A DNA stretch of 64,000 bases from Haloplanus salinarum (GTDB lineage: Archaea > Halobacteriota > Halobacteria > Halobacteriales > Haloferacaceae). This document shows, piece by piece, positions 1 through 64,000 of this stretch. Every line of letters starts with the position of its first letter. Within the stretch, counting starts at the first letter, position 1. The notes under the pieces were generated by a model. It had not been told where the DNA came from and ran no database searches. It was given only the letters and a program-made list of their open reading frames with translations. A program made the position numbers and the translations under genes. The stretch covers positions 2,796,987 to 2,860,986 of the forward strand of contig NZ_CP101823.1 of assembly GCF_024498175.1 (NCBI RefSeq), written 5' to 3'.

Positions 1-152
1 CCCGTCGTATCGGCGGAGTGGACACAGACCATCTCGCACAGCGCCGTGCCGAGGGCGCCGGCGACGGCGGCGCCGGTCCCGCCGGCGGGCGCCACGCGGG
101 CGGACGCGACGTCGTCGAGGAACCGGTCGAGCGCTCGCGTGTCGAGTGTCAC
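1..152 (-). CDS. Cyclodeaminase/methenyl-THF cyclohydrolase family protein (N-terminal fragment)
   Basis: Only the first 50 codons lie in the window; the rest continues past the left edge. The reading begins at a GTG with residues MTLDTRALDRFLDDVASARV and then carries PAGGTGAAVAGALG (about residues 22-35), the glycine/alanine-rich signature of the formiminotetrahydrofolate cyclodeaminase / FchA family, whose members interconvert one-carbon tetrahydrofolate derivatives. The GTG start is inferred; no better start lies directly upstream. Family assignment rests on the N-terminal motif only. The gene is divergent from the aminopeptidase that follows. Confidence 0.65.
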   Translation of the reverse strand, partial: MTLDTRALDRFLDDVASARVAPAGGTGAAVAGALGTALCEMVCVHSADTT

Positions 153-310
153 CGTATCCGTCGGGTTCGCGTCGCCGGCACGTAAGCGGTTCGCGTGGGC
201 GCTGTGCGAAGGCGGGCGACGTCCGTGGTTCGCGAGCGAACCGGTCGGCCGCGGCCTCTACCACGGGCGGACTCCGAAAGGCTTTGCCGCCCGCGACGGA
301 ACGGCCGTGC

Positions 311-1399
311 ATGGACCCGCGCATTCGCACGCACGCAGAGATCATCGTCGACCACTCGACGCGGATCGAGGCCGGCGACGACGTGGTCGTCAGCATGCCG
401 GCGGTCGCCGAGGACCTCGCGGTCGCGCTCCACGAGGTGCTCGGCGACCGGGGGGCGAACCCGGTGTACCTGAACAACTCCGAGCGGGCGAGCCGGGCGT
501 ACCTCCGCGCGAGCGACGACGAGGGCTTCGAGACGCCCGCCCACCAGCTCGCGCTCTACGAGGAGACGGACGCGGCCATCATCGCTCGCGGGGGGCCGAA
601 CGCCTCCGAGCAGAGCGACGTGACCCCCGAGACCAACGCCGCCTACCGCCGGGCGATGCGGCCCGTCCTCGACGAGCGGCTGGGGACGCGCTGGTGTCTC
701 ACGCAGTTTCCCTCCTCCGGGCACGCCCAGCTCGCGGGCATGAGCACCGAGGCGTACGAGAACTTCGTCTGGGACGCCGTCACGCTGGACTGGGACGAAC
801 AGCGCGAACACCAAGCGCGGATGGTCGACATCCTCGACGGCGCCGACGAGGTGCGGATCCGGAGCGGCGAGGGGACGGACGTCCGGATGTCGGTCGCGGG
901 CAACCCCACGCTCAACGACTACGGCGAGCACAACCTCCCCGGCGGCGAGGTGTTCACCGCGCCGGTCAAGGAGTCCGTCGAGGGCGAAGTCCACTTCGAC
1001 ATGCCCCTCTACCGGAAGGGCAAGGAGATCGAAGGGGCGCGAATCCGGTTCGAGGACGGGAAGGTCGTCGGCCACAGCGCCGAGCGCAACGAGGCGGTGC
1101 TCACGGGGATTCTGAACACCGACGAGGGGGCGCGCTACCTCGGCGAACTCGGCATCGGGATGAACCGCTCCATCGACCGGTTTACCTACAACATGCTGTT
1201 CGACGAGAAGATGGGCGACACCGTCCACATGGCGGTGGGGAACGCCTACGCGGACACCGTCGGCGAGGAAAACGAACGCAACGAGAGCGCCGAACACGTC
1301 GACATGATCGTCGACATGTCCGAGGACTCGACCATCGAGGTCGACGGCGAGGTCGTCCAGCGGAACGGAACTTTCGTCTTCGAAGAGGGCTTCGAGTAG
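311..1399 (+). CDS. Aminopeptidase, M29 (AmpS/PepS-like) family
   Basis: A 362-residue metallo-aminopeptidase expected to remove N-terminal residues from peptides in the cytoplasm. The five M29 metal ligands can be placed: Glu213 in LPGGEVFTAP, Glu279 in LGELGIG, His306 in TVHMAVGNAY (with the family's Tyr at 313), and His329 and Asp331 in EHVDMIVD. Length is slightly below the roughly 370-410 residues of characterised members. The ATG at 311 was chosen because the protein begins directly with the conserved MDPRIRTHAEIIVDHS block; the longer upstream frame has no family-like sequence. An AT-containing box (aaaggctttg) lies about 30 bases upstream, fitting a short-leader transcript. It appears monocistronic. 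Confidence 0.88.
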   Translation: MDPRIRTHAEIIVDHSTRIEAGDDVVVSMPAVAEDLAVALHEVLGDRGANPVYLNNSERASRAYLRASDDEGFETPAHQLALYEETDAAIIARGGPNASEQSDVTPETNAAYRRAMRPVLDERLGTRWCLTQFPSSGHAQLAGMSTEAYENFVWDAVTLDWDEQREHQARMVDILDGADEVRIRSGEGTDVRMSVAGNPTLNDYGEHNLPGGEVFTAPVKESVEGEVHFDMPLYRKGKEIEGARIRFEDGKVVGHSAERNEAVLTGILNTDEGARYLGELGIGMNRSIDRFTYNMLFDEKMGDTVHMAVGNAYADTVGEENERNESAEHVDMIVDMSEDSTIEVDGEVVQRNGTFVFEEGFE

Positions 1400-1477
1400 C
1401 GGGTCGGCCCGACGTGGCCGCGTCCGCGGACGGTCCCCCGACGTAGCTTTTTGTCGGCGACGGACGTCGCGGGTCGT

Positions 1478-2764
1478 ATGTCACGCACGGGGGAGAAAAA
1501 CCGGTGGCTCATCGCCGCCTCGGCGATGCTGATCCACCTGTCCATCGGCTCGGTGTACGCCTACAGCGTCTACCAGCGGCCGCTCCAGGAGACCCAGGGG
1601 TGGACGGTCGGTGACGTGACGCTCGGTTTCACCGTCGCCATCTTCACCCTCGGGCTGTCGACGGCGCTGTTGGGTCGGTACGTGGAGCGGTACGGCCCGC
1701 GGATCTCGGGGCTCGCCGCGGCCGTCGCCTTCGCCGGCGGGACGATGCTCGCCGGCGTCGCCGTCCGGGTCGGGAGCCACGTCGGGTTCGTGATGACCTA
1801 CGGCGTCGTCGCGGGCGTGGGACTCGGCCTGGGCTACATCAGCCCCATCTCGACGCTCGTGAAGTGGTTCCCGGACCGGCGGGGTCTGGCGACGGGCCTC
1901 GCCGTCATGGGGTTCGGCGCCGGCGCGCTGGTGACCGGGCCGCTCGCGAACCACCTGATCGAGGCGACGGACATCCCGACGACGCTGTTCGTCCTCGGGG
2001 CGGGATACTTCGTCGCGATGGCGGCGGGCGCGTGGTATCTGGAGAAGCCGCCGGAGGGGTGGATGCCGGCGGGGATCGACCCCGACGCGGTCGTCGAGGC
2101 CGACAGTCACGGCGTGATCGTCGCCGCCGACCTCGAACAGCGAACCGCGAGCGAGGCGATCCGGACGCCGCAGTTCTCCCTCGTCTGGCTGATCGTCTTC
2201 ATCAACGTCTCGGCGGGGATCATGCTCCTGTCGGTGGCATCGAACATGACCCAGTCGATCACGGGCGCGAGCGCGGCCGTCGCGGCCACCGTCGTCGGGC
2301 TGCTCGGCCTGTTCAACGGGCTCGGCCGCATCGGGTGGTCCAGCCTCTCGGATTACATCGGCCGGACGACCACCTACGGCACCTTCTTCGTCGTCCAGAT
2401 CCTCGCCTTTCTGGCGTTGCCGAACGTCACGACCGTCCCGCTGTTCGCGGCCGTGCTGTTCCTGATCGTCACCTGTTACGGCGGCGGGTTCGCCTGCCTC
2501 CCGGCGTATCTCGCGGACCTGTTCGGTACGAAGGAACTCGGGGCGATCCACGGCTACACCCTCACGGCGTGGTCGATGGCCGGGGTCGCCGGCCCGACGC
2601 TGGTGGCACGGATCGTCGAACTGACCGGCTCGTACGACCTCGCGTTCTACGTCGTGGCCGGGATGCTCGGCGTCGGCCTCGTGTGCGTGGGACTGCTCCG
2701 CTGGCGGGTGAGCGTCGTCCGCGAGGCCCAACTCGTGGGGACGCCACACGGGACGGAGCGGTAG
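1478..2764 (+). CDS. MFS transporter, OFA (oxalate/formate antiporter-like) family
   Basis: A 428-residue integral membrane carrier with about 12 hydrophobic segments. The N-terminus (NRWLIAASAMLIHLSIGSVY then AYSVYQRPL) is characteristic of the oxalate:formate antiporter branch of the major facilitator superfamily, and the cytosolic loop between helices 2 and 3 carries the RYVERYGPR motif. A central soluble loop with DPDAVVEADSHG separates the two six-helix halves. Substrate cannot be inferred: the neighbours (a peptidase upstream, AzlDC convergent downstream) give no clue. ATG 1478 is preferred because it directly precedes the conserved region; an in-frame start at 1451 would add nine residues. 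Confidence 0.85.
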   Translation: MSRTGEKNRWLIAASAMLIHLSIGSVYAYSVYQRPLQETQGWTVGDVTLGFTVAIFTLGLSTALLGRYVERYGPRISGLAAAVAFAGGTMLAGVAVRVGSHVGFVMTYGVVAGVGLGLGYISPISTLVKWFPDRRGLATGLAVMGFGAGALVTGPLANHLIEATDIPTTLFVLGAGYFVAMAAGAWYLEKPPEGWMPAGIDPDAVVEADSHGVIVAADLEQRTASEAIRTPQFSLVWLIVFINVSAGIMLLSVASNMTQSITGASAAVAATVVGLLGLFNGLGRIGWSSLSDYIGRTTTYGTFFVVQILAFLALPNVTTVPLFAAVLFLIVTCYGGGFACLPAYLADLFGTKELGAIHGYTLTAWSMAGVAGPTLVARIVELTGSYDLAFYVVAGMLGVGLVCVGLLRWRVSVVREAQLVGTPHGTER

Positions 2765-2784
2765 GCGCCGGGAGTCGTTCCACC

Positions 2785-3096
2785 TCAGAACGCGGTCCGG
2801 AAGAACACGGTCGTCCCGACGCCGAGGAGGAGCGCCGCGAGGACCGAGCCGGTCCGCCGGGCGGCGATCACCGTGACGCCGGCCGCGAGCCACGTCGGCG
2901 GCCCGGCGGTGACGACGGCGGGCGCGAGGATGGCGACGACGACGGCTCCCGGGAGGGCGTCGAGGGCGGCCGCGGCGCGGTCGGAGAGGTCGACGCGGCC
3001 GAGCAGCCAGAGACCGCCGGCCTTGGTCAGGTAGGTGACGACGGCCATGGCGAGGACGACCCCGACGGTGAGCGGAGCGAACGGCTCACCCGTCAC
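2785..3096 (-). CDS. azlD: AzlD family branched-chain amino acid export subunit
   Basis: A 103-residue protein with three to four hydrophobic helices (around residues 10-27, 47-66, 68-80 and 85-100), the normal size and pattern of AzlD. With AzlC it forms a small export complex for branched-chain amino acids in characterised bacteria; the substrate here is inferred from the family. Its start codon overlaps the end of azlC by 11 bases, a translationally coupled arrangement that supports a two-subunit transporter. Confidence 0.85.
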   Translation of the reverse strand: MTGEPFAPLTVGVVLAMAVVTYLTKAGGLWLLGRVDLSDRAAAALDALPGAVVVAILAPAVVTAGPPTWLAAGVTVIAARRTGSVLAALLLGVGTTVFFRTAF

Positions 3097-3808
3097 GCCG
3101 GATCACCACCGTCAGCGCGCCGGCGAGTGCCCCACAGGGGACGTACCACCGGCCGGGGAGCGCCGCCTCGGTCAAGACGGCGACGGCGGCGGCGACCGCC
3201 CAGGGAGCGACCGTCGACCGGCCCTCCCAGAGTTCGGTCGCGATGACGAGGAAGACGGCCGTCAGCGCGAAATCGAGGCCGTAGCGGGCGGGGTCGCCGA
3301 CGAGGCTCCCGGCCGTCGCACCGACGACGGTGGCGACCACCCAGAACGACCAGACTGCGAGGCCGGAGCCGAGCAGGAAGGCGCCCTGCCGGCTCCCGGA
3401 TCGGAGTTCGCCCATCGTCAGCGCCCAGTTCTCGTCGGCGGTGAAGAACACGCTCGCGTAGGCGTGCCGGGGCGCGAGGTGACGGAACCACGGTCGGAGC
3501 GCGGCGCCCATCAGCAGGTACCGGAGGTTGACGACGAGCGTCGTGCCGACGACGGCCACGACGGGGACGGGATCCGCCCAGAGTTCGACCGCGACCAACT
3601 GCGCGGCGCCGGCGAGCACCGTCGCGCTCATGAGCGTCGCCTCGGCCACGCTGAGGCCAGCCTCGCGCGCCAGCACCCCGAAGACGACGCCGTAGCCCGC
3701 GACGCCGAGCGCCACGGGGACACACCGGAGGTAGCCGTCGCGAACGCCCGTCGGTCCGAACCGCACCTCGTCGACACCACCGCCATCGGGATCGGGATCG
3801 CTCGACAT
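3086..3808 (-). CDS. azlC: AzlC family branched-chain amino acid export permease
   Basis: A 240-residue membrane protein. After a polar leader of about 30 residues it has the AzlC core: YGVVFGVLAREAGLSVAEA, then SATVLAGAAQLVAVELWADP, then NLRYLLMGAALRPWFRHL and FFTADENWALTM. It is the larger subunit of the AzlCD exporter, first gene of a two-gene operon with azlD. Upstream at about 3834-3843 is a gtttacgctc box suitable as a promoter element. A winged-helix regulator gene starts a little further upstream on the same strand and could control the pair, but there is no direct evidence for that. Confidence 0.88.
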   Translation of the reverse strand: MSSDPDPDGGGVDEVRFGPTGVRDGYLRCVPVALGVAGYGVVFGVLAREAGLSVAEATLMSATVLAGAAQLVAVELWADPVPVVAVVGTTLVVNLRYLLMGAALRPWFRHLAPRHAYASVFFTADENWALTMGELRSGSRQGAFLLGSGLAVWSFWVVATVVGATAGSLVGDPARYGLDFALTAVFLVIATELWEGRSTVAPWAVAAAVAVLTEAALPGRWYVPCGALAGALTVVIRRDG

Positions 3809-3879
3809 CGTGGACCGATCCTGCGGGCGCGGGAGCGTAAACTCTCGGAGAAGCGTGTTTCTCCCGGCGTGCGGACAGG

Positions 3880-4221
3880 TCAGTCAGGCGCTCCGTCGTG
3901 GAGACGGGCGTCCGTCAGGACCGTGCGGACGGCGGCGCGACCGGCGGGGGTCGGGGCGTAGCCGTCGTCACCGTCGGCGACGAACCGCCCGCGGAGCTGG
4001 CGGAGGTGGTAGTTGAACTGTCCCTTGTCCGCGACGGACGTCGCGGCACGGAGCGACGAGTAGGCGAGGGGACCGTCCGCTCGGACGAGCGCGAGGAGGA
4101 TTTCGAGGCGGTGCGGATGGGAGAGGACCGACAGCGTCTCGGCGGCGGGGTCGACGGCCGCCGTCGACGGCGGCGCCCCGGGGGCCGGCGCGTCGCTCCA
4201 CGTCCAAGTGGGGATCGCCAT
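3880..4221 (-). CDS. ArsR-like winged helix-turn-helix transcriptional regulator
   Basis: A 113-residue DNA-binding protein. Residues 25-95 form an ArsR-type winged helix: ETLSVLSHPHRLEILLAL marks the first helices and DKGQFNYHLRQLRGR the recognition helix and wing. This arrangement is common in haloarchaeal regulators that dimerise and bind short palindromes. No metal-binding cysteines are present, so it is not a classical metal sensor. It lies 71 bases upstream of azlC on the same strand. A target gene cannot be named. Confidence 0.8.
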   Translation of the reverse strand: MAIPTWTWSDAPAPGAPPSTAAVDPAAETLSVLSHPHRLEILLALVRADGPLAYSSLRAATSVADKGQFNYHLRQLRGRFVADGDDGYAPTPAGRAAVRTVLTDARLHDGAPD

Positions 4222-4288
4222 ACGAGCGCGTCACGGAAGCGACCGGCAAAACGGTTCCGGTGCGGCGGGCCGCCCGCGGTCGGTCCGT

Positions 4289-4750
4289 CTACTCCTCGTC
4301 GAGGTCGAGTTCGAACTGCTTGTTCTCGACGGCGGCGTTGAGAACGACGCTGGTGTTCGACTCGCGGATGTTGGCGTCGGTCAGCAGGGTCTTGATCTGG
4401 TCGTTCATGCCGTCGGTGTCGGGGAACTTGCCGATGGCGATGACGTCGTAGTCGCCGGTGACCTCGTAGACGCTGGTCATCTGCTTCTGGTTGCGGAGCG
4501 TCTCGGTGACGTCGGGGAGCGCGCTCCCCTCGACTTTCAACTGGAGGATGGCCGTCACGTCGTAGCCGATCGCGTCGTAGTTGACGCGCGGGGTGTAGCC
4601 CTCGATGACCCCCTCGTCCTCCAGGTCGCGGAGGTGGTTGGAAACGGTCGTGACCGAGACGTCGAGCTCCTCGGCGAGGCTCCGGAGACTGGCGCGTCCG
4701 TCGCCCAAGAGTGCGTTGATGAGCTTGGCGTCGAGATTTTCGTACGTCAT
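4289..4750 (-). CDS. lrp: Lrp/AsnC family transcriptional regulator
   Basis: A 153-residue Lrp/AsnC protein with an N-terminal winged helix-turn-helix (residues 1-60; [20 protein letters not shown] is the recognition segment) and a C-terminal RAM/ligand-sensing domain (residues about 65-150, with [16 protein letters not shown]). It is divergent from glnA with a 126-base shared intergenic region. In Halobacterium salinarum an Lrp beside glnA regulates glutamine synthetase, so a role in controlling glnA is likely here, by analogy. A TATA-like box (cttctatacc on the minus strand, 4773-4782) is about 27 bases before the ATG, indicating a leaderless transcript. Confidence 0.9.
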
Positions 4751-4876
4751 GGCAGTTACGCACGTCCCGGGGGGTATAGAAGTTTACGAATATCCAATTC
4801 CGATCGAAGCGAAGATGAATTTGCAGACAACAAAAAGGGCTTAATACTAGGAGTATAGATTACAGCTGTCCAGAAC
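4751..4876. promoter_or_regulatory. Divergent lrp/glnA promoter region with inverted repeat
   Basis: This 126-base AT-richer region serves both genes. For lrp, the minus-strand TATA-like box is at 4773-4782. For glnA, the plus-strand box ttaatact is at 4841-4848. Overlapping and just after the glnA box is a perfect inverted repeat ATACT-AGG-AGTAT (4844-4856), placed where a bound regulator would cover the promoter; Lrp is the obvious candidate. The repeat is seen directly; its role is inferred. Confidence 0.65.
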
Positions 4877-6250
4877 ATGACGGACGAAACTGCGGCGGCT
4901 GACGGCGGTTTGACGGCGGAAGAACAGGACGTCATCGACGAGATCGACGAGGAGAACGTCGACTTCCTCCGGCTCCAGTTCACCGACATCCTCGGAACGG
5001 TGAAGAACGTCTCGGTCCCGGCGAGCCAGGCGGAGAAGGCGTTCACGGAGGGCATCTACTTCGACGGATCCTCCATCGACGGCTTCGTCCGCATCCAGGA
5101 GTCGGACATGCGGCTCGACCCCGACCCGTCGACGTTCGCGATCCTCCCGTGGCGCGACGACGAGGAGGGCGCGACCGCCCGCCTCATCTGTGACGTGATC
5201 GATACGTCGACCGGGGAGCCGTTCTCGGGCGACCCGCGTGGCGTCCTCAAAAGCGCCATCGAGCGGGCGAACGAGATGGGCTACGAGGTCAACATGGCGC
5301 CCGAGCCCGAGTTCTTCCTGTTCGAGGAGGACGAGGACGGCCGCGCGACGACCGTCACCAACGACGCCGGTGGGTACTTCGACCTCGCGCCGAAGGACCT
5401 CGCCGGCGACGTCCGGCGGGACATCATCTACGGGCTGGAGAGCATGGGCTTCGACATCGAGGCCTCGCACCACGAGGTCGCCCAGGGTCAACACGAGATC
5501 AACTTCACGTACGACGACGCGCTGTCGACCGCCGACAACGTCGCCACCTTCCGTGCGGTCGTCCGCGCCATCGCGGCCGAGCACGACCTCCACGCGACGT
5601 TCATGCCCAAGCCCATCGCACGGATCAACGGCTCGGGGATGCACACCCACATGTCGCTGTTCACGACGGACGGCGAGAACGCCTTCCACGACGGCGACGA
5701 CGAGTTCAACCTGAGCGACACGGCCAAGAGCTACCTCGCCGGCATCCTCGAGCACGCCCCGGCCATCACGGCCATCGCCGACCCGACGGTCAACTCCTAC
5801 AAGCGGCTGGTTCCGGGGTACGAAGCGCCCGTCTACGTCGCCTGGTCCGACCGCAACCGCTCGGCGCTCATCCGCAAGCCCGCGGCGCGCGTGCCCGCGG
5901 CCTCCCGGATCGAGCTCCGGTCGCCGGACCCGTCCTGTAACCCCTACCTCGCCTTCGCGGCCATGATCCACGCCGGCCTCGACGGCATCGAGCGCGACCT
6001 CGACTGCCCGGAGCCGGTTCGGGAGAACATCTACGAGTTCGACGAGGAGAAACGCGAGGAGTACGGCATCACGACCCTGCCCTCGAACCTCGGCGAGGCC
6101 GTCGCCGCCCTCGAGGAGGACGAAGTCATCCAGAACGCCCTCGGCGACCACGTCTCCGAGAAGTTCGTCGAGGCCAAATCCCAGGAGTTCGGCGAGTACA
6201 TCGTCGAGGTCTCCGACTGGGAGATCGACCGCTACCTCGAGAAGTTCTGA
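4877..6250 (+). CDS. glnA: Glutamine synthetase, type I
   Basis: A 457-residue GS-I enzyme joining ammonia to glutamate with ATP hydrolysis, forming the usual dodecamer in the cytoplasm. Recognisable blocks run in order: [17 protein letters not shown] (residues about 62-78), [11 protein letters not shown] with metal-binding glutamates, [12 protein letters not shown] in the ATP/metal region, and [10 protein letters not shown] with [17 protein letters not shown] in the glutamate site. An acidic N-terminal extension of about 20 residues is typical of haloarchaea. The length fits the GS-I alpha group, which lacks adenylylation control. It is divergent from lrp and is followed directly by a hairpin element that starts on its stop codon. 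Confidence 0.96.
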
Positions 6251-6330
6251 TAGCGATTATTGTAAGCCAATGCCGACGTGTTGCCGAACGGGGCGGCAAC
6301 ACGCCGGTAAACGGTTACAATAATCGCTAT
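6250..6330. repeat. Nested inverted-repeat element after glnA (copy 1)
   Basis: An 81-base element with 16-bp perfect outer arms: ATAGCGATTATTGTAA (6250-6265) and its complement TTACAATAATCGCTAT (6315-6330). Inside is a second stem, GTGTTGCCG (6278-6286) with CGGCAACAC (6294-6302), closed by a 7-base loop. The first base is the final A of the glnA TGA stop codon. A related copy lies at 32938-33019, also on a stop codon. It probably acts as a 3' processing or termination structure, or is a dispersed repeat; the sequence cannot decide. Confidence 0.85.
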
Positions 6331-6399
6331 GACCGCGACCGCCCGCGACCTTTTTCGACGCGTCGACCGCCGAGCCGCGGCTCGCGCGTTCGTCGACGA

Positions 6400-7257
6400 T
6401 CAGCGGAGGGCAATCAGTCCCGGAAGCGCGAGCAACAGCGCCACGACGCCGCCGGCGATGCCCGCCGTGGCGGGGAGCGAGACGCCGCCCTCGAGGACGA
6501 GGGCGACGACGGCGGCGACGGCGGGCAGGACGGCGAGCGAGGCGACGAGGCGCCGCGTGGAGTCGGGCGCGGCGACGACCCGGTCGGCGGCGAGATGCCA
6601 GCCGATGAGTCCGCCCCCGGCGGCGGCGACGGCGACCACGGTGTCCTTGACGACGGCGACGGCGACGGCGACGACGCCGACGCCGACGGCGACGCCGAAG
6701 ACGCGGCGGGTGTCGGCGACGGTCACCCGCTCGGGGACGACGCCGGGCCCGAGGCGGAGGGTCGCGGCGAGGAAGGCGAGGCCGGCGGCGACGCCGGCGA
6801 CGACGTCGACGAGGTAGTGGACGCCGATGACGACCCGGGAGAGCGCGACCAGGGCGACGAGCGTGCCGGCGGCCGCCACGAGCGTGCGCGAGCGCCGCCG
6901 GGCCGGGAGCAGGGCGACCAGGGCGCCGTAGACGACGGTCGCCCCGAGGGCGTGGCCGCTCGGGAAGCCGTAGCCGTCGACCCCCGCACCGGGCGGGCGG
7001 GGGAGCGCGAAGGCGTGTTTGAGCGCGAGCGTGAGCGTGAAGGCGCCGAGCGCGAGGCCGAGGGCGGCGGCCATCCGGGGGGCGTCGACGTCGAGTCGGT
7101 TCGCCAGCAGGTAGGCACCGACGACGAGGACGAACAGCGTCAGCGGATCGCCGAGACGGGTCACGAGGCCGGCGAGCGCGACGACGGCCTCGGGCAGCGT
7201 CTCGACGACGGCCGTCTCGCCCACACCCCGGTCGGCGACGCGGGCGGGGAGCGACAT
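6400..7257 (-). CDS. PAP2 superfamily membrane phosphatase
   Basis: A 285-residue multi-spanning membrane protein with the three PAP2 (lipid phosphatase) motifs: KHAFALPRP (KX6RP type), GFPSGHA (PSGH type) and SRVVIGVHYLVDV (SRX5HX3D type), which supply the phosphate-binding residues and the catalytic histidine. Members dephosphorylate lipid phosphates or pyrophosphates at the membrane; the substrate is not predictable. The C-terminal third adds several further hydrophobic segments. The ATG at 7257 is preferred over one at 7284 because a TATA-like box overlaps 7283-7290, exactly where a leaderless start at 7257 would need it. The coding sequence near 6640-6720 is a run of GAC/GGC-type triplets encoding Val/Ala repeats. 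Confidence 0.85.
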   Translation of the reverse strand: MSLPARVADRGVGETAVVETLPEAVVALAGLVTRLGDPLTLFVLVVGAYLLANRLDVDAPRMAAALGLALGAFTLTLALKHAFALPRPPGAGVDGYGFPSGHALGATVVYGALVALLPARRRSRTLVAAAGTLVALVALSRVVIGVHYLVDVVAGVAAGLAFLAATLRLGPGVVPERVTVADTRRVFGVAVGVGVVAVAVAVVKDTVVAVAAAGGGLIGWHLAADRVVAAPDSTRRLVASLAVLPAVAAVVALVLEGGVSLPATAGIAGGVVALLLALPGLIALR

Positions 7258-7282
7258 ATCTCGTGGCTGTGGGTGGAGCGTC

Positions 7283-7290
7283 ATATATTC
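7283..7290 (-). promoter_or_regulatory. TATA-like box of the PAP2 gene
   Basis: Minus-strand gaatatat lies about 28 bases before the ATG at 7257, the spacing of a haloarchaeal leaderless promoter. It overlaps an alternative ATG at 7284 and therefore argues for the downstream start. Confidence 0.6.
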
Positions 7291-7310
7291 CCGCCTTCCG
7301 GTGTCACCCC

Positions 7311-8567
7311 TCAGCGCCGGAACCGACGCACGGCGTCGAGCGCGCGGCCGGGCGTGTTCAGCAGGGAGAGCCCGGCGCCCACGAGGACGAACAGCGCGTA
7401 GAGGCCGAGCGTCGAGAGGAAGATGACGATCATCGCGACCAGCGCGATCAGGTCGGAGAGGAGGTAGAAGGCGCCGAGGGTCATGATCGTCCCGTAGAGG
7501 AGGACGAGGTAGGGGCCCCAGCCGCGGGCGTGCCCGCGGCGCATCCGGCGACGGACGTACGCCTTCAGGTCGTCCTCCAGTTCCGGCCGGTCGACCGTCC
7601 GATCCTCGACGTCGGCCTCGAAGGCGTCCAGGTCGGCACGGACCGCCTCGACCCGTTCGGCGAGGTCCTCGATGTCCGGTGCCGGGGAGGGCTCCGCGTC
7701 GCGTCGCGTGTCGTCTCCGGTCATTGCCGTCGTCACGTCGTCTCGGCCCCGCGGATGTTGTACCTGCCGGTTCGGGGCGGTCGTTCGTCCCGCGAGGACG
7801 GCGTTGAGCGTCGCGCCGACGAGCAACACCATCCCCGCGAGGTAGAACCACGTCACGAGCAGGAGGACGGCACCGAGAACGCCGTAGACCGCGAACCGAC
7901 CGCTCGTCGTCGCGATGGCGGCGTAGAGCGCGAAGGCGGTCCCGAGGAGCGCCCAGCCGAGCGCCCCGAGGAGGGCACCGGGCACGGCCTCGCGGGGTGA
8001 GAGATCGACCGCGGGCGTCACGTAGTACACCGGGAAGAGGGCGGCGAGGAGAACGGCGAAAAAGAGCAGGGGAGCCCCGACGGACGCCACGGGCAGGCGG
8101 AGGACGGCGACGGCGCCGATGAGGGCGATCCCGCCGAAGGCGCCGACGCCGACGGCGACGAGGGACGTCACGCCGGCACGGACGCTCCCGAGGAAGCCAC
8201 GGGGGGTCGTGCCGTAGATCCGGGCGAAGGCGGTGTCGACGCCGCGAAAGAGCTTGAGCGAACTCCAGAGGAGGAGGGCGACACCGACGAGGGTGACTCC
8301 GCCCTGGCCGGTCGTGTTCGCCAGCGCGTCGCCGACGAGCCCCCGGCCGACGGGGAGGAGATACCGGCCGGCGAGGTCGACGACGGCCGTCCGAAGCGAC
8401 GGGCCGCCGACCGTCGTCGCGACGAGGGTCGCAAGCACGAGCAGGGGGAGCACGGAGACGAAGGCGTAGTAGGCGATGCTGGCGGCCAGCGTGGAGACGT
8501 CCCGGTCACGAACCTCGCCGGCGACGGCGCGCGCGACGGCGAGCGACCGAGCGAGTCGAGCGGACAC
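7311..8567 (-). CDS. YihY/BrkB (UPF0761) family membrane protein
   Basis: A 418-residue membrane protein. Residues about 1-285 form the YihY/BrkB domain with six hydrophobic helices, including the family blocks STLAASIAYYAFVSVLPLLV near the N-terminus, LWSSLKLFRGVDTAFARIYG and a C-terminal TWFYLAGMVLLVGATLNAVL. Then comes an acidic charged linker (PAPDIEDLAERVEAVRADLD) and an extra pair of helices near the C-terminus, an extension not found in bacterial BrkB proteins. Function is unknown for the family. GTG 8567 was chosen since cttttgcc lies about 27 bases upstream and the preceding frame lacks hydrophobic or family-like sequence. Confidence 0.8.
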   Translation of the reverse strand: MSARLARSLAVARAVAGEVRDRDVSTLAASIAYYAFVSVLPLLVLATLVATTVGGPSLRTAVVDLAGRYLLPVGRGLVGDALANTTGQGGVTLVGVALLLWSSLKLFRGVDTAFARIYGTTPRGFLGSVRAGVTSLVAVGVGAFGGIALIGAVAVLRLPVASVGAPLLFFAVLLAALFPVYYVTPAVDLSPREAVPGALLGALGWALLGTAFALYAAIATTSGRFAVYGVLGAVLLLVTWFYLAGMVLLVGATLNAVLAGRTTAPNRQVQHPRGRDDVTTAMTGDDTRRDAEPSPAPDIEDLAERVEAVRADLDAFEADVEDRTVDRPELEDDLKAYVRRRMRRGHARGWGPYLVLLYGTIMTLGAFYLLSDLIALVAMIVIFLSTLGLYALFVLVGAGLSLLNTPGRALDAVRRFRR

Positions 8568-8647
8568 GCCGCCCGATTCGGGCGGCGAGGGCAAAAGACC
8601 GTGGTCGCGCCGGCTCGCGGCGGCACCGCCGTCCGCCACCGGCGCCG

Positions 8648-9055
8648 TCAGCGCCCGTCCAGCCACGTCGCGACGAGCAGGAGCGTGAGCAGGCTAAAGG
8701 CGAGCAGGGAGAGGTTCGGGATGGTGAGGCCGACCACGGGCGCCCGCCACTGCACGGCCGCACACGGCCCGGCGAGGGTACACCGTGCCGTCGTCGCCTG
8801 CAGGACGGAGTGGTACGCCGCGAGACCGAGGCCGGGGAGCGCGAGCGGCAGCGCGGTCCGGTAGACGTCCGGCCGCCGGTCGAGGGCCGCGACCCCGAGG
8901 ACGACGACGAGCGGGTACATGAGGATCCGCTGGTACCAGCACAGCGTGCAGGGAACCAGCCCGAGGCCGAGGCTGAACCAGAGGCTACCGGCCGTCGCCA
9001 CTGCCGCGATGGCCGTCCCGAGGGCCAGTCGGCGCCGCGTGTCGGCGGGAGCCAC
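8648..9055 (-). CDS. dsbB: DsbB-type disulfide bond formation protein
   Basis: A 135-residue protein with four membrane helices and both DsbB redox pairs: Cys36/Cys39 in PCTLCWYQR and Cys92/Cys98 in RCTLAGPC. DsbB reoxidises an extracytoplasmic thiol oxidase and passes electrons to quinone. The membrane topology places both cysteine loops outside. It ends six bases from the start side of the upstream methyltransferase gene on the same strand, so co-transcription is possible. The other thiol-redox genes in the window (TlpA-like and CcdA at 30.3-31.6 kb) act in the opposite, reducing direction. Confidence 0.92.
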   Translation of the reverse strand: MAPADTRRRLALGTAIAAVATAGSLWFSLGLGLVPCTLCWYQRILMYPLVVVLGVAALDRRPDVYRTALPLALPGLGLAAYHSVLQATTARCTLAGPCAAVQWRAPVVGLTIPNLSLLAFSLLTLLLVATWLDGR

Positions 9056-9061
9056 GGGCGG

Positions 9062-9742
9062 TCAGGGCGCCACGCCGACCGTCAGGAGCGTCCCCCACTC
9101 CCGGTAGCGGTCGACCATGTCCTCGCGACGGTCCCAGTCGTCGGTCGGGAACGCCGCCGCCGACGGGATCTCGATCTCCCGGTCGGGGATCGTGTCCTGC
9201 TCGGCCACGTGGAGGCCCGCCGCGCGGAACGCCTCGCGGTACCGCTCGCGGTCCCAGAGTTGCATCTCGACGTCGACCTGCTCCTGCCACCGGTGGGTGT
9301 GTTCGCTCTCCTCGAAGAAGTTCACGGCACAGAAGAAGGTGCCGCCGGGACGGAGAACCCGTCGGATCTCAGCGAGGGTCGTCGCCGGATCGGTGGCGTA
9401 GTAGAACGCCTCCATGGACCAGACGTGATCGACGGTGCCGTCCCGGAAGGGGAGATGTTGGAAGTCGCCGGCGAGGAAACCGAGTGTCGGATCGTCGGTG
9501 TACGATCGGGCGTTGCGGACCATCGCCGTCGAGGCGTCGAGACCGACGCCGGACCCGATATCGCGCGTCTCGCGGAGCGCCCGGAGGGCGTAGCCCGATC
9601 CGGTGCCGAGGTCGAGGACCGTCTCGCCCGCCTCGACGGGCATCCGCGCGAGCGCCTCCTTGGCGGTGTGCCAGTGGCGCTCCTCCATTCCCCTGTCTTT
9701 CCCCTCGGCCGCCCACGCGTCGAACTCCGCCTGTACGCTCAT
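9062..9742 (-). CDS. Class I SAM-dependent methyltransferase
   Basis: A 226-residue protein with the Methyltransf_11 layout. Motif I is VLDLGTGSGYALRAL (residues about 43-57), followed by GVGLDASTAMV (acidic ribose-binding residue), FLAGDFQHLPFRDGTVDHVW (motif II region) and EIRRVLRPGGTFFCAVNFFE (motif III/post III). The substrate is not identifiable. ATG 9742 was chosen because it precedes the first conserved helices; the longer frame adds nine atypical residues. The stop is six bases from dsbB, so the two may form an operon. Confidence 0.85.
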   Translation of the reverse strand: MSVQAEFDAWAAEGKDRGMEERHWHTAKEALARMPVEAGETVLDLGTGSGYALRALRETRDIGSGVGLDASTAMVRNARSYTDDPTLGFLAGDFQHLPFRDGTVDHVWSMEAFYYATDPATTLAEIRRVLRPGGTFFCAVNFFEESEHTHRWQEQVDVEMQLWDRERYREAFRAAGLHVAEQDTIPDREIEIPSAAAFPTDDWDRREDMVDRYREWGTLLTVGVAP

Positions 9743-9794
9743 CACCGGATCACGAGGGGAGCGAGCCACAAACCTCTGCTGGAACGCGCGGCGA

Positions 9795-10179
9795 TCACAG
9801 CAGCCCCTTCACGGTGTTGATGACCGTCCACGTCGCCTGCTTGACTGGGTTGCCGTCCTCGCCGTCGATGACGACGCCGCGGCGGTCCGCTCCCCGTCCC
9901 GCCGGACGGTCCGTTCCGCACGGCGTCGACGTCGTTGCCGGCGAGCCGGTCGAACACGTGCCGCTCGGGGGCGTCGTCGGCCCGCTCCCGTCGGTCGTGT
10001 TCCACCGGGGGCTGCTGGGCGGGGCGCTGCTGGCGACGGTCCTCTTCTGGCAGGCCGTGTTTCGGGATCCCCCCGTTTCCCCGTCGGATCGTCGGACTGC
10101 GGCGATAGCCGTCGTCCGGCACGGCGGCCCGTTGCTGGGTCTCGCCGCCGTGCGGTGACGCCGGTCGCCCGATTCCCAC
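9795..10179 (-). pseudogene. Probable frameshifted haloarchaeal hypothetical gene
   Basis: A GTG at 10179 lies about 27 bases downstream of the AT-rich box at 10198-10211 and opens a polar, acidic reading (for example ADDAPERHVFDRLAGNDVDA) that then degrades into arginine-rich sequence near 9890. A different minus-strand frame carries a convincing end, GVVIDGEDGNPVKQATWTV then INTVKGLL and a stop at 9795, with GC in nearly every third codon position. One frameshift between about 9870 and 9930 would join them. No family is recognised. It could be a decayed gene, a sequencing indel, or a chance pairing; the opposite strand also shows a hydrophobic reading, which I consider its shadow. Confidence 0.4.
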
Positions 10180-10197
10180 ACGGCGAGAAGTGTCATC

Positions 10198-10211
10198 TAT
10201 TTATTAATATT
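10198..10211. promoter_or_regulatory. Symmetric TATA box between divergent genes
   Basis: tatttattaatatt is nearly palindromic and sits about 27 bases from the ATG at 10237 on the plus strand and from the GTG at 10179 on the minus strand, so it could serve both directions. Confidence 0.6.
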
Positions 10212-10236
10212 GGAGGGTCGAAGCGTCACCCGAGCC

Positions 10237-10659
10237 ATGCCCGTAGCTGATCTCGCACGCGACGACGTCGTGACGGCCGACGCCGAGGCGTCGGTGGACG
10301 AACTCGCATCGACGCTGAAGGAACGGAACGTCGGGAGCGTCGTCGTCACGCGGGACGACGAGTCGGTCGGGATCGTCACCGACCGCGACCTGACGGTCCG
10401 GGTGCTCGCGGCGGGGATCGACCCGACCGACACGACCGCTGCGGACGTGATGACCGAGGATCCGTGTACGATCGACCGGCGGGCGGGGTTCTACCGGGCG
10501 ACGGAGCTGATGAGCGAACACGGCGTCCGGCGACTCCCCGTCCACGACGAGGACGGCGACCTGGTGGGGATCCTCACGGCGGACGACCTGACCGAGTTGC
10601 TGGCCGACGAGATGGACGGGGTCGCGGAGATCATCCGCGCACAGCGTCCGCCGTACTGA
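10237..10659 (+). CDS. Two-CBS-domain protein
   Basis: A 140-residue cytoplasmic protein made of a CBS pair: CBS1 covers about residues 5-60 (VGSVVVTRDDESVGIVTDRD) and CBS2 about 70-125 (VRRLPVHDEDGDLVGILTAD). Such stand-alone pairs usually bind adenine nucleotides or SAM and act as energy or ligand sensors; the partner is unknown. Each domain has the typical G-(I/V)-(V/L)-T-x-x-D end that contacts the ribose. The ATG at 10237 is about 27 bases after the TATA box, giving a leaderless mRNA. The gene stands alone. Confidence 0.9.
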   Translation: MPVADLARDDVVTADAEASVDELASTLKERNVGSVVVTRDDESVGIVTDRDLTVRVLAAGIDPTDTTAADVMTEDPCTIDRRAGFYRATELMSEHGVRRLPVHDEDGDLVGILTADDLTELLADEMDGVAEIIRAQRPPY

Positions 10660-10742
10660 TACCGTCCCCGTGTCGCGGGGTTCGCCACCCGGGAGTGGCG
10701 GCCGTCGGTGTCGACTGACGGGCCCACGGGGCGGAACCGCCG

Positions 10743-11864
10743 TCAGTCCGCGGTCGCGACCCGGATCGCCTCGACGTCGGCGTCGGTCTTGAACGTCGTC
10801 CCGCCGTAGTGGGCGCGGGAGGCATCGTGGCCGGCCGCCCGGAGGTCGGCCAGGAACTCGTCCATCGCGTTCGCCGAGCGCCCCCACTGCTTGCAGAGGC
10901 GGTGCTGGTCGTAGTGGGTCGGCTCGTCGAGTTCGGCCGCGACGGTCTCCAGCATGCGGCTGGCACGGTCGGCCTCGCCCATGTCGTCGGTCAGCGCGTC
11001 GCGGACGGCGGCGACGAATTCGGGGTCGCGGATCGCGCCGAGCCAGAGCGGCCCCGCGGTGACGACCCGGCCGCTCCCGCAGGTCGGACACGTCTCAGGT
11101 GGGTGGGCGATCAACCCCCACTCCGCGTCGCGGGCGAGGCAGTCCTCGCAGTGGTGGACGTAGCCGAGTTCGTCGATGCACTCGTCGGCGCGGGTGGCCC
11201 GCCCGTCGAGTTCGAGGTAGGTCCGGGCGTAGTGTCGGGAGACGTGCGAGCAGACCGGACGGGCGGCGGTGTCGTAGCGGGCGGCGGTCCGCACCATCGC
11301 CGAGAGCAGGACCCGAAGCCCCATCTCGGGATGGTAGTCCGTGTTGCGGGGGACCGCGCCGTACGAGCGGACGCCGCTCTCGAAGTGGGCGCCACAGAGC
11401 GGCGCGGTGTCGGTGGCGGTGACACAGACCAGGTCACGCGCGCCGACGAACGCGGCGTCCGCGAAGGGGACGGGCGTGCCGAAGGGGTCGAGATCGATCA
11501 CGTCGAACGTCGACTCGTGCATGAGGGCGTTGGCGTTTCGCTCCACCACCGCGACGTCGTCCGCGAGGCCGGCGCGGGCGGCGTTCTCGCGGGCGAGGGC
11601 GACGGCGTCGGCGTCGGTGTCGGCGGCGGTCACGGCCCAGCCCTCGCTCGCGGCACGGAGCGCGCGGACGCCGCTGGCGGTCGTGGCGTCGAGATAGGAG
11701 TCGGCGCGGGGTTCGCGGTCCCGGTAGGCCCGGAGGACGGCCACGGTCACGTCGCGGTTCAGTTCCTGCGTCGGGTTGTAGAAGACGCCGTCGCCGCGGC
11801 CCTCGCTCGCCCCGTCGCGGGCGTCGGGCACCTCGAACTCCACCTGCCCCTCGGTGACGCGCAT
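10743..11864 (-). CDS. trm1: tRNA (guanine(26)-N(2))-dimethyltransferase
   Basis: A 373-residue Trm1 that dimethylates G26 of tRNA with SAM. The SAM-binding motif I is [14 protein letters not shown] (residues 59-72), the acidic motif II is [15 protein letters not shown], and the catalytic motif IV is [11 protein letters not shown] (124-134). The C-terminal part contains a zinc site formed by HCEDCL and CPTCGSGRV, as in other archaeal Trm1 proteins, followed by a helical tRNA-binding region. The start [10 protein letters not shown] is the canonical archaeal N-terminus. It stands alone on the minus strand. Confidence 0.95.
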
Positions 11865-11987
11865 GGTTGGCGTGGGCGGGGCGGGCCGAAAAGCGCCGCG
11901 GTTCGATCGGAGTGGTGTCCGACGCCAGTCCGCCGGTCGTCCGACCGACCGAACCCCTTTAGACGGCGAGGCCCGAGGATTCGCGTC

Positions 11988-12335
11988 GTGAGCGAGGTGG
12001 AGGACTGGCGGGCGGCGCTCGCGTCGGCGGGAGAGCTATCCGGGCCCATCGTCGACGCCATCCTCTCGGCCCACGGCGACCGGGGCCAGCGGGCCATCGA
12101 GGCCGTCTCGGAGGAGCGCGTCAAGCAGTACCGGGATTTCACGGTCGTCGTCGGCCACGACGACGAGTACATCGTCGAGGACGGCGGCTGTACCTGCAAG
12201 GACGCCGAGTACAACCTCGACACCGACGATCCGAGCCAGCGGTGCTGGCACGCGCTGGCCGTCGAGGTGGCCGAGCGTGTCGACGCCGTCGACCACCACG
12301 ACATGTGGTACTCCGAGGTTCGGGAGTTCCTGTAG
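11988..12335 (+). CDS. SWIM zinc-finger protein, haloarchaeal
   Basis: A 115-residue protein starting at GTG 11988. The C-terminal half contains a SWIM-type zinc motif: Cys68 and Cys70 in [11 protein letters not shown] and Cys86 and His88 in [14 protein letters not shown], preceded by a beta-rich [15 protein letters not shown] segment, as in the standard SWIM layout (CxC...CxH). SWIM fingers mediate DNA or protein contacts and occur in recombination-associated complexes in other organisms; a role here is unknown. The N-terminal 50 residues are helical. It ends 49 bases before the acyl-CoA dehydrogenase gene and could be co-transcribed with it. Confidence 0.75.
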
Positions 12336-12384
12336 TCGGCGAGCCGAGAGGAAGAACTTTCACCCGGCCACACCCACCTCCGTC

Positions 12385-13545
12385 ATGCTCGATTACGTCG
12401 ACCTGGAGACCGACCTCGATCAGGAGGAGCGACTGATCCGGGACACCGCCCGCGAGTTCGTCGACGAGGAGGTCCGCCCCGACATCGGCGAACACTTCCT
12501 CGACGGAACGTTCCCGACCGATCTCATCCCGGAGATGGGCGAACTGGGGTTTTACGCGCCGAACCTCGACGGCTACGGCCTGCCGAACGTGAGCGAGCGG
12601 GCCTACGGACTCCTGATGCAGGAACTCGAGGCCGGTGACTCGGGCGTCCGCTCGATGGCGAGTGTCCAGGGGGCGCTGGTGATGTACCCCATCCACGCCT
12701 TCGGGACGGCCGACCAGAAGGAGCGGTGGCTCCCCGCTCTGGGGCGGGGCGAGGCGGTGGGCTGTTTCGGCCTGACCGAACCCGAACACGGCTCGGACCC
12801 GTCGTCGATGGCGACGACCGCCGAGCGCGACGGCGACGGCTACCGGCTCTCGGGGTCGAAGACCTGGATCACGAACGCGCCCATCGCGGACGTGGCGGTG
12901 GTCTGGGCGCGGGACCGCTCCGCCGAGGGGAGCCCGGTCCGGGGCTTTCTCGTCGAGACGGACCGCGACGGCGTGACCACCCAGCCGATCCACGAGAAGC
13001 TCTCCCTGCGGGCGTCGATCACCGGCGAGATCAGCCTCTCGAACGCGTGGGTCCCCGAGGCGGACGTCCTCGACGTCGAGGGGATGAAAGGACCGCTCTC
13101 CTGTCTCACCCAGGCCCGGTACGGCATCGCGTGGGGGGCGGTCGGCGCCGCCCGGGACTGCTTCGAGACGGCCCGGGAGTACGCCACCGAGCGCGAACAG
13201 TTCGGCAGACCGATCGGCGCCTTCCAGCTCCAACAGGAGAAACTCGCCGAGACGGCGACCCGGATCACGACCGCCCAACTGCTGGCCCACCGGCTCGCGG
13301 ACCTGAAAGAGCGGGGTGACCTCCGGCCCCAGCAGGTGTCGATGGCCAAACGCAACAACGTCCGGATGGCCCGCGAGGAGTCCCGGCGCGCCCGCGAGAT
13401 GCTCGGCGGCAACGGCATCACCGCCGACTACCCGCCGATGCGGCACCTCGCGAACATGGAGACGGTGTACACCTACGAGGGCACCCACGACATCCACTCG
13501 CTGATCCTCGGCGAGGACCTGACGGGGCTGTCCGCGTTCGAGTGA
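12385..13545 (+). CDS. Acyl-CoA dehydrogenase, glutaryl-CoA dehydrogenase-like
   Basis: A 386-residue FAD enzyme. The family blocks are CFGLTEPEHGSDPSSM (residues 127-142, flavin contact), GSKTWITNAPIADVAVVWAR (157-176), AREYATEREQFGRPIGAFQ (263-281) and YEGTHDIHSLILG (364-376). Glu365 in YEGTHDI is the expected catalytic base. The combination TWITNAPIADVAVVWAR and EGTHDIH matches the glutaryl-CoA dehydrogenase branch, which also decarboxylates; whether glutaryl-CoA is the substrate here cannot be shown. No ETF or CoA ligase genes are adjacent, so the electron acceptor must be encoded elsewhere. Confidence 0.88.
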   Translation: MLDYVDLETDLDQEERLIRDTAREFVDEEVRPDIGEHFLDGTFPTDLIPEMGELGFYAPNLDGYGLPNVSERAYGLLMQELEAGDSGVRSMASVQGALVMYPIHAFGTADQKERWLPALGRGEAVGCFGLTEPEHGSDPSSMATTAERDGDGYRLSGSKTWITNAPIADVAVVWARDRSAEGSPVRGFLVETDRDGVTTQPIHEKLSLRASITGEISLSNAWVPEADVLDVEGMKGPLSCLTQARYGIAWGAVGAARDCFETAREYATEREQFGRPIGAFQLQQEKLAETATRITTAQLLAHRLADLKERGDLRPQQVSMAKRNNVRMAREESRRAREMLGGNGITADYPPMRHLANMETVYTYEGTHDIHSLILGEDLTGLSAFE

Positions 13546-13622
13546 CGGACGGTCGTGTGTGGTGTGTGCCCATCACCCACGTTTCCAAGGGCGCCCTGGC
13601 CGTACGACCGAGGTGAACGGCC

Positions 13623-13919
13623 ATGTGTCCCGCCACGTGCCACGGTCCCGACGGCCTCGACCTCTCCCGGGAGGAGGCGTGGGTCCTCCACGTCGCGATC
13701 CTGGCTCACGTCGAGCGACGGGTCGAGGCCGGCCGATCGCCCGACCGGGGGGTCGCGCTCCTGGATCGGGTCGAGGCGTGCGAACCACTCGATACGGGCG
13801 ATCGCTCCCTCGTCCGCGGCGCGCTCACGACGTATCTGACCGACGCGCCGGAACGCGACCGCGAGCCGGCGCGGTCGATCCTGTCGACCCTCGACGCTCA
13901 GCCCTCGTCGAGCCAGTAG
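13623..13919 (+). CDS. Conserved haloarchaeal small protein (hypothetical)
   Basis: A 98-residue polar protein. After a short cysteine-containing leader, LSREEAWVLHVAILAHVERR forms a clear amphipathic helix and the rest is predicted helical (RSLVRGALTTYLTDAPERD). This layout resembles a DUF found only in haloarchaea; no function is known. ATG 13623 gives GC-rich third positions throughout. Its last 22 bases overlap the end of the convergent cupin gene. Confidence 0.6.
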   Translation: MCPATCHGPDGLDLSREEAWVLHVAILAHVERRVEAGRSPDRGVALLDRVEACEPLDTGDRSLVRGALTTYLTDAPERDREPARSILSTLDAQPSSSQ

Positions 13920-14377
13920 TCGACGTCGTCGTCGCGGCGGTAGTAGCCTTCGACCGTTCGCGGGTCGTCGCCGCCGGGGGGCGATCCCGCGTAGACGCCG
14001 ATCTTTCCCGAGTCGGGGTAGACCGTCACGTCCGGATCGTTCATCGTCGAGACGGCCAGATACCGCAGGGGGTCGTCCCCGTCGTTGACGACGCGGTGAG
14101 CGCCGTCGGAACCGACCGGGAAGGCGACGTAGTCGCCCGATCGGAGCGACTCGACGCCGTCGGCGGTTCGGAGCTGTCCCGCTCCCGCGAGGACGTAGAC
14201 GGCCTCCTCGTTGCCGGTATGAAAGTGAAAGGGCCAGGACTTCTCCCCGGGCGGTAGTTCGTAGAGCGAGCAACCGAGTCGGTCGCCGCCGGCGGCGGTA
14301 GCGAGTCGCTTCCGCCGGAACCCCGTCTCGCCGCGGTCGACCGTCTCCCAGTCGAGGTCGGCTTCGTTGACGCGCAT
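13898..14377 (-). CDS. Cupin-domain protein
   Basis: A 159-residue single-domain cupin. The metal-binding motif 1 is PFHFHTGNEEAVYVLAGAGQ (about residues 48-67: the two histidines, Glu and a following turn) and motif 2 is the segment DYVAFPVGSDGAHRVVNDGD with the last histidine ligand. The spacing fits a Mn- or Fe-binding cupin. A C-terminal tail (PDVTVYPDSGKIGVYAGSPP) is seen in a group of cupins linked to sugar or small-molecule binding. The reaction is unknown. ATG 14377 was chosen because it begins the conserved VNEADLDWE region. Confidence 0.85.
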   Translation of the reverse strand: MRVNEADLDWETVDRGETGFRRKRLATAAGGDRLGCSLYELPPGEKSWPFHFHTGNEEAVYVLAGAGQLRTADGVESLRSGDYVAFPVGSDGAHRVVNDGDDPLRYLAVSTMNDPDVTVYPDSGKIGVYAGSPPGGDDPRTVEGYYRRDDDVDYWLDEG

Positions 14378-14469
14378 GGCGGCGGTTCGGGCGCCGCCGT
14401 CAAATGTCGAGGGGTGCGACGGCGGCGCACCGAGCGCCGCACGCGGCCGCGGAGCCGGGGGTCCGCAAA

Positions 14470-14480
14470 AAATATATAAT
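14470..14480 (+). promoter_or_regulatory. TATA box of the second MFS gene
   Basis: aaatatataat lies about 30 bases before the ATG at 14507 in an AT-rich patch (14466-14506) that contrasts sharply with its GC-rich surroundings. Confidence 0.65.
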
Positions 14481-14506
14481 CTATAGAGTGCTACAAATGA
14501 CAAGGT

Positions 14507-15757
14507 ATGTCACAGTTGGGGATGTCCCGGTGGGACGAACGCCACGCGGCGCTGTCGGCGTGCGTGGGCGCGTACTTCGCGGTGCGGCTCGCCCAACTGC
14601 TCGTCAGTCCCCTCGTGCCGTCGCTCCGGGCGACGTTCGGCGTCTCCCGCGGGACCGTCGGGGTGATCCTCACCGGAATGTGGCTGGTGTACGCCTGTTC
14701 GCAGGTGCCGAGCGGCGCCGCGGCCGACCGCTACGGGCCGCGCCGGGTCGTCCTCGCGGCGTTGGGGTGTACGACCGCCGCCGCGCTGGCGCTCGCGGCC
14801 GCGCCGTCGGTACTCGCGTTCGGCGCCTTCGCGCTCGCCCTCGGCATGGGTGCGGGGCTCTACTACACGCCGGCGACGGCGTTGCTCTCCGAGCGGTTCG
14901 ACGACGTGGGTCGTGTCATCGGCGTCCACCGGATGGGGAGTCAGGCTGCGGGCCTGGTCGCACCGGTGCTGGCGGCGCTTCTCGGCGCGCGTTTCGGCTG
15001 GCGGGCCGCCGTCGGGAGCGGTGCGCTCGTGGCCGCGGGGTGTCTCGCCGCCGTGGTCCTGCGTGGGTCGGCGACGTCGCCGTCGGTCGCCACGGCGACG
15101 GACGGCGGCACGACGGTCGGGCCACGGACGCTGCTCGGTGTCCTCGCTCGACCGTCCGTCGCGTTCGCCGCCGGACTGGCCGCCGTAGGGGAGTTCGCCG
15201 CGCTGGCGACGCTCTCCTTTCTGCCGACGTTCCTCGCCGAGCACCACGGGGTGTCGACGTCGGTGGCGGGCGCCCTCTTCGGGGGGTATTTCCTCGTCGT
15301 GGCGTCGCTCCAGCCCGTGAGCGGGTGGCTCTCCGACCGCCTCGGCCGCGACGCCGTCACCGGGGTGCTGTTCGCCGGCGGCGCCGTCGGCTACGCGGCG
15401 CTCGCCGTCGGGGAGGGACTCGCCGTCGCCGGCCCGGCCGTGATACTCGTCGGCGCCGCGATGGCGTGGGGGCCGCCCGTCCAGTCGCGGGCGGTCGACG
15501 CCCTCGCCGACGCCGAACGCGGCGTCGGGTTCGGCGCGGTCCGGACGGGCTACATCCTCGTCGGCGCCCTCGGCCCGGCGGCGGTCGGGGGGCTCGCCGA
15601 CGCCGCCGGCTGGGCCGTGGGTGTCGGCCTCCTCGCCGGGATGCTCGGGTGTGCGACCGTCGCCCTCGCACTCGCCCACCTCGTCGGTCACGAGCGCCGA
15701 CCGCCCGGGTCGTCGACGTTCGGCCTGTTCGTCGCCTCGGACGGGGACGGGACGTGA
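14507..15757 (+). CDS. MFS transporter
   Basis: A 416-residue carrier with about 12 membrane segments. Motif A between helices 2 and 3 is SGAAADRYGPRRVVLAA (about residues 68-84), and its second-half counterpart is SGWLSDRLGRDAVTGVLF. This is the general MFS drug/sugar carrier fold; the substrate cannot be deduced. A strong TATA box precedes it. It is convergent with the biotin transporter operon, six bases separating the two ends. ATG 14522 is an alternative start five residues in. Confidence 0.85.
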   Translation: MSQLGMSRWDERHAALSACVGAYFAVRLAQLLVSPLVPSLRATFGVSRGTVGVILTGMWLVYACSQVPSGAAADRYGPRRVVLAALGCTTAAALALAAAPSVLAFGAFALALGMGAGLYYTPATALLSERFDDVGRVIGVHRMGSQAAGLVAPVLAALLGARFGWRAAVGSGALVAAGCLAAVVLRGSATSPSVATATDGGTTVGPRTLLGVLARPSVAFAAGLAAVGEFAALATLSFLPTFLAEHHGVSTSVAGALFGGYFLVVASLQPVSGWLSDRLGRDAVTGVLFAGGAVGYAALAVGEGLAVAGPAVILVGAAMAWGPPVQSRAVDALADAERGVGFGAVRTGYILVGALGPAAVGGLADAAGWAVGVGLLAGMLGCATVALALAHLVGHERRPPGSSTFGLFVASDGDGT

Positions 15758-15763
15758 GCCCCG

Positions 15764-16471
15764 TCACGCGACGGCCCACGCCAGCAACGCCACGCCGACG
15801 AGCGTCGCCGGGGCGTCGCGCCACGTCGGCGAGAGCGCGGGGAGGGTCGGGTTCCACGCGAAACAGCGGGCTTGGAGGGCGAGCGCGAACCGGTCGGCAC
15901 GGCGGAACACCCGCCGGAGGCCCGTGACGCCGATCAGCCGGATCCGCTCGCGGAGGGAGCGCTCGGAGCCGAGGCGGGCGTGCATCGCCGCCCGGACGGT
16001 CGCGAGGTCGTCGCGGAGGACGGGGAGAAAACGGAGGACGAACCCGACGCCCGCACCGAGGACGACGCCGACCCGTCCGGGCAGCAGCCACTGGATGGCG
16101 ACCCGCGACTCGCGGACGCGGGTGGTGCGGATGTAGGCCGTGGAGACGAGCAGGAGGAGGAGGACCCGGTAGCTCGCCAGCGCGGGCGTGACGGCGTCGG
16201 CGACGACGAACCACGGGGCGCCGAGGGTCGCCGCCTCGACCAGCGGCCCGGCGACGAGAAAGGGCAGGAACGCGCGGTAGGAACGGAGGCTGGCGGCGAC
16301 CGGCGTCGCGGCCAGTCGGCAGACACCGCCGACGAAGGCCGTCAGCGCGACCAGTCCCGCGGGCGTCGTGTGGGCGAACGCCGCGACGGCGACGGCCGCC
16401 TGGACGAACAGCTTGGTCCGGGGGTCGAGGCGGTGGACGTAGGTGTCGCCCGCGACGTATCGGAGGTTCAT
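15764..16471 (-). CDS. bioN: ECF transporter T component (BioN)
   Basis: A 235-residue membrane protein of the CbiQ/EcfT family, with hydrophobic helices in its first 130 residues and two arginine-containing coupling helices, of which MHARLGSERSLRERIRLIG and the later ADRFALALQARCF segment are recognisable. EcfT connects the ATPase to the substrate-binding subunit in the membrane. Third gene of bioY-bioM-bioN; its ATG overlaps the end of bioM by four bases. Confidence 0.9.
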   Translation of the reverse strand: MNLRYVAGDTYVHRLDPRTKLFVQAAVAVAAFAHTTPAGLVALTAFVGGVCRLAATPVAASLRSYRAFLPFLVAGPLVEAATLGAPWFVVADAVTPALASYRVLLLLLVSTAYIRTTRVRESRVAIQWLLPGRVGVVLGAGVGFVLRFLPVLRDDLATVRAAMHARLGSERSLRERIRLIGVTGLRRVFRRADRFALALQARCFAWNPTLPALSPTWRDAPATLVGVALLAWAVA

Positions 16472-17169
16472 GGGGGGCGGACGCCACGCTCGGCGAGCGC
16501 CGCGGGCGAGGGATCGGCGTCGTCGAGGGCGACCGCCCCGTCCGCGAGGACGACGATCCGGTCGGCGAGCGCCGCCACGTCCCGCAGGTCGTGGGTGACG
16601 ACGACGATCCCGACCCCCTCGTCACGGAGCGCCCGCAGTCGGTCCAGAACCGACCGCCGGGCGGCCCAATCCAGGCCGGTGAACGGTTCGTCGAGGACGA
16701 GGTGGTCGGGATCCATCGCCAGCGCGCCCGCGATGGCGACCCGCTCCCGCTCGCCGCCGGAGAGTTCGTCGATGCGCTCCTCGCCCCGGCCGGCCATGCG
16801 GACGGCGTCGAGGGCGTCGGCCACGCGGCGGTCGATGTCCGCACGCTCGAGCCCCAGGTTCTCGGGGCCGAAGGCCACGTCCGAGCCGACGGTGGCGGCG
16901 ACGAAGCCGTCGCGGGGGTCCTGAAACACCATGCCGACGGCGGAGCGGGCGGCGACCGGGTCGTCGTCGACGGGGCGGCCGTTCACCGACACGGTCCCGC
17001 GGTCCGGTGTGAGCAGGCCGTTGAAGCCGCGGACGAGCGTGGTCTTGCCGGAGCCGTTGGCGCCCGCGAGGACGAGGAACTCCCCGTCCCCGACGGCGAG
17101 GGAGACGTCGTCGACGGCGAGGACGTCCTCGCCGTACCGGTAGGTGTACCCCTCGACGGTGATCGTCAT
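16468..17169 (-). CDS. bioM: ECF transporter ATPase (BioM)
   Basis: A 233-residue ABC ATPase that powers biotin uptake. It has Walker A GANGSGKTT (residues 36-44), Q-loop VFQDPRDGF, signature ELSGGERERVAIAGALAM, Walker B HLVLDEPFTGLD and switch histidine VVVTHDL. The DPRDGFV sequence after the Q-loop is typical of EcfA-type ATPases. A single ATPase is present, so it would function as a homodimer. ATG 17169 overlaps bioY by four bases, indicating a tightly coupled operon. Confidence 0.93.
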   Translation of the reverse strand: MTITVEGYTYRYGEDVLAVDDVSLAVGDGEFLVLAGANGSGKTTLVRGFNGLLTPDRGTVSVNGRPVDDDPVAARSAVGMVFQDPRDGFVAATVGSDVAFGPENLGLERADIDRRVADALDAVRMAGRGEERIDELSGGERERVAIAGALAMDPDHLVLDEPFTGLDWAARRSVLDRLRALRDEGVGIVVVTHDLRDVAALADRIVVLADGAVALDDADPSPAALAERGVRPP

Positions 17170-17750
17170 CGGGCGACGAGGGCGTCGCTGCGGACGATGG
17201 CGACCGTCGCGGCGACCTTCAGGCCGGCCACGGGCAGGAAGGGGACCACGACGGCCGACACGGCGGCGACGAGGCCGATAGCCTGGACGAGGGCGTAGCC
17301 GACGGCGCCGGCGGCGTAGACGACGGCCGTCCCCGCGACCAGCGCGAGGACGAGTCGCGGCACGGGGATAGCGTCGGGCGCGGTGAGGCCGTCGAGCCCG
17401 TGGGCGACGGCGCCGACGGTCATCGCGGCGAGCGGGAAGCCGATCAGGAAGCCGCCGGTCGGGCCGAGGACGACTCCCAGACCGGCGTTGCCGCCGGCGA
17501 AGACGGGGAGGCCGATCAGCCCCGCGAGCAGGTAGAGCGTGAAGGCCACGCCCGCCCACAGGGGGCCGAGGACGACCCCCGCGAGGTACACCCACAGCGT
17601 CTGGAGCGTGATCGGGACGTTCGGCGCGAGCGGGTGGACCATGTCCACGGGCGCCGTCGCGCTCGTCGCGGCGGCGAACAGCACCGCGCGGGCCACGTTG
17701 CCGGTGGCCTCCTCGCCGACCAGTTCGACCGAGTCCGTTGCGGTCGTCAT
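17166..17750 (-). CDS. bioY: Biotin transporter substrate-binding subunit BioY
   Basis: A 194-residue membrane protein and the S component for biotin. Family features are VPITLQTLWVYLAGVVLGP (about residues 48-66), LAGLIGLPVFAGGNAGLGVV then LGPTGGFLIGFPLAAM, which builds the biotin pocket. It is the first gene of the operon. ATG 17750 is preferred; a GTG at 17774 would add eight residues. The upstream region holds a partial palindrome around 17773-17786 that may be an operator. Confidence 0.93.
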   Translation of the reverse strand: MTTATDSVELVGEEATGNVARAVLFAAATSATAPVDMVHPLAPNVPITLQTLWVYLAGVVLGPLWAGVAFTLYLLAGLIGLPVFAGGNAGLGVVLGPTGGFLIGFPLAAMTVGAVAHGLDGLTAPDAIPVPRLVLALVAGTAVVYAAGAVGYALVQAIGLVAAVSAVVVPFLPVAGLKVAATVAIVRSDALVAR

Positions 17751-17772
17751 ACCGGCCCGACGCTCGTAAATC

Positions 17773-17786
17773 ACTTAGTACGTAGT
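17773..17786. promoter_or_regulatory. Candidate operator upstream of bioY
   Basis: acttagtacgtagt is an imperfect palindrome around a GTAC core with ACT/AGT ends, 23-36 bases before the bioY ATG, overlapping the position of a promoter element. Biotin transport operons are usually repressed by a biotin-sensing regulator; the site is only a candidate. Confidence 0.35.
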
Positions 17787-17842
17787 GGTTGACGGGACGG
17801 GTCGCCGACGGGTTTTTACCGCCGAGCGGGTTTCGTGTCAGT

Positions 17843-18445
17843 ATGGACGACAAGACCGCGGAGCTACGGGACGTCTTCCTCGATGCGACGGGGACGGAGA
17901 CGGTCACGGAGCGCCAGTCGGCGGCCCGCGGTTCGCTCGTCGACGCCGTCGATCCCGAGCGGGTGACCGCGCGCCTGCGGGAGTTGCTCGAGACGATGCG
18001 CGAGCGGTACGACTTCGAGACCGGCCTGGAGACGGAGGCGTACCTCCACCTCGTCGACGGCTTCCACGCGGGGGCGACCGACGCGGACCTCGCGGAACGG
18101 CTCGGAACCGACGTCGGGACGGTCGTCCGGGCGCGACTCGACTGTCACCTCGTCCGGGCGGACGACCGTGATCACCCCGCCTTCGCGGCGATCCGCGAGC
18201 GGATCGTCGACGGGGCGGACGACGAAGCCGTCGCCACGGACCTCGACTGCGACCCCGAGGCGGTCGCGCACGTCCGTCGCGTCGTGGCGGCGGACCGCGA
18301 GGCCACCCGCGCCAACGAGCGGTTCCGCGACGCCTTCGCCGACCTCCTGACGGACGCGGACCTCTCCGGGCGCCTGGCGCGTGACTCCCGCGAGGACGGC
18401 CTCCGCGAGGCGACCGAGGACATCGAGACGGACGTGTCGCTCTGA
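17843..18445 (+). CDS. Cmi4-like haloarchaeal protein upstream of mcm
   Basis: A 200-residue acidic helical protein. The N-terminus MDDKTAELRDVFLDATGTE followed by TVTERQSAARGSL resembles haloarchaeal proteins annotated as conditioned-medium-induced protein 4; that name comes from recall, not comparison. Residues about 65-110 (LVDGFHAGATDADLAERLGT) and 120-165 contain two helix-turn-helix-like repeats, with DDEAVATDLDCDPEAVAHVR as the second, so DNA binding is possible. The stop is 44 bases before mcm on the same strand, hence likely co-transcription with the replicative helicase. ATG 17843 follows an AT-rich ttttacc stretch at a leaderless distance. Confidence 0.7.
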   Translation: MDDKTAELRDVFLDATGTETVTERQSAARGSLVDAVDPERVTARLRELLETMRERYDFETGLETEAYLHLVDGFHAGATDADLAERLGTDVGTVVRARLDCHLVRADDRDHPAFAAIRERIVDGADDEAVATDLDCDPEAVAHVRRVVAADREATRANERFRDAFADLLTDADLSGRLARDSREDGLREATEDIETDVSL

Positions 18446-18489
18446 CTCCTTGCGAAGACTCTTAGGCGATCCGGAACCAGTGAGTGTCA

Positions 18490-21400
18490 ATGGCGCAGTC
18501 GTCGCAAAACCAGGAGTTGATCGACCGGTTCGTCAGGTTCTACCGGAACTACTACCGCGACGAGATCAGCCGCCTCGCCCAGCGCTACCCCAACGAACAG
18601 CGGTCCCTCCACGTCGACTACGACGACCTCTACACCTTCGATCAGGACCTCGCGGACGACTTCCTCTCCCAGCCGGAACAGATCGGCGAGTTCGCCGAGG
18701 AGGCCCTCCGGGTGTACGACCTGCCCGCGGACGTATCGCTCGGACAGGCCCACGTCCGCCTGCGGAACCTCCCCGACACGGTCGACATCCGCTCGATCCG
18801 CGTCCACGACAACCACGTCGGACGCCTGATCGCCGTCTCGGGCATCATCCGCAAGGCCACCGACGTCCGCCCGAAGATCACCGAGGCCGCCTTCGAGTGC
18901 CAGCGCTGTGGCACGATGACGTACATCCCCCAGTCCGACGGCGGCTTCCAGGAACCCCACGAGTGCCAGGGCTGTGAGCGACAGGGCCCCTTCCGCGTCA
19001 ACTACGACCAGTCGGAGTTCGTCGACTCCCAGAAGCTCCGGGTCCAGGAGTCACCCGAGGGCCTGCGCGGCGGGGAGACCCCCCAGAGCATCGACATCGA
19101 CATCGAGGACGACATCACCGGCGAGGTGACCGCGGGGGACCACGTCACCGTCACCGGCGTCCTCCACATCGACCAGGTGACGGAGGGCAACGAGAAGTCA
19201 CAGCTGTTCGACCTCTACATGGACGGGGTCAGCGTCGAGATCGAGGACGAACAGTTCGAGGACATGGAGATCAGCGAGGCGGACAAGCGAAACATCGTCG
19301 AACTGTCGAACCACCCCGACATCTACGAGGAGATGGTCGCCTCCGTCGCGCCCTCCATCTACGGCTACGACGAGGAGAAACTCGCGATGATCCTCCAGTT
19401 GTTCTCGGGCGTGACGAAGGAACTCCCCGACGGCTCGCGGATTCGGGGGGACCTGCATATGCTGTTGATCGGGGACCCCGGGACGGGGAAGTGCCTCGAT
19501 GGAGAGACCCTGGTGACGCTGGCTGACGGTCGTGAGGTGCCGATTCGAGCCCTCGTCGAACGGAATCTCGACGATCCGACGGCCGTGGACGACGGCGTCT
19601 ACGACGAGACGGACATCGATGTGGCCTCGGTCACGAAGGACGGGACGGTCACGACACGGCGAGCGACGAGAGTGTGGAAACGGGAGGCACCCGAGCGCCT
19701 ATATCGGATCCGGACGACGAGCGGTCGGGAAATCGAAGCGACGCCGTCGCATCCGCTGTTCGTACAGGACACTGGGCACCTCGAAGCGACCAGAGCCGAC
19801 GAACTCACCGTCGGCGACCGTGTCGCAGCACCGCGAAAACTCGACCTCAAGAGCAACGACACGCTCGATATCGGGTATCGGGAATCAAAAGCCCCGAACG
19901 CCGTCCGTCTCGACCTGCCGGATCGGTGGACACCCCGTCTTGCACGCCTCGTTGGATTCATCATTGCCGAAGGACACGCGGTCCGCCACGACGACAACAC
20001 CGCAGACGTTCGGATCACCAACCAAGACGACGAGATTCTGTCCGACGTCAGTCGGGCTCTGGACGACCTCGGACTGACGTACACCATCGATGAACCGCGG
20101 ACGGGTACCTCTGCAAGCAGAGTTCGATGTACGGCCAGCGAGTTCGTCAGTTTTCTCGAAGGCCTCGAGCCGGCGATCCTAGAAGGATCCGGGGAGCAGC
20201 GAGTCCCGGAGGCCGTGCGTACTGCGAGCGAAACGACCAAGCGGGAGTTCCTCCGCGCGTACGTCGACGGCGAAGGACACGTCTCGACGAAACAGCGTGA
20301 ACTCACCGTCGCGTCTATGAGTCCTGAACTGTTGGAGGGGATTCGATCACTCCTGTTGGATTTCGAGGTCCAATCGACGCTTGAACAGCGTTCCAACGGC
20401 AGCTATCGTCTCCGAATCAGCGGTAACAGTTTCGAGAGATACGTTCGCCGAATCGGCTTCGTCACCGATCGTAAGACGGTAGCAGCGGAGGCGTTCGAGT
20501 CGGTCCGCAGTAACACGAACGTCGATACTGTCCCCGACATCGGCGACGACCTCCGGCGGATCCGCGAACGGCTTCACCTCTCGCAGTTCGACTGTGGCGT
20601 CCCGCGAACGACGTACCAACACTACGAACGCGGCGACCGGAATCCGAGCAGAGGGAGCCTCGAAACGATCGTCGAGGCGTTTCGGGAACGTCTCGACTGG
20701 CTCCGAGCGCAACGAGAGCAGTTGCAGGACGGGAACTGGGAGGCCGTCGAAACGGTTCGAGACGATCTGAACCTCTCCCAGACGGAACTCGCTTCTGGGA
20801 TGGACATCTCCCAGACCGCGGTGAGCTATTACGAACGGACTGACGCCGTACCTGATGGTGGAAGCGTCACCAGTGCAAAGAGTGTGCTACTCGACAGCAT
20901 CGACGAAGCGCTCGACGTCTCGGAGACCGTCGAGAAGCTAGCGGCGTGCTGTACTAACGACGTGATCTGGGAGCGGATCGAGTCAATCGAAGCCGTCGAA
21001 CCGGACGACGACTGGGTGTACGACCTCGAAGTCGTCGGCACACACACGTACCTCGCCAACGGGCTCGTCTCACACAACTCGCAGTTGCTCTCGTACATCC
21101 GCAACATCGCCCCCCGCTCCGTCTACACCTCGGGGAAGGGCTCCAGTTCCGCGGGGCTCACGGCCGCCGCCGTTCGCGACGACTTCGGCGAGGGGCAACA
21201 GTGGAGCCTCGAAGCGGGCGCCCTGGTGTTGGCCGACCAGGGCATCGCCGCGGTCGACGAACTCGACAAGATGCGACCGGAGGATCGGTCGGCCATGCAC
21301 CAGGCGCTCGAGCAGCAGGAGATTTCGATTTCCAAGGCCGGCATCAACGCCACCCTCAAGTCCCGCTGTTCGCTCCTCGGCGCCGCGAACCCCAAGTACG

Positions 21401-22188
21401 GCCGGTTCGACCAGTACGAACCCATCGGCGAACAGATCGACCTCGAACCCGCCCTGATCTCGCGGTTCGACCTCATCTTCACCGTCACCGACCAGCCCGA
21501 CCCGGAGGAGGACGCCGCCCTCGCGGAGCACATCCTGCGGACGAACTACGCGGGCGAGTTGAACACCCAGCGGACGGAGGTGGCGAACGCCAACCACAGC
21601 CAGGAGGAGGTCGAATCGGTGACTGACACGGTCGATCCGGCCATCGACCCCGAACTGCTGCGGAAGTATATCGCGTACGCCAAACGAACCTGCTATCCGA
21701 CGATGGACGACGAGGCGAAGTCGGCCATCCGCGATTTCTACGTCGACCTCCGGGCGAAGGGCGCCGACGAGGACGCTCCGGTGCCGGTCACCGCCCGCAA
21801 GCTGGAGGCGCTGGTGCGGCTGGCGGAGGCGAGCGCGCGCGTCCGGCTCTCGGATACCGTCGAGCGCAAGGACGCCGAGCGCGTGATCGACATCGTCCGC
21901 TCCTGTCTGCAGGACATCGGGGTCGACCCCGAGACGGGCGAGTTCGACGCCGACGTCATCGAGACTGGGACCTCCAAGAGCCAGCGCGACCGCATTAAGA
22001 GCATCAAGGACGTCATCGAGACGGTCGACGCCGAGTACGAGGGCGAGGCCGGCGCGCCGCTCGACGCCATCGTCGAGCGCGCACAGGCCGAGGGCATCGA
22101 GGAGGAGAAGGTGATGGATCAGATCGAGCAGCTGCGCCGGAAAGGCGACGTGTACAGTCCGAAGACGGACCAGTACAAGGTGGTCTGA
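18490..22188 (+). CDS. mcm: Replicative DNA helicase MCM, intein-containing precursor
   Basis: A 1232-residue precursor: extein residues 1-334 and 864-1232 (703 residues, normal for haloarchaeal MCM) and a 529-residue intein. The N-terminal domain carries a four-cysteine zinc site (CQRCG and CQGC, residues about 137-160). The ATPase Walker A is GDPGTGK followed after splicing by SQLL; Walker B is AAVDELDKM and the arginine-finger region is LISRFDLIF. The winged helix is at the C-terminus. MCM forms the hexameric fork helicase. Because the intein splits the P-loop, splicing is needed for activity. ATG 18490 was chosen; a GTG six bases upstream is possible. The stop overlaps the next gene's ATG. 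Confidence 0.97.
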   Translation: MAQSSQNQELIDRFVRFYRNYYRDEISRLAQRYPNEQRSLHVDYDDLYTFDQDLADDFLSQPEQIGEFAEEALRVYDLPADVSLGQAHVRLRNLPDTVDIRSIRVHDNHVGRLIAVSGIIRKATDVRPKITEAAFECQRCGTMTYIPQSDGGFQEPHECQGCERQGPFRVNYDQSEFVDSQKLRVQESPEGLRGGETPQSIDIDIEDDITGEVTAGDHVTVTGVLHIDQVTEGNEKSQLFDLYMDGVSVEIEDEQFEDMEISEADKRNIVELSNHPDIYEEMVASVAPSIYGYDEEKLAMILQLFSGVTKELPDGSRIRGDLHMLLIGDPGTGKCLDGETLVTLADGREVPIRALVERNLDDPTAVDDGVYDETDIDVASVTKDGTVTTRRATRVWKREAPERLYRIRTTSGREIEATPSHPLFVQDTGHLEATRADELTVGDRVAAPRKLDLKSNDTLDIGYRESKAPNAVRLDLPDRWTPRLARLVGFIIAEGHAVRHDDNTADVRITNQDDEILSDVSRALDDLGLTYTIDEPRTGTSASRVRCTASEFVSFLEGLEPAILEGSGEQRVPEAVRTASETTKREFLRAYVDGEGHVSTKQRELTVASMSPELLEGIRSLLLDFEVQSTLEQRSNGSYRLRISGNSFERYVRRIGFVTDRKTVAAEAFESVRSNTNVDTVPDIGDDLRRIRERLHLSQFDCGVPRTTYQHYERGDRNPSRGSLETIVEAFRERLDWLRAQREQLQDGNWEAVETVRDDLNLSQTELASGMDISQTAVSYYERTDAVPDGGSVTSAKSVLLDSIDEALDVSETVEKLAACCTNDVIWERIESIEAVEPDDDWVYDLEVVGTHTYLANGLVSHNSQLLSYIRNIAPRSVYTSGKGSSSAGLTAAAVRDDFGEGQQWSLEAGALVLADQGIAAVDELDKMRPEDRSAMHQALEQQEISISKAGINATLKSRCSLLGAANPKYGRFDQYEPIGEQIDLEPALISRFDLIFTVTDQPDPEEDAALAEHILRTNYAGELNTQRTEVANANHSQEEVESVTDTVDPAIDPELLRKYIAYAKRTCYPTMDDEAKSAIRDFYVDLRAKGADEDAPVPVTARKLEALVRLAEASARVRLSDTVERKDAERVIDIVRSCLQDIGVDPETGEFDADVIETGTSKSQRDRIKSIKDVIETVDAEYEGEAGAPLDAIVERAQAEGIEEEKVMDQIEQLRRKGDVYSPKTDQYKVV
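19492..21078 (+). other. MCM intein with LAGLIDADG endonuclease and two HTH segments
   Basis: The coding sequence for a 529-residue intein (residues 335-863 of the precursor). It starts with Cys (CLDGETLVTLADG), has block B EATPSHPLFV, and ends with THTYLANGLVSHN before a Ser +1 residue, all as required for splicing. The endonuclease is LAGLIDADG type: LVGFIIAEGHA near residue 487 and FLRAYVDGEGHV near 587. Between the endonuclease and the C-terminal splicing block lie two XRE-like helix-turn-helix segments: RIRERLHLSQFDCGVP near 688 and LNLSQTELASGMDISQTAVS near 760. Its GC content and codon choice are visibly lower than in the exteins, as expected for a mobile insert. Confidence 0.93.
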
Positions 22189-22469
22189 TGGACCGCATCT
22201 CCGCGATCAGGAACGTCGAGGAGGCGCTCCGGGCGTTCGAGGCGGGGGAGGCGGACCTCGCGGCGACCGAGGAGCGCGTGCTCGCCGCGCTCCGGACGTA
22301 CGCGACGGAGTTCGAGGACGGGAGCGGTCTCGGCGCGTACGTGGGCCGCGGGGCGGAGGCCGTCGAGGACGTGGTGGTGATCGCGTCGTCGCCGGCCGAG
22401 GCGCGTGATCGGATCGCCGACCACGCCCCGGCGGCGCCGTCGTCGTTCGACGTCGAACGCCTGGACTGA
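22188..22469 (+). CDS. Conserved haloarchaeal small protein downstream of mcm
   Basis: A 93-residue acidic helical protein (RNVEEALRAFEAGEADLAAT then EERVLAALRTYATEFE). The ATG overlaps the mcm stop codon (the A of TGA is the A of ATG), so translation is probably coupled. It is the first member of a five-gene run of uncharacterised haloarchaeal proteins that follows mcm and ends at MinD. No catalytic or metal-binding motif is visible. Function unknown; the location suggests a link to replication or cell division. Confidence 0.75.
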   Translation: MDRISAIRNVEEALRAFEAGEADLAATEERVLAALRTYATEFEDGSGLGAYVGRGAEAVEDVVVIASSPAEARDRIADHAPAAPSSFDVERLD

Positions 22470-22520
22470 CTGCCGGTACCGTCAGGATTAGGTGATCGGT
22501 CGCGACACGGGACGGCAACG

Positions 22521-22859
22521 GTGCTACTCGTCGTCACGTACTCGCGGGACGCACGCACCACGCTCCGGAACGTCTGTCGCAGCCACGAGGGGACGGTGGT
22601 CCGACGGTTCGGGCGGGCAGCGCTGCTGGAGGAGACCGAGCTGGGAGCGTTTCTCGCCTTGCGGCTCCGGGCGAAACACGGCGACGATACGCAGATCGAA
22701 CGCACGCACCCGTTCAACGAGTTCCAGGCGGTCCCCGATCCGGTGCGGACCGCCGCCACGGCCTACGAGGATCGCGAGACGCCGAGCACGCCGTACGCCA
22801 AGTTCGCGGCGGGGACCGAGCATCCCGATCCGGAGGCGATGCGCGATGCCGACCTGTAG
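22521..22859 (+). CDS. Conserved haloarchaeal hypothetical protein
   Basis: A 112-residue protein beginning at GTG 22521 with LLVVTYSRDARTTLRNVCRS. It has a mixed alpha/beta pattern (VVRRFGRAALLEETELGAFL, then ALRLRAKHGDD) and an acidic tail. A cysteine at residue 19 is the only one. No family function is known. It lies 51 bases after the previous small gene and 30 bases before the coiled-coil gene on the same strand, in the same run. The GTG start was chosen since the hydrophobic first strand begins there. Confidence 0.7.
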   Translation: MLLVVTYSRDARTTLRNVCRSHEGTVVRRFGRAALLEETELGAFLALRLRAKHGDDTQIERTHPFNEFQAVPDPVRTAATAYEDRETPSTPYAKFAAGTEHPDPEAMRDADL

Positions 22860-22889
22860 GCGGGGGCGAACCGAAGGGGAACGACACGG

Positions 22890-23714
22890 ATGCGGGTGAG
22901 GATCGACGGGGACGTCCACGAGGGGCGTGCGATCGACCTCCGCGGTGTCGACACGGCGGCGCTCGTCCGGGCGATCCGCGGTGCGGAGGCGCCGATCCGG
23001 GTCGAGTGCCCCACGCCGGGAGCCGTCCACGAACACGTCGCCCGGCTCCCGCCGTCGGCGTTCGACCGGCGGGCGGCGCTCGCCGACGCGGCACGGGCGC
23101 GGGGTCACGAGGCCGAGACGGCGGCCGAACTCGAGACGGCGCGGCGGGAACTGGCCGCAGCGTCGCCGCCGACGGTCGACGTCCGGGAGGCGCGTCGGCG
23201 TGTCGCGGCGGCGGGCGCCGAGGAGGAGCGCCTCCGGGAGCGCGTCGCCGAACTCCGGGGGCGGATGCAGGCGCGGCGCGAGACGGGCGCCGGCACGACG
23301 GCGGTCGAAGCGCAGTTGGAGGCGGCGACGAGCGACCTCGCGGAGGCCGAAACCGAGCGAATCGCGGCCGAACAGGCGCTCGACCGCGCGGAACGGGCGG
23401 CACGGGAGGCCCGCGACCGGCGCGAGAAGCGCCTCGAACTCGAGGATCGGGTGGCGAACCTCGAACGGCGGGTCCGCGAGGAACTGGCGGCCGCGGTGTG
23501 GGGGGCGTTCCGGTCGGCCGTCGAGGCGGTCCCGGGGAGCGCGACGGTCGGCGAGTCGCCCGGGGACTACGACGGCGACGCGACGACCGCCGCGCTCGGT
23601 GTGGCTCGCCTCGCCCCCCTCGACGCGCCGGTCGTCGTCGAGAGTCTCGACCGCGTTGCGGGGGCTGCGGCGGCGGCGACGACCCTCGACGCGCCGGTGA
23701 TTTATGTTCGGTGA
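22890..23714 (+). CDS. Coiled-coil haloarchaeal protein of unknown function
   Basis: A 274-residue protein in three parts: an N-terminal alpha/beta portion (residues 1-60, VRIDGDVHEGRAIDLRG), a long charged coiled coil (about 60-205, rich in Arg, Glu and Ala with AELETARRELAAASPPTV and LERRVREELAAAVWGAF), and a C-terminal alpha/beta part with TAALGVARLAPLDAPVVVE. The last part ends in the hydrophobic LDAPVIYVR. The shape is that of a structural or scaffolding protein. It ends 17 bases before the next gene in the run between mcm and minD. Function unknown. Confidence 0.7.
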   Translation: MRVRIDGDVHEGRAIDLRGVDTAALVRAIRGAEAPIRVECPTPGAVHEHVARLPPSAFDRRAALADAARARGHEAETAAELETARRELAAASPPTVDVREARRRVAAAGAEEERLRERVAELRGRMQARRETGAGTTAVEAQLEAATSDLAEAETERIAAEQALDRAERAAREARDRREKRLELEDRVANLERRVREELAAAVWGAFRSAVEAVPGSATVGESPGDYDGDATTAALGVARLAPLDAPVVVESLDRVAGAAAAATTLDAPVIYVR

Positions 23715-23731
23715 CGCGGCCAGTCCGGGTC

Positions 23732-24493
23732 ATGGAGTCCGACTGGACGCTCACGCGGCTCGACGGCCGCGACGACGTCGCCCTCGTGACGGTCGAACTG
23801 CACAACCCGTCGCCGGTCGACCGCCGGGTCAGGGTGACGAACCGGCTGTCCGGCCCGCTCCTGCCCCCGCGCCGCGCCGGCGTGCCGGAACGAGGATGGG
23901 ACGCCGACGGGTTCACGGGCGTCGTTCCCGCCGGCGACCGCCTCGCGCTCGGGTACGCCTGCCCGGCGCCCGACGAACGCCCGCCGGTCGAGATCAGCGA
24001 CGAGGGGCGGGCAACGACCGAGGAATCGGGGGCGACGGTCGCGGCAGCGATCCGTGGGTTGGCCGAGGCGCGCCCGCCGGCCGACGCGCTGCCGGACGGG
24101 CCGGCAACGAGCGAGGCGGACGGGACGGACACGGGGGACCGGAACGGCGGGTCGGAGGAGCGGACCTGCGAACCGCCGTCACCGAACGGGGACCCGCCGG
24201 CGACCGAGTGCGAACCGCCGTCACCGAACGGTGGGTCGCCGACGGTGGCGCCGCCGGCGGTCGAGTCGTGGCTGGCGGCGGCCGAACGGCGGATCGAACG
24301 CGGCGAGCGACTGACGGACGCGTCGGCCGAGACGGTCGCGTCCGCGCTCGACGGCGGCGACGTCGCCGACCTCGGCGACCGGATCGCGGCCGACGCCGAA
24401 CGGCTCCGGGCCGTCGCGGAGCGGGCGGAGGGACTCGCGGAGCGGGCGGGAGCGGTCGACGTGCCCCACGCGGCCCTCCGGAGGCTCGCGTGA
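23732..24493 (+). CDS. Haloarchaeal protein with internal proline-rich repeat
   Basis: A 253-residue protein. Residues 1-100 form an immunoglobulin-like beta region (LVTVELHNPSPVDRRVRVTN). A low-complexity linker of about 60 residues follows, containing a 14-codon duplication (CEPPSPNGDPPATE then CEPPSPNG), and finally a helical C-terminal region (SWLAAAERRIERGERLTDAS). The ATG at 23732 was chosen over longer readings since the upstream frame overlaps the previous gene. The stop TGA overlaps the GTG start of minD by three bases, so the two proteins are very probably made together. Function unknown. Confidence 0.7.
   Translation: MESDWTLTRLDGRDDVALVTVELHNPSPVDRRVRVTNRLSGPLLPPRRAGVPERGWDADGFTGVVPAGDRLALGYACPAPDERPPVEISDEGRATTEESGATVAAAIRGLAEARPPADALPDGPATSEADGTDTGDRNGGSEERTCEPPSPNGDPPATECEPPSPNGGSPTVAPPAVESWLAAAERRIERGERLTDASAETVASALDGGDVADLGDRIAADAERLRAVAERAEGLAERAGAVDVPHAALRRLA
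24167..24231 (+). repeat. Direct repeat of 23 bases within a coding linker
   Basis: Two copies beginning tgcgaaccgccgtcaccgaa (24167-24189 and 24209-24231) with a 42-base period, so the reading frame is kept and the protein gains a second CEPPSPNG unit. Confidence 0.85.
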
Positions 24494-25185
24494 TCGTCGC
24501 CGTCGCCGGCGGGAAAGGTGGCGTGGGGAAGACGACTGTCGCGTACAACCTGGGGGCGGCACTCGACGCCGTTGTCGTCGACGCCGACCTGGGGATGGCC
24601 GACCTCCCCCGCGGTCGGGGGCCGGACCTCCACGACGTCCTCGCGGGGCGGGCGGCCCCGACGGAGGCCGTCCGCCACGGACGGGTGTCGTTGTTGCCCT
24701 GTGGTCGCTCGCTCGCCGGCGCCCGCGCGGCGGACGTCCGCGAACTCGCTGACGCGCTCCGGACGGTGGCGTCACGAGCCGGCGACGTGATCGTCGACTG
24801 CCCGGCCGGCCTCCGTGCCGACGTGGGGGTCCCCCTCGCCGTCGCCGACGCCTGCGTCCTCGTGGCGTCGCCCCGACGGTTCGCGTTAGCCGACGTGGTC
24901 CGAACGCGGGAGTTGGCGCGGGAACTCGACGCGGGGCTGGTCGGCGTCGTGCTCAACCGGACGACCGGCGACGACGACCCGCCGGTGGACGCGCTCCGGC
25001 GGACGCTCGGGGCGCCAGTCTCGGCGGTGCCGGCCGACCCGCGCGTCGGTCGGTCCGTCGACGACGAGCGGCCGATGGTGTCGGCGTCGCCGGATTCGAA
25101 CGCCGCCGCGGCGTTTCGCTCGCTCGGCGACGCGGTTCGGACCTGCGAGCGGGAGCGTGGCGGTCACTCCGTCAGCAGCGCGTAG
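24490..25185 (+). CDS. minD: MinD-like ATPase
   Basis: A 231-residue P-loop ATPase of the MinD/ParA family starting at GTG 24490. The deviant Walker A is GKGGVGKTT (residues 8-16) with both the signature Lys9 and P-loop Lys14; switch I is DADLGMADL and switch II is VIVDCPAGLRAD. The C-terminus lacks a clear amphipathic membrane-targeting helix (ends RGGHSVSSA). Haloarchaeal MinD paralogues position cell-surface or polar structures rather than the division site, by published work on other members. It is the last gene of the run that follows mcm, and its end overlaps the convergent TFB gene by 22 bases. The symbol denotes the family. Confidence 0.88.
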   Translation: MIVAVAGGKGGVGKTTVAYNLGAALDAVVVDADLGMADLPRGRGPDLHDVLAGRAAPTEAVRHGRVSLLPCGRSLAGARAADVRELADALRTVASRAGDVIVDCPAGLRADVGVPLAVADACVLVASPRRFALADVVRTRELARELDAGLVGVVLNRTTGDDDPPVDALRRTLGAPVSAVPADPRVGRSVDDERPMVSASPDSNAAAAFRSLGDAVRTCERERGGHSVSSA

Positions 25186-26024
25186 GTGTTGCGGACGGTC
25201 ACGGGGGTGACGCCGGCCACGTCGGCGGCATCCTGCTGGGTGAGCGACGCGCCGGCCTCGCGGGCGGCCGTGTAGAGACAGGCCGCGGCGACGCCGCTCG
25301 GGTTGCGGCCCGCGATGTCGCCCGACTCGCGGAGGCGCCGCGCGTGGGCCTCGGCGTTCCGGCGGACCGCTTCGCTCACGTCGAGTTCGCTGGCGTAGCG
25401 GGGGATGTACTCGACCGGGTGGATCGGACCGGTGGCGATATCGAGTTCGCGGTTCAGCGCCCGATAGGCCGCGCGGTGTTCCGTCTCGCTGGCCTTGGCG
25501 GCGTCGACCACCTCGTCGACGGTCCGGGAGACGGAGCAGATCCGACAGGTGGCGTACACCGTCGCGGAGGCAAAGCCCTCCAGCGACCGGCCACGGAGCA
25601 GGTCCGCTTCCTGAGCCGACCGGAACAGCGAACACGCCGACTCGCGGACGTGCCGCGGGAGCGATAGTGCCCCGACCAGCCGCCTGATCTCCGTGAACGC
25701 GTAGACTTGGTTGCGCTCGCGTTTCGTCGATATCTGGGCCCGGTTGTGCTGGGTCCGCATCCGCGACAGCCGACGCCGCTTCCGCCCCTTGATCCGGGTC
25801 GATCGACCGATGTCGGTCGAGAGACCGCGGTCGTGTCGCGACTGGGTGAGCGGCGCGCCGGTCCGCTCGGGCGACGTCTCGTCGTCGGCGAAGGAGCGCC
25901 ACTCGGGCCCGTGGTCGATCCGGTACTCGTCGACGACGAGCCCACACTGCCCGCAGACCGTCTCGGTCCCCTGGGTGTTCAGTCGCCCGCTGCACTCCGG
26001 ACACTCCGTCCGTGCCTGGCTCAT
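25164..26024 (-). CDS. tfb: Transcription initiation factor IIB (TFB)
   Basis: A 286-residue TFB that bridges TBP-DNA and RNA polymerase. The N-terminal zinc ribbon uses Cys8, Cys11, Cys24 and Cys27 (CPEC and CGQCG). The B-reader region is followed by the conserved WRSFADDETSPERTGAPLTQ block (DDE near residue 47) and two cyclin repeats (about 95-185 and 190-286), ending in the helix-turn-helix SLTQQDAADVAGVTPVTVRN that reads the BRE. It is slightly shorter than the 310-330 residues of most haloarchaeal TFBs. ATG 26024 lies about 31 bases after a good TATA box (26052-26059). Haloarchaea carry several TFBs; which one this is cannot be told. Confidence 0.95.
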   Translation of the reverse strand: MSQARTECPECSGRLNTQGTETVCGQCGLVVDEYRIDHGPEWRSFADDETSPERTGAPLTQSRHDRGLSTDIGRSTRIKGRKRRRLSRMRTQHNRAQISTKRERNQVYAFTEIRRLVGALSLPRHVRESACSLFRSAQEADLLRGRSLEGFASATVYATCRICSVSRTVDEVVDAAKASETEHRAAYRALNRELDIATGPIHPVEYIPRYASELDVSEAVRRNAEAHARRLRESGDIAGRNPSGVAAACLYTAAREAGASLTQQDAADVAGVTPVTVRNTYALLTE

Positions 26025-26051
26025 CACAGTCGAAAGTTGGTCCCGATGGAG

Positions 26052-26059
26052 TATTTAAA
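26052..26059 (-). promoter_or_regulatory. TATA box of the TFB gene
   Basis: tttaaata on the minus strand, about 31 bases before the ATG; the best consensus-like promoter in this part of the window. Confidence 0.65.
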
Positions 26060-26186
26060 CGGGGGCGCGAGCCGGGAAATTCGAGGGGTTCGCCGGCGAG
26101 AAGCGTACCGGTCACCGGTACGTTCTACCGTCGGCTCCGCGGATCGGCGGTAGGTTTTACAACCGAAGCGAGGCCACTGTGCGGCG

Positions 26187-26702
26187 ATGGGACTGTCCGA
26201 CATCGCCGCGGGGATCGAGGTACACGAGCGGCAACGGGAACGTGGGGTCCCGACGGTGGACGCGACGGGTGGCGACCTGGTCGCCCGCCTGGACGGCCAC
26301 GCGGAGGCGTTGCCGTGCACGCCCGAGGCGGCGGCGACGGTGCTGGAGACGTACGCGGGGGGGACGAGCGTCGGTGACTGCGCCCGGGAGGCGGGGCTGG
26401 CACCGATGACGGCCGCCAAACTGCTCCACCGCTGTGGCGTCACGGGGCTGTCGCCGCTCGGTCCGACGGGACGTCGGATCGTCCGGGACTGGCTGGCGGG
26501 CGACCTCCCCCGGACGGAGGCGACCGAACTCGCGGGCGCCGACGAGGCGGACTTCGCGCTGGCGGCGTACGTCGAGACGCACGACCCGGTTCCCGACCTG
26601 GCGGACGCCGTCGAGGGCGTCTTGGAACCCGACGCGACGGCGACGGTCGACAAGCGGGACGCGCTGGCGGAGACGATGAGTTCCGTCGGCGACCTGCGGT
26701 AG
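26187..26702 (+). CDS. Haloarchaeal helix-turn-helix-like hypothetical protein
   Basis: A 171-residue protein, mostly helical. Residues about 55-85 (LETYAGGTSVGDCAREAGLA then PMTAAKLLHRCGV) look like a helix-turn-helix of the resolvase/terminase kind, so DNA binding is possible. The remainder (DFALAAYVETHDPVPDLADA) is acidic and helical. It is divergent from tfb and convergent with the ParA-like gene, whose stop codon immediately abuts its own. A TATA-like gtaggttttac lies about 30 bases upstream. The family appears to be restricted to haloarchaea; function unknown. Confidence 0.7.
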   Translation: MGLSDIAAGIEVHERQRERGVPTVDATGGDLVARLDGHAEALPCTPEAAATVLETYAGGTSVGDCAREAGLAPMTAAKLLHRCGVTGLSPLGPTGRRIVRDWLAGDLPRTEATELAGADEADFALAAYVETHDPVPDLADAVEGVLEPDATATVDKRDALAETMSSVGDLR

Positions 26703-27452
26703 CTACCGCGGGACGAAGTCGCCGACCGAGTCGAGCAGCCCGGTTCCGTCCTCGACCGAGGGGTCGGCGTCGAAGACGACGTCGGCCACCTCGGCGACGG
26801 CCGTCGCGACCGTCCCCTCGTCAAGACAAGTCGGCGCGGCCGTCACCGCCGCCGTCGTCTCGGGCAGGGCAGCGTCGGCGACCGACAGGTCGCCACGGGT
26901 CGCGACGACGGCGTCGGCACTCGCTCCGATGTCCTCGATTCGGCCACGGAGTCGCTGGACGGCGTCGCGTCCTCGCGTCGTCGCCGGCGCGACGACGACG
27001 GTTCGATCGGCGGCGTTCACCGCCGCGACCGACTGGTTCGCCGCCACGGGCGGCGTGTCGACGACCACGTGGTCGAACGCGTCGGCCGCGGCGGCGATGC
27101 GCGACTCGAAGCGCCGGGCCGCGTCGGCGGATTTCGCCCGGGCCAGGCGCTCGAACGGTGCCGCGGCGGGACAACAGGCCAACCGTCCGCCGTCGGCGTC
27201 GAGCGGCAGGTCGACCAGCCCCGCTTCGAGCGGCGCCTCCCGTCGGTCGGTGAGCAGCGCCGTCAGGTCCGGGTCGAGTCGCCCGGAGAGGTAGTCGGAC
27301 AGCCCCTGTGTGGCGAAGGCGGCGTCGAGGACCGCGACCGACCGGCCGTCGGCCGCGAGGAGCGCCCCGAGTTCGACCGTCAGTCGCGTGGTCCCCGCCC
27401 CGCCCGTCGCCCCGACCAGCGCCGCCACCGTGCCGGCCTCACCGTCGCTCAT
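26703..27452 (-). CDS. ParA/MinD-like protein with degenerate P-loop
   Basis: A 249-residue protein with the overall ParA/MinD fold: P-loop region LVGATGGAGTTRLTVELGAL (residues 12-31), switch I-like VAVLDAAFATQGLSDYL and switch II HVVVDTPPVAANQS. The expected KGGxGKT is replaced by TGGAGTT, so both the signature lysine and the phosphate-binding lysine are missing. CpaE/TadZ-type relatives also lose the P-loop lysine but usually keep the first one. It may bind nucleotide weakly or act as a partner of a normal MinD such as the one at 24490. A TATA-like ttttaatcg is about 25 bases upstream of the ATG. Confidence 0.78.
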   Translation of the reverse strand: MSDGEAGTVAALVGATGGAGTTRLTVELGALLAADGRSVAVLDAAFATQGLSDYLSGRLDPDLTALLTDRREAPLEAGLVDLPLDADGGRLACCPAAAPFERLARAKSADAARRFESRIAAAADAFDHVVVDTPPVAANQSVAAVNAADRTVVVAPATTRGRDAVQRLRGRIEDIGASADAVVATRGDLSVADAALPETTAAVTAAPTCLDEGTVATAVAEVADVVFDADPSVEDGTGLLDSVGDFVPR

Positions 27453-27513
27453 ACCACCGCATGCGGCGGCTTCCGATTAAAATGGTCGGACGGCGATCGG
27501 TGACGACCGGGCG

Positions 27514-27537
27514 TTCGTCGGCGTGGACGCCGACGAA
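27514..27537. promoter_or_regulatory. Perfect 24-base palindrome between divergent genes
   Basis: Arms TTCGTCGGCGT and ACGCCGACGAA with a 2-base centre, in the 146-base intergenic space between the ParA-like gene and the membrane-protein gene at 27599. The length and perfect symmetry suggest an operator for a dimeric regulator or a hairpin; no regulator is identified. Confidence 0.5.
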
Positions 27538-27598
27538 GTGAGCGCGTTCGCGCGACAGGCGGGACAAGAGCCTTGTCGCCGACGGACCGAGGGCGAAC

Positions 27599-28510
27599 AT
27601 GGTCCCCACGGGAAACGACTCGACGGTCACGTGGGCGGCGCTCCCCGACCGGGAATCGGACCGGCTCCGACTGCTCCTCTTTCACCTCGGGGCCGGCGTC
27701 GCCGCCGTCGTCGGCCTCCTGCTCGTGGCGGTGCTCGTCGCGCTCGCCGTCCAGGGTGGCCTCGGGGGCGACACCGGGACCGTCCTCCTCGTCGTCGTAC
27801 TCCTGCTGGTCGGGGGGCCGATGTCGCTGTGGTACCTCCGTCTCGCGTCGACGTACGGCACCGACCACGAACTCGGCGCGGTCCTGCCGAACGCGGGGTG
27901 GCTCCGTCGTCGCTACCTGCCGGTGGCCGCCGTCGGCGGACCCCTCCTCCTCCTGCCGTTGGCGCTCCGACCGGGGCTCCTGCTCGCCTACCCGCTCGCC
28001 TTCGTCGCCGCCAGGTGGGTCGTCGACCTGCGGTACACGGTCGGCAGCCTCGATCCGAAGACCGGACGGCTCCGGCGAGCGGTCGGCGCGGCCGCCGTTG
28101 AGCACGCCGAGGCCGAGCGACTCGATCCGGACGAACGGCTGGTGCGGACCCACGACCTCTCGCCGCTCCGCCGTGTCCATCGACTCCACGTCGGCGAGTA
28201 CGCGGTGTTCGTCCTCCGGTATCGACGCCGGGGCTGGTGGGGTCGGCCGGTCCTCCTCGTCGTCCCCGCGGACGCGGCCGAACGGGTCGGCGCCGCCCTC
28301 GAACGGATCGTCCGGACGAGCGACTGGGGGGCGGGCGATGGCCTCGACCGTTCGGTCCGAATCGCGCTGGGGACCCTCGGAGCAATCTTCCTGTGTGCGA
28401 CCGGAATCTTCGCCGTCTTCGCCGCCGAGCGGTTGGCGGTCGTCGCGTACGCGGTGGCGACGCTGGGGCTGTTCGGCGCGGGGATGTTGGTCGCGGCGAT
28501 CCGGGGATGA
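27599..28510 (+). CDS. Haloarchaeal membrane protein of unknown function
   Basis: A 303-residue protein with two hydrophobic helices at about residues 28-80 (GAGVAAVVGLLLVAVLVALA and TVLLVVVLLLVGGPMSLWYL), another pair at about 110-140, and a final pair at the C-terminus (ALGTLGAIFLCATGIFAVFA). A soluble cytosolic part in the middle carries HAEAERLDPDERLVRTHDLS and a PH-like beta pattern (YAVFVLRYRRRGWWGRPVLL). This resembles membrane proteins with a bacterial PH-like domain but no family is firmly recognised. It ends 47 bases before the peroxiredoxin gene on the same strand. Confidence 0.65.
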   Translation: MVPTGNDSTVTWAALPDRESDRLRLLLFHLGAGVAAVVGLLLVAVLVALAVQGGLGGDTGTVLLVVVLLLVGGPMSLWYLRLASTYGTDHELGAVLPNAGWLRRRYLPVAAVGGPLLLLPLALRPGLLLAYPLAFVAARWVVDLRYTVGSLDPKTGRLRRAVGAAAVEHAEAERLDPDERLVRTHDLSPLRRVHRLHVGEYAVFVLRYRRRGWWGRPVLLVVPADAAERVGAALERIVRTSDWGAGDGLDRSVRIALGTLGAIFLCATGIFAVFAAERLAVVAYAVATLGLFGAGMLVAAIRG

Positions 28511-28557
28511 CCGCCGGTGTCGAACCCGTTATCCCGGTCGGGGCCGAAGGCCGACCG

Positions 28558-29001
28558 ATGCTCGAACCCGGCGATCCGGCGCCCGACGTCTCGGCGCGCA
28601 ACCAGGACGGCGAGTCGGTGACACCCGACTTCGGGGAGCCGACGGTCGTCTTCTTCTACCCCGAGGACTTCACGAAGGGCTGTACGGCCGAGGCCGCGGA
28701 GTTCCAGGCGGCGCTCCCGGAGTTCCGCGAACTCGGCGTCGCCGTCTACGGCGTCTCGATGGACGACGCCGAGCGCCACGCGGAGTTCGCGGACGCGGAG
28801 GGACTGCGCTTCGACCTGCTCGCCGACCCGGACGGGACCGTCGCCGAGGCGTTCGGCGTCTCGACGGAGCACGGATACGCCGACCGCCGCACCGTCCTCC
28901 TCGCCGACGGCGAGGTGCTCGCGACCTACGCCCCCGAGCCGGCCGGCCACGCCGCGGACGTCCTCGACGACGTCCGCGGGAAGTTCGTCGTCGAAGGGTA
29001 A
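28558..29001 (+). CDS. Peroxiredoxin, BCP/PrxQ-like, without resolving cysteine
   Basis: A 147-residue thiol peroxidase of the AhpC-TSA fold. The active site is YPEDFTKGCTAEAAEFQ with peroxidatic Cys42; the residue five positions on, where most PrxQ/BCP enzymes have a resolving cysteine, is Ala47, so this is a one-cysteine form. Other blocks are VAVYGVSMDDAERHAEFADA and FDLLADPDGTVAEAFGV. It reduces hydroperoxides with an unknown thiol donor. The ATG at 28558 begins the conserved MLEPGDPAPDV; an upstream in-frame ATG at 28507 overlaps the previous gene. The stop codon abuts the stop of the convergent alcohol dehydrogenase. Confidence 0.88.
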   Translation: MLEPGDPAPDVSARNQDGESVTPDFGEPTVVFFYPEDFTKGCTAEAAEFQAALPEFRELGVAVYGVSMDDAERHAEFADAEGLRFDLLADPDGTVAEAFGVSTEHGYADRRTVLLADGEVLATYAPEPAGHAADVLDDVRGKFVVEG

Positions 29002-30213
29002 TCACCACGCCGCCTCGAGGACCGACCGGATCTCCGCGGGCGTGGGATCGATTCCGTCCGGCGCGACTTCCAATAGCCCGTCGTCGTTGATCTCGGCCGC
29101 GATGCCGGACAGATCGTCGTGCGTGAGACCGTCGATCGCGCGGAGTTCGGCAGGGAGCCCCAGGTCGGCGGCGACGTCCGCGACGGCGTCGACGACCGCT
29201 TCGGCGGGATCGGCCGCGTCGTCGACGCCGAGCGCCCCGGCCAGCAGGTCGCGGCGACCGTGGACCCGGTCGAAGACGTAGCGGAGGACGTGCGGCGCGA
29301 GGACGCCGTGGACGACGCCCTGGTGGGCGTCGTAGTCGTGGGAGAAGCCGTGGCCGAAGGCGTGGATGATCGACGCCCGGTAGGTGCCGGGCGTGGAGAT
29401 GCCGTACTGGGCGAGGACGACCCCACAGACGGCGTCGTAGAGGCGGTCGGCGTCCATCGACTCGCTGGGGAGGGTCGGGAACCCCGCGGACATGAGCGCC
29501 AGCGCACGGGTCGCGGTGGCGTCGGTGACGGGCGTGGCGTACGGCGAGTAGAGGCATTCGACGGCCTTGTCGAACCCGTTCATCGCGGAGGCGGTGAGGA
29601 CGGATTTCGGCGTCGTCTCGAACAGCGCGAGGTCGTAACAGAGCGCGGTCGGCATGAGTCGCGCGTCGCTCAGGGAGCCGTTGGGAATCTCGTGGGCGGG
29701 CGTGCCGGCGGGGTCGTGCGAGAGTCCCACGCCGGCGATCACCGAGAGGTCGGCGCCGGCGAGGGTCGTCGGCACCGCGACGACGGGCAGGGGATCGGCG
29801 TCGACGGGAACCGTTCCCGTCTCGACGGCCCGCTCGGCGGCGGCCGCGGGGTCGTCGTGGCTCGCCAGCGCGGCGACCACCTTGGCCACGTCGAGGCTGC
29901 TCCCGCTCCCGACGGCGACGAGGGCGTCGACCCCCTCGCGCCGGGCGCGGCGGGCGCCCGAAAGCCCCGTCAGCAGGTGTTTCTCGGGGGTCGTCTCGTC
30001 GAAGACGCCGGCCAGGCGGTCGCCGAGACCGGCCGCGACCGGATCCATCACGGCGGGGGTCGCGCCCACGTTCGATCCGGTGACGACGAGGGCGGATTCG
30101 AGGCCCCGGGCGGCCAGGACCTCGCCGAGGTCGGCGACCCGACCGCGGCCACAGCGGAGTTCGCCGGGGTCGTAGTCGAAGGTGAACTCCCGGTCGGACG
30201 GAGCGGTGGACAT
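29002..30213 (-). CDS. Iron-containing alcohol dehydrogenase family protein
   Basis: A 403-residue group III (iron-type) NAD(P)-dependent dehydrogenase. The N-terminal Rossmann-like part has ALVVTGSNVGATP and the nucleotide motif VAVGSGSSLDVAKVVAALAS (GGGS-like). The C-terminal helical half carries metal-site residues in DKAVECLYSPYATPVTDA and HAFGHGFSHDYDAHQGVVHG. The exact substrate is unknown; these enzymes act on simple alcohols, diols or hydroxy acids. ATG 30213 has a ttaacacc box about 27 bases upstream. It lies alone on the minus strand, convergent with the peroxiredoxin. Confidence 0.85.
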   Translation of the reverse strand: MSTAPSDREFTFDYDPGELRCGRGRVADLGEVLAARGLESALVVTGSNVGATPAVMDPVAAGLGDRLAGVFDETTPEKHLLTGLSGARRARREGVDALVAVGSGSSLDVAKVVAALASHDDPAAAAERAVETGTVPVDADPLPVVAVPTTLAGADLSVIAGVGLSHDPAGTPAHEIPNGSLSDARLMPTALCYDLALFETTPKSVLTASAMNGFDKAVECLYSPYATPVTDATATRALALMSAGFPTLPSESMDADRLYDAVCGVVLAQYGISTPGTYRASIIHAFGHGFSHDYDAHQGVVHGVLAPHVLRYVFDRVHGRRDLLAGALGVDDAADPAEAVVDAVADVAADLGLPAELRAIDGLTHDDLSGIAAEINDDGLLEVAPDGIDPTPAEIRSVLEAAW

Positions 30214-30334
30214 ACGTCCCGGTACGGTCGGCCCGGTGTTAAGCGCGGGCACCGCGGCATATCGGCGCCGTCCGGCGCGTCCTGAGACGGGGCACCAACC
30301 TATATGCATCGGACGCCGAAACGGGCGAAATCGC

Positions 30335-30883
30335 ATGCCCTCCAGACAGCGTCGGCTCCTCCTGGGAGCCATCGGTACGGCGATCGGTGGCAGTATCGCC
30401 GGCTGTCTCGGCGGTCCGTCCGCGGGCGGGTCGACGGACACCGGGACCGACGACGAACCGCTCTCCCTCCCTTCGGCAGTCACGCGCGGCGAACTGCCGG
30501 ACGGCGAGGTTCGGCTGAAGGAGTCGGGAACGGTCAGCCTGCTGAACTTCTTCACGACGTGGTGCAAGCCGTGTCAGCGCGAGATGTCCGAGTTCCGGAA
30601 GCTCCGCGCGGCGTACGAGCCCGACCAACTGCATATGGTTTCGATCACGCCGGAGGTCGACGAGACGCTCGTCGAGGAGTTCTGGGCGGAGTACGAGGGG
30701 ACGTGGCCCGTCGTCATCGACGGCGCGCTCGAAGCCACCGAGCGGTGGAACGCCAACGCGTACCCCACGAACCTCCTGTTCGACGCGGACGGGAAACCGG
30801 CGAGCGGCGACGACCCGGAGGTGCGGGCGCGCACGTTCGCGGAGTTCGACGGCCTCGTCGGGCCGCTAGTGGAGGAGTCCTGA
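30335..30883 (+). CDS. TlpA-like thioredoxin lipoprotein
   Basis: A 182-residue exported thiol-disulfide protein. The N-terminus has twin arginines and a lipobox, RRLLLGAIGTAIGGSIAGC with Cys24, predicting a Tat-exported lipid-anchored protein on the outer face of the membrane. The thioredoxin fold carries FFTTWCKPCQREM with active-site Cys77 and Cys80, and the cis-proline region NAYPTNLLFDADG. It would reduce exported disulfides, receiving electrons from CcdA encoded directly downstream (its ATG follows this stop without a gap). A TATA-like cctatatgc lies about 30 bases upstream. Confidence 0.9.
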   Translation: MPSRQRRLLLGAIGTAIGGSIAGCLGGPSAGGSTDTGTDDEPLSLPSAVTRGELPDGEVRLKESGTVSLLNFFTTWCKPCQREMSEFRKLRAAYEPDQLHMVSITPEVDETLVEEFWAEYEGTWPVVIDGALEATERWNANAYPTNLLFDADGKPASGDDPEVRARTFAEFDGLVGPLVEES

Positions 30884-31615
30884 ATGCTCGGGGACGTGTC
30901 GGCGGCCCCGTTCGGGTTGGCGTTCTCCGCGGGAGCGGTAACGTTTTTCGCCCCCTGTGCCTTTCCCCTCCTGCCCGGCTACCTCTCGTATTTCCTGGGC
31001 GATACCGCGTCGCGGGCGGGCGCCGACGCGGCGTCGGGCGCGCTCGTCGGTCGGGTGCGTCGGCCACTCGTCCGGGCAGGGCTGATAAGCGTCGTCGTGA
31101 GCCTCGGCATCACGCTCGTCTACGTCGGGCTGGCCGGAACAACGGCCGCGCTCGGAGCGCGGGCACTCGCGGACATCGCGGTGCTCGAAGCCGTCGTCGG
31201 CGGCCTGTTTCTGATCGCCGGTGTCGCGATGGCCGTCGGCTGGCGGGGTCGCTCGCCCGTCCACGTCCGACTTCCGGAGCGGCGACGGTCGGTGGTCGGC
31301 TTTTTCGTCTTCGGCGTCCTGTACGCCGGGGCCGCCGCGGGCTGTACGGCGCCGCTGTTCGTCGCCGTCGTCGCGAAGGGACTGGCGTCGGCGCCGGCGG
31401 TCGGCGTCGGCATCGCCGTCGCGTACGCCCTCGGGATGAGCGCCGTGTTGACGGCGGTGACCGGACTCTCCGCGCTCGGCGGCACGTCGGTCGTGTCGGT
31501 CCTGCGCGAGCACACCGAGCGCATCTACCGCGTCTCGGGGGCCCTGCTCGCGGCGTCGGGGCTCGCGGAGATCTACTACTACTTCTACGGGTTCCCGGCG
31601 GTGATCCCGCGATGA
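30884..31615 (+). CDS. ccdA: Cytochrome c biogenesis protein CcdA family
   Basis: A 243-residue membrane protein with six helices. Its two redox cysteines are in TFFAPCAFPLLPGYLSYFLG (Cys25) and GAAAGCTAPLFVAVVAKGL, the classical CcdA/DsbD-beta positions. It moves electrons from cytoplasmic thioredoxin to exported thioredoxin-like proteins, here evidently the TlpA-like lipoprotein just upstream. The start follows the preceding stop directly and its stop overlaps the next ATG, so the three genes form a coupled operon. Confidence 0.92.
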   Translation: MLGDVSAAPFGLAFSAGAVTFFAPCAFPLLPGYLSYFLGDTASRAGADAASGALVGRVRRPLVRAGLISVVVSLGITLVYVGLAGTTAALGARALADIAVLEAVVGGLFLIAGVAMAVGWRGRSPVHVRLPERRRSVVGFFVFGVLYAGAAAGCTAPLFVAVVAKGLASAPAVGVGIAVAYALGMSAVLTAVTGLSALGGTSVVSVLREHTERIYRVSGALLAASGLAEIYYYFYGFPAVIPR

Positions 31616-32373
31616 GGGGGCCGGCCGTGCCGTTCGTCTGTCTGTTGGTGGTCGCCGCCGGCTGTGTCGCGCCGACGGGACAGTCGGGGCCGCCGCCGGG
31701 ACTCTCGACCGACGACGTGACCGATACGAACGCGCTGATTCGGGCACACACGGACGCTCTCGACGACCAACCGTTCACCGTCCGATCGACCACGACGATG
31801 CGGCCACGGAGCGGGAACTACACCGTCGTCAGCAACCGGACGTGGCGCGTGGCTCCCGGCGATCCGATCCGTGGCACGGTGGTGAGTCGCCGGGACGCGG
31901 TGGGCGACCCACCGGAGCGCGTCGCCGCCGGCCCCGACAGCGTCGCCGCCTGGCGCGACGGGGCGACGACGTACCGACGCGTGCGCCGAAACGGGACGAG
32001 TGCCTACGGCCGGGTCCCCCTGTTCGACTCGCCGGTGAAACTGAACGCCGCGCTCCAGCGGACCCGCCTCTACCGGCTGAGCACCCGCCGGAACGCGACG
32101 GTCGAGCCGGTGTTACGGGACGGACGACGCCGCTACCGTGTGACCGCCGCGCTGAACGACACCGCCGTGGCCTCGAACGGGTCGCTGACGCTCCTGATCG
32201 ATGCGGACGGCGTGGTCCGCAGGCTGGAGAGCGAACGGACCGTTCGGTACCGCGACGGGAAGCGCGACCTCTCGACGACCGTCCGCATCACCGGAGTCGG
32301 TACCACGACCGTGGAACACCCCGACTGGTACGGGGCAGCCACGGAGTCGGCGCGAAACGGCACCGCCGGCTGA
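31612..32373 (+). CDS. Haloarchaeal lipoprotein of unknown function
   Basis: A 253-residue exported protein. The signal sequence PFVCLLVVAAGCVAPTGQ gives a lipobox cysteine at residue 18. The mature part is beta-rich with many NxT/S sequons (NYTVVSNRTWRV, NGSLTLLIDADGVVRRLESE), like LppX/DUF-type haloarchaeal lipoproteins that form a half-barrel. Function unknown. The ATG overlaps the stop of ccdA by four bases (ATGA), making it the third gene of the thioredoxin-CcdA operon and suggesting a possible relation to outer-surface protein folding. Confidence 0.8.
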   Translation: MRGPAVPFVCLLVVAAGCVAPTGQSGPPPGLSTDDVTDTNALIRAHTDALDDQPFTVRSTTTMRPRSGNYTVVSNRTWRVAPGDPIRGTVVSRRDAVGDPPERVAAGPDSVAAWRDGATTYRRVRRNGTSAYGRVPLFDSPVKLNAALQRTRLYRLSTRRNATVEPVLRDGRRRYRVTAALNDTAVASNGSLTLLIDADGVVRRLESERTVRYRDGKRDLSTTVRITGVGTTTVEHPDWYGAATESARNGTAG

Positions 32374-32385
32374 GCGACGCCCGCC

Positions 32386-32898
32386 TCACTCCCCCTCGGC
32401 GCGCAGCCGCTCGACGATGGCGTCGGTGCGGTCCCGGTCGCCGAGGTCGGTCACCGTCGACCCCACGGCGACGGAACCGCCCTCGATCACGTCGGCACAG
32501 ATCCCACCACGGCCGTCGCCGAGGGCTCTGGCGACGCCCGCCTCCTCGGCGAGTTCCTCGACGTGTGCGCAGGGCGGACGGGGACGGGTCCCGACGAGCG
32601 TCGCCTCGCCGAGTCGGAACCGGTGATCGAGGAGGTCGTGGACGTCGAGACCGGCGACGACGACGTTGCGCCGGTGGCGGCCGTCGGTCAGGTCGATACC
32701 CGCCTCGCGCTCGATTTCCGCGAGGGCCTCGCGGGCGACGAGCGTCACCTGACAGGTGTCGTAGGGGGAGTAGTACCCCTCGCCGGTGCAGTAGCGGTCG
32801 CCGCGCAGGCCGGCGTCGGCGACGGCCTCGACGCGGTCGACCGACGCCATGGGTTCGGAGCCTGCGGGCGCGACGAAGAGATCGGTGACGCGAGCCAT
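32386..32898 (-). CDS. MOSC domain protein
   Basis: A 170-residue single-domain MOSC protein. Recognisable parts are GLRGDRYCTGEGYYSPYD (residues 31-47), ALAEIEREAGIDLTDGRHRR then NVVVAGLDVHDLL, and RPRPPCAHVEEL with Cys110, the conserved cysteine that in this family handles sulfur or binds the molybdenum cofactor. Likely roles are sulfur carrier or reductase of hydroxylamine-type compounds, but no partner is nearby. ATG 32898 was chosen since it starts the conserved beta strand (MARVTDLFVAPAG); a ggttatgc box is about 25 bases upstream. Confidence 0.88.
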   Translation of the reverse strand: MARVTDLFVAPAGSEPMASVDRVEAVADAGLRGDRYCTGEGYYSPYDTCQVTLVAREALAEIEREAGIDLTDGRHRRNVVVAGLDVHDLLDHRFRLGEATLVGTRPRPPCAHVEELAEEAGVARALGDGRGGICADVIEGGSVAVGSTVTDLGDRDRTDAIVERLRAEGE

Positions 32899-32937
32899 AC
32901 CCCATCTTGGCGGCCGTGACGCATAACCAGTGGGCTC

Positions 32938-33019
32938 ATACTGTTTATTGTAAGTCATTACCGGTGGTTCGCCGAGACGGTCCGGCGAACCACCGGCAAC
33001 CAGTTACAATAATCCGTAT
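32938..33019. repeat. Nested inverted-repeat element (copy 2)
   Basis: Related to the element after glnA. Outer arms match at 14 of 16 positions: ATACTGTTTATTGTAA (32938-32953) against TTACAATAATCCGTAT (33004-33019). The inner stem is different in sequence but longer, CCGGTGGTTCGCCG (32961-32974) with CGGCGAACCACCGG (32983-32996) and an 8-base loop. The right end is the last base of the TGA stop of the minus-strand gene at 33019, the same placement as copy 1. Confidence 0.85.
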
Positions 33020-33486
33020 CAGAGCGTCCGCCCGACGAGGGTGACGAGCGGGACGAGGACGGCCAGGTACGCGGCCGCCGACACCGCCCACCCCCGTCGG
33101 ATGGCGGGAACCCGACCGTCGGCGACCCGCGACCGGGGCAACACGACGACGGCGAAGAAGGCGACCATCAGGGCATAGAGCAGGCCGGCCGCGATCGCGG
33201 TGACGACGAGCGACGGGCCGAACAGGGCCGTGCCCGTCAGGGAGAGCCAGACGAAAAGCGGGCCGGTCAGGATGCCGGCGAGGTAGTGGACGACGGCGGC
33301 GAGACGACCGGGGGCATCGTCCGGCGGTCGGCCGGTCAGGACGCCGGCCGCGACGAACGGCGGCGTCTCCCCCTCCGGAAGGCGGGCCATCACCACGTCC
33401 ATCACGAGCGTCGCGACCACGGCGGCGGCGACGCCGACCGGGAACAGCAACGATACGGCGGGCGACGCCGACGGCAGTGTCGACAT
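33019..33486 (-). CDS. Small haloarchaeal membrane protein
   Basis: A 155-residue protein with four hydrophobic segments (VSLLFPVGVAAAVVATLVMD, LAAVVHYLAGILTGPLFVWL, LVVTAIAAGLLYALMVAFFA and AVSAAAYLAVLVPLVTLVG). A polar loop after the first helix has MARLPEGETPPFVAAGVLTG. No catalytic motif is seen, and the function is unknown. ATG 33486 begins directly before the first helix; the longer upstream frame translates AT-rich non-coding sequence. The gene's stop codon is the first part of the hairpin element at 32938-33019. Confidence 0.7.
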   Translation of the reverse strand: MSTLPSASPAVSLLFPVGVAAAVVATLVMDVVMARLPEGETPPFVAAGVLTGRPPDDAPGRLAAVVHYLAGILTGPLFVWLSLTGTALFGPSLVVTAIAAGLLYALMVAFFAVVVLPRSRVADGRVPAIRRGWAVSAAAYLAVLVPLVTLVGRTL

Positions 33487-33774
33487 GCGGGCCGTACGGA
33501 CGCGACCGACTTCGACCTGACGGTGGTCGGGTGACGGCTGCCCGCCGATCACGAAGGTAATTTTTCCGATAGATAATGGGAAAGTACGCGGGATCGACCA
33601 CGAACGAGCGCGAATGTCTCGGAAGTCGAAAACTAGCGTAAAGATCGTTATATAGGGATCTGTTCCGATTTTACGAATCCGTTGCCATCGTCGATGAGGG
33701 AATTGTCCGGATCGATCACGACATATCATATTGCAGAAAGTTTTATGGACATGTAGCTCATCGGACTAGTCGAG
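33487..33774. other. AT-richer intergenic region
   Basis: This 288-base gap between divergent genes is clearly lower in GC than its surroundings (for example aatttttccgatagataatg and agatcgttatataggg). It contains a plausible promoter for the small HTH gene: gttttatgg at 33740-33748, about 30 bases before its ATG. No ORF with haloarchaeal codon use and no known repeat was found. Confidence 0.5.
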
Positions 33775-34023
33775 ATGAGTGCCACCCACCTCGCCGCCGA
33801 CGTGAGCGAGCGCGACCGACCGAACATCGACGTGCCCGAGACGCTCCGATCCGCGGAATCGAAACTCGTCTACGTGTTCCTCGCTGCCACCGACGGGGCG
33901 ACGGTCGAAGAACTGCACGAAGCCCTAGACCTCCGGAAGATCACGCTCTTTCCGGTGTTGGACACGCTGGCCGAGCGGGACGCGATCAACCGCGACGGCG
34001 CACGGTACGTCCCGGCGGCGTAA
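33775..34023 (+). CDS. Small winged helix-turn-helix protein
   Basis: An 82-residue protein. Residues 28-80 make a winged helix: SAESKLVYVFLAATDGATVE then ELHEALDLRKITLFPVLDTL as the recognition part and an IN-RDGARYV wing. This matches the TrmB/MarR-like helix-turn-helix found in many small haloarchaeal regulators. It has no sensor domain, so it may act with a partner. It is preceded by a good TATA-like box at leaderless distance. Targets unknown. Confidence 0.75.
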   Translation: MSATHLAADVSERDRPNIDVPETLRSAESKLVYVFLAATDGATVEELHEALDLRKITLFPVLDTLAERDAINRDGARYVPAA

Positions 34024-34437
34024 CGGCGTCGGCGGGGCTCCCGGCGGACTCGGCGTCGGGGCGGTCGATCCGCTCGTGGTGGCGGATCGGTTACCGTGGC
34101 AGGAATCGACCGTGAGAATCGGTGCCCGTGGCCAGCGGGCAGGTGATGTGGCATATCGCGAACCCAGGGTGAACGCCCACCGGGAGCGGATGGGCGTGTC
34201 GGCCATGGACGAGCTGATGGGTAGCATTCCCAGTCCGATCACCCTGAAGACTGACCGGCTCGTGTGGCGTTGACGATGCGGCGAGACCAGATCGTCGAAT
34301 CGGTCACCAATCGCCCCTATTTGTTCGTATGTTCGATCACCTCTCGCATCAGGGTGCACGCATCGTTAGTATAAATGCGTTTGTTTGCATTTCCTTTGAC
34401 TCATTTATCTGTATAATGAGGGGCGGGACGTCGCCGG
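34024..34437. other. Intergenic region without a recognisable gene
   Basis: A 414-base space between two convergent genes. The left part is GC-rich but both strands give only short, atypical readings, such as a 65-codon plus-strand ORF at 34076-34273 that matches no family. The right part (about 34290-34430) is AT-rich and has promoter-like boxes on both strands (agtataaatg near 34368 and, on the minus strand, cattatacag near 34410), which is unexpected between gene ends. A small RNA or decayed gene is possible. Confidence 0.4.
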
Positions 34438-34857
34438 TCAGGCGGACTCGATGGCCGCGGCCACCTCGGCTCGTTCGTCGTCGTCCAGCTCCGGACGCTC
34501 GTCGATCAGGGCGTGGATCGGGCGGCCGCCGTCGTCGGCGAACCGCGGGACGATGTGGACGTGGACGTGGGGGACCTCCTGCCCGGCCAGTTCACCGTTG
34601 TTGACGGCGACCGTCGTCGCCTCGGCGTCGACCGCCCGCTCCACGCGGCCGGTCAGGTCGTGGACCGCGGCGAAGACGTCGGTCGCGAGGTCCGCGGGGA
34701 GGTCGTCGAGGCGTTCGTGGTGTGCTTTGGGGATGACGAGCGTGTGCCCGCGGGCCAGCGGGTTGGCGTCGTGGAAGGCCACGACGGTGTCGTCCTCGTA
34801 GACGGTGTCGCTCGGAATCTCGCCGTCGACGATCGAACAGAAGATGCAGTCGGTCAT
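34438..34857 (-). CDS. HIT family hydrolase
   Basis: A 139-residue histidine-triad protein acting on nucleoside phosphoramidates or similar adenylylated compounds. The N-terminal zinc-type pair Cys4/Cys7 (TDCIFCSIVDGEIP) is followed by AFHDANPLARGHTLVIPKAH and the catalytic triad EVPHVHVHIVPRF. ATG 34857 begins the canonical MTDCIFC; a start seven residues upstream is not needed. It is convergent with no coding partner and lies 45 bases from the ABC permease gene end on the same strand. Confidence 0.93.
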   Translation of the reverse strand: MTDCIFCSIVDGEIPSDTVYEDDTVVAFHDANPLARGHTLVIPKAHHERLDDLPADLATDVFAAVHDLTGRVERAVDAEATTVAVNNGELAGQEVPHVHVHIVPRFADDGGRPIHALIDERPELDDDERAEVAAAIESA

Positions 34858-34902
34858 GGGTGCGGATAGTGTGTCCACGCTAAAGAAACTACGCGGCGGC
34901 GG

Positions 34903-36447
34903 TCACCACGAGGCGCGACGCTGGAGGCCGGCGGTCAGGCCGAACAGGCCGAACCCGAGGCCGAAGAGCACGACGGCCGCGGCGAAGGTGAGCGCGGGTT
35001 GGCCGTTGGTCATCCCCTGAAGCAGGAGGACGCCGACCCCGGACTCGGCGACGAACCACTCGGCGACGACGACGGCGGCGAGGCTCCGCACGACCGAGAG
35101 TTTGACGCCGGCGAAGAGGGCGGGGACGGCGTGTCTGAACCGGACCGCGAGCCGACGCCGGGGGGCGGCGTCGACCAGGTCCAGCAGGTCGGCGTGTGCG
35201 GCGGGCATCCGCCGCAGTCCCGCGGCGGTGCCGACGGTGACCGGGAACACCGCCGCGATGGCGACGAGGACCACCGCCGCCTCGAAGGAGATGCGAACCC
35301 ACACGAGCAGGAGGGGGACGAGCGCGAGGTCCGGGACCGCACGGAGGCCGATCAGCGACCCCTCGACGGTCGAGCGGGCCTCCGGGACCAGCGCGGTGGC
35401 GGTGCCGACGGCGAGTCCGACGGCCGCGCCCGCGCCCCACCCGACGCCGAACTTCGTCAGCGTGTCGACGCTCGTGGAGAGGAAGAGCGCGGGGAAGGCG
35501 GCGAGCGTGGCGGCCACGGCCGCGGGCGTCGGGAGGAGGGTCGTCGCCGCGGCGGCGACGTGCCAGCCACCGAGGAGGAGGAGGACGGACGCGACGGCGG
35601 CGGTGCCGCGGGCGGGGAGCGACGCGCTCCCGAGGACGCCGGTGGATTCGAGCAGGTCGGTCACGTCCGTGGCGTCGGCGTGGAGCCGGCGCTCGACGGC
35701 CGCCACCGCGACGAACAGCGCCACGCCGAACGCCGCGAGGACGAGGACGTACGCGAACAGGAGCGCGGTGTCGAAGCGCTTGGCCGTCGCGAGCAGTTGG
35801 TGTCCGATGCCACGCTCGGCGGCCAGGAACTCCGCGAGAATGACCCCCTGGATGGCGACCGGCGTAGCGAGTTTCAGCCCCGTCACGAACGTCGGGAGGG
35901 CGTTGGGGACGCGGACGTAGAGGACGCGTCGCCAGCGCGGGACGCCGACCGACCGGAGGAGGGTCAGTTGGCCCGCGGGTACCGACCGGAGGCCGTCGAG
36001 GGTCGCCACCGTCACCGGGAAGAAGGTGAGGAGGGCGGCGATGAGCGTCCGGGTCAGTAGCGTCGCGTCGAACAGGAGGATCAGGAGGGGGGCGAACACC
36101 ACCACCGGGACGACCTGCACCCCGAGGAGGAGTGGCGTTCCGAGCAGTCGGATCGGACGGGAGACGGCGAGCGCGAGCGCGAGCAGGACGCCGACGCCGA
36201 CCCCGAGGCCACCCCCGAGGATCACCTCGTAGCCCGTGTAGGCGACGTGGGGGGCCATCTCGGGGGCCCGACGGACGAGCGTCGCGGCCACCGTCGCGGG
36301 CGCCGGGAGCAACAGCGACGGCACGCCGACGACGACGGCGAGGGCGTGCCAGCAGAACAGGGCGGCGGCCGCGACCAGCAGCGCCGCCGACCGCCGCCCG
36401 AGGGCGGGTGCGCGCTCGGCGCCGGACAGCGAGCGCGTCCCACCCAC
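34903..36447 (-). CDS. ABC transporter permease, two fused domains
   Basis: A 514-residue membrane protein made of two SsuC/ThiX-type permease domains in tandem, about residues 20-255 and 285-510. Each has about six helices and an EAA-type coupling loop: LRSVGVPRWRRVLYVRVPNA in the first and DLVDAAPRRRLAVRFRHAVP in the second. Most relatives are single-domain proteins that dimerise, so this fusion supplies both halves of the channel. It follows the substrate-binding lipoprotein by three bases. No ATPase gene is adjacent. By partner it likely imports a thiamine- or pyrimidine-precursor, taurine-like or related compound. Confidence 0.85.
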   Translation of the reverse strand: MGGTRSLSGAERAPALGRRSAALLVAAAALFCWHALAVVVGVPSLLLPAPATVAATLVRRAPEMAPHVAYTGYEVILGGGLGVGVGVLLALALAVSRPIRLLGTPLLLGVQVVPVVVFAPLLILLFDATLLTRTLIAALLTFFPVTVATLDGLRSVPAGQLTLLRSVGVPRWRRVLYVRVPNALPTFVTGLKLATPVAIQGVILAEFLAAERGIGHQLLATAKRFDTALLFAYVLVLAAFGVALFVAVAAVERRLHADATDVTDLLESTGVLGSASLPARGTAAVASVLLLLGGWHVAAAATTLLPTPAAVAATLAAFPALFLSTSVDTLTKFGVGWGAGAAVGLAVGTATALVPEARSTVEGSLIGLRAVPDLALVPLLLVWVRISFEAAVVLVAIAAVFPVTVGTAAGLRRMPAAHADLLDLVDAAPRRRLAVRFRHAVPALFAGVKLSVVRSLAAVVVAEWFVAESGVGVLLLQGMTNGQPALTFAAAVVLFGLGFGLFGLTAGLQRRASW

Positions 36448-36450
36448 GGG

Positions 36451-37557
36451 TCAGAACTCGTACTCCGCCGAGACCCGGTCGGCGTACGATCCGACGTAGG
36501 GGTCGTCGCCGTCGAGGTAGGCGTTGGTCCACGCGTCGTCGACGGCGACGTCCGCCGAGAGGAGGTCGGCCTCGGTCAGCGCGTCCGCGACGGTCCCCCA
36601 GGCCGTCGCGGACTGCCACCCCCAGCCGTGTTCCCGCACCGCGTCGGTCAGGATCAGGCGCTTCGCCGTGTGCTTGATCTTCGTCACGCCGAGGTCGTAG
36701 GAGGCCTCCAGTCGGGGCTGGGCGTCGACGAGGTGGTCCATCGCCCCCTCGGGGTTGTTCGACGCCCACGCCCACCCGCGGGCGGTGGCCCGGAGGTACG
36801 CCCGCAGGGTCTCGGGGTTCGACTCCACGAAGGCGGGGTTGGCGACGACCGACCGCCCGACGGTGGGGATGTGATCGGCGATCCACAGCATCGCGGAGTC
36901 GTGGCCGTCGCGGCCGAGCGAGATACCGTCGGGGAAGGCCCCGAGCGCGGCGTTGGCGTCGCCGGACAGCACCGAGGAGGTCAGCCCGCCCCACCCCACT
37001 TCGAGGAAGGACACCTCGCCGAGGACGCCCGCCCCCTTCAGGATGGCCTTCAGCAGCGCGAGGTTCGAGGCCGCCGGCGGGACGGCGACCGTCTTGCCCG
37101 CGAGCGACGCGGGCCCGTCGAGCTGTCCGCCGAAGGCCTCGGCGGTGGTGTAGACCACGCTGTTCGGACCCTGCTGGGCGGCGGCGTAGGCCTGGAGCGC
37201 CACGCCCTCGTCGCGGGTGCCGAGCGTCGCCGCGGCACTCGTCAGCCCCAGCGGATACTTCTCCAGGCCGACCTGTTTCGCCGTCGAGGCGCCGCCCTTC
37301 CCGGAGACGATGTCGACGCTCAGGCCCTCGGCCTCGTAGAACCCCCGCTCCCGGGCGACGAAGTGCCCGGCGTGGGTGGCGTTGGCCTTCCAGTCCAGGA
37401 GCAACTGGACCGAGGACCGCTCCGGCGTCGGCGTCGCCGCCGTCGTCGGTTCGGCCCCGCTGTCGCCGGCCGTCCCGCCGAGACAGCCGGCGACACCGAC
37501 CGCGAACGTGGCGCCGAGCGCACCGAGCACGCGTCGTCGTGAGGGTGTCGTCGTCAT
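36451..37557 (-). CDS. NMT1/THI5-like substrate-binding lipoprotein
   Basis: A 368-residue exported binding protein. The signal has twin arginines and a lipobox (RRRVLGALGATFAVGVAGC, Cys25), so it is a Tat-exported, lipid-anchored receptor. The mature sequence VQLLLDWKANATHAGHFVAR then GFYEAEGLSVDIVSGKGG is typical of NMT1/ThiY proteins that bind pyrimidine precursors of thiamine; related SsuA proteins bind sulfonates. It is the first gene of a two-gene importer with the fused permease. A promoter-like tttttaaatc box is at about 37622-37632, leaving a leader of roughly 40 bases in which no THI-box riboswitch is visible. Confidence 0.88.
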   Translation of the reverse strand: MTTTPSRRRVLGALGATFAVGVAGCLGGTAGDSGAEPTTAATPTPERSSVQLLLDWKANATHAGHFVARERGFYEAEGLSVDIVSGKGGASTAKQVGLEKYPLGLTSAAATLGTRDEGVALQAYAAAQQGPNSVVYTTAEAFGGQLDGPASLAGKTVAVPPAASNLALLKAILKGAGVLGEVSFLEVGWGGLTSSVLSGDANAALGAFPDGISLGRDGHDSAMLWIADHIPTVGRSVVANPAFVESNPETLRAYLRATARGWAWASNNPEGAMDHLVDAQPRLEASYDLGVTKIKHTAKRLILTDAVREHGWGWQSATAWGTVADALTEADLLSADVAVDDAWTNAYLDGDDPYVGSYADRVSAEYEF

Positions 37558-37646
37558 GGTTGGATCTCCGACCGGCACCGAGGCCGGCCGATTCGTTCGG
37601 TGTCCGGTAGTTCGACGGTTGATTTAAAAATGTTTCGCGGGATGGT

Positions 37647-37742
37647 TTATACGTGGCGGGCGTCGACGAGGGCGGGACACCGGCGACAGTCCGGGTCGAG
37701 GACGAGGGCGTCGTCGGGGGTCGGGACGTCGGGGGCCGGCCA
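37647..37742 (-). pseudogene. Remnant resembling the N-terminus of a uracil-DNA glycosylase
   Basis: In the gap between prs and the binding-protein gene one minus-strand frame reads PTPDDALVLDPDCRRCPALV then DARHV and a stop (TAA, 37647-37649). LDPDCRRCPALVDAR is the start of family 4/5 uracil-DNA glycosylases, where CxxC begins the iron-sulfur site. Nothing of the enzyme follows, and the frame has no normal start codon, so it is a truncated relic at most. Third positions are GC in nearly all codons, supporting former coding. A chance match or a tiny CxxC peptide cannot be excluded. Confidence 0.4.
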
Positions 37743-37746
37743 TCGC

Positions 37747-38598
37747 CTACAGGGCGTCCGCGAGGGCCGGCGCCACGGAGACGGCGGTCACGTCGCGTTC
37801 GATGGTGTCGGTGGCGTAGATGGCCTCGACGCCGGCGCGTTCGAGTTTCGTCCGCGCCGCCCGCGCGAGCAGGGGGTGGACGCAGGCGACGTACACCGCG
37901 GCCGCCGCCCGGTCGTCGAGGACGGCGATGGACTCGCTCATGGTCGTCCCCGTGGCGACGATGTCGTCGACGACGACCACGTCCCGCCCCTCGACGGCGG
38001 CGTCGCCCGGCGTGATCTCGACCTCCGTTCCCGAGTGACGCACCTTGTCGAAGTAGTCGACGGCGCCGCGGCCGTAGGCGTCGCGCACCGACTCGGCGAG
38101 GGAGACGGCGCCCGCGTCGGGCGAGAGGAAAAGCGGGTCGGTCAGCCCCCCGGGCAGAGGGGTCGCCAGCCGCGACGCGGCCCGCACCACGTCGCAGGGC
38201 ACGTCGAAGCAGTCGGTCACCGACGCCTCGTGGGGGTCGACGAGGACGACCCGGTCGGTCCCCGTCGATATCGCGCGGGCGACGGCCCGGGCCGACACGG
38301 GTTGCCCGGGTTCGAACGCACGCTCCTGTCGCCCGTAGCCCATGTAGGGGAGGACCGTCACCACCTCCTCGACGCCCGCCTCGCGGACGGCGTCCTGTAA
38401 CTGCAGGAGTTCGACGTGTGCGGCGTCGGTGGTCGTCGCGGCGACGACGACGGCCCGGTCGGCGTCGGCGGGGACCTCGACCGACGCCATCCGTTCGCCG
38501 TCGGGGAACCGCTCGTAGCGGACCGCGGCCAGCGGCTCCCCCGTCTCCGCGGCTAGGGCCGCACCCAGCGCCTGTGACTCGGAACCCGGAACGATCAT
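37747..38598 (-). CDS. prs: Ribose-phosphate pyrophosphokinase
   Basis: A 283-residue PRPP synthase that transfers pyrophosphate from ATP to ribose 5-phosphate for nucleotide, histidine and related synthesis. Conserved elements are YERFPDGERMASVEVP, LPYMGYGRQERAFEPGQPVS (ATP-binding loop), VLVDPHEASVTDCFDVP (metal-binding) and the PRPP-binding loop VVVVDDIVATGTTMSES. It is shorter than bacterial enzymes (about 315), which is normal for class III archaeal Prs. It is preceded by a beta-propeller gene on the same strand with 37 bases between them. Confidence 0.95.
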   Translation of the reverse strand: MIVPGSESQALGAALAAETGEPLAAVRYERFPDGERMASVEVPADADRAVVVAATTTDAAHVELLQLQDAVREAGVEEVVTVLPYMGYGRQERAFEPGQPVSARAVARAISTGTDRVVLVDPHEASVTDCFDVPCDVVRAASRLATPLPGGLTDPLFLSPDAGAVSLAESVRDAYGRGAVDYFDKVRHSGTEVEITPGDAAVEGRDVVVVDDIVATGTTMSESIAVLDDRAAAAVYVACVHPLLARAARTKLERAGVEAIYATDTIERDVTAVSVAPALADAL

Positions 38599-38635
38599 AC
38601 GGGGGGGTCGACGGCCGGGCCGAAAACCGTTTCCG

Positions 38636-39424
38636 TTAGGCCTGCACCGCCAGCCGCGAGACGCCGGTCACACCCAGCGTCCGCGTCCGCCAGCCGTCGC
38701 CCGCGTCCGCCAGCAACGTCCCGTCGGTGGTCACCGCCACCGTCGCCGCCTCGGTGAACCCCACGTCGACGATCCGGTCGGTCGCAGGCGTCTCGACGGC
38801 CGACCACGCCGCGACGTCCTCGCGGACGAGGAGGCCGGCGTCGCCGACGGCCGCGGCCCGGTCCCCGTCGGCGCCCACCGCCGCGAACGCGCCGTCGCGT
38901 TCGTCCATCCAGCCGTTGCCCAGTCGGTAGAGGCCGTCACCGGTCGCCGCGAACGGCAGGTCCCGGCCGTGGACGTCGCGGACGTCGGCGAGGCCGACCG
39001 GCCGCAGGCCGTCGTCGACGACCCGGTGGACGCCGTCGGCCGCGGCGATCATCCCCGCGTCGACCGCGCGGGGGTCGTCGACGGTCCCCAGCCGCGTCCA
39101 GCCGTCGTCGAGGCGGGCGACCCGGCCGTCGGGGGCCGCCGCCAGCGGCGCCCCCTCGCGGTCGAAGCCGACGGCGACGGCGGTCCCGAAGTCGGTGGCT
39201 TCGTAGCTCCCCACGAGGACGTCCCCGTCGGTGGCGAGGACGCGGCGGTCGCCGGTCGCGGCCACGTCCCGGACGGCCGCCCGGTGGTCGAGGCCGAACT
39301 CGCCGACGAGGTCGGCCGAGAGCGAGGCGACGACCAGTCCCTGTTCGGCGGCGACCAGTATCTCGGTGGCGCCCGTCCGGTCCGCGTAGACCCGCTTCTC
39401 GTCGATGGTGACGTCGTGGCTCAT
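38636..39424 (-). CDS. Haloarchaeal beta-propeller protein (HVO_0234-like)
   Basis: A 262-residue cytoplasmic protein built from about six repeats of a two-to-four-strand unit, such as VLVGSYEATDFGTAVAVGFD and TVAVTTDGTLLADAGDGWRT, with regular G-D/W positions as in a beta propeller. There is no signal peptide. It resembles the haloarchaeal group named after HVO_0234, recalled rather than compared. The stop is 37 bases from the prs start on the same strand, so it may be co-transcribed with prs. Function unknown. Confidence 0.7.
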   Translation of the reverse strand: MSHDVTIDEKRVYADRTGATEILVAAEQGLVVASLSADLVGEFGLDHRAAVRDVAATGDRRVLATDGDVLVGSYEATDFGTAVAVGFDREGAPLAAAPDGRVARLDDGWTRLGTVDDPRAVDAGMIAAADGVHRVVDDGLRPVGLADVRDVHGRDLPFAATGDGLYRLGNGWMDERDGAFAAVGADGDRAAAVGDAGLLVREDVAAWSAVETPATDRIVDVGFTEAATVAVTTDGTLLADAGDGWRTRTLGVTGVSRLAVQA

Positions 39425-39480
39425 ACCCCACCTCCGTGGGGAGCGGTGAAAAACGGTGGTGGGCCGTCGTCGGCCATCGA

Positions 39481-40179
39481 CTACGCGTCCGCCGCCGTCT
39501 CGACCGCCCGCGACCGAACGTGTTCGAGGAAGTTGTCGAACAGCCGCTTGGTCCGACAGGCCGCGGCGTAGGCGTCGGCGTCGATGCCGTCGACGACCGC
39601 CTCGATGCGAGCCTCGGGGAGGTCCTTCCCACGGGTGACCGTCTCGGCGCTCGATCGGTCGTACTCGGGGTGGAACTGCACGCCCCAGCAGTCGCCGCGC
39701 CGGAACGCCTGGATCCCCCGGTCGTTCTCCGCGAGGACGGTCCCGCCGGGGGGGAGGTCGGCCACGCGGTCGGAGTGGGTCTCGAAGGCGACGAAGGGCG
39801 AGTCGATCCCCGCGAGCAGGGGATCGGCGTCGACGACGTCGATCTCCCGGTAACCGATCTCGACGTCGTCCATCGCCTCGACGCGGCCGCCGAGGGCCGC
39901 CGCGAGCGCCTGGTGCCCGTAACAGACCCCGAGGACCGGCAGACCGCGGTCGACCGCCCGTTCGATCCAGGTGAGCAGGTCGTCGATCCAGGACTCGTCC
40001 CAGTAGACCGAGGCCCGCGACCCGGTGACGACCACGCCGTCGTAGTCGAAGTTCGGCGGCAGGTCGCCGACAGTCACGTCGAACTCGGCGAGGTCGGCGT
40101 CTAGCTCCCGCCGGAAGTTGCGGCGGGTGTGGTCGGCGCCGTGGGAGGCGTCCAGAAGGGCGAGACGGGGGCGCTGCAT
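39481..40179 (-). CDS. Class I glutamine amidotransferase-like protein
   Basis: A 232-residue GATase resembling the glutaminase half of GMP synthase. The nucleophile Cys86 is in PVLGVCYGHQALAAALGG, and the His/Glu pair is in GVQFHPEYDRS. The stand-alone form probably hydrolyses glutamine or gamma-glutamyl compounds. DYDGVVVTGSRASVYWDE gives the oxyanion region. ATG 40179 begins the first beta strand (RPRLALLDASHG); upstream sequence in frame is atypical. It lies 32 bases downstream of the alpha/beta hydrolase gene on the same strand. Confidence 0.85.
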   Translation of the reverse strand: MQRPRLALLDASHGADHTRRNFRRELDADLAEFDVTVGDLPPNFDYDGVVVTGSRASVYWDESWIDDLLTWIERAVDRGLPVLGVCYGHQALAAALGGRVEAMDDVEIGYREIDVVDADPLLAGIDSPFVAFETHSDRVADLPPGGTVLAENDRGIQAFRRGDCWGVQFHPEYDRSSAETVTRGKDLPEARIEAVVDGIDADAYAAACRTKRLFDNFLEHVRSRAVETAADA

Positions 40180-40211
40180 ACGCACGGTGAGGCCGCCGAG
40201 ACGGTTGGCTC

Positions 40212-40982
40212 TTACGCCCCGAGGAAGCCGAACAGTCGATCGTTGACCGCGCGGGAGCGCTCGATCCCGATCAGGTGGCCACCGTCGAGGCCGACGAACT
40301 CCCCCCGTGGCAGCTCGCGAGCGAGGCGTCGGCCGCACTCGACCGGCCAGACGGCGTCGTCGCGGCCGTGGATCACGAGCGACGGGACGTCGACCTCGTA
40401 CAGCCGATCCGAGACGTCGAACGCCTCGACGGCGGCGGCCTGTGCCGCCCACGCCTCGGGGGTGGCGTCCTCGGCGGCGCGCCACTCGACGACCTGTTCG
40501 ACGACGTCCGGATGGGCGTCGAGGAAGTCCCGCGAGAGGGCGGCCGCGAGCGACGCCTCCAGGGCGTCGGGATCGGACGGGTCGCCGTACAGCGGATCGA
40601 GGGTCAGGTCGGCGCCGACGGGGGCGGTGCCGAGGAGGGCGAGCGACCGCGGGCGCGAGGAGAGGCGCGCGAGTTCGAGCGCGACCATTCCCCCGAGGCC
40701 GGCGCCGACGACGTGGATCCGCCGACTGCCGTGCGCTTCGAGGACGGCCTGGACGTCGGCGACGAAGTCGTCGACGGTGTAGGGACCGGGCGGAGCGTCG
40801 GAGCGGCCGGTACCGCGGAGATCGGTCACTACCGTCTCGAAGGGGCCGGTCAGGCCCGCGTGTTGCCACCCCCACTGCCAGGCGCCGTAGCCCGCGTCGC
40901 CGAGGAGCAGGACCGTCCCCCGGTCCGGATCACCGTCGACCTCGTAGTACAGGGACACGGAGCCGTTGGACGCGGTGGACAT
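40212..40982 (-). CDS. Alpha/beta hydrolase-fold protein lacking the nucleophile
   Basis: A 256-residue protein with the full alpha/beta-hydrolase pattern: TVLLLGDAGYGAWQW (oxyanion loop), VVTDLRGTGRSDAPPGPYTV, the elbow region, VIHGRDDAVWPVECGRRLAR with the acid, and DGGHLIGIERS with the histidine. The nucleophile elbow reads HVVGAGLGGMVALE, so position 95, normally Ser in G-A-S-L-G-G, is Gly. The acid and histidine are intact. It may be a non-catalytic binding protein or work by another mechanism. A read error of one base is possible but would need an AGC codon where GGC is seen. Confidence 0.85.
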   Translation of the reverse strand: MSTASNGSVSLYYEVDGDPDRGTVLLLGDAGYGAWQWGWQHAGLTGPFETVVTDLRGTGRSDAPPGPYTVDDFVADVQAVLEAHGSRRIHVVGAGLGGMVALELARLSSRPRSLALLGTAPVGADLTLDPLYGDPSDPDALEASLAAALSRDFLDAHPDVVEQVVEWRAAEDATPEAWAAQAAAVEAFDVSDRLYEVDVPSLVIHGRDDAVWPVECGRRLARELPRGEFVGLDGGHLIGIERSRAVNDRLFGFLGA

Positions 40983-41039
40983 GGGCGACCGTAGACGGGC
41001 GAACCACTTGAGGCGTTCCCGTCGGGCCGCGCCGGGTGA

Positions 41040-41318
41040 CTATCGGGAGACGCGAGCGAAGAGCAACGACAGGCCGAGCGCGATGGCCGCGACCCCGACG
41101 GCGAGCAAGCCGCCGCTCAGCGCCAGCGACGGGACGTCGACGGGGTTCGCTCCGGTCACGAGCGCGACCGGCGACACCTGCCGAAGGAGCGAACTGCTGG
41201 GAACCGAGACGCCGACGAGCGCCACGATACCCGCAAGGAGCAGTCCGTACACCGACAGCGCGGACGGACTCGGGAGCCACGACGACTTCACGCGACGAGG
41301 TGCCGCGTCTTCGTACAT
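41040..41318 (-). CDS. Small two-helix membrane protein
   Basis: A 92-residue protein with two hydrophobic segments: ALSVYGLLLAGIVALVGVSV and ALSGGLLAVGVAAIALGLSL, separated by an outward-facing loop (SSSLLRQVSPVALVTGANPV). The N-terminus is polar and the last residues are LLFARVSR. Unknown function. ATG 41318 was chosen as the first Met before the hydrophobic segment. It sits between the hydrolase and alaS on the minus strand. An overlapping antisense reading is a shadow. Confidence 0.6.
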   Translation of the reverse strand: MYEDAAPRRVKSSWLPSPSALSVYGLLLAGIVALVGVSVPSSSLLRQVSPVALVTGANPVDVPSLALSGGLLAVGVAAIALGLSLLFARVSR

Positions 41319-41370
41319 CAAGGCTCGCCCCCGATCCTCAGGAGTGATACTCGGCGGCGTGACGACGGAG

Positions 41371-44139
41371 TCAGGCGTTTCGGATCGCCCGCAGGACGTC
41401 GGGAGCGTCGTCGAGGGCGTCGTCGAGGGCGTCGACGTCGGGGCCGCCGCCCTGTGCGAAGTCGGGCGGGCCGCCGCCGCCGCCGCCGACGCGACCCGCC
41501 AGACGGCCCACGACCTCGCCGGCGTTGAGGTCGACGTCGTCGGGGACGCCGACGACGAACTGGGCGCTGCCGCCCGCGGCGCTTCCGAGGACCGCCACCG
41601 CGCCCTCGTCGACGATGGCGTTCGCGGTCGCACGCAACTCGTCGGCGTCGGCGTCCATCCGCCGAATCACGGCCGAGACGTCGCCGACCTCGACGGCGTC
41701 GGGATCGGCCGCCGCCGCGCGCACCTCCGCGAGTTCCTCCTTCAGGCGGTCGATCTGCTTACCCCGTTCCTTCCACTCCTCGAAGAAGCGCTCGGCCGTC
41801 TCGGGGACGTCCTCGGGATCGACGTCGAGGGTGTCGGCGGCGGTGTAGAGGGCGTCCTCGGTGCGCTGGGTCGCCTCGATGGCGGCCTCGCCGGCCGCGA
41901 AGACGAGGCGTTCGACCCCGTCCTGGATCGGCTCGGTTCCGAGGATCTTGATCGCGCCGATGTCGCCCGTCCGGGAGACGTGGGTGCCCGCACACGCCTG
42001 CACGTCGTCGTCGACGTGGATGAGGCGGATCTGCCGTCCCGGGGGGACGCCGCCCTGGTACAGGTCGAAGCCGTGTTCGGCCTCCGCCTCGTGTCGGTCC
42101 GGCCACTCCTGGGTGACCGACAGGTTGTCCGTCACGACCTTGTTGGCGACGCGTTCGATCTCCTTTACCTCCTCGCGGGAGAGCCGCCGAAAGTGGCGGA
42201 TGTCGAGCCGTGCACGGTCGGTCCCCTTCTGTGCGCCCGCCTGCCGGACGTGATCGCCGAGCACCTGCCGGGCGGCGTGGCCGACGACGTGGGTCGCCGT
42301 GTGGTGTCGCATCAGGCTGAACCGGCGGTCGGCGTCGATCCGGCCGCGGACGAACTCCCCCTTGCCGGGGTCGTCGGCCGTCCGGTGGAGGACGACGCCG
42401 TCGCGGCGCCGGACGTCCGTCACCTCGACGGTCGTCTCGTCGGTCGAGAGCGTCCCGGTGTCGGCCGGCTGTCCCCCGCCCTCGGGGTAGAACATCGTCT
42501 GGTCGAGGACGACGTCGTAGCCGTCCTCGCGCTCGAACACGTCGAGGACGACCGCCTCGAACTCGATCCGCTCCTGGTCGTCGTAGAAGAGCCGCTCTGT
42601 CTCCGGAAGGTCGGCCAGCCGCTCGTCGCGGTCGGTGACCGACTCGGTGTCGCCGCCGCCCTCGTGCCGGGCGGCGACCAGCCCGTAGAAGTCGTCGGGC
42701 ACGTCGACCGCGGCGCCGTACTCGTCGGCGATGTCGGCGACCATGTCGGGCTGGATACCGTGGGAGTCGTACAGCTCGATCAGCGTCCCCCGGGGGATCG
42801 GCTCGTCGCGTTCGGCGTACTCCTCGGCGATACTCTCGACCTTGCGACGGCCGCGTTCGAGCGTTTCCCGGTACTTTCGCTCCTCCGTCCGTACCATGTC
42901 GCGGACGGTGTCGCGGTTGGTGTAGCCCAGGCGCTCGGCCTGCATGTCGACGAGTTCGTCGAGCGGCGCGTCGATGTCGAGCCCGTCGACGAGGCGTTTG
43001 GTCCGCCGGAGCACCATCCGTGCGAGATAACCCGTGCCGACGTTCGACGGGACGATGCCGTCGCCGAGCATGTACGCGAGCGTCCGGCAGTGGTCGGCGA
43101 TGGCGTAGACGTCCTCCAGGGGTTCGAGGAGGGCGGTCAACTCCGCGGCGTCGACGCCGAGTTCGTCGGCCACCTCGGCCCGGGCGGAGGCCAGGTCGTC
43201 GATCTCGTCGACGTCGAGGTAGCCCGAGAGGCGGGCGGCCTCCTGGATCAGCGCCCGCTCCTCCTCGGAGTGGTCGATCCCCGCGTGGTCGGTCAGGAAG
43301 TCGATCATCTCGGGGTAGACCGCCTCGTAGACCGTCGGCGTCCCCTGGCTCATCCAGGTCCACCGCTCCAGCCCGTAGCCCGTGTCGACGATGTAGGTGT
43401 CCATCGGGCTGTAGCGGTTGCCGTCTTTCATCTCGTACTCGCCGTCGGGGTCCTGCTCCATCGACATGAAGACGAGCGTGGCGAGTTCGAGGCCGCGATA
43501 GATCACCTCGAAAGCGGGGCCGGCGTTGCCGCCGCCGACCCACGGGTCCTCGATGTAGACGATGTCCGCGAGGTCGACGCCCATCGACTCGAAGAAGCGG
43601 TCGCAGTACTCGACGGTCTCGTCCTTCCAGTACACCTCGCCCTCGTAGGCGTACTCGCCGTCGGCGTCGTCGCGGACGTTGAACGCGTGGTGGGCCATCA
43701 TCTCGAAGGCCATGGTGTGCCGGCCGGTCTTGCCCACGTTGTCGATGTCCTGCATCCGGATGCAGGGCTGGGAGATGGTGAGTGGGTTGGCCGGCGGCGG
43801 CGTCTCGCCGGACGTCACCAGCGGCTGGAAGTCGTAGATGGAGGCCTGGGTCAGGAGGACGTCGTCGCGCCAGCGGTTCGCCGCGACCGGGTAGGGCTCG
43901 ATGCGCTCGTGGCCGTTGTCCTCGAAAAAGGAGAGGAAGGTCTCGCGCATCTCCTCGAGGGTGTACGCCTCGTCGAATCCGGGATCACCGATGAAGGCGT
44001 AGTCGTCGCAGGGGGGCTCGCCGCAGGTCTCGCGGTCCACCCGCGCCCAGAAGTGTACGCCACACGAGGCACACTCCTGTCGAGTGAACCCCTCCTCCTC
44101 GAAGTACTCGAGGCGGTAGGCGTCTTCGAGTTCGCTCAT
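41371..44139 (-). CDS. alaS: Alanyl-tRNA synthetase
   Basis: A 922-residue archaeal AlaS. The N-terminal aminoacylation domain begins with a cysteine-rich insertion typical of archaea ([20 protein letters not shown]) and then [23 protein letters not shown]-binding parts include [18 protein letters not shown]. The editing domain contains [16 protein letters not shown] (HxxxH) and [16 protein letters not shown] (CxxxH), the zinc site that clears Ser- and Gly-tRNA. The C-terminal part ends with a glycine tract ([16 protein letters not shown]), standard for the family. Start ATG 44139 matches the archaeal [13 protein letters not shown] opening. Confidence 0.96.
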
Positions 44140-44226
44140 TACCACCACGTTGGCCCGTCTCCGCCTAAAACAGTTCCGGGAACGGCCCTCACGCCCCGTG
44201 ACGGGGGCACACGGCATTCGACCGGC

Positions 44227-47200
44227 TCACTCCGACTCCAGTGCCAGCGCCGCCAGCATCGCCTCCAACTGCACCCGCTCGTTGGCCCCCTCGGTGATGC
44301 GGTAGTCGGCCTCGCCCAGGCGCTCCATCAACTGGACGGTTCGGCGGTCGTCGAGGTCGAAGTCCCACGCCGACCGGTGGAGTTGGTCGATGACGTCGCC
44401 GCCGGCCATGCCGGAGTCGACGAGCAGCGTCTCCAGCGTCGAACGGGCGCGGGGGAAGTCGCCCTCGATGGCGGCCTCGACCATCGACTCGATCTCCTCG
44501 GGGCGGGCGGTACCGGTGACGGTGTAGACGGCCTCCTCGTCGACGACGTCGCCGGTCGTCGCCGCCGCCTGCAACGTGTTGATCGCCCGTCGCATGTCGC
44601 CGCCGGCGGCGTAGACGATGGCGTCGAGGCCGTCCTCGGTCGTCTCGATGCCCTCCGCGTCGGCGATCTCGCGGACCTGCGCCGCGATGGCGTCGTCGGA
44701 CAGCGGCGAGAACCGGAAGACCGCACACCGGGACTGGATCGGGTCGATGATCCGACTGGAGTAGTTACACGAGAGGATAAAGCGGGTGTTGTCCGCGAAC
44801 TGCTCCATCGTCCGGCGGAGCGCCGACTGGGCGTCGGAGGTGTTGTGTGTCAGAATCCCGTTGGCGAGCATGAAGTTCGGCGTTCCCTCCATACTGATGT
44901 TGTAGGCCTTGCCCCGGTGGCTGTGTTCGATGCGACTGATCTCTACGGTGTCGACCGTCCGGAGGCCGCCATCCGAGAGTACTGCAGGATCGAACTCCGA
45001 CCGCTCGTAGTGTTCGTGGTGGGGGAGTTCCGAGTCGCCGACAACGACGAACGTGTATTCGTCGCCGTAGGTGTCGAGGAATTCCGTTACTTTCTCCGTC
45101 TGTCCCCACAGTTCGGCAACGCCCTTGACCTCGATTACCGTATCGTCGACCAGGAAGTCCGGGTGAAACACGGAATCGGACAGTTCGAACGCGGGCTCGT
45201 ACTCGTAGTCGATGTTCGCGTCCTGCAACGCCTTAGCGACCTCGTACTCCCAGTCGGAGCGGACGAGGTGACCGAGTTCGTCGCTGTGTCTGACGTTGCC
45301 GCCAGTCGGTTCGTGTCCCTGTAGTGCGTCCGAGACTTTCTGTGCGATCTCGGGGTCGCGCATGGGGTTGTCGTCGCCGCTGATATCACGGACCGGATAA
45401 TCCGTACTCTCGACGCTCTTTTCGATGATCGCCGCTCGCTCGTCGTCGCCGAGGCCCTCCCACCACTCGGCAGAGGCCGACCCGATATCCTCTTTCACCC
45501 GTTCGGGATCGGCATCGACGACCCACTCCTCCCACGGCGTTCCGGACCGCATCTCGCTGATCGTTTCGCGGACGCGCTCGACCGTCCGCTCGTCCATTTC
45601 CCAGACGTGGACGCCGTGGAACTCGCCACCGTAGTTCGGGTTGTTTTCGCCCGCGAACCTCCCGTCAGAGAGTTTCTCGACGATCTTCCGGCGTCGTTCG
45701 TCCGACCACGTCGTCCCGTGCATCGGGTTCCGTTCGCCGCTCATATCCCGGCTGTGCCCTTCGTCCTTGCAGTCGACGGAGCAGAAGCGTCCGGCGGTCC
45801 ACGCATCACAGATCTCACACCGCGACACGCCGATGTCGTCTTTGAAATCCGCGATCTCGTCCCCCGGGGACAGTTCGTGCAACTCCCTCTCGACGAGTTT
45901 CCCGTCCTCGTCGATCACGAAGAACGGGTGGCTCGGACTCGCCAGAACGGACCGGCCATCCGCCAGTTCGATCTCGAAGAAGTCCGCAACGCCCGAATCG
46001 ACGAGTTTCCCGCTGTCGGACTGTATCTCGTTCGTCTCGAAGTCGACCGACGGGATCGGCTCACCGTCGTCGCTCACTTCTTCTATCGGCTTCACTTCGG
46101 GGTTTGACGGATAGCCGGTGACCACCTCTGTCCCCGGCGGTACGCACAGAGAGTCGGCCTCGTCGAGGAAGATGATCCGGTAGTCGAAACCGCCGAACGA
46201 GGAGCGGGCGAAGTTCTTGATCCGGTCGCGCACGACGTCGATGCCGCGCTGGTCGGAGGCGTTGAGTTCGAGGAAGTTGCCCCGCCAGTCGTCGGCGTAC
46301 ACCTCACGGGCGATGGCCGTGGCGCAGGTGGTGTTGTGCATCACCGACGGCACGCCGCCGGCGACGTAGTTGCGGGTTCCGGGGACGGCGAGGTCGTAGA
46401 CCCGACGTGCTTCGTCGACCGGTTCGACCGATTCGACCTCGTCGAAGTAGAGGTCGGCATCGGTGAGCGTGTGTAGCGTCGTGAGCGCGTCGAGGACCGC
46501 CGCGGACGGGAGTCCGGACGCGATGGACCGGATGCGATCGGCGATGGTTCGGAACCGCGTCAGCGATCCGAGGTCGTTGCCGCCGTCGAGGAGGCTCTGG
46601 ACGTCCGTCCCGTGCATGTCCGTCCCGTCCGCGACGTGCTCGTATGGAATCTCCAGCGTCTCGATGGCGTCCCGAAGCGTCGCTCGAACGTGCTCGACGT
46701 CGACGTCGACGCCGTCTTCGTGAAGCCGATCGAGCAGTTCGATCGTTCGGTCGCTGCCGGGCGTGCGGCGGCCGTCCGCGTACTCCAGCAGTCGGTCGGA
46801 TCCGACGCCGACCCGTTCGGCGAGGGTTCGTCGCGTCTCGATCGGTTCCAAGTCGTCGCGCGTGCCGACCCCCGTCGCGGGGATCGATGCAACGGCATCG
46901 AGATCTGCGGCGAGTTCGTCGATCCGTTCGAGCGTCCGCTGCGCGTCGTCGAGGCGCGCCGTCGCCGCATCCACGAGGGCGTCGACGCAGTCGAGATACC
47001 GCTCGCGACCGGGGGATTCGGGATTCAGACTGTCGGGGATGTAGTCGCCTTTCGTCAGGTAGAGCCGCTCACAGAGCGTATCGGCGGCGGCCTGTGTCGG
47101 CACCGTATCGTCGTTCGGATCCGGATCGCGGGCGGCGTTGGTTTCGAGCCGATCCGCCTTCTCGTCGATGCTGAACCCGACGCGGTCGGCGAATCGCTCG

Positions 47201-48591
47201 AGATGTCGGGCACTGGAGACGTACAGCGTGTGGTACGCCCGCTCGGTTCCCGAGCCGTTCGTCGGCGCCTTCCGCTCGCGCTTGCGTCGACTCGGGATGC
47301 CGAATCCCGAGAGCAAGTACGAGAGAAGGGTGATGAGGTGTTCGTCCTTCTGTGTCAACTCGATAATCCCGTGTTCGGTAACGTGCGCCTCGGCGTCGAA
47401 GACGGCACGGAGGAACGCCGTCCGACTCGCCTCGTCGGCGCGGACGAGCGTGGAACCGATGCCGGCCGTCCCGCCGTCGACGTCGAAACAGGCTGCGAGG
47501 AAGTGTGTCAGCGTCCGCGTGTGAAGCTCGCGGTACGGAACGCCGTCCTGTGTTCCCCGTCGCGGTTGGAGACCGAACACCGACTCGGCGGCGGTCTCGA
47601 ACCGGTCGAGTAGCCCGTCGTCCGTATTGTAGAACTTCACCCGACCGCCATCGATCCGGGCCTCGCTCACGGCAAGCCCCACGAACGACGCCAGCGTCGG
47701 CGTGAGTTCCCACGGTGGCGTGATCGGCTCGGAACGCTGGTTGTTCCGGGTGACGTACTGGACGGCCGTAACGTGCGTGCGTAGTTCGTCGCGGGCGACG
47801 TCGAGACCACGGAGGGACGACAGCGAACAGACGGTACTCGGTTCGTCCAAGTCCACGTCGAGGTTTCGGCGGTAGGACTGGACGGTCTTTGTCGTCGTGC
47901 CGGCGGCGTCCGCGATAGTGGCGTCCGACTCCCCACGTCGGAAGCCAGCGACCACGCGTTTCTTCTTGCCGACGTAGTTCTCCTCGGCCGGGATGTCGTG
48001 GTCGGCGGCGAACGACTCGGTGACGTGGACGACGGTTCGGTCACCGTCCATCGCACCCATCCAGTCGAGGCGACCGTCGCCCTCGGGAAGCGGCGTTCGA
48101 CGGGGCCGAACGACGCGGATCCCGGCAGTGAGGTCGCCGGCACGTACCCACTCCAGTCCGTCGTGAGCCACGGTCAGGAGTCTGTGTTCCGGCGTCACGG
48201 TCAAATCGTTTCCATCCCGCGTCGTGACACGGACGAGGTCGTCCGTCGTCTTTCCGAAGACGTGCGACGGTGTCGTGAACTCGAACGACCCGTCGTCGCG
48301 GAACGTCAGCACTTCCAACCCCGCGTCCGGGTCGTCGAACCCCTCTACCCCACCGACGGCGTCACCGATTCGCTCGACGCCGCGGTTCGTCAGGACCGGG
48401 GTATCGCCCGTCACGCACTTTCCGACGCCGGCCGGCCCCGAGAACAGCAGGTGCGGCAGGTCGTCGCGCTCGATGTAGCTCTGTAGTCGGTCGACGATGT
48501 CGCCCTGTCCTTTCACCTCGTCGAGGGTCTGGGGGCGGTACTTCTCGATCCAGATCTCCCGGCCCGCCGACGACCCCTCGGAATCGCTCAT
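44227..48591 (-). CDS. rfcS: Replication factor C small subunit, precursor with two inteins
   Basis: A 1454-residue precursor encoding a 324-residue RFC small subunit, the AAA+ clamp loader that places PCNA on DNA. Exteins are residues 1-58, 754-815 and 1251-1454. Extein features: [20 protein letters not shown], Walker A GPAGVGK followed by [23 protein letters not shown], Walker B FLDEADSL followed by [15 protein letters not shown], and the SRC motif [10 protein letters not shown]. One intein interrupts Walker A and the other the end of Walker B, so both must be removed for activity. A TATA-like gtttatgtg box lies about 27 bases before the ATG, divergent from the SAMP2-GNAT gene. Confidence 0.97.
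44842..46146 (-). other. RFC intein 2, 435 residues, with PD-(D/E)XK-like nuclease
   Basis: Inserted between FLDEADSL and TSDAQ (precursor residues 816-1250). It starts [18 protein letters not shown], has block [11 protein letters not shown], and ends [14 protein letters not shown]. No LAGLIDADG motif is present. Instead there is a cysteine pair ([17 protein letters not shown]), a NUMOD3-like stretch ([20 protein letters not shown] and GENNPNYGG) and a nuclease-like segment: [20 protein letters not shown] followed by [16 protein letters not shown], with the PD...ExK residues of the PD-(D/E)XK superfamily. This architecture is uncommon for inteins. Confidence 0.9.
46333..48417 (-). other. RFC intein 1, 695 residues, LAGLIDADG type with extra HTH parts
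   Basis: Inserted after GPAGVGK in Walker A (precursor residues 59-753). It starts [13 protein letters not shown], has block [12 protein letters not shown] and ends [13 protein letters not shown] before a Thr. The endonuclease pair is recognisable but worn: [13 protein letters not shown] and [16 protein letters not shown], with the acidic positions kept as Glu. Between the splicing block and the nuclease is [20 protein letters not shown], a helix-turn-helix; near the end [20 protein letters not shown] looks like an XRE-type one. At 695 residues it is larger than most inteins. Confidence 0.92.
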
Positions 48592-48669
48592 GTCCTATCG
48601 AGGGGTCGGTCGGCACATAAACCGAGCGGAACCCGAAGGTTCAGGCCCGTCGGTCGACTCCAACCGTCC

Positions 48670-49335
48670 ATGCCGACCGTTCGTGCCGAGGTCGTCGGCG
48701 AAGGCGTCAGGGCGGTCGACGTCGCCCCCGACGCCACCTACGGCGACCTGCTCGCGGCCCTCGAGTTCAGCCCCCACGAGGCGGCCGTCCTCGTCGACGA
48801 TTCACCCGTCCCCGAGGACCGCACGGTCGACTTCGAGGCCGACGTGCGCGTCCTCCGGCTGGTCAAGGGGGGCGACGGGACGCGACCGGCCGATATCGAC
48901 GACCGGGTGCGAGTCGGATCCGCCGACGCCGACGATCACCTCGACGTCATGCGCGTACTCGACGGCGCGGTGCTCTCGGTCGACGCCCGGACCGTTCGGG
49001 AGCGCATCGACGACGGCGCGGCCCTCGTGGCGACCGTCGAGGGGCGGGTCGTGGGCGCCCTCGTCCGCGACGGCGACCGGGTGACCGCCGTGGCGACCCG
49101 GCGCCGGTGGCGCGACCGGGGTGTCGGCACCGCGCTGGTGTCGGCCGCCGCCGCGGAGCGGGACCGCCTCGTCGCCGAGTTCGACCCCGACGTGCGGCCG
49201 TTCTACGAGTCGCTCGGGTTCGAGGTCGAGCCGACGGGGGACGGCGACCGCCTCCGGGGCCGGTTATCGCGGGAGTCGGCGCGAGAGCGCGGCCCCGATG
49301 TCGTCGGTCCAGTAGAGCAAGGCGACGGTGAGTAG
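48670..49335 (+). CDS. samp2: SAMP2-like ubiquitin modifier fused to a GNAT acetyltransferase
   Basis: A single 221-codon frame. Residues 1-68 match the small archaeal modifier SAMP2 (HVO_0202 type): VRAEVVGEGVRAVDVAPD, then LEFSPHEAAVLVDDSPVPED and the end VRVLRLVKGG with the diglycine at 67-68. SAMP2 normally stops there and is conjugated through that glycine. Here the frame runs on with no stop through DGTRPADIDDR into a GNAT domain (about 79-200) with the CoA loop RRRWRDRGVGTALVSAA and the end YESLGFEVEPTG. A GTG at 48907 could start the GNAT part separately. The gene is divergent from rfcS. Its 3' end overlaps the next gene by 72 bases. Confidence 0.85.
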   Translation: MPTVRAEVVGEGVRAVDVAPDATYGDLLAALEFSPHEAAVLVDDSPVPEDRTVDFEADVRVLRLVKGGDGTRPADIDDRVRVGSADADDHLDVMRVLDGAVLSVDARTVRERIDDGAALVATVEGRVVGALVRDGDRVTAVATRRRWRDRGVGTALVSAAAAERDRLVAEFDPDVRPFYESLGFEVEPTGDGDRLRGRLSRESARERGPDVVGPVEQGDGE

Positions 49336-49962
49336 GAAAACGAGGGTCGAGAGGTCCCACGCGAGGCCGGTCAGCGTCGAGCCGAACAGCGTGGTCGCTC
49401 CGAGCAGGGGCAAGAGAAGGGAGAAGGCACAGCCGACACAGGAGAACAGGCCCAGGACGCCGGAGAGCACCGCCCGCGACGCCGAGAGCAGGCGGGCGTA
49501 GACGAGGTAGGTCATGGCGACGTAGCCGACGACCTTGAACGGGATGATCGACAGCCTGACCCGCGGCGTGCCGTAGACGACGATCGGACCCAGCCCCGGG
49601 ATGTTCCAGTGGATCGAGGCGACCGCACCGCCGTTGAGCGGCCCGTCGATCCCGAGCTGGAGGGTGCCGCCGACCACCAGGAGGAGCAACAGGTAGCCCC
49701 CGGACAGGGCGGCCGCGACGCCCCACTGACGGCGGGTGACGCTCGGCGTCTCGGTTCGGATCACCGCCCACACCCCGGCGTTGATCCAGAGGAACGGGTA
49801 GACGACGTAGCGGGGTTCGGTGACGATCACGTCCGAGACGGCGAGGTAGGCGGTGACGAGTGCGAGTTCGGCCGCGACGACGAGGAACCACCAGCGGATG
49901 GCGGCCGTCTCCGCAGCCAGGAGCCGGCGAACCCGCGAGAGGGGACCGTAGGCGCCGCTCAC
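49264..49962 (-). CDS. Haloarchaeal integral membrane protein
   Basis: A 232-residue protein with six to seven hydrophobic segments, among them WWFLVVAAELALVTAYLAVS, ALSGGYLLLLLVVGGTLQLG and SGVLGLFSCVGCAFSLLLPL. A CVGC motif inside the fifth helix (residues about 170-175) is distinctive. No transport or enzyme motif is known to me. It belongs to a haloarchaeal family of unknown function. The 3' end overlaps the convergent SAMP2-GNAT frame. Confidence 0.75.
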   Translation of the reverse strand: MSGAYGPLSRVRRLLAAETAAIRWWFLVVAAELALVTAYLAVSDVIVTEPRYVVYPFLWINAGVWAVIRTETPSVTRRQWGVAAALSGGYLLLLLVVGGTLQLGIDGPLNGGAVASIHWNIPGLGPIVVYGTPRVRLSIIPFKVVGYVAMTYLVYARLLSASRAVLSGVLGLFSCVGCAFSLLLPLLGATTLFGSTLTGLAWDLSTLVFLLTVALLYWTDDIGAALSRRLPR

Positions 49963-50043
49963 GGAGGGATCACGGCGCGGGGGCGCTCGGGTGCCATATT
50001 CGGGCGTCGGGGACGGAGGACCATGGAGGTGTCGACATCCGGG

Positions 50044-51411
50044 CTAGACGAGCGCCGCGACGAGGTCCCGGCCCTCGTCGAGGATGGCGTCGACCCGCTC
50101 GCGGCTCTCGGCCTCGGCGTAGACGCGCATCTTCGGTTCGGTCCCGCTCGGCCGGACCAGGAGCCAGGAGCCATCCGAGAGCAGGAGTTTGAACCCGTCG
50201 AGCGTGACGACATCCTCGACGGCCCGACCGGCGACGGTCTCGGGGATGGCGTCGCCGAGGGCGTCGACGACCGCCGCCTTCCGCTCGTCGGGGCAGTCGA
50301 CGCTCACCTTGTCGGCGACGATGTCGCCGTGGACGTCGAGCAGGCGGTCCACGCGGGTGTCGAGGGGTTCGCCGGCGGCCACGTCGGCCGCGAGCAGCGC
50401 CATCAGGACGCCGTCCTTCTCGGGGACGTGCCCCCGGATCGAGAAGCCGCCGGACTCCTCGCCGCCCATCAGGGCGTCGTGTTCGACCATGGCCTCGGCG
50501 ACCCACTTGAAGCCGACCGACGTCTCGACGACCTCCTCGCCGTGGGCGGCGGCGACCCGGTCGATCAGGAACGTCGTCGAGACGGTTCGGACCGCGGGGC
50601 CGGAGCGTTCCGCCAGGAGGGCGTCGTAGACGGCGGCGAAAAAGAGGTTCTCGTCGAGGTAACCCCGGTCGGGCGTGACGACCGCGAGGCGGTCGGCGTC
50701 GCCGTCGTTGGCGATGCCGAGGTCGGCGTCGTGGGCCGCCACGGCGTCGACGAGGCCGGACAGGTGTTCGGCGCTCGGCTCGGGCGGCACCCCGCCGAAG
50801 GCGGTGTCCCGGTCGCAGCGCCGGCGGATCACCGTCGCGCCCGCGGATTCGAGGAGGGCGTCGGTCACCCGGCGGCCGCTGCCGTGCATGGCGTCGTAGA
50901 CGACGGTGAGTCCCGCCAGGTCGGGGTCGACCAGGTCGCGGGCCTGGGCGGCGTGGGCCGCGACGAGGTCGACGCGGTCGATCGACCCCCGGGGCCCGTC
51001 GGCGCGGGGGTCCGCGAGGCGGGCCTCGATAGCGTCGGTCACTGCGGGCAGCGCCGGCGCGCCGTCCGCGGGGATGAACTTCACGCCGTTGTACTCGGGG
51101 GGGTTGTGCGAGGCGGTGACCATCAGCGCCCCGGAGAGGCCCCGGTCGACGACGGCCCACGCGATCACGGGGGTCGGCCGGTCCCGTTCCGGGAGCAGGA
51201 CGTCGAAGCCGTTGTCGGCGAGGACGTCGGCGAGCGATTCGGCGAAGCCCTCGGAGGTGGCCCGGGCGTCGTAGCCGACGGCGACCGGCGCGTCGAACCC
51301 CTCGTCGGCGAGGTAGTCGGCGACCGCCTGCCCGACGGTCCGCACCCGTTCGTCGGTGAACGTGTCGAGACGGGCGCGCCACCCGTCGGTGCCGAAGGAG
51401 ATGGCGTCCAT
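50044..51411 (-). CDS. Phosphoglucomutase/phosphomannomutase family protein
   Basis: A 455-residue alpha-D-phosphohexomutase. The catalytic phosphoserine is Ser101 in ALMVTASHNPPEYNGVKF, the metal-binding loop is IANDGDADRLAVVTPD, the sugar-recognition loop is MGGEESGGFSIRGHVPEKDG, and the phosphate-binding loop is LVRPSGTEPKMRVYAEA. It interconverts hexose 1- and 6-phosphates for glycan or nucleotide-sugar synthesis; whether glucose or mannose is preferred is not decidable. ATG 51411 begins the conserved SFGTDGWRARL; the longer upstream frame crosses two hairpins. Confidence 0.93.
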   Translation of the reverse strand: MDAISFGTDGWRARLDTFTDERVRTVGQAVADYLADEGFDAPVAVGYDARATSEGFAESLADVLADNGFDVLLPERDRPTPVIAWAVVDRGLSGALMVTASHNPPEYNGVKFIPADGAPALPAVTDAIEARLADPRADGPRGSIDRVDLVAAHAAQARDLVDPDLAGLTVVYDAMHGSGRRVTDALLESAGATVIRRRCDRDTAFGGVPPEPSAEHLSGLVDAVAAHDADLGIANDGDADRLAVVTPDRGYLDENLFFAAVYDALLAERSGPAVRTVSTTFLIDRVAAAHGEEVVETSVGFKWVAEAMVEHDALMGGEESGGFSIRGHVPEKDGVLMALLAADVAAGEPLDTRVDRLLDVHGDIVADKVSVDCPDERKAAVVDALGDAIPETVAGRAVEDVVTLDGFKLLLSDGSWLLVRPSGTEPKMRVYAEAESRERVDAILDEGRDLVAALV

Positions 51412-51455
51412 ACGCCACCCTCCCACGGCGGTGGCAAAAAGGTGGGCGTCGGCGG

Positions 51456-51499
51456 GGTGGACGAGCGTCCACCGAACGGGGGGTGGACGAGCGTCCACC
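51456..51499. repeat. Two tandem palindromes upstream of the hexomutase
   Basis: The 18-base GGTGGACGAGCGTCCACC occurs twice, at 51456-51473 and 51482-51499, with a 26-base period. Each copy has 8-bp arms GGTGGACG/CGTCCACC around AG. They lie between the hexomutase ATG (51411) and the divergent zinc-ribbon gene (51563), on the 5' side of both, so a regulator-binding site is the simplest reading. Confidence 0.85.
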
Positions 51500-51562
51500 G
51501 TTCCGGCGGTTGGCGAAAGCGAATTATTGTGCCATCCGTTACCATCCATTGGGGTGAGGCGT

Positions 51563-51724
51563 ATGTCCATCGTCGAAACCCTGAAACGGGCGTTCACGGC
51601 CGACGAACGCGTCGTCTACCGGTGTGATGCGTGTGGGGAGACGTTCGACGTGGGGACGAGCGTCGACGACCCGTCGTGTCACGCGTGTGGTAGCACCGAC
51701 GTGGAACTGATCAATCGGGTGTGA
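51563..51724 (+). CDS. Small zinc-ribbon protein
   Basis: A 53-residue protein whose main feature is a four-cysteine ribbon: YRCDACGETFDVGTSVDDPS followed by CHACGSTDVELI (CxxC...CxxC). Such mini-proteins are common in haloarchaea and may bind nucleic acid or protein. A TATA-like aattattgtg lies at about 51531-51540, some 27 bases before the ATG, giving a leaderless message. Its promoter is adjacent to the tandem palindromes. Confidence 0.8.
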   Translation: MSIVETLKRAFTADERVVYRCDACGETFDVGTSVDDPSCHACGSTDVELINRV

Positions 51725-51743
51725 CGACACGGACGGTGGGTGG

Positions 51744-52001
51744 TCAGTCGGTGTCGGCGTCCGGGTCGGTGACGAGCCGTTCTTTCGCACGGCGCGAGAG
51801 CGACTTGATCTCGTGTTCGCGTGACATCGCCGCCGAGCGCGTCTCGTAGCGTTCGACGTGGCGGAGTTCGACCGGCGTCCGACCCCGGGTGTACTTCGCG
51901 CCCTCGCCCGCCTCGTGTTCGGCCACGCGTCGCTCCACGTCCGTCGTGTACCCCGTGTAGTACGTGCCGTCGACACACTCGAGCACGTAGACGTAGTGCA
52001 C
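51744..52001 (-). CDS. GIY-YIG domain protein (UPF0213-like)
   Basis: An 85-residue single-domain GIY-YIG protein: VHYVYVLECVDGTYYTGYTT (with YVYVLE and YTGYT as the GIY and YIG motifs), ERRVAEHEAGEGAKYTRGRT with the catalytic arginine region, and PVELRHVERYETRSAAMSRE with the metal-binding Glu. It is expected to be a small structure-specific nuclease or its relative; function unknown in archaea. GTG 52001 was chosen because cttatagacc (52021-52030) is about 25 bases upstream; an in-frame upstream start would fall before this box. Confidence 0.9.
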   Translation of the reverse strand: MHYVYVLECVDGTYYTGYTTDVERRVAEHEAGEGAKYTRGRTPVELRHVERYETRSAAMSREHEIKSLSRRAKERLVTDPDADTD

Positions 52002-52020
52002 GTCGAGGGGTGGAGACGGG

Positions 52021-52030
52021 GGTCTATAAG
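52021..52030 (-). promoter_or_regulatory. TATA box of the GIY-YIG gene
   Basis: cttatagacc on the minus strand, about 25 bases before GTG 52001; this spacing decides the start codon. Confidence 0.6.
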
Positions 52031-52131
52031 CGTGTGGTCGCCGGGCGGGACCGACCGCGACGGCCACGGCCGGCGGCCGAATTGCGGTGTGGAAGGTGGC
52101 TTCGCGTGGTGGTCGAACGTCGCTGCAGTGA

Positions 52132-52281
52132 TTAGGCGTTCGGGGTGCGACGTCTGGAGGCTTCGGCGATGCCGGCGTTGGCCGAACAGCTCGGACAGGC
52201 CAGGATTCGCCCGTTCGCGTCGGCGAACACCCGTTCGAAGCGTTCCGAGACGTGCGACCCGCAGTGATCGCAGCGTGCCAT
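52132..52281 (-). CDS. Very small haloarchaeal zinc-finger protein
   Basis: A 49-residue protein with two CxxC knuckles: RCDHCGSHVSERFERVFAD (Cys4 and Cys7) and RILACPSCSANAGIAEA. The pattern matches a group of tiny haloarchaeal zinc-finger proteins of unknown role. ATG 52281 gives the canonical MARCDHC start. It is downstream of a 140-base non-coding region that includes AACGCG...CGCGTT arms near 52339-52356. Confidence 0.8.
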   Translation of the reverse strand: MARCDHCGSHVSERFERVFADANGRILACPSCSANAGIAEASRRRTPNA

Positions 52282-52421
52282 GATTGAACCGGCTACCACC
52301 GGTGCCGGTACCACGTTTTGGGATCACACACCTAAATGGCTAACGCGCGCGCACGCGTTCGTGCCCAACCGTCCAGAGGAGACCCCCGAGCGGGTCGTGA
52401 TCGACCGATCGGCGGTGGCGG

Positions 52422-53189
52422 TCAGGCGTCGTCGCCCCGGCGGGCGTCGGCGACGGCCCGTGCGATCAGTCCCGCCTGGGCGCCGGCGGAGAACCCGTCG
52501 TCGATGTTGACCGTCGAGAGGACCGTACAGGACTGGAGGGTACTGGCGAGCGCCGACTCGCCCTCGCCGCTGTAGCCGTAGCCCGTCGACACCGGGAGTC
52601 CGATCACCGGCGTGTCGATCAGGCCGGCGACCACCGTCGGGAGCGCGCCCTCGCGACCGGCGGCGACGACGGCCACGTCCGCCCCGCGAAGGGCGTCGAG
52701 GTGATCGACGATCCGCCCGAGGTGGGCGACGCCCACGTCGTCGACCCGCTCCACCGTGGCGCCGACGGCCCGGGCCAGGACCGCCGCCTCGCCCGCGGCC
52801 GCGGCGTCGGAGGTGCCGGCGGTGACGACGGCCACCGTCGCGTCGACGTCGGGCGGGTCGAAGCCCGGCGCCTCGACGACCAGCGTCCGGGCGCGTTCGT
52901 CGTGGTCGACGGTCATCCCCGCCGCCAGGTCGTCGGTCACGGCGGCGACGTGGCCGTCGTCGGCACGGGTGACGACGGCGCGGCCGGTGGTCTCCAGGGC
53001 CGCATCGACCATCGCCGCCACCTCCGTGGGAGTCTTGCCGTCCCCGAGGATTGCCTCGGGAATACCCCGACGGCGCTCGCGTGCCGCGTCGAACCGACCG
53101 GCGTCGGTCGTGGCGTAGCCGGCGAGTCGGGCCTCCGCCTCGGCCGGGGACAACTCGCCACTCGCCACCGCATCCAGAAGCTCGCGCAT
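52422..53189 (-). CDS. larB: Pyridinium-3,5-biscarboxylic acid mononucleotide synthase LarB
   Basis: A 255-residue LarB. Its C-terminal half is an AIR carboxylase-like domain (VAVVTAGTSDAAAAGEAAVL, then DVAVVAAGREGALPTVVAGL and TPVIGLPVSTGYGYSGEGES). LarB carboxylates and hydrolyses nicotinate adenine dinucleotide, the first step towards the nickel-pincer nucleotide cofactor. The N-terminal region has AILGDGKTPTEVAAMVDAAL, as in other LarB proteins. A LarE gene lies at the right edge of the window; LarC is not in it. ATG 53189 precedes the conserved MRELLDAVASGELSP. Confidence 0.92.
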   Translation of the reverse strand: MRELLDAVASGELSPAEAEARLAGYATTDAGRFDAARERRRGIPEAILGDGKTPTEVAAMVDAALETTGRAVVTRADDGHVAAVTDDLAAGMTVDHDERARTLVVEAPGFDPPDVDATVAVVTAGTSDAAAAGEAAVLARAVGATVERVDDVGVAHLGRIVDHLDALRGADVAVVAAGREGALPTVVAGLIDTPVIGLPVSTGYGYSGEGESALASTLQSCTVLSTVNIDDGFSAGAQAGLIARAVADARRGDDA

Positions 53190-53310
53190 ACCCGTCGTCC
53201 GACCGTGAGACACTCGTAGGTGTCGGTTTTCGGCCCCAGTATTTATATATCTGGGGCGAACCGCGCGAGAACGGCACCTGTGGCGGTACGTGCGGCCGAT
53301 TTGGGAAATC

Positions 53311-53320
53311 TTATTAATAA
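53311..53320 (+). promoter_or_regulatory. TATA box of the histone-fold gene
   Basis: ttattaataa, about 27 bases before the ATG at 53342, consistent with a strong leaderless promoter. Confidence 0.7.
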
Positions 53321-53341
53321 GGGTGGGTATGTACTGCTCGT

Positions 53342-53509
53342 ATGGCAGACCTCATCGTCAAAGCCGCCGTCAAGGAAGCGCTCCAGGACAAGAACGTCGC
53401 TTCGGACTTCTACGATGCCCTCGACGAGGAAGTCGAGGAACTGCTCGAGGACGCCGCCCGGCGCGCCGAGCAGAACGACCGGAAGACCGTCCAGCCGCGC
53501 GACCTCTAA
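53342..53509 (+). CDS. Small histone-fold (DUF1931-like) protein
   Basis: A 55-residue protein, too short for a typical ORF list. The sequence DLIVKAAVKEALQDKNVASD then FYDALDEEVEELLEDAARRA and KTVQPRDL is a compact helix-strand-helix arrangement like the histone fold, with the TVQPRDL loop matching the L2 region of archaeal histones (R-T-(V/L)-x-x-x-D). It probably forms dimers and may bind DNA weakly; its negative charge speaks against general packing. The strong TATA box suggests good expression. Family assignment is from pattern. Confidence 0.85.
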   Translation: MADLIVKAAVKEALQDKNVASDFYDALDEEVEELLEDAARRAEQNDRKTVQPRDL

Positions 53510-53554
53510 GTCGGTCCCCACTTCTCGACTTTTTTCGACCGGACAGCGACGGCG

Positions 53555-54247
53555 TCACTCGGGCCTTCGTACGCGAACGCCGTCGGCGTGGCCCACGTGG
53601 ATTTCGTCGGCCATGTCGACGAACAGGCCGTGGGCGACGACGCCCGGCGTCGCCGCGAGGGCCGTCGCCAACGATCCCGGGTCCGTGACGGGGCCGAAAT
53701 CACAGTCCAACACGAGGTTGCCGTTGTCGGTCACCACCGGGCCGTCCTTCCGCTCGGCGGCCCGGAGCGTCGGCGTCCCGCCGTGGTCGCGGATCGCCCG
53801 TCGGACGGTCGCCCGGGCGTCCGGCAACACCTCGACCGGAACCGGTCGGTCGAGGGTCGCCGTCTCCTTCGATGGGTCGGCGACGACGACGAACCGCTCC
53901 GCGGCGGCGTCGACGACCTTCTCGCGGGCGTGGGCGGCGCCGCCGCCCTTGATCAGGGCGAGGTCGTCGCTCACCTGGTCGGCGCCGTCGATGGCGACGT
54001 CGATCCGTTCGACTGCGTCGAGGTCGGCGAGCGGGACCCCCACCTCGCGGGCCAGGTCGCGGGCGGCGTAGGAGGTGGCGACGCCGCGGACGTCGAGGCC
54101 GGCGTCGACCGCCCGTCCGAGCGCTCGGATGGCGTGGGCGGCCGTGCTCCCGGTGCCGAGGCCGACGACGTCGCCGTCACTCACCAGGTCGGCAGCGTGT
54201 TCGCCCGCGCGACGCTTCGCCGCGTCCGATCCACCCGGCGTCTTCAT
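53555..54247 (-). CDS. rpiA: Ribose-5-phosphate isomerase A
   Basis: A 230-residue RpiA interconverting ribose 5-phosphate and ribulose 5-phosphate, thus supplying the substrate of Prs encoded elsewhere in the window. Conserved blocks are VVGLGTGSTAAHAIRALG (phosphate loop), VDVAIDGADQVSDDLALIKG in its form IDVAIDGADQVSDDLALIKG, GGGAAHAREKVVDAAAERFV with the catalytic Glu, and VTDNGNLVLDCDFGPV. ATG 54247 is the first start before the conserved helix. No operon partner is evident. Confidence 0.95.
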   Translation of the reverse strand: MKTPGGSDAAKRRAGEHAADLVSDGDVVGLGTGSTAAHAIRALGRAVDAGLDVRGVATSYAARDLAREVGVPLADLDAVERIDVAIDGADQVSDDLALIKGGGAAHAREKVVDAAAERFVVVADPSKETATLDRPVPVEVLPDARATVRRAIRDHGGTPTLRAAERKDGPVVTDNGNLVLDCDFGPVTDPGSLATALAATPGVVAHGLFVDMADEIHVGHADGVRVRRPE

Positions 54248-54418
54248 GCACACGGGTGTGCGGGCGGCGGGCAAAAACGCCGCGGTCGACTGGCCGGAGT
54301 CGGCGCCACCAGCCCGAGCCGACCCGGTCGGCACCGGGGCGACCGGTACCGCCGGTGGGCCGGCCCGTGGCTCGTGCGACGGCAAACTGGGAGGGTCCGG
54401 CGGGGGACGCCGTGCCGG

Positions 54419-55897
54419 CTACGCGTCGGGCCAGCGCTCGATGTAGACGGTTTCGTCCGTGTAGAAGCGAATCATATCCTCGCCTTGCGCGTGGAGGTCA
54501 CCGAAGAAGGACACCTTTCGGCCGCCGAAGTGGAAGAAGGCCATCGGCGCGGCGGTGCCGGCGTTGACCCCGAGGTTTCCGACGTCGGCACGGTGGCGGA
54601 CCGTGCGTGCGTCGGCACCGCTGCTGGTGAACAGACTGGCGGCGTTGCCGAACTCGCTCCCGTTGAGGATTTCGATGGCCTCGTCCAGTCCCGAGACCGG
54701 GACGAGCCCGAGCACCGGTCCGAAGATCTCCTCGCGTGCAATCGTCATCTCCGGAGCGACGTCACCGAAGACCGTCGGACCGAGGAAGTTGCCGTCCTCG
54801 TAGCCGTCGACGGTGACGTCGCGTCCGTCAAGGAGCAGTTCGGCGCCTTCGTCGACGCCGGTCTGGATCAGTTCACGCACTCGCGTCTCGTGTTCCGGCG
54901 TGATGAGAGCGCCGATGTCGGTTCCCTCGTCGAGACCGTCGCCGACGGTCTGGGCGCGAGCTCGCTCGAGGAGTCGGTCAGCGAACTCGTCGTATACGGA
55001 TTCGTCGACGACGACGACGTCGTTCGCCAGACACCGCTCCCCTCCGCAGGCATACGCCGACGAAACCGTCTTGCGGGCGGCGAAATCGAGGTCGGCGGTC
55101 TCGGTGACGATTATGTGGTTCTTGGCGCCGCCCTGTGCCTGCACTCGCTTGCCGTGTGTGGCCGCACGCTCGTAGACGGTCCGGGCGACCGGCGTGCTAC
55201 CGACGAACGACGCCCCGACCACGTCCTCGTTGTCTAGCAGCGCGTTCACCGTCTCCACACCCCCGTGGACGAGTTGGACGACGCCGTCCGGGAAGCCCGC
55301 TCGGTCGATGAGTTCGAAGAGCCGTTCGGTGACGACGGGGACCTGTTCGCTCGGCTTCAGGATGAACGCGTTGCCCGTCGCAACCGCGTAAGGGAGGAAC
55401 CACAGGGGGATCATCCCGGGGAAGTTGAACGGGGTGATCGCGGTGAACACGCCGAGGGGCTTCCTGACGGCAGTCTCGTCGATATCCGGTGCGGCGTTCG
55501 GGAGGTGCCCCGCCTGCATCATCGACGGGATGCCACACGCCACCTCGACGTTCTCGATCCCCCGCCGCAGTTCGCCGTTCGCCTCCGCGCGGGTCTTTCC
55601 GTGTTCGCGGACGAGGACTTCGGCGAGTTCCGATTGGTGCGCTTCGAGCAGACGCTTGAGCTCGAACAAGGGCTGTATCCGCTCCTCGACCGGTGTCGAT
55701 TCCCACGTCTCGAACGCCGCCATTCCGGCCTCCACGGCGTCCTCGACGTCGGCCGCGGAGCTGAAGCCGACGTAGGAGATGGACTCGCCCGTCGCCGGGT
55801 TGACGACCTCCTGTCCGTTCGGGCCACGTGGGTCCCGCCAGTCGCCGTCGACGTAGTTCCGAACATCGTTCCACGGTGGGGTATCGTCGAGTGACAT
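54419..55897 (-). CDS. mmsA: Methylmalonate-semialdehyde dehydrogenase (CoA-acylating)
   Basis: A 492-residue aldehyde dehydrogenase. It is the MmsA type that converts methylmalonate semialdehyde with CoA and NAD+ into propionyl-CoA and CO2 in valine and pyrimidine breakdown. Markers are AITPFNFPGMIPLWFLPYAV, NHIIVTETADLDFAARKTVS, the nucleophile region ACGGERCLANDVVV, FLGPTVFGDVAPEMTIAREE and the specific PMAFFHFGGRKVSFFGDLHA. The substrate assignment comes from these family traits. The gene is preceded by an AT-rich palindromic region. A Gdh gene follows upstream on the same strand, which suggests an amino-acid catabolic pair. Confidence 0.93.
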   Translation of the reverse strand: MSLDDTPPWNDVRNYVDGDWRDPRGPNGQEVVNPATGESISYVGFSSAADVEDAVEAGMAAFETWESTPVEERIQPLFELKRLLEAHQSELAEVLVREHGKTRAEANGELRRGIENVEVACGIPSMMQAGHLPNAAPDIDETAVRKPLGVFTAITPFNFPGMIPLWFLPYAVATGNAFILKPSEQVPVVTERLFELIDRAGFPDGVVQLVHGGVETVNALLDNEDVVGASFVGSTPVARTVYERAATHGKRVQAQGGAKNHIIVTETADLDFAARKTVSSAYACGGERCLANDVVVVDESVYDEFADRLLERARAQTVGDGLDEGTDIGALITPEHETRVRELIQTGVDEGAELLLDGRDVTVDGYEDGNFLGPTVFGDVAPEMTIAREEIFGPVLGLVPVSGLDEAIEILNGSEFGNAASLFTSSGADARTVRHRADVGNLGVNAGTAAPMAFFHFGGRKVSFFGDLHAQGEDMIRFYTDETVYIERWPDA

Positions 55898-55945
55898 GCG
55901 ACACCATATATCGCCATACCAACAATAAGGTTTTTGGAAAATTTT

Positions 55946-55964
55946 CTATATTCGAGGAATATAG
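55946..55964. promoter_or_regulatory. Inverted repeat upstream of mmsA
   Basis: CTATATTC (55946-55953), spacer GAG, GAATATAG (55957-55964): perfect 8-bp arms about 50-65 bases before the mmsA ATG. It lies in an AT-rich block with other promoter-like sequence. The gdh promoter region at 57640-57720 contains similar AT-rich inverted motifs. Confidence 0.5.
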
Positions 55965-56318
55965 TAGGAACTGATACTGAATTTCTCTTTGAACATAGGA
56001 AATCATAGCTACTGCCGCCGTGGCGACGCTCGGTCGGTCGGCAACCAGCCCTGGAGTCGACACGGGGCGCGTCGCCGACGCGGTCACGGCTGATCGATCG
56101 AGTCGCGTGAGCGACGCGTACGGGCCCCGATTCCGAACGGTGTCCGGGGTGTGTCGACGGGAGGGCGGAATGCACGGGCGAGGCTCGTCGAGAGTGGCCA
56201 GGCGATCGGTAGACACCGGAACCGGAGCTCGAATCGCGCCTGGCGGTATCCGAGCGTCGCCGAACTCGGAGGCCGAGGCGGACACTCGAAACCCCGGAGT
56301 TGGGCTACACGGTCCGGA
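55965..56318. other. Region without a recognisable gene between mmsA and gdh
   Basis: After about 40 AT-rich bases the sequence becomes GC-rich but holds no reading with haloarchaeal codon use; short ORFs on both strands (for example 56020-56379, plus strand) are rich in Ser, Arg and Thr and overlap the end of gdh antisense. It looks like eroded coding sequence, but no family could be identified. Confidence 0.4.
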
Positions 56319-57599
56319 TCACGGCCAGAGTCCGCGCGTGCTCTTTGCCTCCGCGACGCGGGAGAGCGCGACGATGTAGGCGGCCTCCCGCCAGGTCACG
56401 TCGCGCCGGGTGAACTCGGCCCGAACGTCACGCCACGCGGAGAGCATCTCCGACTCCAACTCCTCACGAACCCGGTCCAGCGACCACTGACGGCGGTTGA
56501 TATCCTGGAGCCACTCGAAGTAGCTCACGGTCACGCCGCCGGCGTTGGCGATGATATCGGGGACGACCGGAACGCCACGCTCGGCGAAGATGCGGTCGGC
56601 TTCCGCCGTCGTCGGTCCGTTGGCGCCCTCGACGATGATATCCGCCCGCACCGCATCGGCGTTCGCGCTCGTCAACACGTTACCGACGGCGGCGGGGATC
56701 AGCACGTCGACGTCGAGTTCCAGTAGCGCCTCGTTCGTGATCCGTGAGACGCCTTCGGTTGCCGAGACGGCTTCCGGCCGTTCGTCGTGGGATTCGATCT
56801 CGTGTGTCTCGAGACCGTCCGCGTCGTAGATACCGCCGCTCACGTCGCTGACCGCGACGACCGTCGCGCCCCACTCGTCGAGTAGCCGAGCCGCCTTGGC
56901 ACCGACGCTTCCGAAACCCTGCACGGCGACCGTAGTCGACTCCAGTGGCAGGTCGTAATGATCGACCGTCTCGCGCGTGATGAGAGCGACGCTTCGGCCC
57001 GGTGCCTCGGACCGACCGTAGCTGCCGCCGATGACTGGAGGCTTGCCCGTGACGACACCGGGGACGGTCTCACCTTCCTGCATACTGTAAGCGTCCATAA
57101 ACCAAGCCATCGTCTGGGCATCGGTGCCCATATCGGGGGCCGGAATGTCCACTGTCGGGCCGACGAAATCGCGCATCTCCTCCGCGAACCGCCGCGTGAG
57201 ACGTTCCCGCTCGGACTCGCTCAACGCCTTCGGATCGACGACGATACCGCCTTTCGCGCCACCGAAGGGGAGATCCATCACGGCACACTTCCACGTCATC
57301 CACATCGCCAGGCCGATACACTCGTCTTCGGTCACGTCCGGGTGGTATCTGAGACCACCTTTGTACGGGCCACGGACGTCGTCGTGTTGTGCGCGATACC
57401 CGGTGAAGATCTCGACGGTCCCGTCGTCACGCTCCAGCGGCACCGACCCGCGGAACACCTTCGTCGGGTGTTTCAGACGTTCGACGACCCCCGCGTCGAC
57501 GTCGATTTGTGCCGCCGCACGCTCGAGTTGCGCACGAGCGGTCTCCAGCGCTGATTCCGGTTCCTCGTCCGCCGTTGTCGCCGTCTTCTGCTCAGACAT
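56319..57599 (-). CDS. gdh: Glutamate dehydrogenase
   Basis: A 426-residue Glu/Leu/Phe/Val dehydrogenase linking glutamate and 2-oxoglutarate. The N-terminal domain holds [20 protein letters not shown] (substrate lysine region), [20 protein letters not shown] (catalytic lysine region) and [20 protein letters not shown]. The Rossmann motif is [20 protein letters not shown]. The end [19 protein letters not shown] is typical of archaeal enzymes. NAD or NADP preference is not decided. ATG 57599 starts the usual acidic N-terminal extension. Several paralogues are common in haloarchaea. The AT-rich upstream block at 57648-57666 is nearly palindromic. Confidence 0.94.
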
Positions 57600-57869
57600 T
57601 CTGGGATCCGTCCGAAGGTGTCTCCTCCGGGACCCCGTATTGTCCCTAATATTAATTAATAATATTGGATTCAGCAGTATCGTCTTATTTTCCAATATTT
57701 TCCGTATATTTCCTATTCAGATGTATTTTATTCAGTATTTGGGGGGCGGGGGCACACCGAGTCACTCGCGGGGAGGTAGCGACGACGATCGCCGTCGCTG
57801 GCGAGGGAGTGAAGACGCGACGCTCGCTGGGTGATTCACGAACGGGCCGAGCGGCGCCGTCGAGTTCGT

Positions 57870-59255
57870 CTAGACGCTGGTGAACGCGAACAGCCGGCCG
57901 TCGGTCGTGATGGCATAGAGGTAGCCGTTGGCGGCCATCACGTCGACGATCGGGTCGTATATCTCCTGTTGCCAGCGCTGCCGGCCCGAGGTGACGTCGA
58001 CGGCGGCCAGCAGGATGCGCTCGCTGGTGGGGTCGCTCCGCCCGACCGCATAGAGGACGTCGCCGACGAAGATCACGTCGCCGCGGACGCCGAAGGGGAC
58101 CGTCCAGCGCTCGTCCCCGGTCGACAGGTCGAGGCCGTGGAGCGTCCGCCGGGTGCCGTAGACGGCGACGCCGGCGCCGACGGCGAGGGTGGGAGGCCGG
58201 ACCGACGACTCGGCGCTGACGGCCCACCGCCGGGTGCCCGTCGCGGCGTCGAAGCCGGCGACGCCGGCGCCGGTCGTGGCGACGACGACGTCGTCGGCCA
58301 CCGCGATGCGGCCGACCGGACCGTCCATAGCGACGTGCCACCGCACGCCGGGGGAGGCGGGGTCGACCGCGTACAGGTGTCCGATCCCGGTCGTGGGTTC
58401 GCCGTCGGGATATCCGGTCCCGACGTAGGCGACGCCGTCGCCGACGGCGGCCGCGCGGATCTTCCGGTCCCGACGGTCGCTCCCGCGCCCCCGGTTCGGC
58501 GCGAACGACCAGCAGTGTTCGCCCGTCCGGGCGTCGACGACGCGGTAAGACTCCTCGCTCGGCATCACCAGACTCGTCCCCGCGGTCGCCAGGCCGTCGA
58601 CGAACCGCCCGGGGAGGTCGTAGACGGTACGGAGCGATCCGTCGGCGCGGTCGATGGCCTGGACGCGCACGTCCTCCGGGGAGCCGAAGGGGACGTACAC
58701 CGTGTTCCCGGCCGCGACCGGCGGCCCGATGGGCATGGCGTCGACCCGACGCCGCCACTGGATCTCGCCGTTGCGCCGCGGGTCGTGACACAGCACGGCC
58801 GCCATCGGCACGCTCGGATCGGCGTCGGCGTCGGCCGCCACTAGATAGACGAAGTCCTCGTCGGCGACGGGGAAGGTGACCTGCGCTTCGAGCGCCGACA
58901 TGGTCCAGCGCTCGTTGAGCGGGAAGCCGGTGGGACCGTTGGCCGCGGGCGCGGCGTTCGTCCCCGCGGGGTCGTGGTGGGGCATCGGCCACGTCCCGTC
59001 GGCGACGGACGACGCCGTCAGGGCACAGCTCCCGGGCCCCCGCTCGAACGAGCCTTCGAGGGAGTCGTCCCCGTCGGTGGGGGCGGCGGCGGCGACGCCG
59101 GCCGACGCGGTAGCGCGGGTCGTCGTCGGGGGCGGCGACGTGGTCGTCCCCGTCTCCGTCGCCGTTCCCTCGTCCGCGCGGCCGCCACAGCCCGCGATCA
59201 CCCCCCCGACCACGGCCGCGAGATATCCGCGGCGTGTGAACGTGTCACGTGGCAT
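57870..59255 (-). CDS. PQQ-binding-like beta-propeller lipoprotein
   Basis: A 461-residue exported protein. The N-terminus RRGYLAAVVGGVIAGCGG has twin arginines and a lipobox, predicting a Tat-exported lipoprotein, followed by a long Thr/Ala/Asp linker (residues about 25-70). The rest is a PQQ-like beta-propeller: repeats include YRVVDARTGEHCWSFAPN, GAGVAGFDAATGTRRWAVSA, HGLDLSTGDERWTVPFGVRG and AAVDVTSGRQRWQQEIYDP, each with the A-x-D-x-x-T/S-G-x-x-x-W pattern. It lacks enzyme residues of PQQ dehydrogenases, so it probably acts as a scaffold or assembly factor on the cell surface. ATG 59255 precedes MPRDTFTRRGYL. Confidence 0.88.
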   Translation of the reverse strand: MPRDTFTRRGYLAAVVGGVIAGCGGRADEGTATETGTTTSPPPTTTRATASAGVAAAAPTDGDDSLEGSFERGPGSCALTASSVADGTWPMPHHDPAGTNAAPAANGPTGFPLNERWTMSALEAQVTFPVADEDFVYLVAADADADPSVPMAAVLCHDPRRNGEIQWRRRVDAMPIGPPVAAGNTVYVPFGSPEDVRVQAIDRADGSLRTVYDLPGRFVDGLATAGTSLVMPSEESYRVVDARTGEHCWSFAPNRGRGSDRRDRKIRAAAVGDGVAYVGTGYPDGEPTTGIGHLYAVDPASPGVRWHVAMDGPVGRIAVADDVVVATTGAGVAGFDAATGTRRWAVSAESSVRPPTLAVGAGVAVYGTRRTLHGLDLSTGDERWTVPFGVRGDVIFVGDVLYAVGRSDPTSERILLAAVDVTSGRQRWQQEIYDPIVDVMAANGYLYAITTDGRLFAFTSV

Positions 59256-59301
59256 TTTCGTTCGCACGCGGGATTCCGCGAGTAAATGTGTTCCGCCGAT
59301 C

Positions 59302-60426
59302 CTACAGGCGGTCGAGGACGGCCTCGGCGTCGTAGGAGAGCGTGAGCGACCGGGATCGTCCTCGGCCCTCGACATCGGCGTAGTCGGCCTCGATGACACC
59401 CAACTGGTCGAGTTTGTTGACGATCTCCGAGTAGCGGGTGTAGCCGAGATCCGTCGCCTCGTGGAACGCCTCGTAGACCGTCCCGGCCTGCTGGCCGTCG
59501 TGTTCGGCGATGGTCTCGACCAACGCCCGTTCGGACTCCGAGAGCTCGCGCAGACAGCGCGAGAGGTGGACGTACTTGGACTTGTCGTAGGCCTCCTCGA
59601 CGTCCTCGACGCTGATCGTCTTGCTGGCCCGCATCTCGGCGTTGAGCCCCGCCCGGCGCAACAGGTCGATCCCGACCCGGAGGTCGCCGCTCTCGGCGGT
59701 GAGTTCGGCGACGCGGTCGAGTTCCTGCGCGCCGATCACGCCGTCGTGGAAGCCCCGGTCGACCCGTTCCCCGAGGATGTCGACGATCTCGTCGGCGTCG
59801 TAGACGGGGAAGTACACCTCCTCGGGGCGGAAGACGCTCTGGACGCGGCCGTCGAGCTCCTCCATGATGTCCAGTCCCAGGTCCGAGGAGACGACGATGA
59901 CGCCGATGCGGGCGCCGGCCGACCCCTCGTGGGCGCGCAACAGCGAGTAGAGGGTATCCGAGGCCTCGTTCTCGTAGAAGAGGTAGTTCACGTCGTCGAG
60001 CGCGACCACCAGCACCTCGTCGTCGTCGACGAGGCGGTCGGTGATCTGCCCGAACAGCTTCTTGAACGAGATGCCCGACGAAGGGGGTTCGTAGTCGAAG
60101 ACGTGTTCGAACACCCGGGAGAAGACGGCATAGCGCGTCGAATCGAGTTGGCAGTTCACCCGGACGGTCCGGACGCCGGGCTGGCCCGACAGCTCGCCGA
60201 ACAGCTTCAACACGGCGGTGGTCTTGCCGGTGCCGGGCGGCCCCCGAACCATCGTGTTGAGCGGTCGGGAGCCCCGCACCGCCGGCCGGAGCGCGTACTT
60301 CAAGTTCTCCAACTGCGTCTCGCGGTGGTCGAACGTCTCGGGCACGTAGTCGATTTCGAAGACGTGTTCGTCCCGGAACACCGACTCGTCCCACGACAGC
60401 ATCCCCTCGTCGGGGTCCTCCGTCAT
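59302..60426 (-). CDS. orc: Orc1/Cdc6 family replication initiator-like protein
   Basis: A 374-residue AAA+ protein. It has Walker A RGPPGTGKTTAVLKLFGEL (residues about 61-79), a Walker B VLVVALDDVNYLFYENEA with Asp-Asp in place of the commoner Asp-Glu, sensor 1 IGVIVVSSDLGLDIMEELDG then RVQSVFRPEEVYFPVYDADE, and sensor 2 GDLRVGIDLLRRAGLNAE. The last 90 residues form a winged helix (LSESERALVETIAEHDGQQA). Such paralogues bind ORB repeats at origins, but none was seen next to the gene. ATG 60426 gives the family-like acidic start. The family is certain; an initiator role is not. Confidence 0.9.
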   Translation of the reverse strand: MTEDPDEGMLSWDESVFRDEHVFEIDYVPETFDHRETQLENLKYALRPAVRGSRPLNTMVRGPPGTGKTTAVLKLFGELSGQPGVRTVRVNCQLDSTRYAVFSRVFEHVFDYEPPSSGISFKKLFGQITDRLVDDDEVLVVALDDVNYLFYENEASDTLYSLLRAHEGSAGARIGVIVVSSDLGLDIMEELDGRVQSVFRPEEVYFPVYDADEIVDILGERVDRGFHDGVIGAQELDRVAELTAESGDLRVGIDLLRRAGLNAEMRASKTISVEDVEEAYDKSKYVHLSRCLRELSESERALVETIAEHDGQQAGTVYEAFHEATDLGYTRYSEIVNKLDQLGVIEADYADVEGRGRSRSLTLSYDAEAVLDRL

Positions 60427-60496
60427 CACTTTCACCTCGCTCGCGTGACCACTTAACAGTTGCCGCGAGTCGAACGCGACGGGCGCGCCCGACGCG

Positions 60497-60819
60497 CTAC
60501 TCCTCGGTTTCCGCACCCGGTGCGTTGCGCTTCACGCCCTCGATAGCGTCGTGGACGCCGCTCCGGGAGGCGTACCCCTCGCCGCCGTCGGCGAGGACGT
60601 TCCCGTTACGGTGGCGGAGTCGCCACCGCCAGTCCGAGGCCGCCCATCGCGATGCTCGCCTCCCGCAGCGCCGACGCAGGGCTGCTGGGGAGAAAGAGGA
60701 CGATGCCGACGACCCCCGGCTAGCAGTCCGAGGACGAACAGCCAGTATCCCCGTATCTCGTCGGACGTGCGTGGGGCGCCGATCCGACGTGCATACAGGC
60801 TGGAATTATTATCCGACAT
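60497..60819 (-). pseudogene. Decayed membrane protein with DUF1508-like C-terminus
   Basis: A relic in two or three frames. It opens with MSDNNSSLYARRIGAPRTSD then EIRGYWLFVLGLLAG, shifts frame at a run of five G (minus strand; ccccc at 60713-60717) into VVGIVLFLPSSPASALREAS, and then, after a further frame change near 60630, gives WRWRLRHRNGNVLADGGEGY then ASRSGVHDAIEGVKRNAPGA and a stop at 60497. The last part is a DUF1508/YegP-type domain. Intact haloarchaeal relatives have a long membrane part between the two, so a large internal deletion plus a frameshift is inferred. An AT-rich gtttatcgg box remains upstream. Confidence 0.7.
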
Positions 60820-60885
60820 ATATGAACGCGACCCGAGACACCGATAAACGCCCGAGTTTTTGACCGATCGGGTGACAGTTCCCCC

Positions 60886-62895
60886 TCAGAACTTCTCCAG
60901 GAGCCGCCGGTAGAAGTCGTCCTCGTCGGTCGGGGGGTCGTCGTCGGCCGTTCGTTCGGCCGACTCCGTCGCCAGTTTCTCGACGATGAGTTCGGGCGTC
61001 GAGCGCGCGAGGTGGTCGGTCACCGGCGAACGATTCACCCGGAGTTCGCCGTCGACGAGCCCCACCGCCTCGATGCCGTCGACCGCCACGTCGATCCCCG
61101 CGGCGTCGCGGATTTCGCCGGCGAGGTGGGAGACGAAGACGGCGGTGACGTCGCCCCCATCCAGTGATTCGAGGATGCCGGCGATGATCTTCGCACTCGC
61201 GCCCGGCTCCGTGATGCTCTCCAGTTCGTCGACGAGAACCAGCCGCGAGTCGGTACCCGTCACGAGGTCGGCGAAGTCCCGGAGCGTCGCCTCGAAGGCG
61301 CCGGCGTCGAGGGTCCCCTGGCTCTTGGCGTAGTAGTGGAGTTCGGAGACGCGTTCGACCCGAGCGGCCGCGGCGGGGACCGGGAGACCCATGTGGGCGA
61401 GGACGGTCACGAGCGCCAGCAGGTCGAGCGTCGAGGTCTTCCCGCCGCTGTTGACTCCCGAGAGGAGGGTCACCCCGGAGACGGCGTAGTCGACGGGTTC
61501 GACTTCGGCGAAGGGCACGTCGAGCAGCGGCGACCGGCCGCCCTCGACGGCGACGCCGGACACGTCGTCGTCGACGTCGGGGAGGGTGCAGTCGAAGTCG
61601 TCGGCGAACCGGGCGACGGCGAGTTCCACGTCCCGCTCCAAGGCCGCCCGGACCAGCCGGTCGGCGGGGTCGCGGAGGGCACGCAGGTCGTCGGCCAACT
61701 CCGTCTTGATTCGGCCGGCCCGGCGGTCGCGGGCGGCCGCGAGTTCGGTGCGGAGCCGCGAGACCGCCTCCGCGTCGTGCTCCAGCGGGAAGGTGGGGTC
61801 GCCGCCGAAGACGCGCTCGGCCAGGTCCGCCTCGTCGGCCAGGTCGAGGCTGTCGATCAGGTGATCGCGGGCCTTCGCGACCGCGTGGTCGAACTCGTCG
61901 GCGAGTTCCCGGGAGAGCAGGGCGTCGACGCGGGCGCCCTGCTCGACCAGGGAGAGGAAGTCGGTCCCCTCGATGGTCACGTCGCGCTCGCGGATGGCGG
62001 TCCGGAGGTGGTCGTTGGCGACCGATTCGGCGGTTCCGACCGCGGCGTCGAGGTCGTCGACGGCGGTCGTGAGCCGGTCGAGTTCGTCGTCGCCGACGGG
62101 CGTGCCGTCGTCGTCGAGGCGGGAGAGCGCGTCGCGGAGCGCGTCGAGGTCACAGGGCGGCTCCATCCCCGCGGCGTCGTGGACCCGCGCCGCGGCGAGC
62201 AAGGTGTCGCGGTTCGCCGCGAAGAACGCGAGGAGGCGCTCGGGCACCACCTCGGCGGGGTGTTCGAGGGCGTCCGGGCGTACCCGCACGTCGCCGGCCA
62301 CGTCGACGCCGGCGAAGGTCTCGTCGAGGGCGATCACCGTCGCGTACGACCGGGCGAGTTCCGCGAGGTCGCGGGCGTCGTCGACCACCTCGACCGAGAG
62401 TTCGGGAACCGCCTCCTCCGCCTCGGCGTACCGCTCGGCGTCGGCGGTGGCGAGACAGCGGTCGCGCACCCGCGTTGGCGGCGGGTCGGCGAGCGGAGTC
62501 ACGTCCGAGAGCGCATCGAGGGTCGCGGGGTCGGCCTCGCGGTCGGTCGCCCGGTCGACGAGGGCGCGGACCTCCGCGATCCGCGAGGGCGCGCCCGTCG
62601 GGACGAACGTCTCCATCCGCCGGGCGGCGTAGTCGGTGACCGTGCGTTCCTTCAGGAGGTCGAGCACGTCCTCGTAGACGTCGCGGGCGCGGTCGGTCGC
62701 GAGGAACTCGCCGTCGGCGTCGTGTTCGTGGCGGACGGCCGCGCGGGCGATGGCGGCGGCCCGACCGGCGGAGATGCCCGGCGCCTCGGCGAGCGCGGCC
62801 ACGTCGCCCTCCCGGAGCGCCCGCTCGGGGTCGTCGAGGTCGGCGAGCGCGGCCGCCGTCTTCTCGCCGACGCCCGGGATGGCCGTGAGTTCCAT
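60886..62895 (-). CDS. Helix-hairpin-helix MutS-family ATPase
   Basis: A 669-residue protein of the archaeal MutS5-like group. Residues 1-60 contain helix-hairpin-helix motifs (LTAIPGVGEKTAAALADLDD, AEAPGISAGRAAAIARAAVR). The long middle part is helical, like the MutS lever/clamp. The C-terminal ATPase has Walker A VTLLSGVNSGGKTSTLDLLA (near residue 480), Walker B DSRLVLVDELESITEPGASA and the switch DVTAVFVSHLAGEIRDAAGI. The N-terminal mismatch-recognition domain of MutS1 is absent, so it probably acts in recombination or structure-specific DNA handling. It lies next to the decayed membrane gene and shares no operon. Confidence 0.88.
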   Translation of the reverse strand: MELTAIPGVGEKTAAALADLDDPERALREGDVAALAEAPGISAGRAAAIARAAVRHEHDADGEFLATDRARDVYEDVLDLLKERTVTDYAARRMETFVPTGAPSRIAEVRALVDRATDREADPATLDALSDVTPLADPPPTRVRDRCLATADAERYAEAEEAVPELSVEVVDDARDLAELARSYATVIALDETFAGVDVAGDVRVRPDALEHPAEVVPERLLAFFAANRDTLLAAARVHDAAGMEPPCDLDALRDALSRLDDDGTPVGDDELDRLTTAVDDLDAAVGTAESVANDHLRTAIRERDVTIEGTDFLSLVEQGARVDALLSRELADEFDHAVAKARDHLIDSLDLADEADLAERVFGGDPTFPLEHDAEAVSRLRTELAAARDRRAGRIKTELADDLRALRDPADRLVRAALERDVELAVARFADDFDCTLPDVDDDVSGVAVEGGRSPLLDVPFAEVEPVDYAVSGVTLLSGVNSGGKTSTLDLLALVTVLAHMGLPVPAAAARVERVSELHYYAKSQGTLDAGAFEATLRDFADLVTGTDSRLVLVDELESITEPGASAKIIAGILESLDGGDVTAVFVSHLAGEIRDAAGIDVAVDGIEAVGLVDGELRVNRSPVTDHLARSTPELIVEKLATESAERTADDDPPTDEDDFYRRLLEKF

Positions 62896-62940
62896 GCGGC
62901 AACGAGTATCGCCCCATCCGGCAAAACGTTGCGGGTCGGA

Positions 62941-63189
62941 TCAGGACCCGTGGCGGGTGACGTGATAGAGGACGCCCCACAGGAACGAGAGCGCGAGGAC
63001 GACCACGAATCCGCCGGTCAGTTCGCGGGACAGCGGGACGCCGATCAGGGTGACGAGGTGGCGGCCGACGACGGCCCCCGCCTCCGCGAGCGGTGGGGTG
63101 TACGTCCAGACGTACTTCGAGAGGACGGTCCCGACGATCAGGCTGACGAACGCCGACATGGCGTGTGACGCCCCCGTCTTGGCTGGCAT
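62941..63189 (-). CDS. Small haloarchaeal membrane protein
   Basis: An 82-residue protein with two or three hydrophobic segments (AFVSLIVGTVLSKYVWTYTP, VVGRHLVTLIGVPL and GGFVVVLALSFLWGVLYHVT). No motif is known. ATG 63189 or the next Met ten residues in (63159) could be the start. The gene is divergent from larE, with 89 bases between them. Confidence 0.6.
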   Translation of the reverse strand: MPAKTGASHAMSAFVSLIVGTVLSKYVWTYTPPLAEAGAVVGRHLVTLIGVPLSRELTGGFVVVLALSFLWGVLYHVTRHGS

Positions 63190-63278
63190 CGTCGTTCTGC
63201 CCGTCCCTTGAGGGGTAGCGGGGATGAATCTTTCTCCCGGACGACGCGCTTTTGCCCGTCGGCGCGGAAGGGCGGACG

Positions 63279-64000
63279 ATGACTGCACTCGACGCGAAAC
63301 TGGACGCCGCCCGCGCCGACCTCGCCGAGCGCGACGGGGTCGTCGTCGCGTTCTCCGGCGGCGTCGACTCGGCGGTCGTCGCCGCCCTCGCCTACGACGC
63401 CCTCGGGGACGACGCCCTGGCCTGCACGGCCCGCAGCGAGACCCTCCCCGCGTCCGAACTCGACGACGCGGTCCGGGTGGCCGAGGAGATCGGGATCCCC
63501 CACGAGACCGTGACCTTCTCCGAACTCGACGACCCGGACTTCGTCGCCAACGGCGACGACCGGTGTTACCACTGCCGGACGATGCGCCTGGGGCGGATGT
63601 ACGACGTGGCCCGCGAGCGGGGCATCGGGACCGTCTGTGACGGGACGAACGCCTCGGACCCGGGCGAGGGTCACCGGCCCGGGCTCCGCGCCGTCGAGGA
63701 ACTCGACGTGTTCTCGCCGCTACTCGCCCACGACGTCACCAAGGCGGAGGTCCGCGAGGCCGCCGAGCGCTACGGCCTCTCGGTCGCCGACAAGCCCTCG
63801 ATGGCGTGTCTCTCCTCCCGGATCCCGACGGGGCTCGAGGTGACCGAGGAACGGCTGACCCGCGTCGAGAAGGCCGAGCGACTGCTGCGGACCTGGGGGT
63901 TCTCGCAGTTTCGGGTACGCGACCACGACGGCCTCGCCCGCATCGAGGTGGCGCCCGAGGAACTCGACGCCGCCCTCGACCGGGAGTTCGTCCGCGCGGC
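63279..64000 (+). CDS. larE: ATP-dependent sacrificial sulfur transferase LarE (partial)
   Basis: The first 240 codons; the gene runs off the right edge. LarE supplies sulfur to the pyridinium precursor in nickel-pincer nucleotide synthesis. The PP-loop is VVVAFSGGVDSAVVAALAYD (SGGVDS, residues 26-31). Cysteines occur in GDDRCYHCRTM (96, 99), TVCDGTNASD (120) and KPSMACLSSRIPTGLEVTE (Cys177). Cys177 corresponds in position to the sacrificial cysteine of Lactiplantibacillus plantarum LarE (Cys176). LarB, at 52422-53189, acts earlier in the same pathway. ATG 63279 precedes TALDAKLDAARADLAERDG. Confidence 0.92.
   Translation, partial: MTALDAKLDAARADLAERDGVVVAFSGGVDSAVVAALAYDALGDDALACTARSETLPASELDDAVRVAEEIGIPHETVTFSELDDPDFVANGDDRCYHCRTMRLGRMYDVARERGIGTVCDGTNASDPGEGHRPGLRAVEELDVFSPLLAHDVTKAEVREAAERYGLSVADKPSMACLSSRIPTGLEVTEERLTRVEKAERLLRTWGFSQFRVRDHDGLARIEVAPEELDAALDREFVRA

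Follow-up and report, generated by a model that had tools for sequence, protein, structure and literature searches.

What becomes of a ubiquitin-like modifier whose gene runs on, without a stop codon, into that of an acetyltransferase? SAMPs, the best-studied archaeal ubiquitin-like modifiers, were worked out in Haloferax volcanii. In Haloplanus salinarum, ORF 48670-49335 (+) of the window (the whole 64-kb stretch of genomic DNA analysed here) starts with ATG and forms a single open frame of 221 aa plus stop. It encodes a SAMP2 domain (aa 1-68, ending in VRVLRLVKGG) joined by a short linker to a GNAT domain, and is stop-free at the junction. Judging from sequence comparison, we consider it likely (probability about 0.78) that SAMP2 is made here as a pro-protein and cut after the diglycine by a desampylase, giving free SAMP2 and an equal amount of GNAT.

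SAMP2 and GNAT domains share one reading frame

The locus can be divided into the following features:
48633..48645 (+): conserved upstream element CCGAAGGTTCAGG, a probable promoter element (BRE/TATA position of a leaderless transcript), its core found in 12/12 Haloplanus
48670..48873 (+): SAMP2 domain, aa 1-68 (NF041919, PF21965, predicted beta-grasp)
48868..48873 (+): junction diglycine, aa 67-68, with the putative cleavage site after Gly68 (invariance, predicted exposure)
48874..48906 (+): variable linker, aa 69-79, of species-variable length and sequence, always in frame
48907..49266 (+): GNAT domain, aa 80-199, its first codon being GTG 48907 (PF13508, PF13673, PF00583, fold matches)
49111..49128 (+): acetyl-CoA binding loop RDRGVG, aa 148-153 (R148, G151 and G153 unchanged across 14 fused proteins)
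49267..49335 (+): C-terminal tail, aa 200-221, and stop codon, not conserved

The first-pass annotation had proposed a SAMP2-like domain and a GNAT acetyltransferase in one frame, and both domains of the 221-aa ORF do exceed the model cut-offs. Residues 4-68 match the SAMP2 models NF041919 of NCBIfam (85.3 bits, cut-off 70; model positions 3-66 of 66) and PF21965 of Pfam (76.7 bits, cut-off 27), and with E about 1e-14 this part also matches the H. volcanii SAMP2 chains of known structure (PDB 2l32/4hrs). Residues 106-187 score above cut-off with the GNAT models PF13508 (37 bits, cut-off 27) and PF13673 (36 bits); PF00583 is also above cut-off for this domain. Together with the acetyl-CoA loop, which follows the R/Q-x-x-G-x-G/A pattern, these matches place the second half in the GNAT family. 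Its Foldseek matches include NatC, Thermoplasma Ard1 and many other GNATs, with E down to 9e-8.

AlphaFold predicts two confident domains for the fusion (mean pLDDT 91, pTM 0.66), including a beta-grasp in the SAMP2 half (pLDDT about 95), while residues 68-71 have pLDDT below 50. In this model the junction diglycine is placed in an exposed flexible linker. The C-terminal part, roughly 20 aa beginning near aa 201 (49270), is variable, and the frames of several relatives stop at about aa 200; in Haloplanus salinarum this tail region runs into the end of the convergent ORF 49264-49962 (-).

The diglycine that closes the beta-grasp domain of SAMP2 proteins is present (aa 67-68), while a free C-terminal glycine is absent from the encoded protein, whose chain runs 153 residues past GG. 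Since residues beyond GG are likewise encoded in 70 of the 274 haloarchaeal SAMP2 genes surveyed, an encoded free C-terminus is no strict trait of the family, and the mature form of SAMP2 may still end in a free glycine. The only match to the 221-aa protein in the 3.45-Mb single-contig genome is ORF 48670-49335 itself, and a genome-wide search of Haloplanus salinarum for a second, free SAMP2 found none. The genome also encodes two SAMP1-type proteins (L172 and L173, genome positions 2537800-2538600 and 3318000-3318900; NF041918 132 and 109 bits, cut-off 60). Both end in GGA, i.e., one residue past the diglycine, so trimming would be needed there too.

The fusion is fixed in Haloplanus and the junction diglycine is invariant

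The one-frame SAMP2-GNAT fusion was found in 12/12 Haloplanus genomes searched, at 66-84% identity. A sequencing error, a chance event or a strain-specific indel is ruled out by the open frame common to all of them and by linkers which differ in length and sequence but are always in frame. Loss of a stop codon, whether through error or through the indel offered as an explanation in the first-pass annotation, thus fails against twelve independent genomes.

A processed precursor should keep its diglycine at the junction while the linker varies, and this is what was found. The GG codons differ among the 12 Haloplanus (GGG GGC, GGC GGC, GGT GGC, GGA GGG and others) while the amino acids are invariant (pS 0.56, pN 0, pN/pS 0). 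The linker evolves almost neutrally (pN/pS 0.90), whereas SAMP2 aa 1-66 (0.40) and GNAT (0.46) are under purifying selection. In all Haloplanus fusions (48844-48873 here; relatives L001-L012) arginine replaces K58 of H. volcanii SAMP2 (VRVLRL or VRILRL), the lysine on which SAMP2 chains are built in that species; the second lysine, preceding GG, is retained.

Comparison of orthologues in related genomes, a check suggested by the first-pass annotation, has shown that the genes are fused throughout Haloplanus and are usually separate neighbours outside the genus. In the nearest genomes outside Haloplanus the SAMP2 stop codon comes directly after GG (L014, L015) or two residues later (L017, L029). 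The Haloplanus fusions group into a single supported clade of the SAMP2+GNAT tree; in two Halorubrum-like genomes (G133, G137) both genes became fused independently. The neighbourhood of the two families in Halobacteria (arCOG00535 - arCOG04721) was listed by Makarova and Koonin (2010; PMC2948915). The same two families stand there side by side as in the fusion; however, the relevant passages of that paper list them as separate genes and mention no fusion, whereas Haloplanus has a single frame. We suggest that the fusion arose when the stop codon between these two genes, adjacent in most haloarchaea, was lost, and that it is tolerated because a desampylase is present to process it.

SAMP2 extensions are widespread in haloarchaea

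SAMP2 is near-universal in the haloarchaeal class (383/391 genomes). In our first survey of 173 distinct SAMP2 genes GG was retained in 172. The chain ends at GG in 94 genes and continues for 1-3 further residues in 25 and for 4-40 residues in 26; another 14 run into GNAT and 14 have other extensions of more than 40 residues. Of the 90 distinct extensions, 76 begin with S, A, R or T directly after GG and none begins with P, V, L or I, a preference resembling that expected of a cleavage site. The sole SAMP2 without GG (L061, metagenome contig PXSV01000183) goes out of frame after VLVD and then continues into a redoxin-like domain; this anomaly is probably an assembly frameshift, and the gene was set aside in reading the survey.

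AhpC/TSA and redoxin models match both of the long extensions scanned (L092 from Halorussus and L108 from Haloparvum). SAMP2 shares a frame with a longer domain in L069, L071, L073, L074, L079, L087, L092 (Halorussus), L084 (metagenome bin SW_6_65_15), L108, L199 and L218-L220, and by eye the remaining proteins resemble the two scanned ones. Supported branches of the tree force at least two changes of the long-domain extension state.

Among the sampled genomes, extended SAMP2 is confined to those with a desampylase

If an extended SAMP2 has to be cut, genomes lacking the protease should be free of extensions. We searched 391 genomes of the class for the desampylase (JAMM1 or HvJAMM1 family, model NF041370) and obtained no match in 81. 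The SAMP2 end was read in 80 of these, G373 being left out for want of a SAMP2 match, and in 80/80 SAMP2 ends exactly at GG. The same is true of 15/15 genomes with sub-cut-off desampylase matches only. Among 179 desampylase genomes, a non-random sample picked blind to SAMP2 ends except for the first ones, which were found via the fusion, 70 encode SAMP2 with residues past GG (short tails, GNAT, AhpC/TSA redoxin). Hence wherever the precursor was found in these sets, its cognate protease was found as well. The other 109 genomes have no SAMP2 extension; this is expected, since the enzyme also removes conjugates, and is therefore not diagnostic.

The association is significant by Fisher test with genera as units (p 1e-4) and within the family of Haloplanus (p 2.7e-4). 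None of the 13 extension gains inferred on the tree falls on the desampylase-less branches that make up 36% of its length (P about 0.003, a branch-length estimate on a tree built from SAMP2 and GNAT themselves). An independent-pairs test on the SAMP2+GNAT tree never gave a contrary direction, though it had no power. As a specificity control, another Prok-JAB protein was found to be kept in 80/80 desampylase-less genomes searched; the presence of a general JAMM therefore fails to account for the pattern. The link between desampylase and SAMP2 extension is correlational.

Haloplanus salinarum itself encodes a desampylase with an intact JAMM motif (NF041370, 158 bits, cut-off 130) and UbaA (NF047750, 521 bits, cut-off 450). 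JAMM matches were obtained in 12/12 Haloplanus; in the draft genome G010 (79% complete, outside the desampylase sample), which has the fusion, there is only a weak JAMM2-like match.

Processing of the fusion and alternative readings

We propose that one transcript would give one SAMP2-GNAT chain, which the haloarchaeal desampylase (HvJAMM1 family, NF041370) would cut after Gly68. The cut would free SAMP2 with a diglycine C-terminus that UbaA could activate for its conjugation to lysines and its role in tRNA thiolation, and the same cut would release the GNAT acetyltransferase in an amount equal to that of SAMP2. We infer that the chain is cleaved, with the desampylase acting as the protease, and that GNAT is active once freed. 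The mechanism of cleavage is taken from published HvJAMM1 and CsJAMM biochemistry. In vitro, HvJAMM1 cuts a linear SAMP1-MoaE fusion precisely behind GG, and in vivo this cleavage likewise needs HvJAMM1 (PMC4443979); the enzyme is reported to act on both linear and isopeptide links of SAMP1-3 (PMC4048286). SAMP precursors of C. subterraneum are cleaved by CsJAMM (PMC6043591). The original suggestion that a single chain would need a JAMM-type cut after Gly-Gly agrees with the genus-wide conservation and the invariant GG ahead of a freely varying linker. It also agrees with the presence of both UbaA and desampylase in the genome and with the lack of extensions in 95 genomes without a full desampylase.

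Alternatively, the fusion could stay intact, with SAMP2 regulating or targeting the acetyltransferase as a permanent part of it while other SAMPs are conjugated and thiolate tRNA. The similar constraint on both domains and the presence of other GG-ending ubiquitin-like proteins, SAMP1-type by model, in the same genome are compatible with this. However, the genome has no separate SAMP2 in spite of the near-universal presence of this protein in the class, and the GG is invariant while neighbouring residues drift. Moreover, a GNAT-specific role cannot explain why GG-retaining extensions also occur with unrelated cargo or as tails of 1-3 aa. We therefore regard an intact product as unlikely. That the cut after GG is made not by the NF041370 desampylase but by JAMM2 or some unrelated protease seems slightly less probable still. 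A second JAMM with an intact HxHP...SxxD motif is encoded in the Haloplanus salinarum genome, and H. volcanii JAMM2 has been genetically linked to SAMP2 turnover (PMC4895103), but recombinant HvJAMM2 was reported in the same paper to be inactive, and a JAMM2-like protein occurs in 80/80 searched genomes without desampylase, none of which has an extension.

Least probable, in our opinion, is that translation starts anew at GTG 48907 and yields GNAT separately from SAMP2, the alternative put forward in the first-pass annotation, with the open frame between them being accidental. This GTG does stand at the beginning of the GNAT fold, and start codons are found nearby in 6/12 Haloplanus species, but their positions do not match among species, and the other 6/12 have no ATG, GTG or TTG at all between GG and helix 1 of GNAT. 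As the GTG is not conserved and half of the linkers are startless, internal initiation is unlikely and this alternative was rejected. Linker changes among the 12 species have all kept the open frame, and internal initiation would still provide no stop behind the GG of SAMP2.

Cleavage by the desampylase thus remains the preferred reading, and we tentatively extend it beyond Haloplanus. In haloarchaea the desampylase may generally mature SAMP2 from pro-proteins, a step so far overlooked, with the cargo (GNAT, AhpC/TSA redoxin) co-released at a fixed ratio or controlled by the cut, which would link sampylation to acetylation and redox defence. If many haloarchaea make pro-SAMP2, the desampylase has a second job, maturation, possibly hidden by the choice of model species, and precursor processing becomes open to a clean genetic test in one of the archaeal ubiquitin-like systems. 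The "no desampylase, no extension" pattern is a concrete prediction and the part likeliest to interest specialists, while the recurring cargo domains suggest partners of SAMP2.

Comparison with known modifier fusions

SAMP2 of Haloferax volcanii (HVO_0202) belongs to the same curated family, has the same VxVLRLxKGG C-terminus and is a near-universal single gene in haloarchaea. Its solved domain matches up to GG (residue 66), whereas the Haloplanus chain continues through the linker into GNAT. The Ubl-MoaE (MoaD-MoaE) fusions of Crenarchaeota, Mycobacterium and Deinococcus also have an internal-GG Ubl in front of an enzyme, but the Ubl family and the partner are different. MoaE is the partner enzyme of MoaD, and we know of no link between GNAT and sulfur transfer. 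Both halves of Ubl-MoaE fusions are freed by a JAMM protease (PMC4443979, PMC8832034); the haloarchaeal SAMP1-MoaE was an artificial construct.

In eukaryotic ubiquitin fusion precursors and the archaeal CsUb precursor the modifier is cut after GG, as proposed here for SAMP2-GNAT, but the cargo is a ribosomal protein or a short tail and not an acetyltransferase or redoxin. To our knowledge, no E2/E3 system has been reported for SAMPs. Thaumarchaeal Cgi121-Ubl and MoaD-MoeB are lineage-wide archaeal Ubl fusions with other partners (PMC2948915, PMC11237513). A term search of the text of a 2024 archaeal fusion catalogue returned neither SAMP nor GNAT, and no description of SAMP2-GNAT or SAMP2-redoxin fusions was found in the open-access literature, a scope that excludes most subscription papers. 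By analogy, we judge that SAMP2-GNAT would work like the Ubl-MoaE fusions and the ubiquitin precursors, with new partners.

Upstream region and neighbouring gene

The GAAnnTTCAGG core of the upstream element is kept in 12/12 Haloplanus and lies 24 nt before the ATG in this genome. CCGAAGGTTCAGG occurs once in the window at up to 1 mismatch (0.10 expected), and its location suggests a probable promoter element. Two sets of Haloplanus species align poorly with each other over the upstream flank, so different upstream genes apparently adjoin the fused gene in the two sets. The divergent neighbour 44227-48591 (-), named rfcS in the first-pass annotation, is a 1454-aa frame in which two long inserts seem to split an AAA-ATPase-like sequence, each with the HNT ending typical of inteins.
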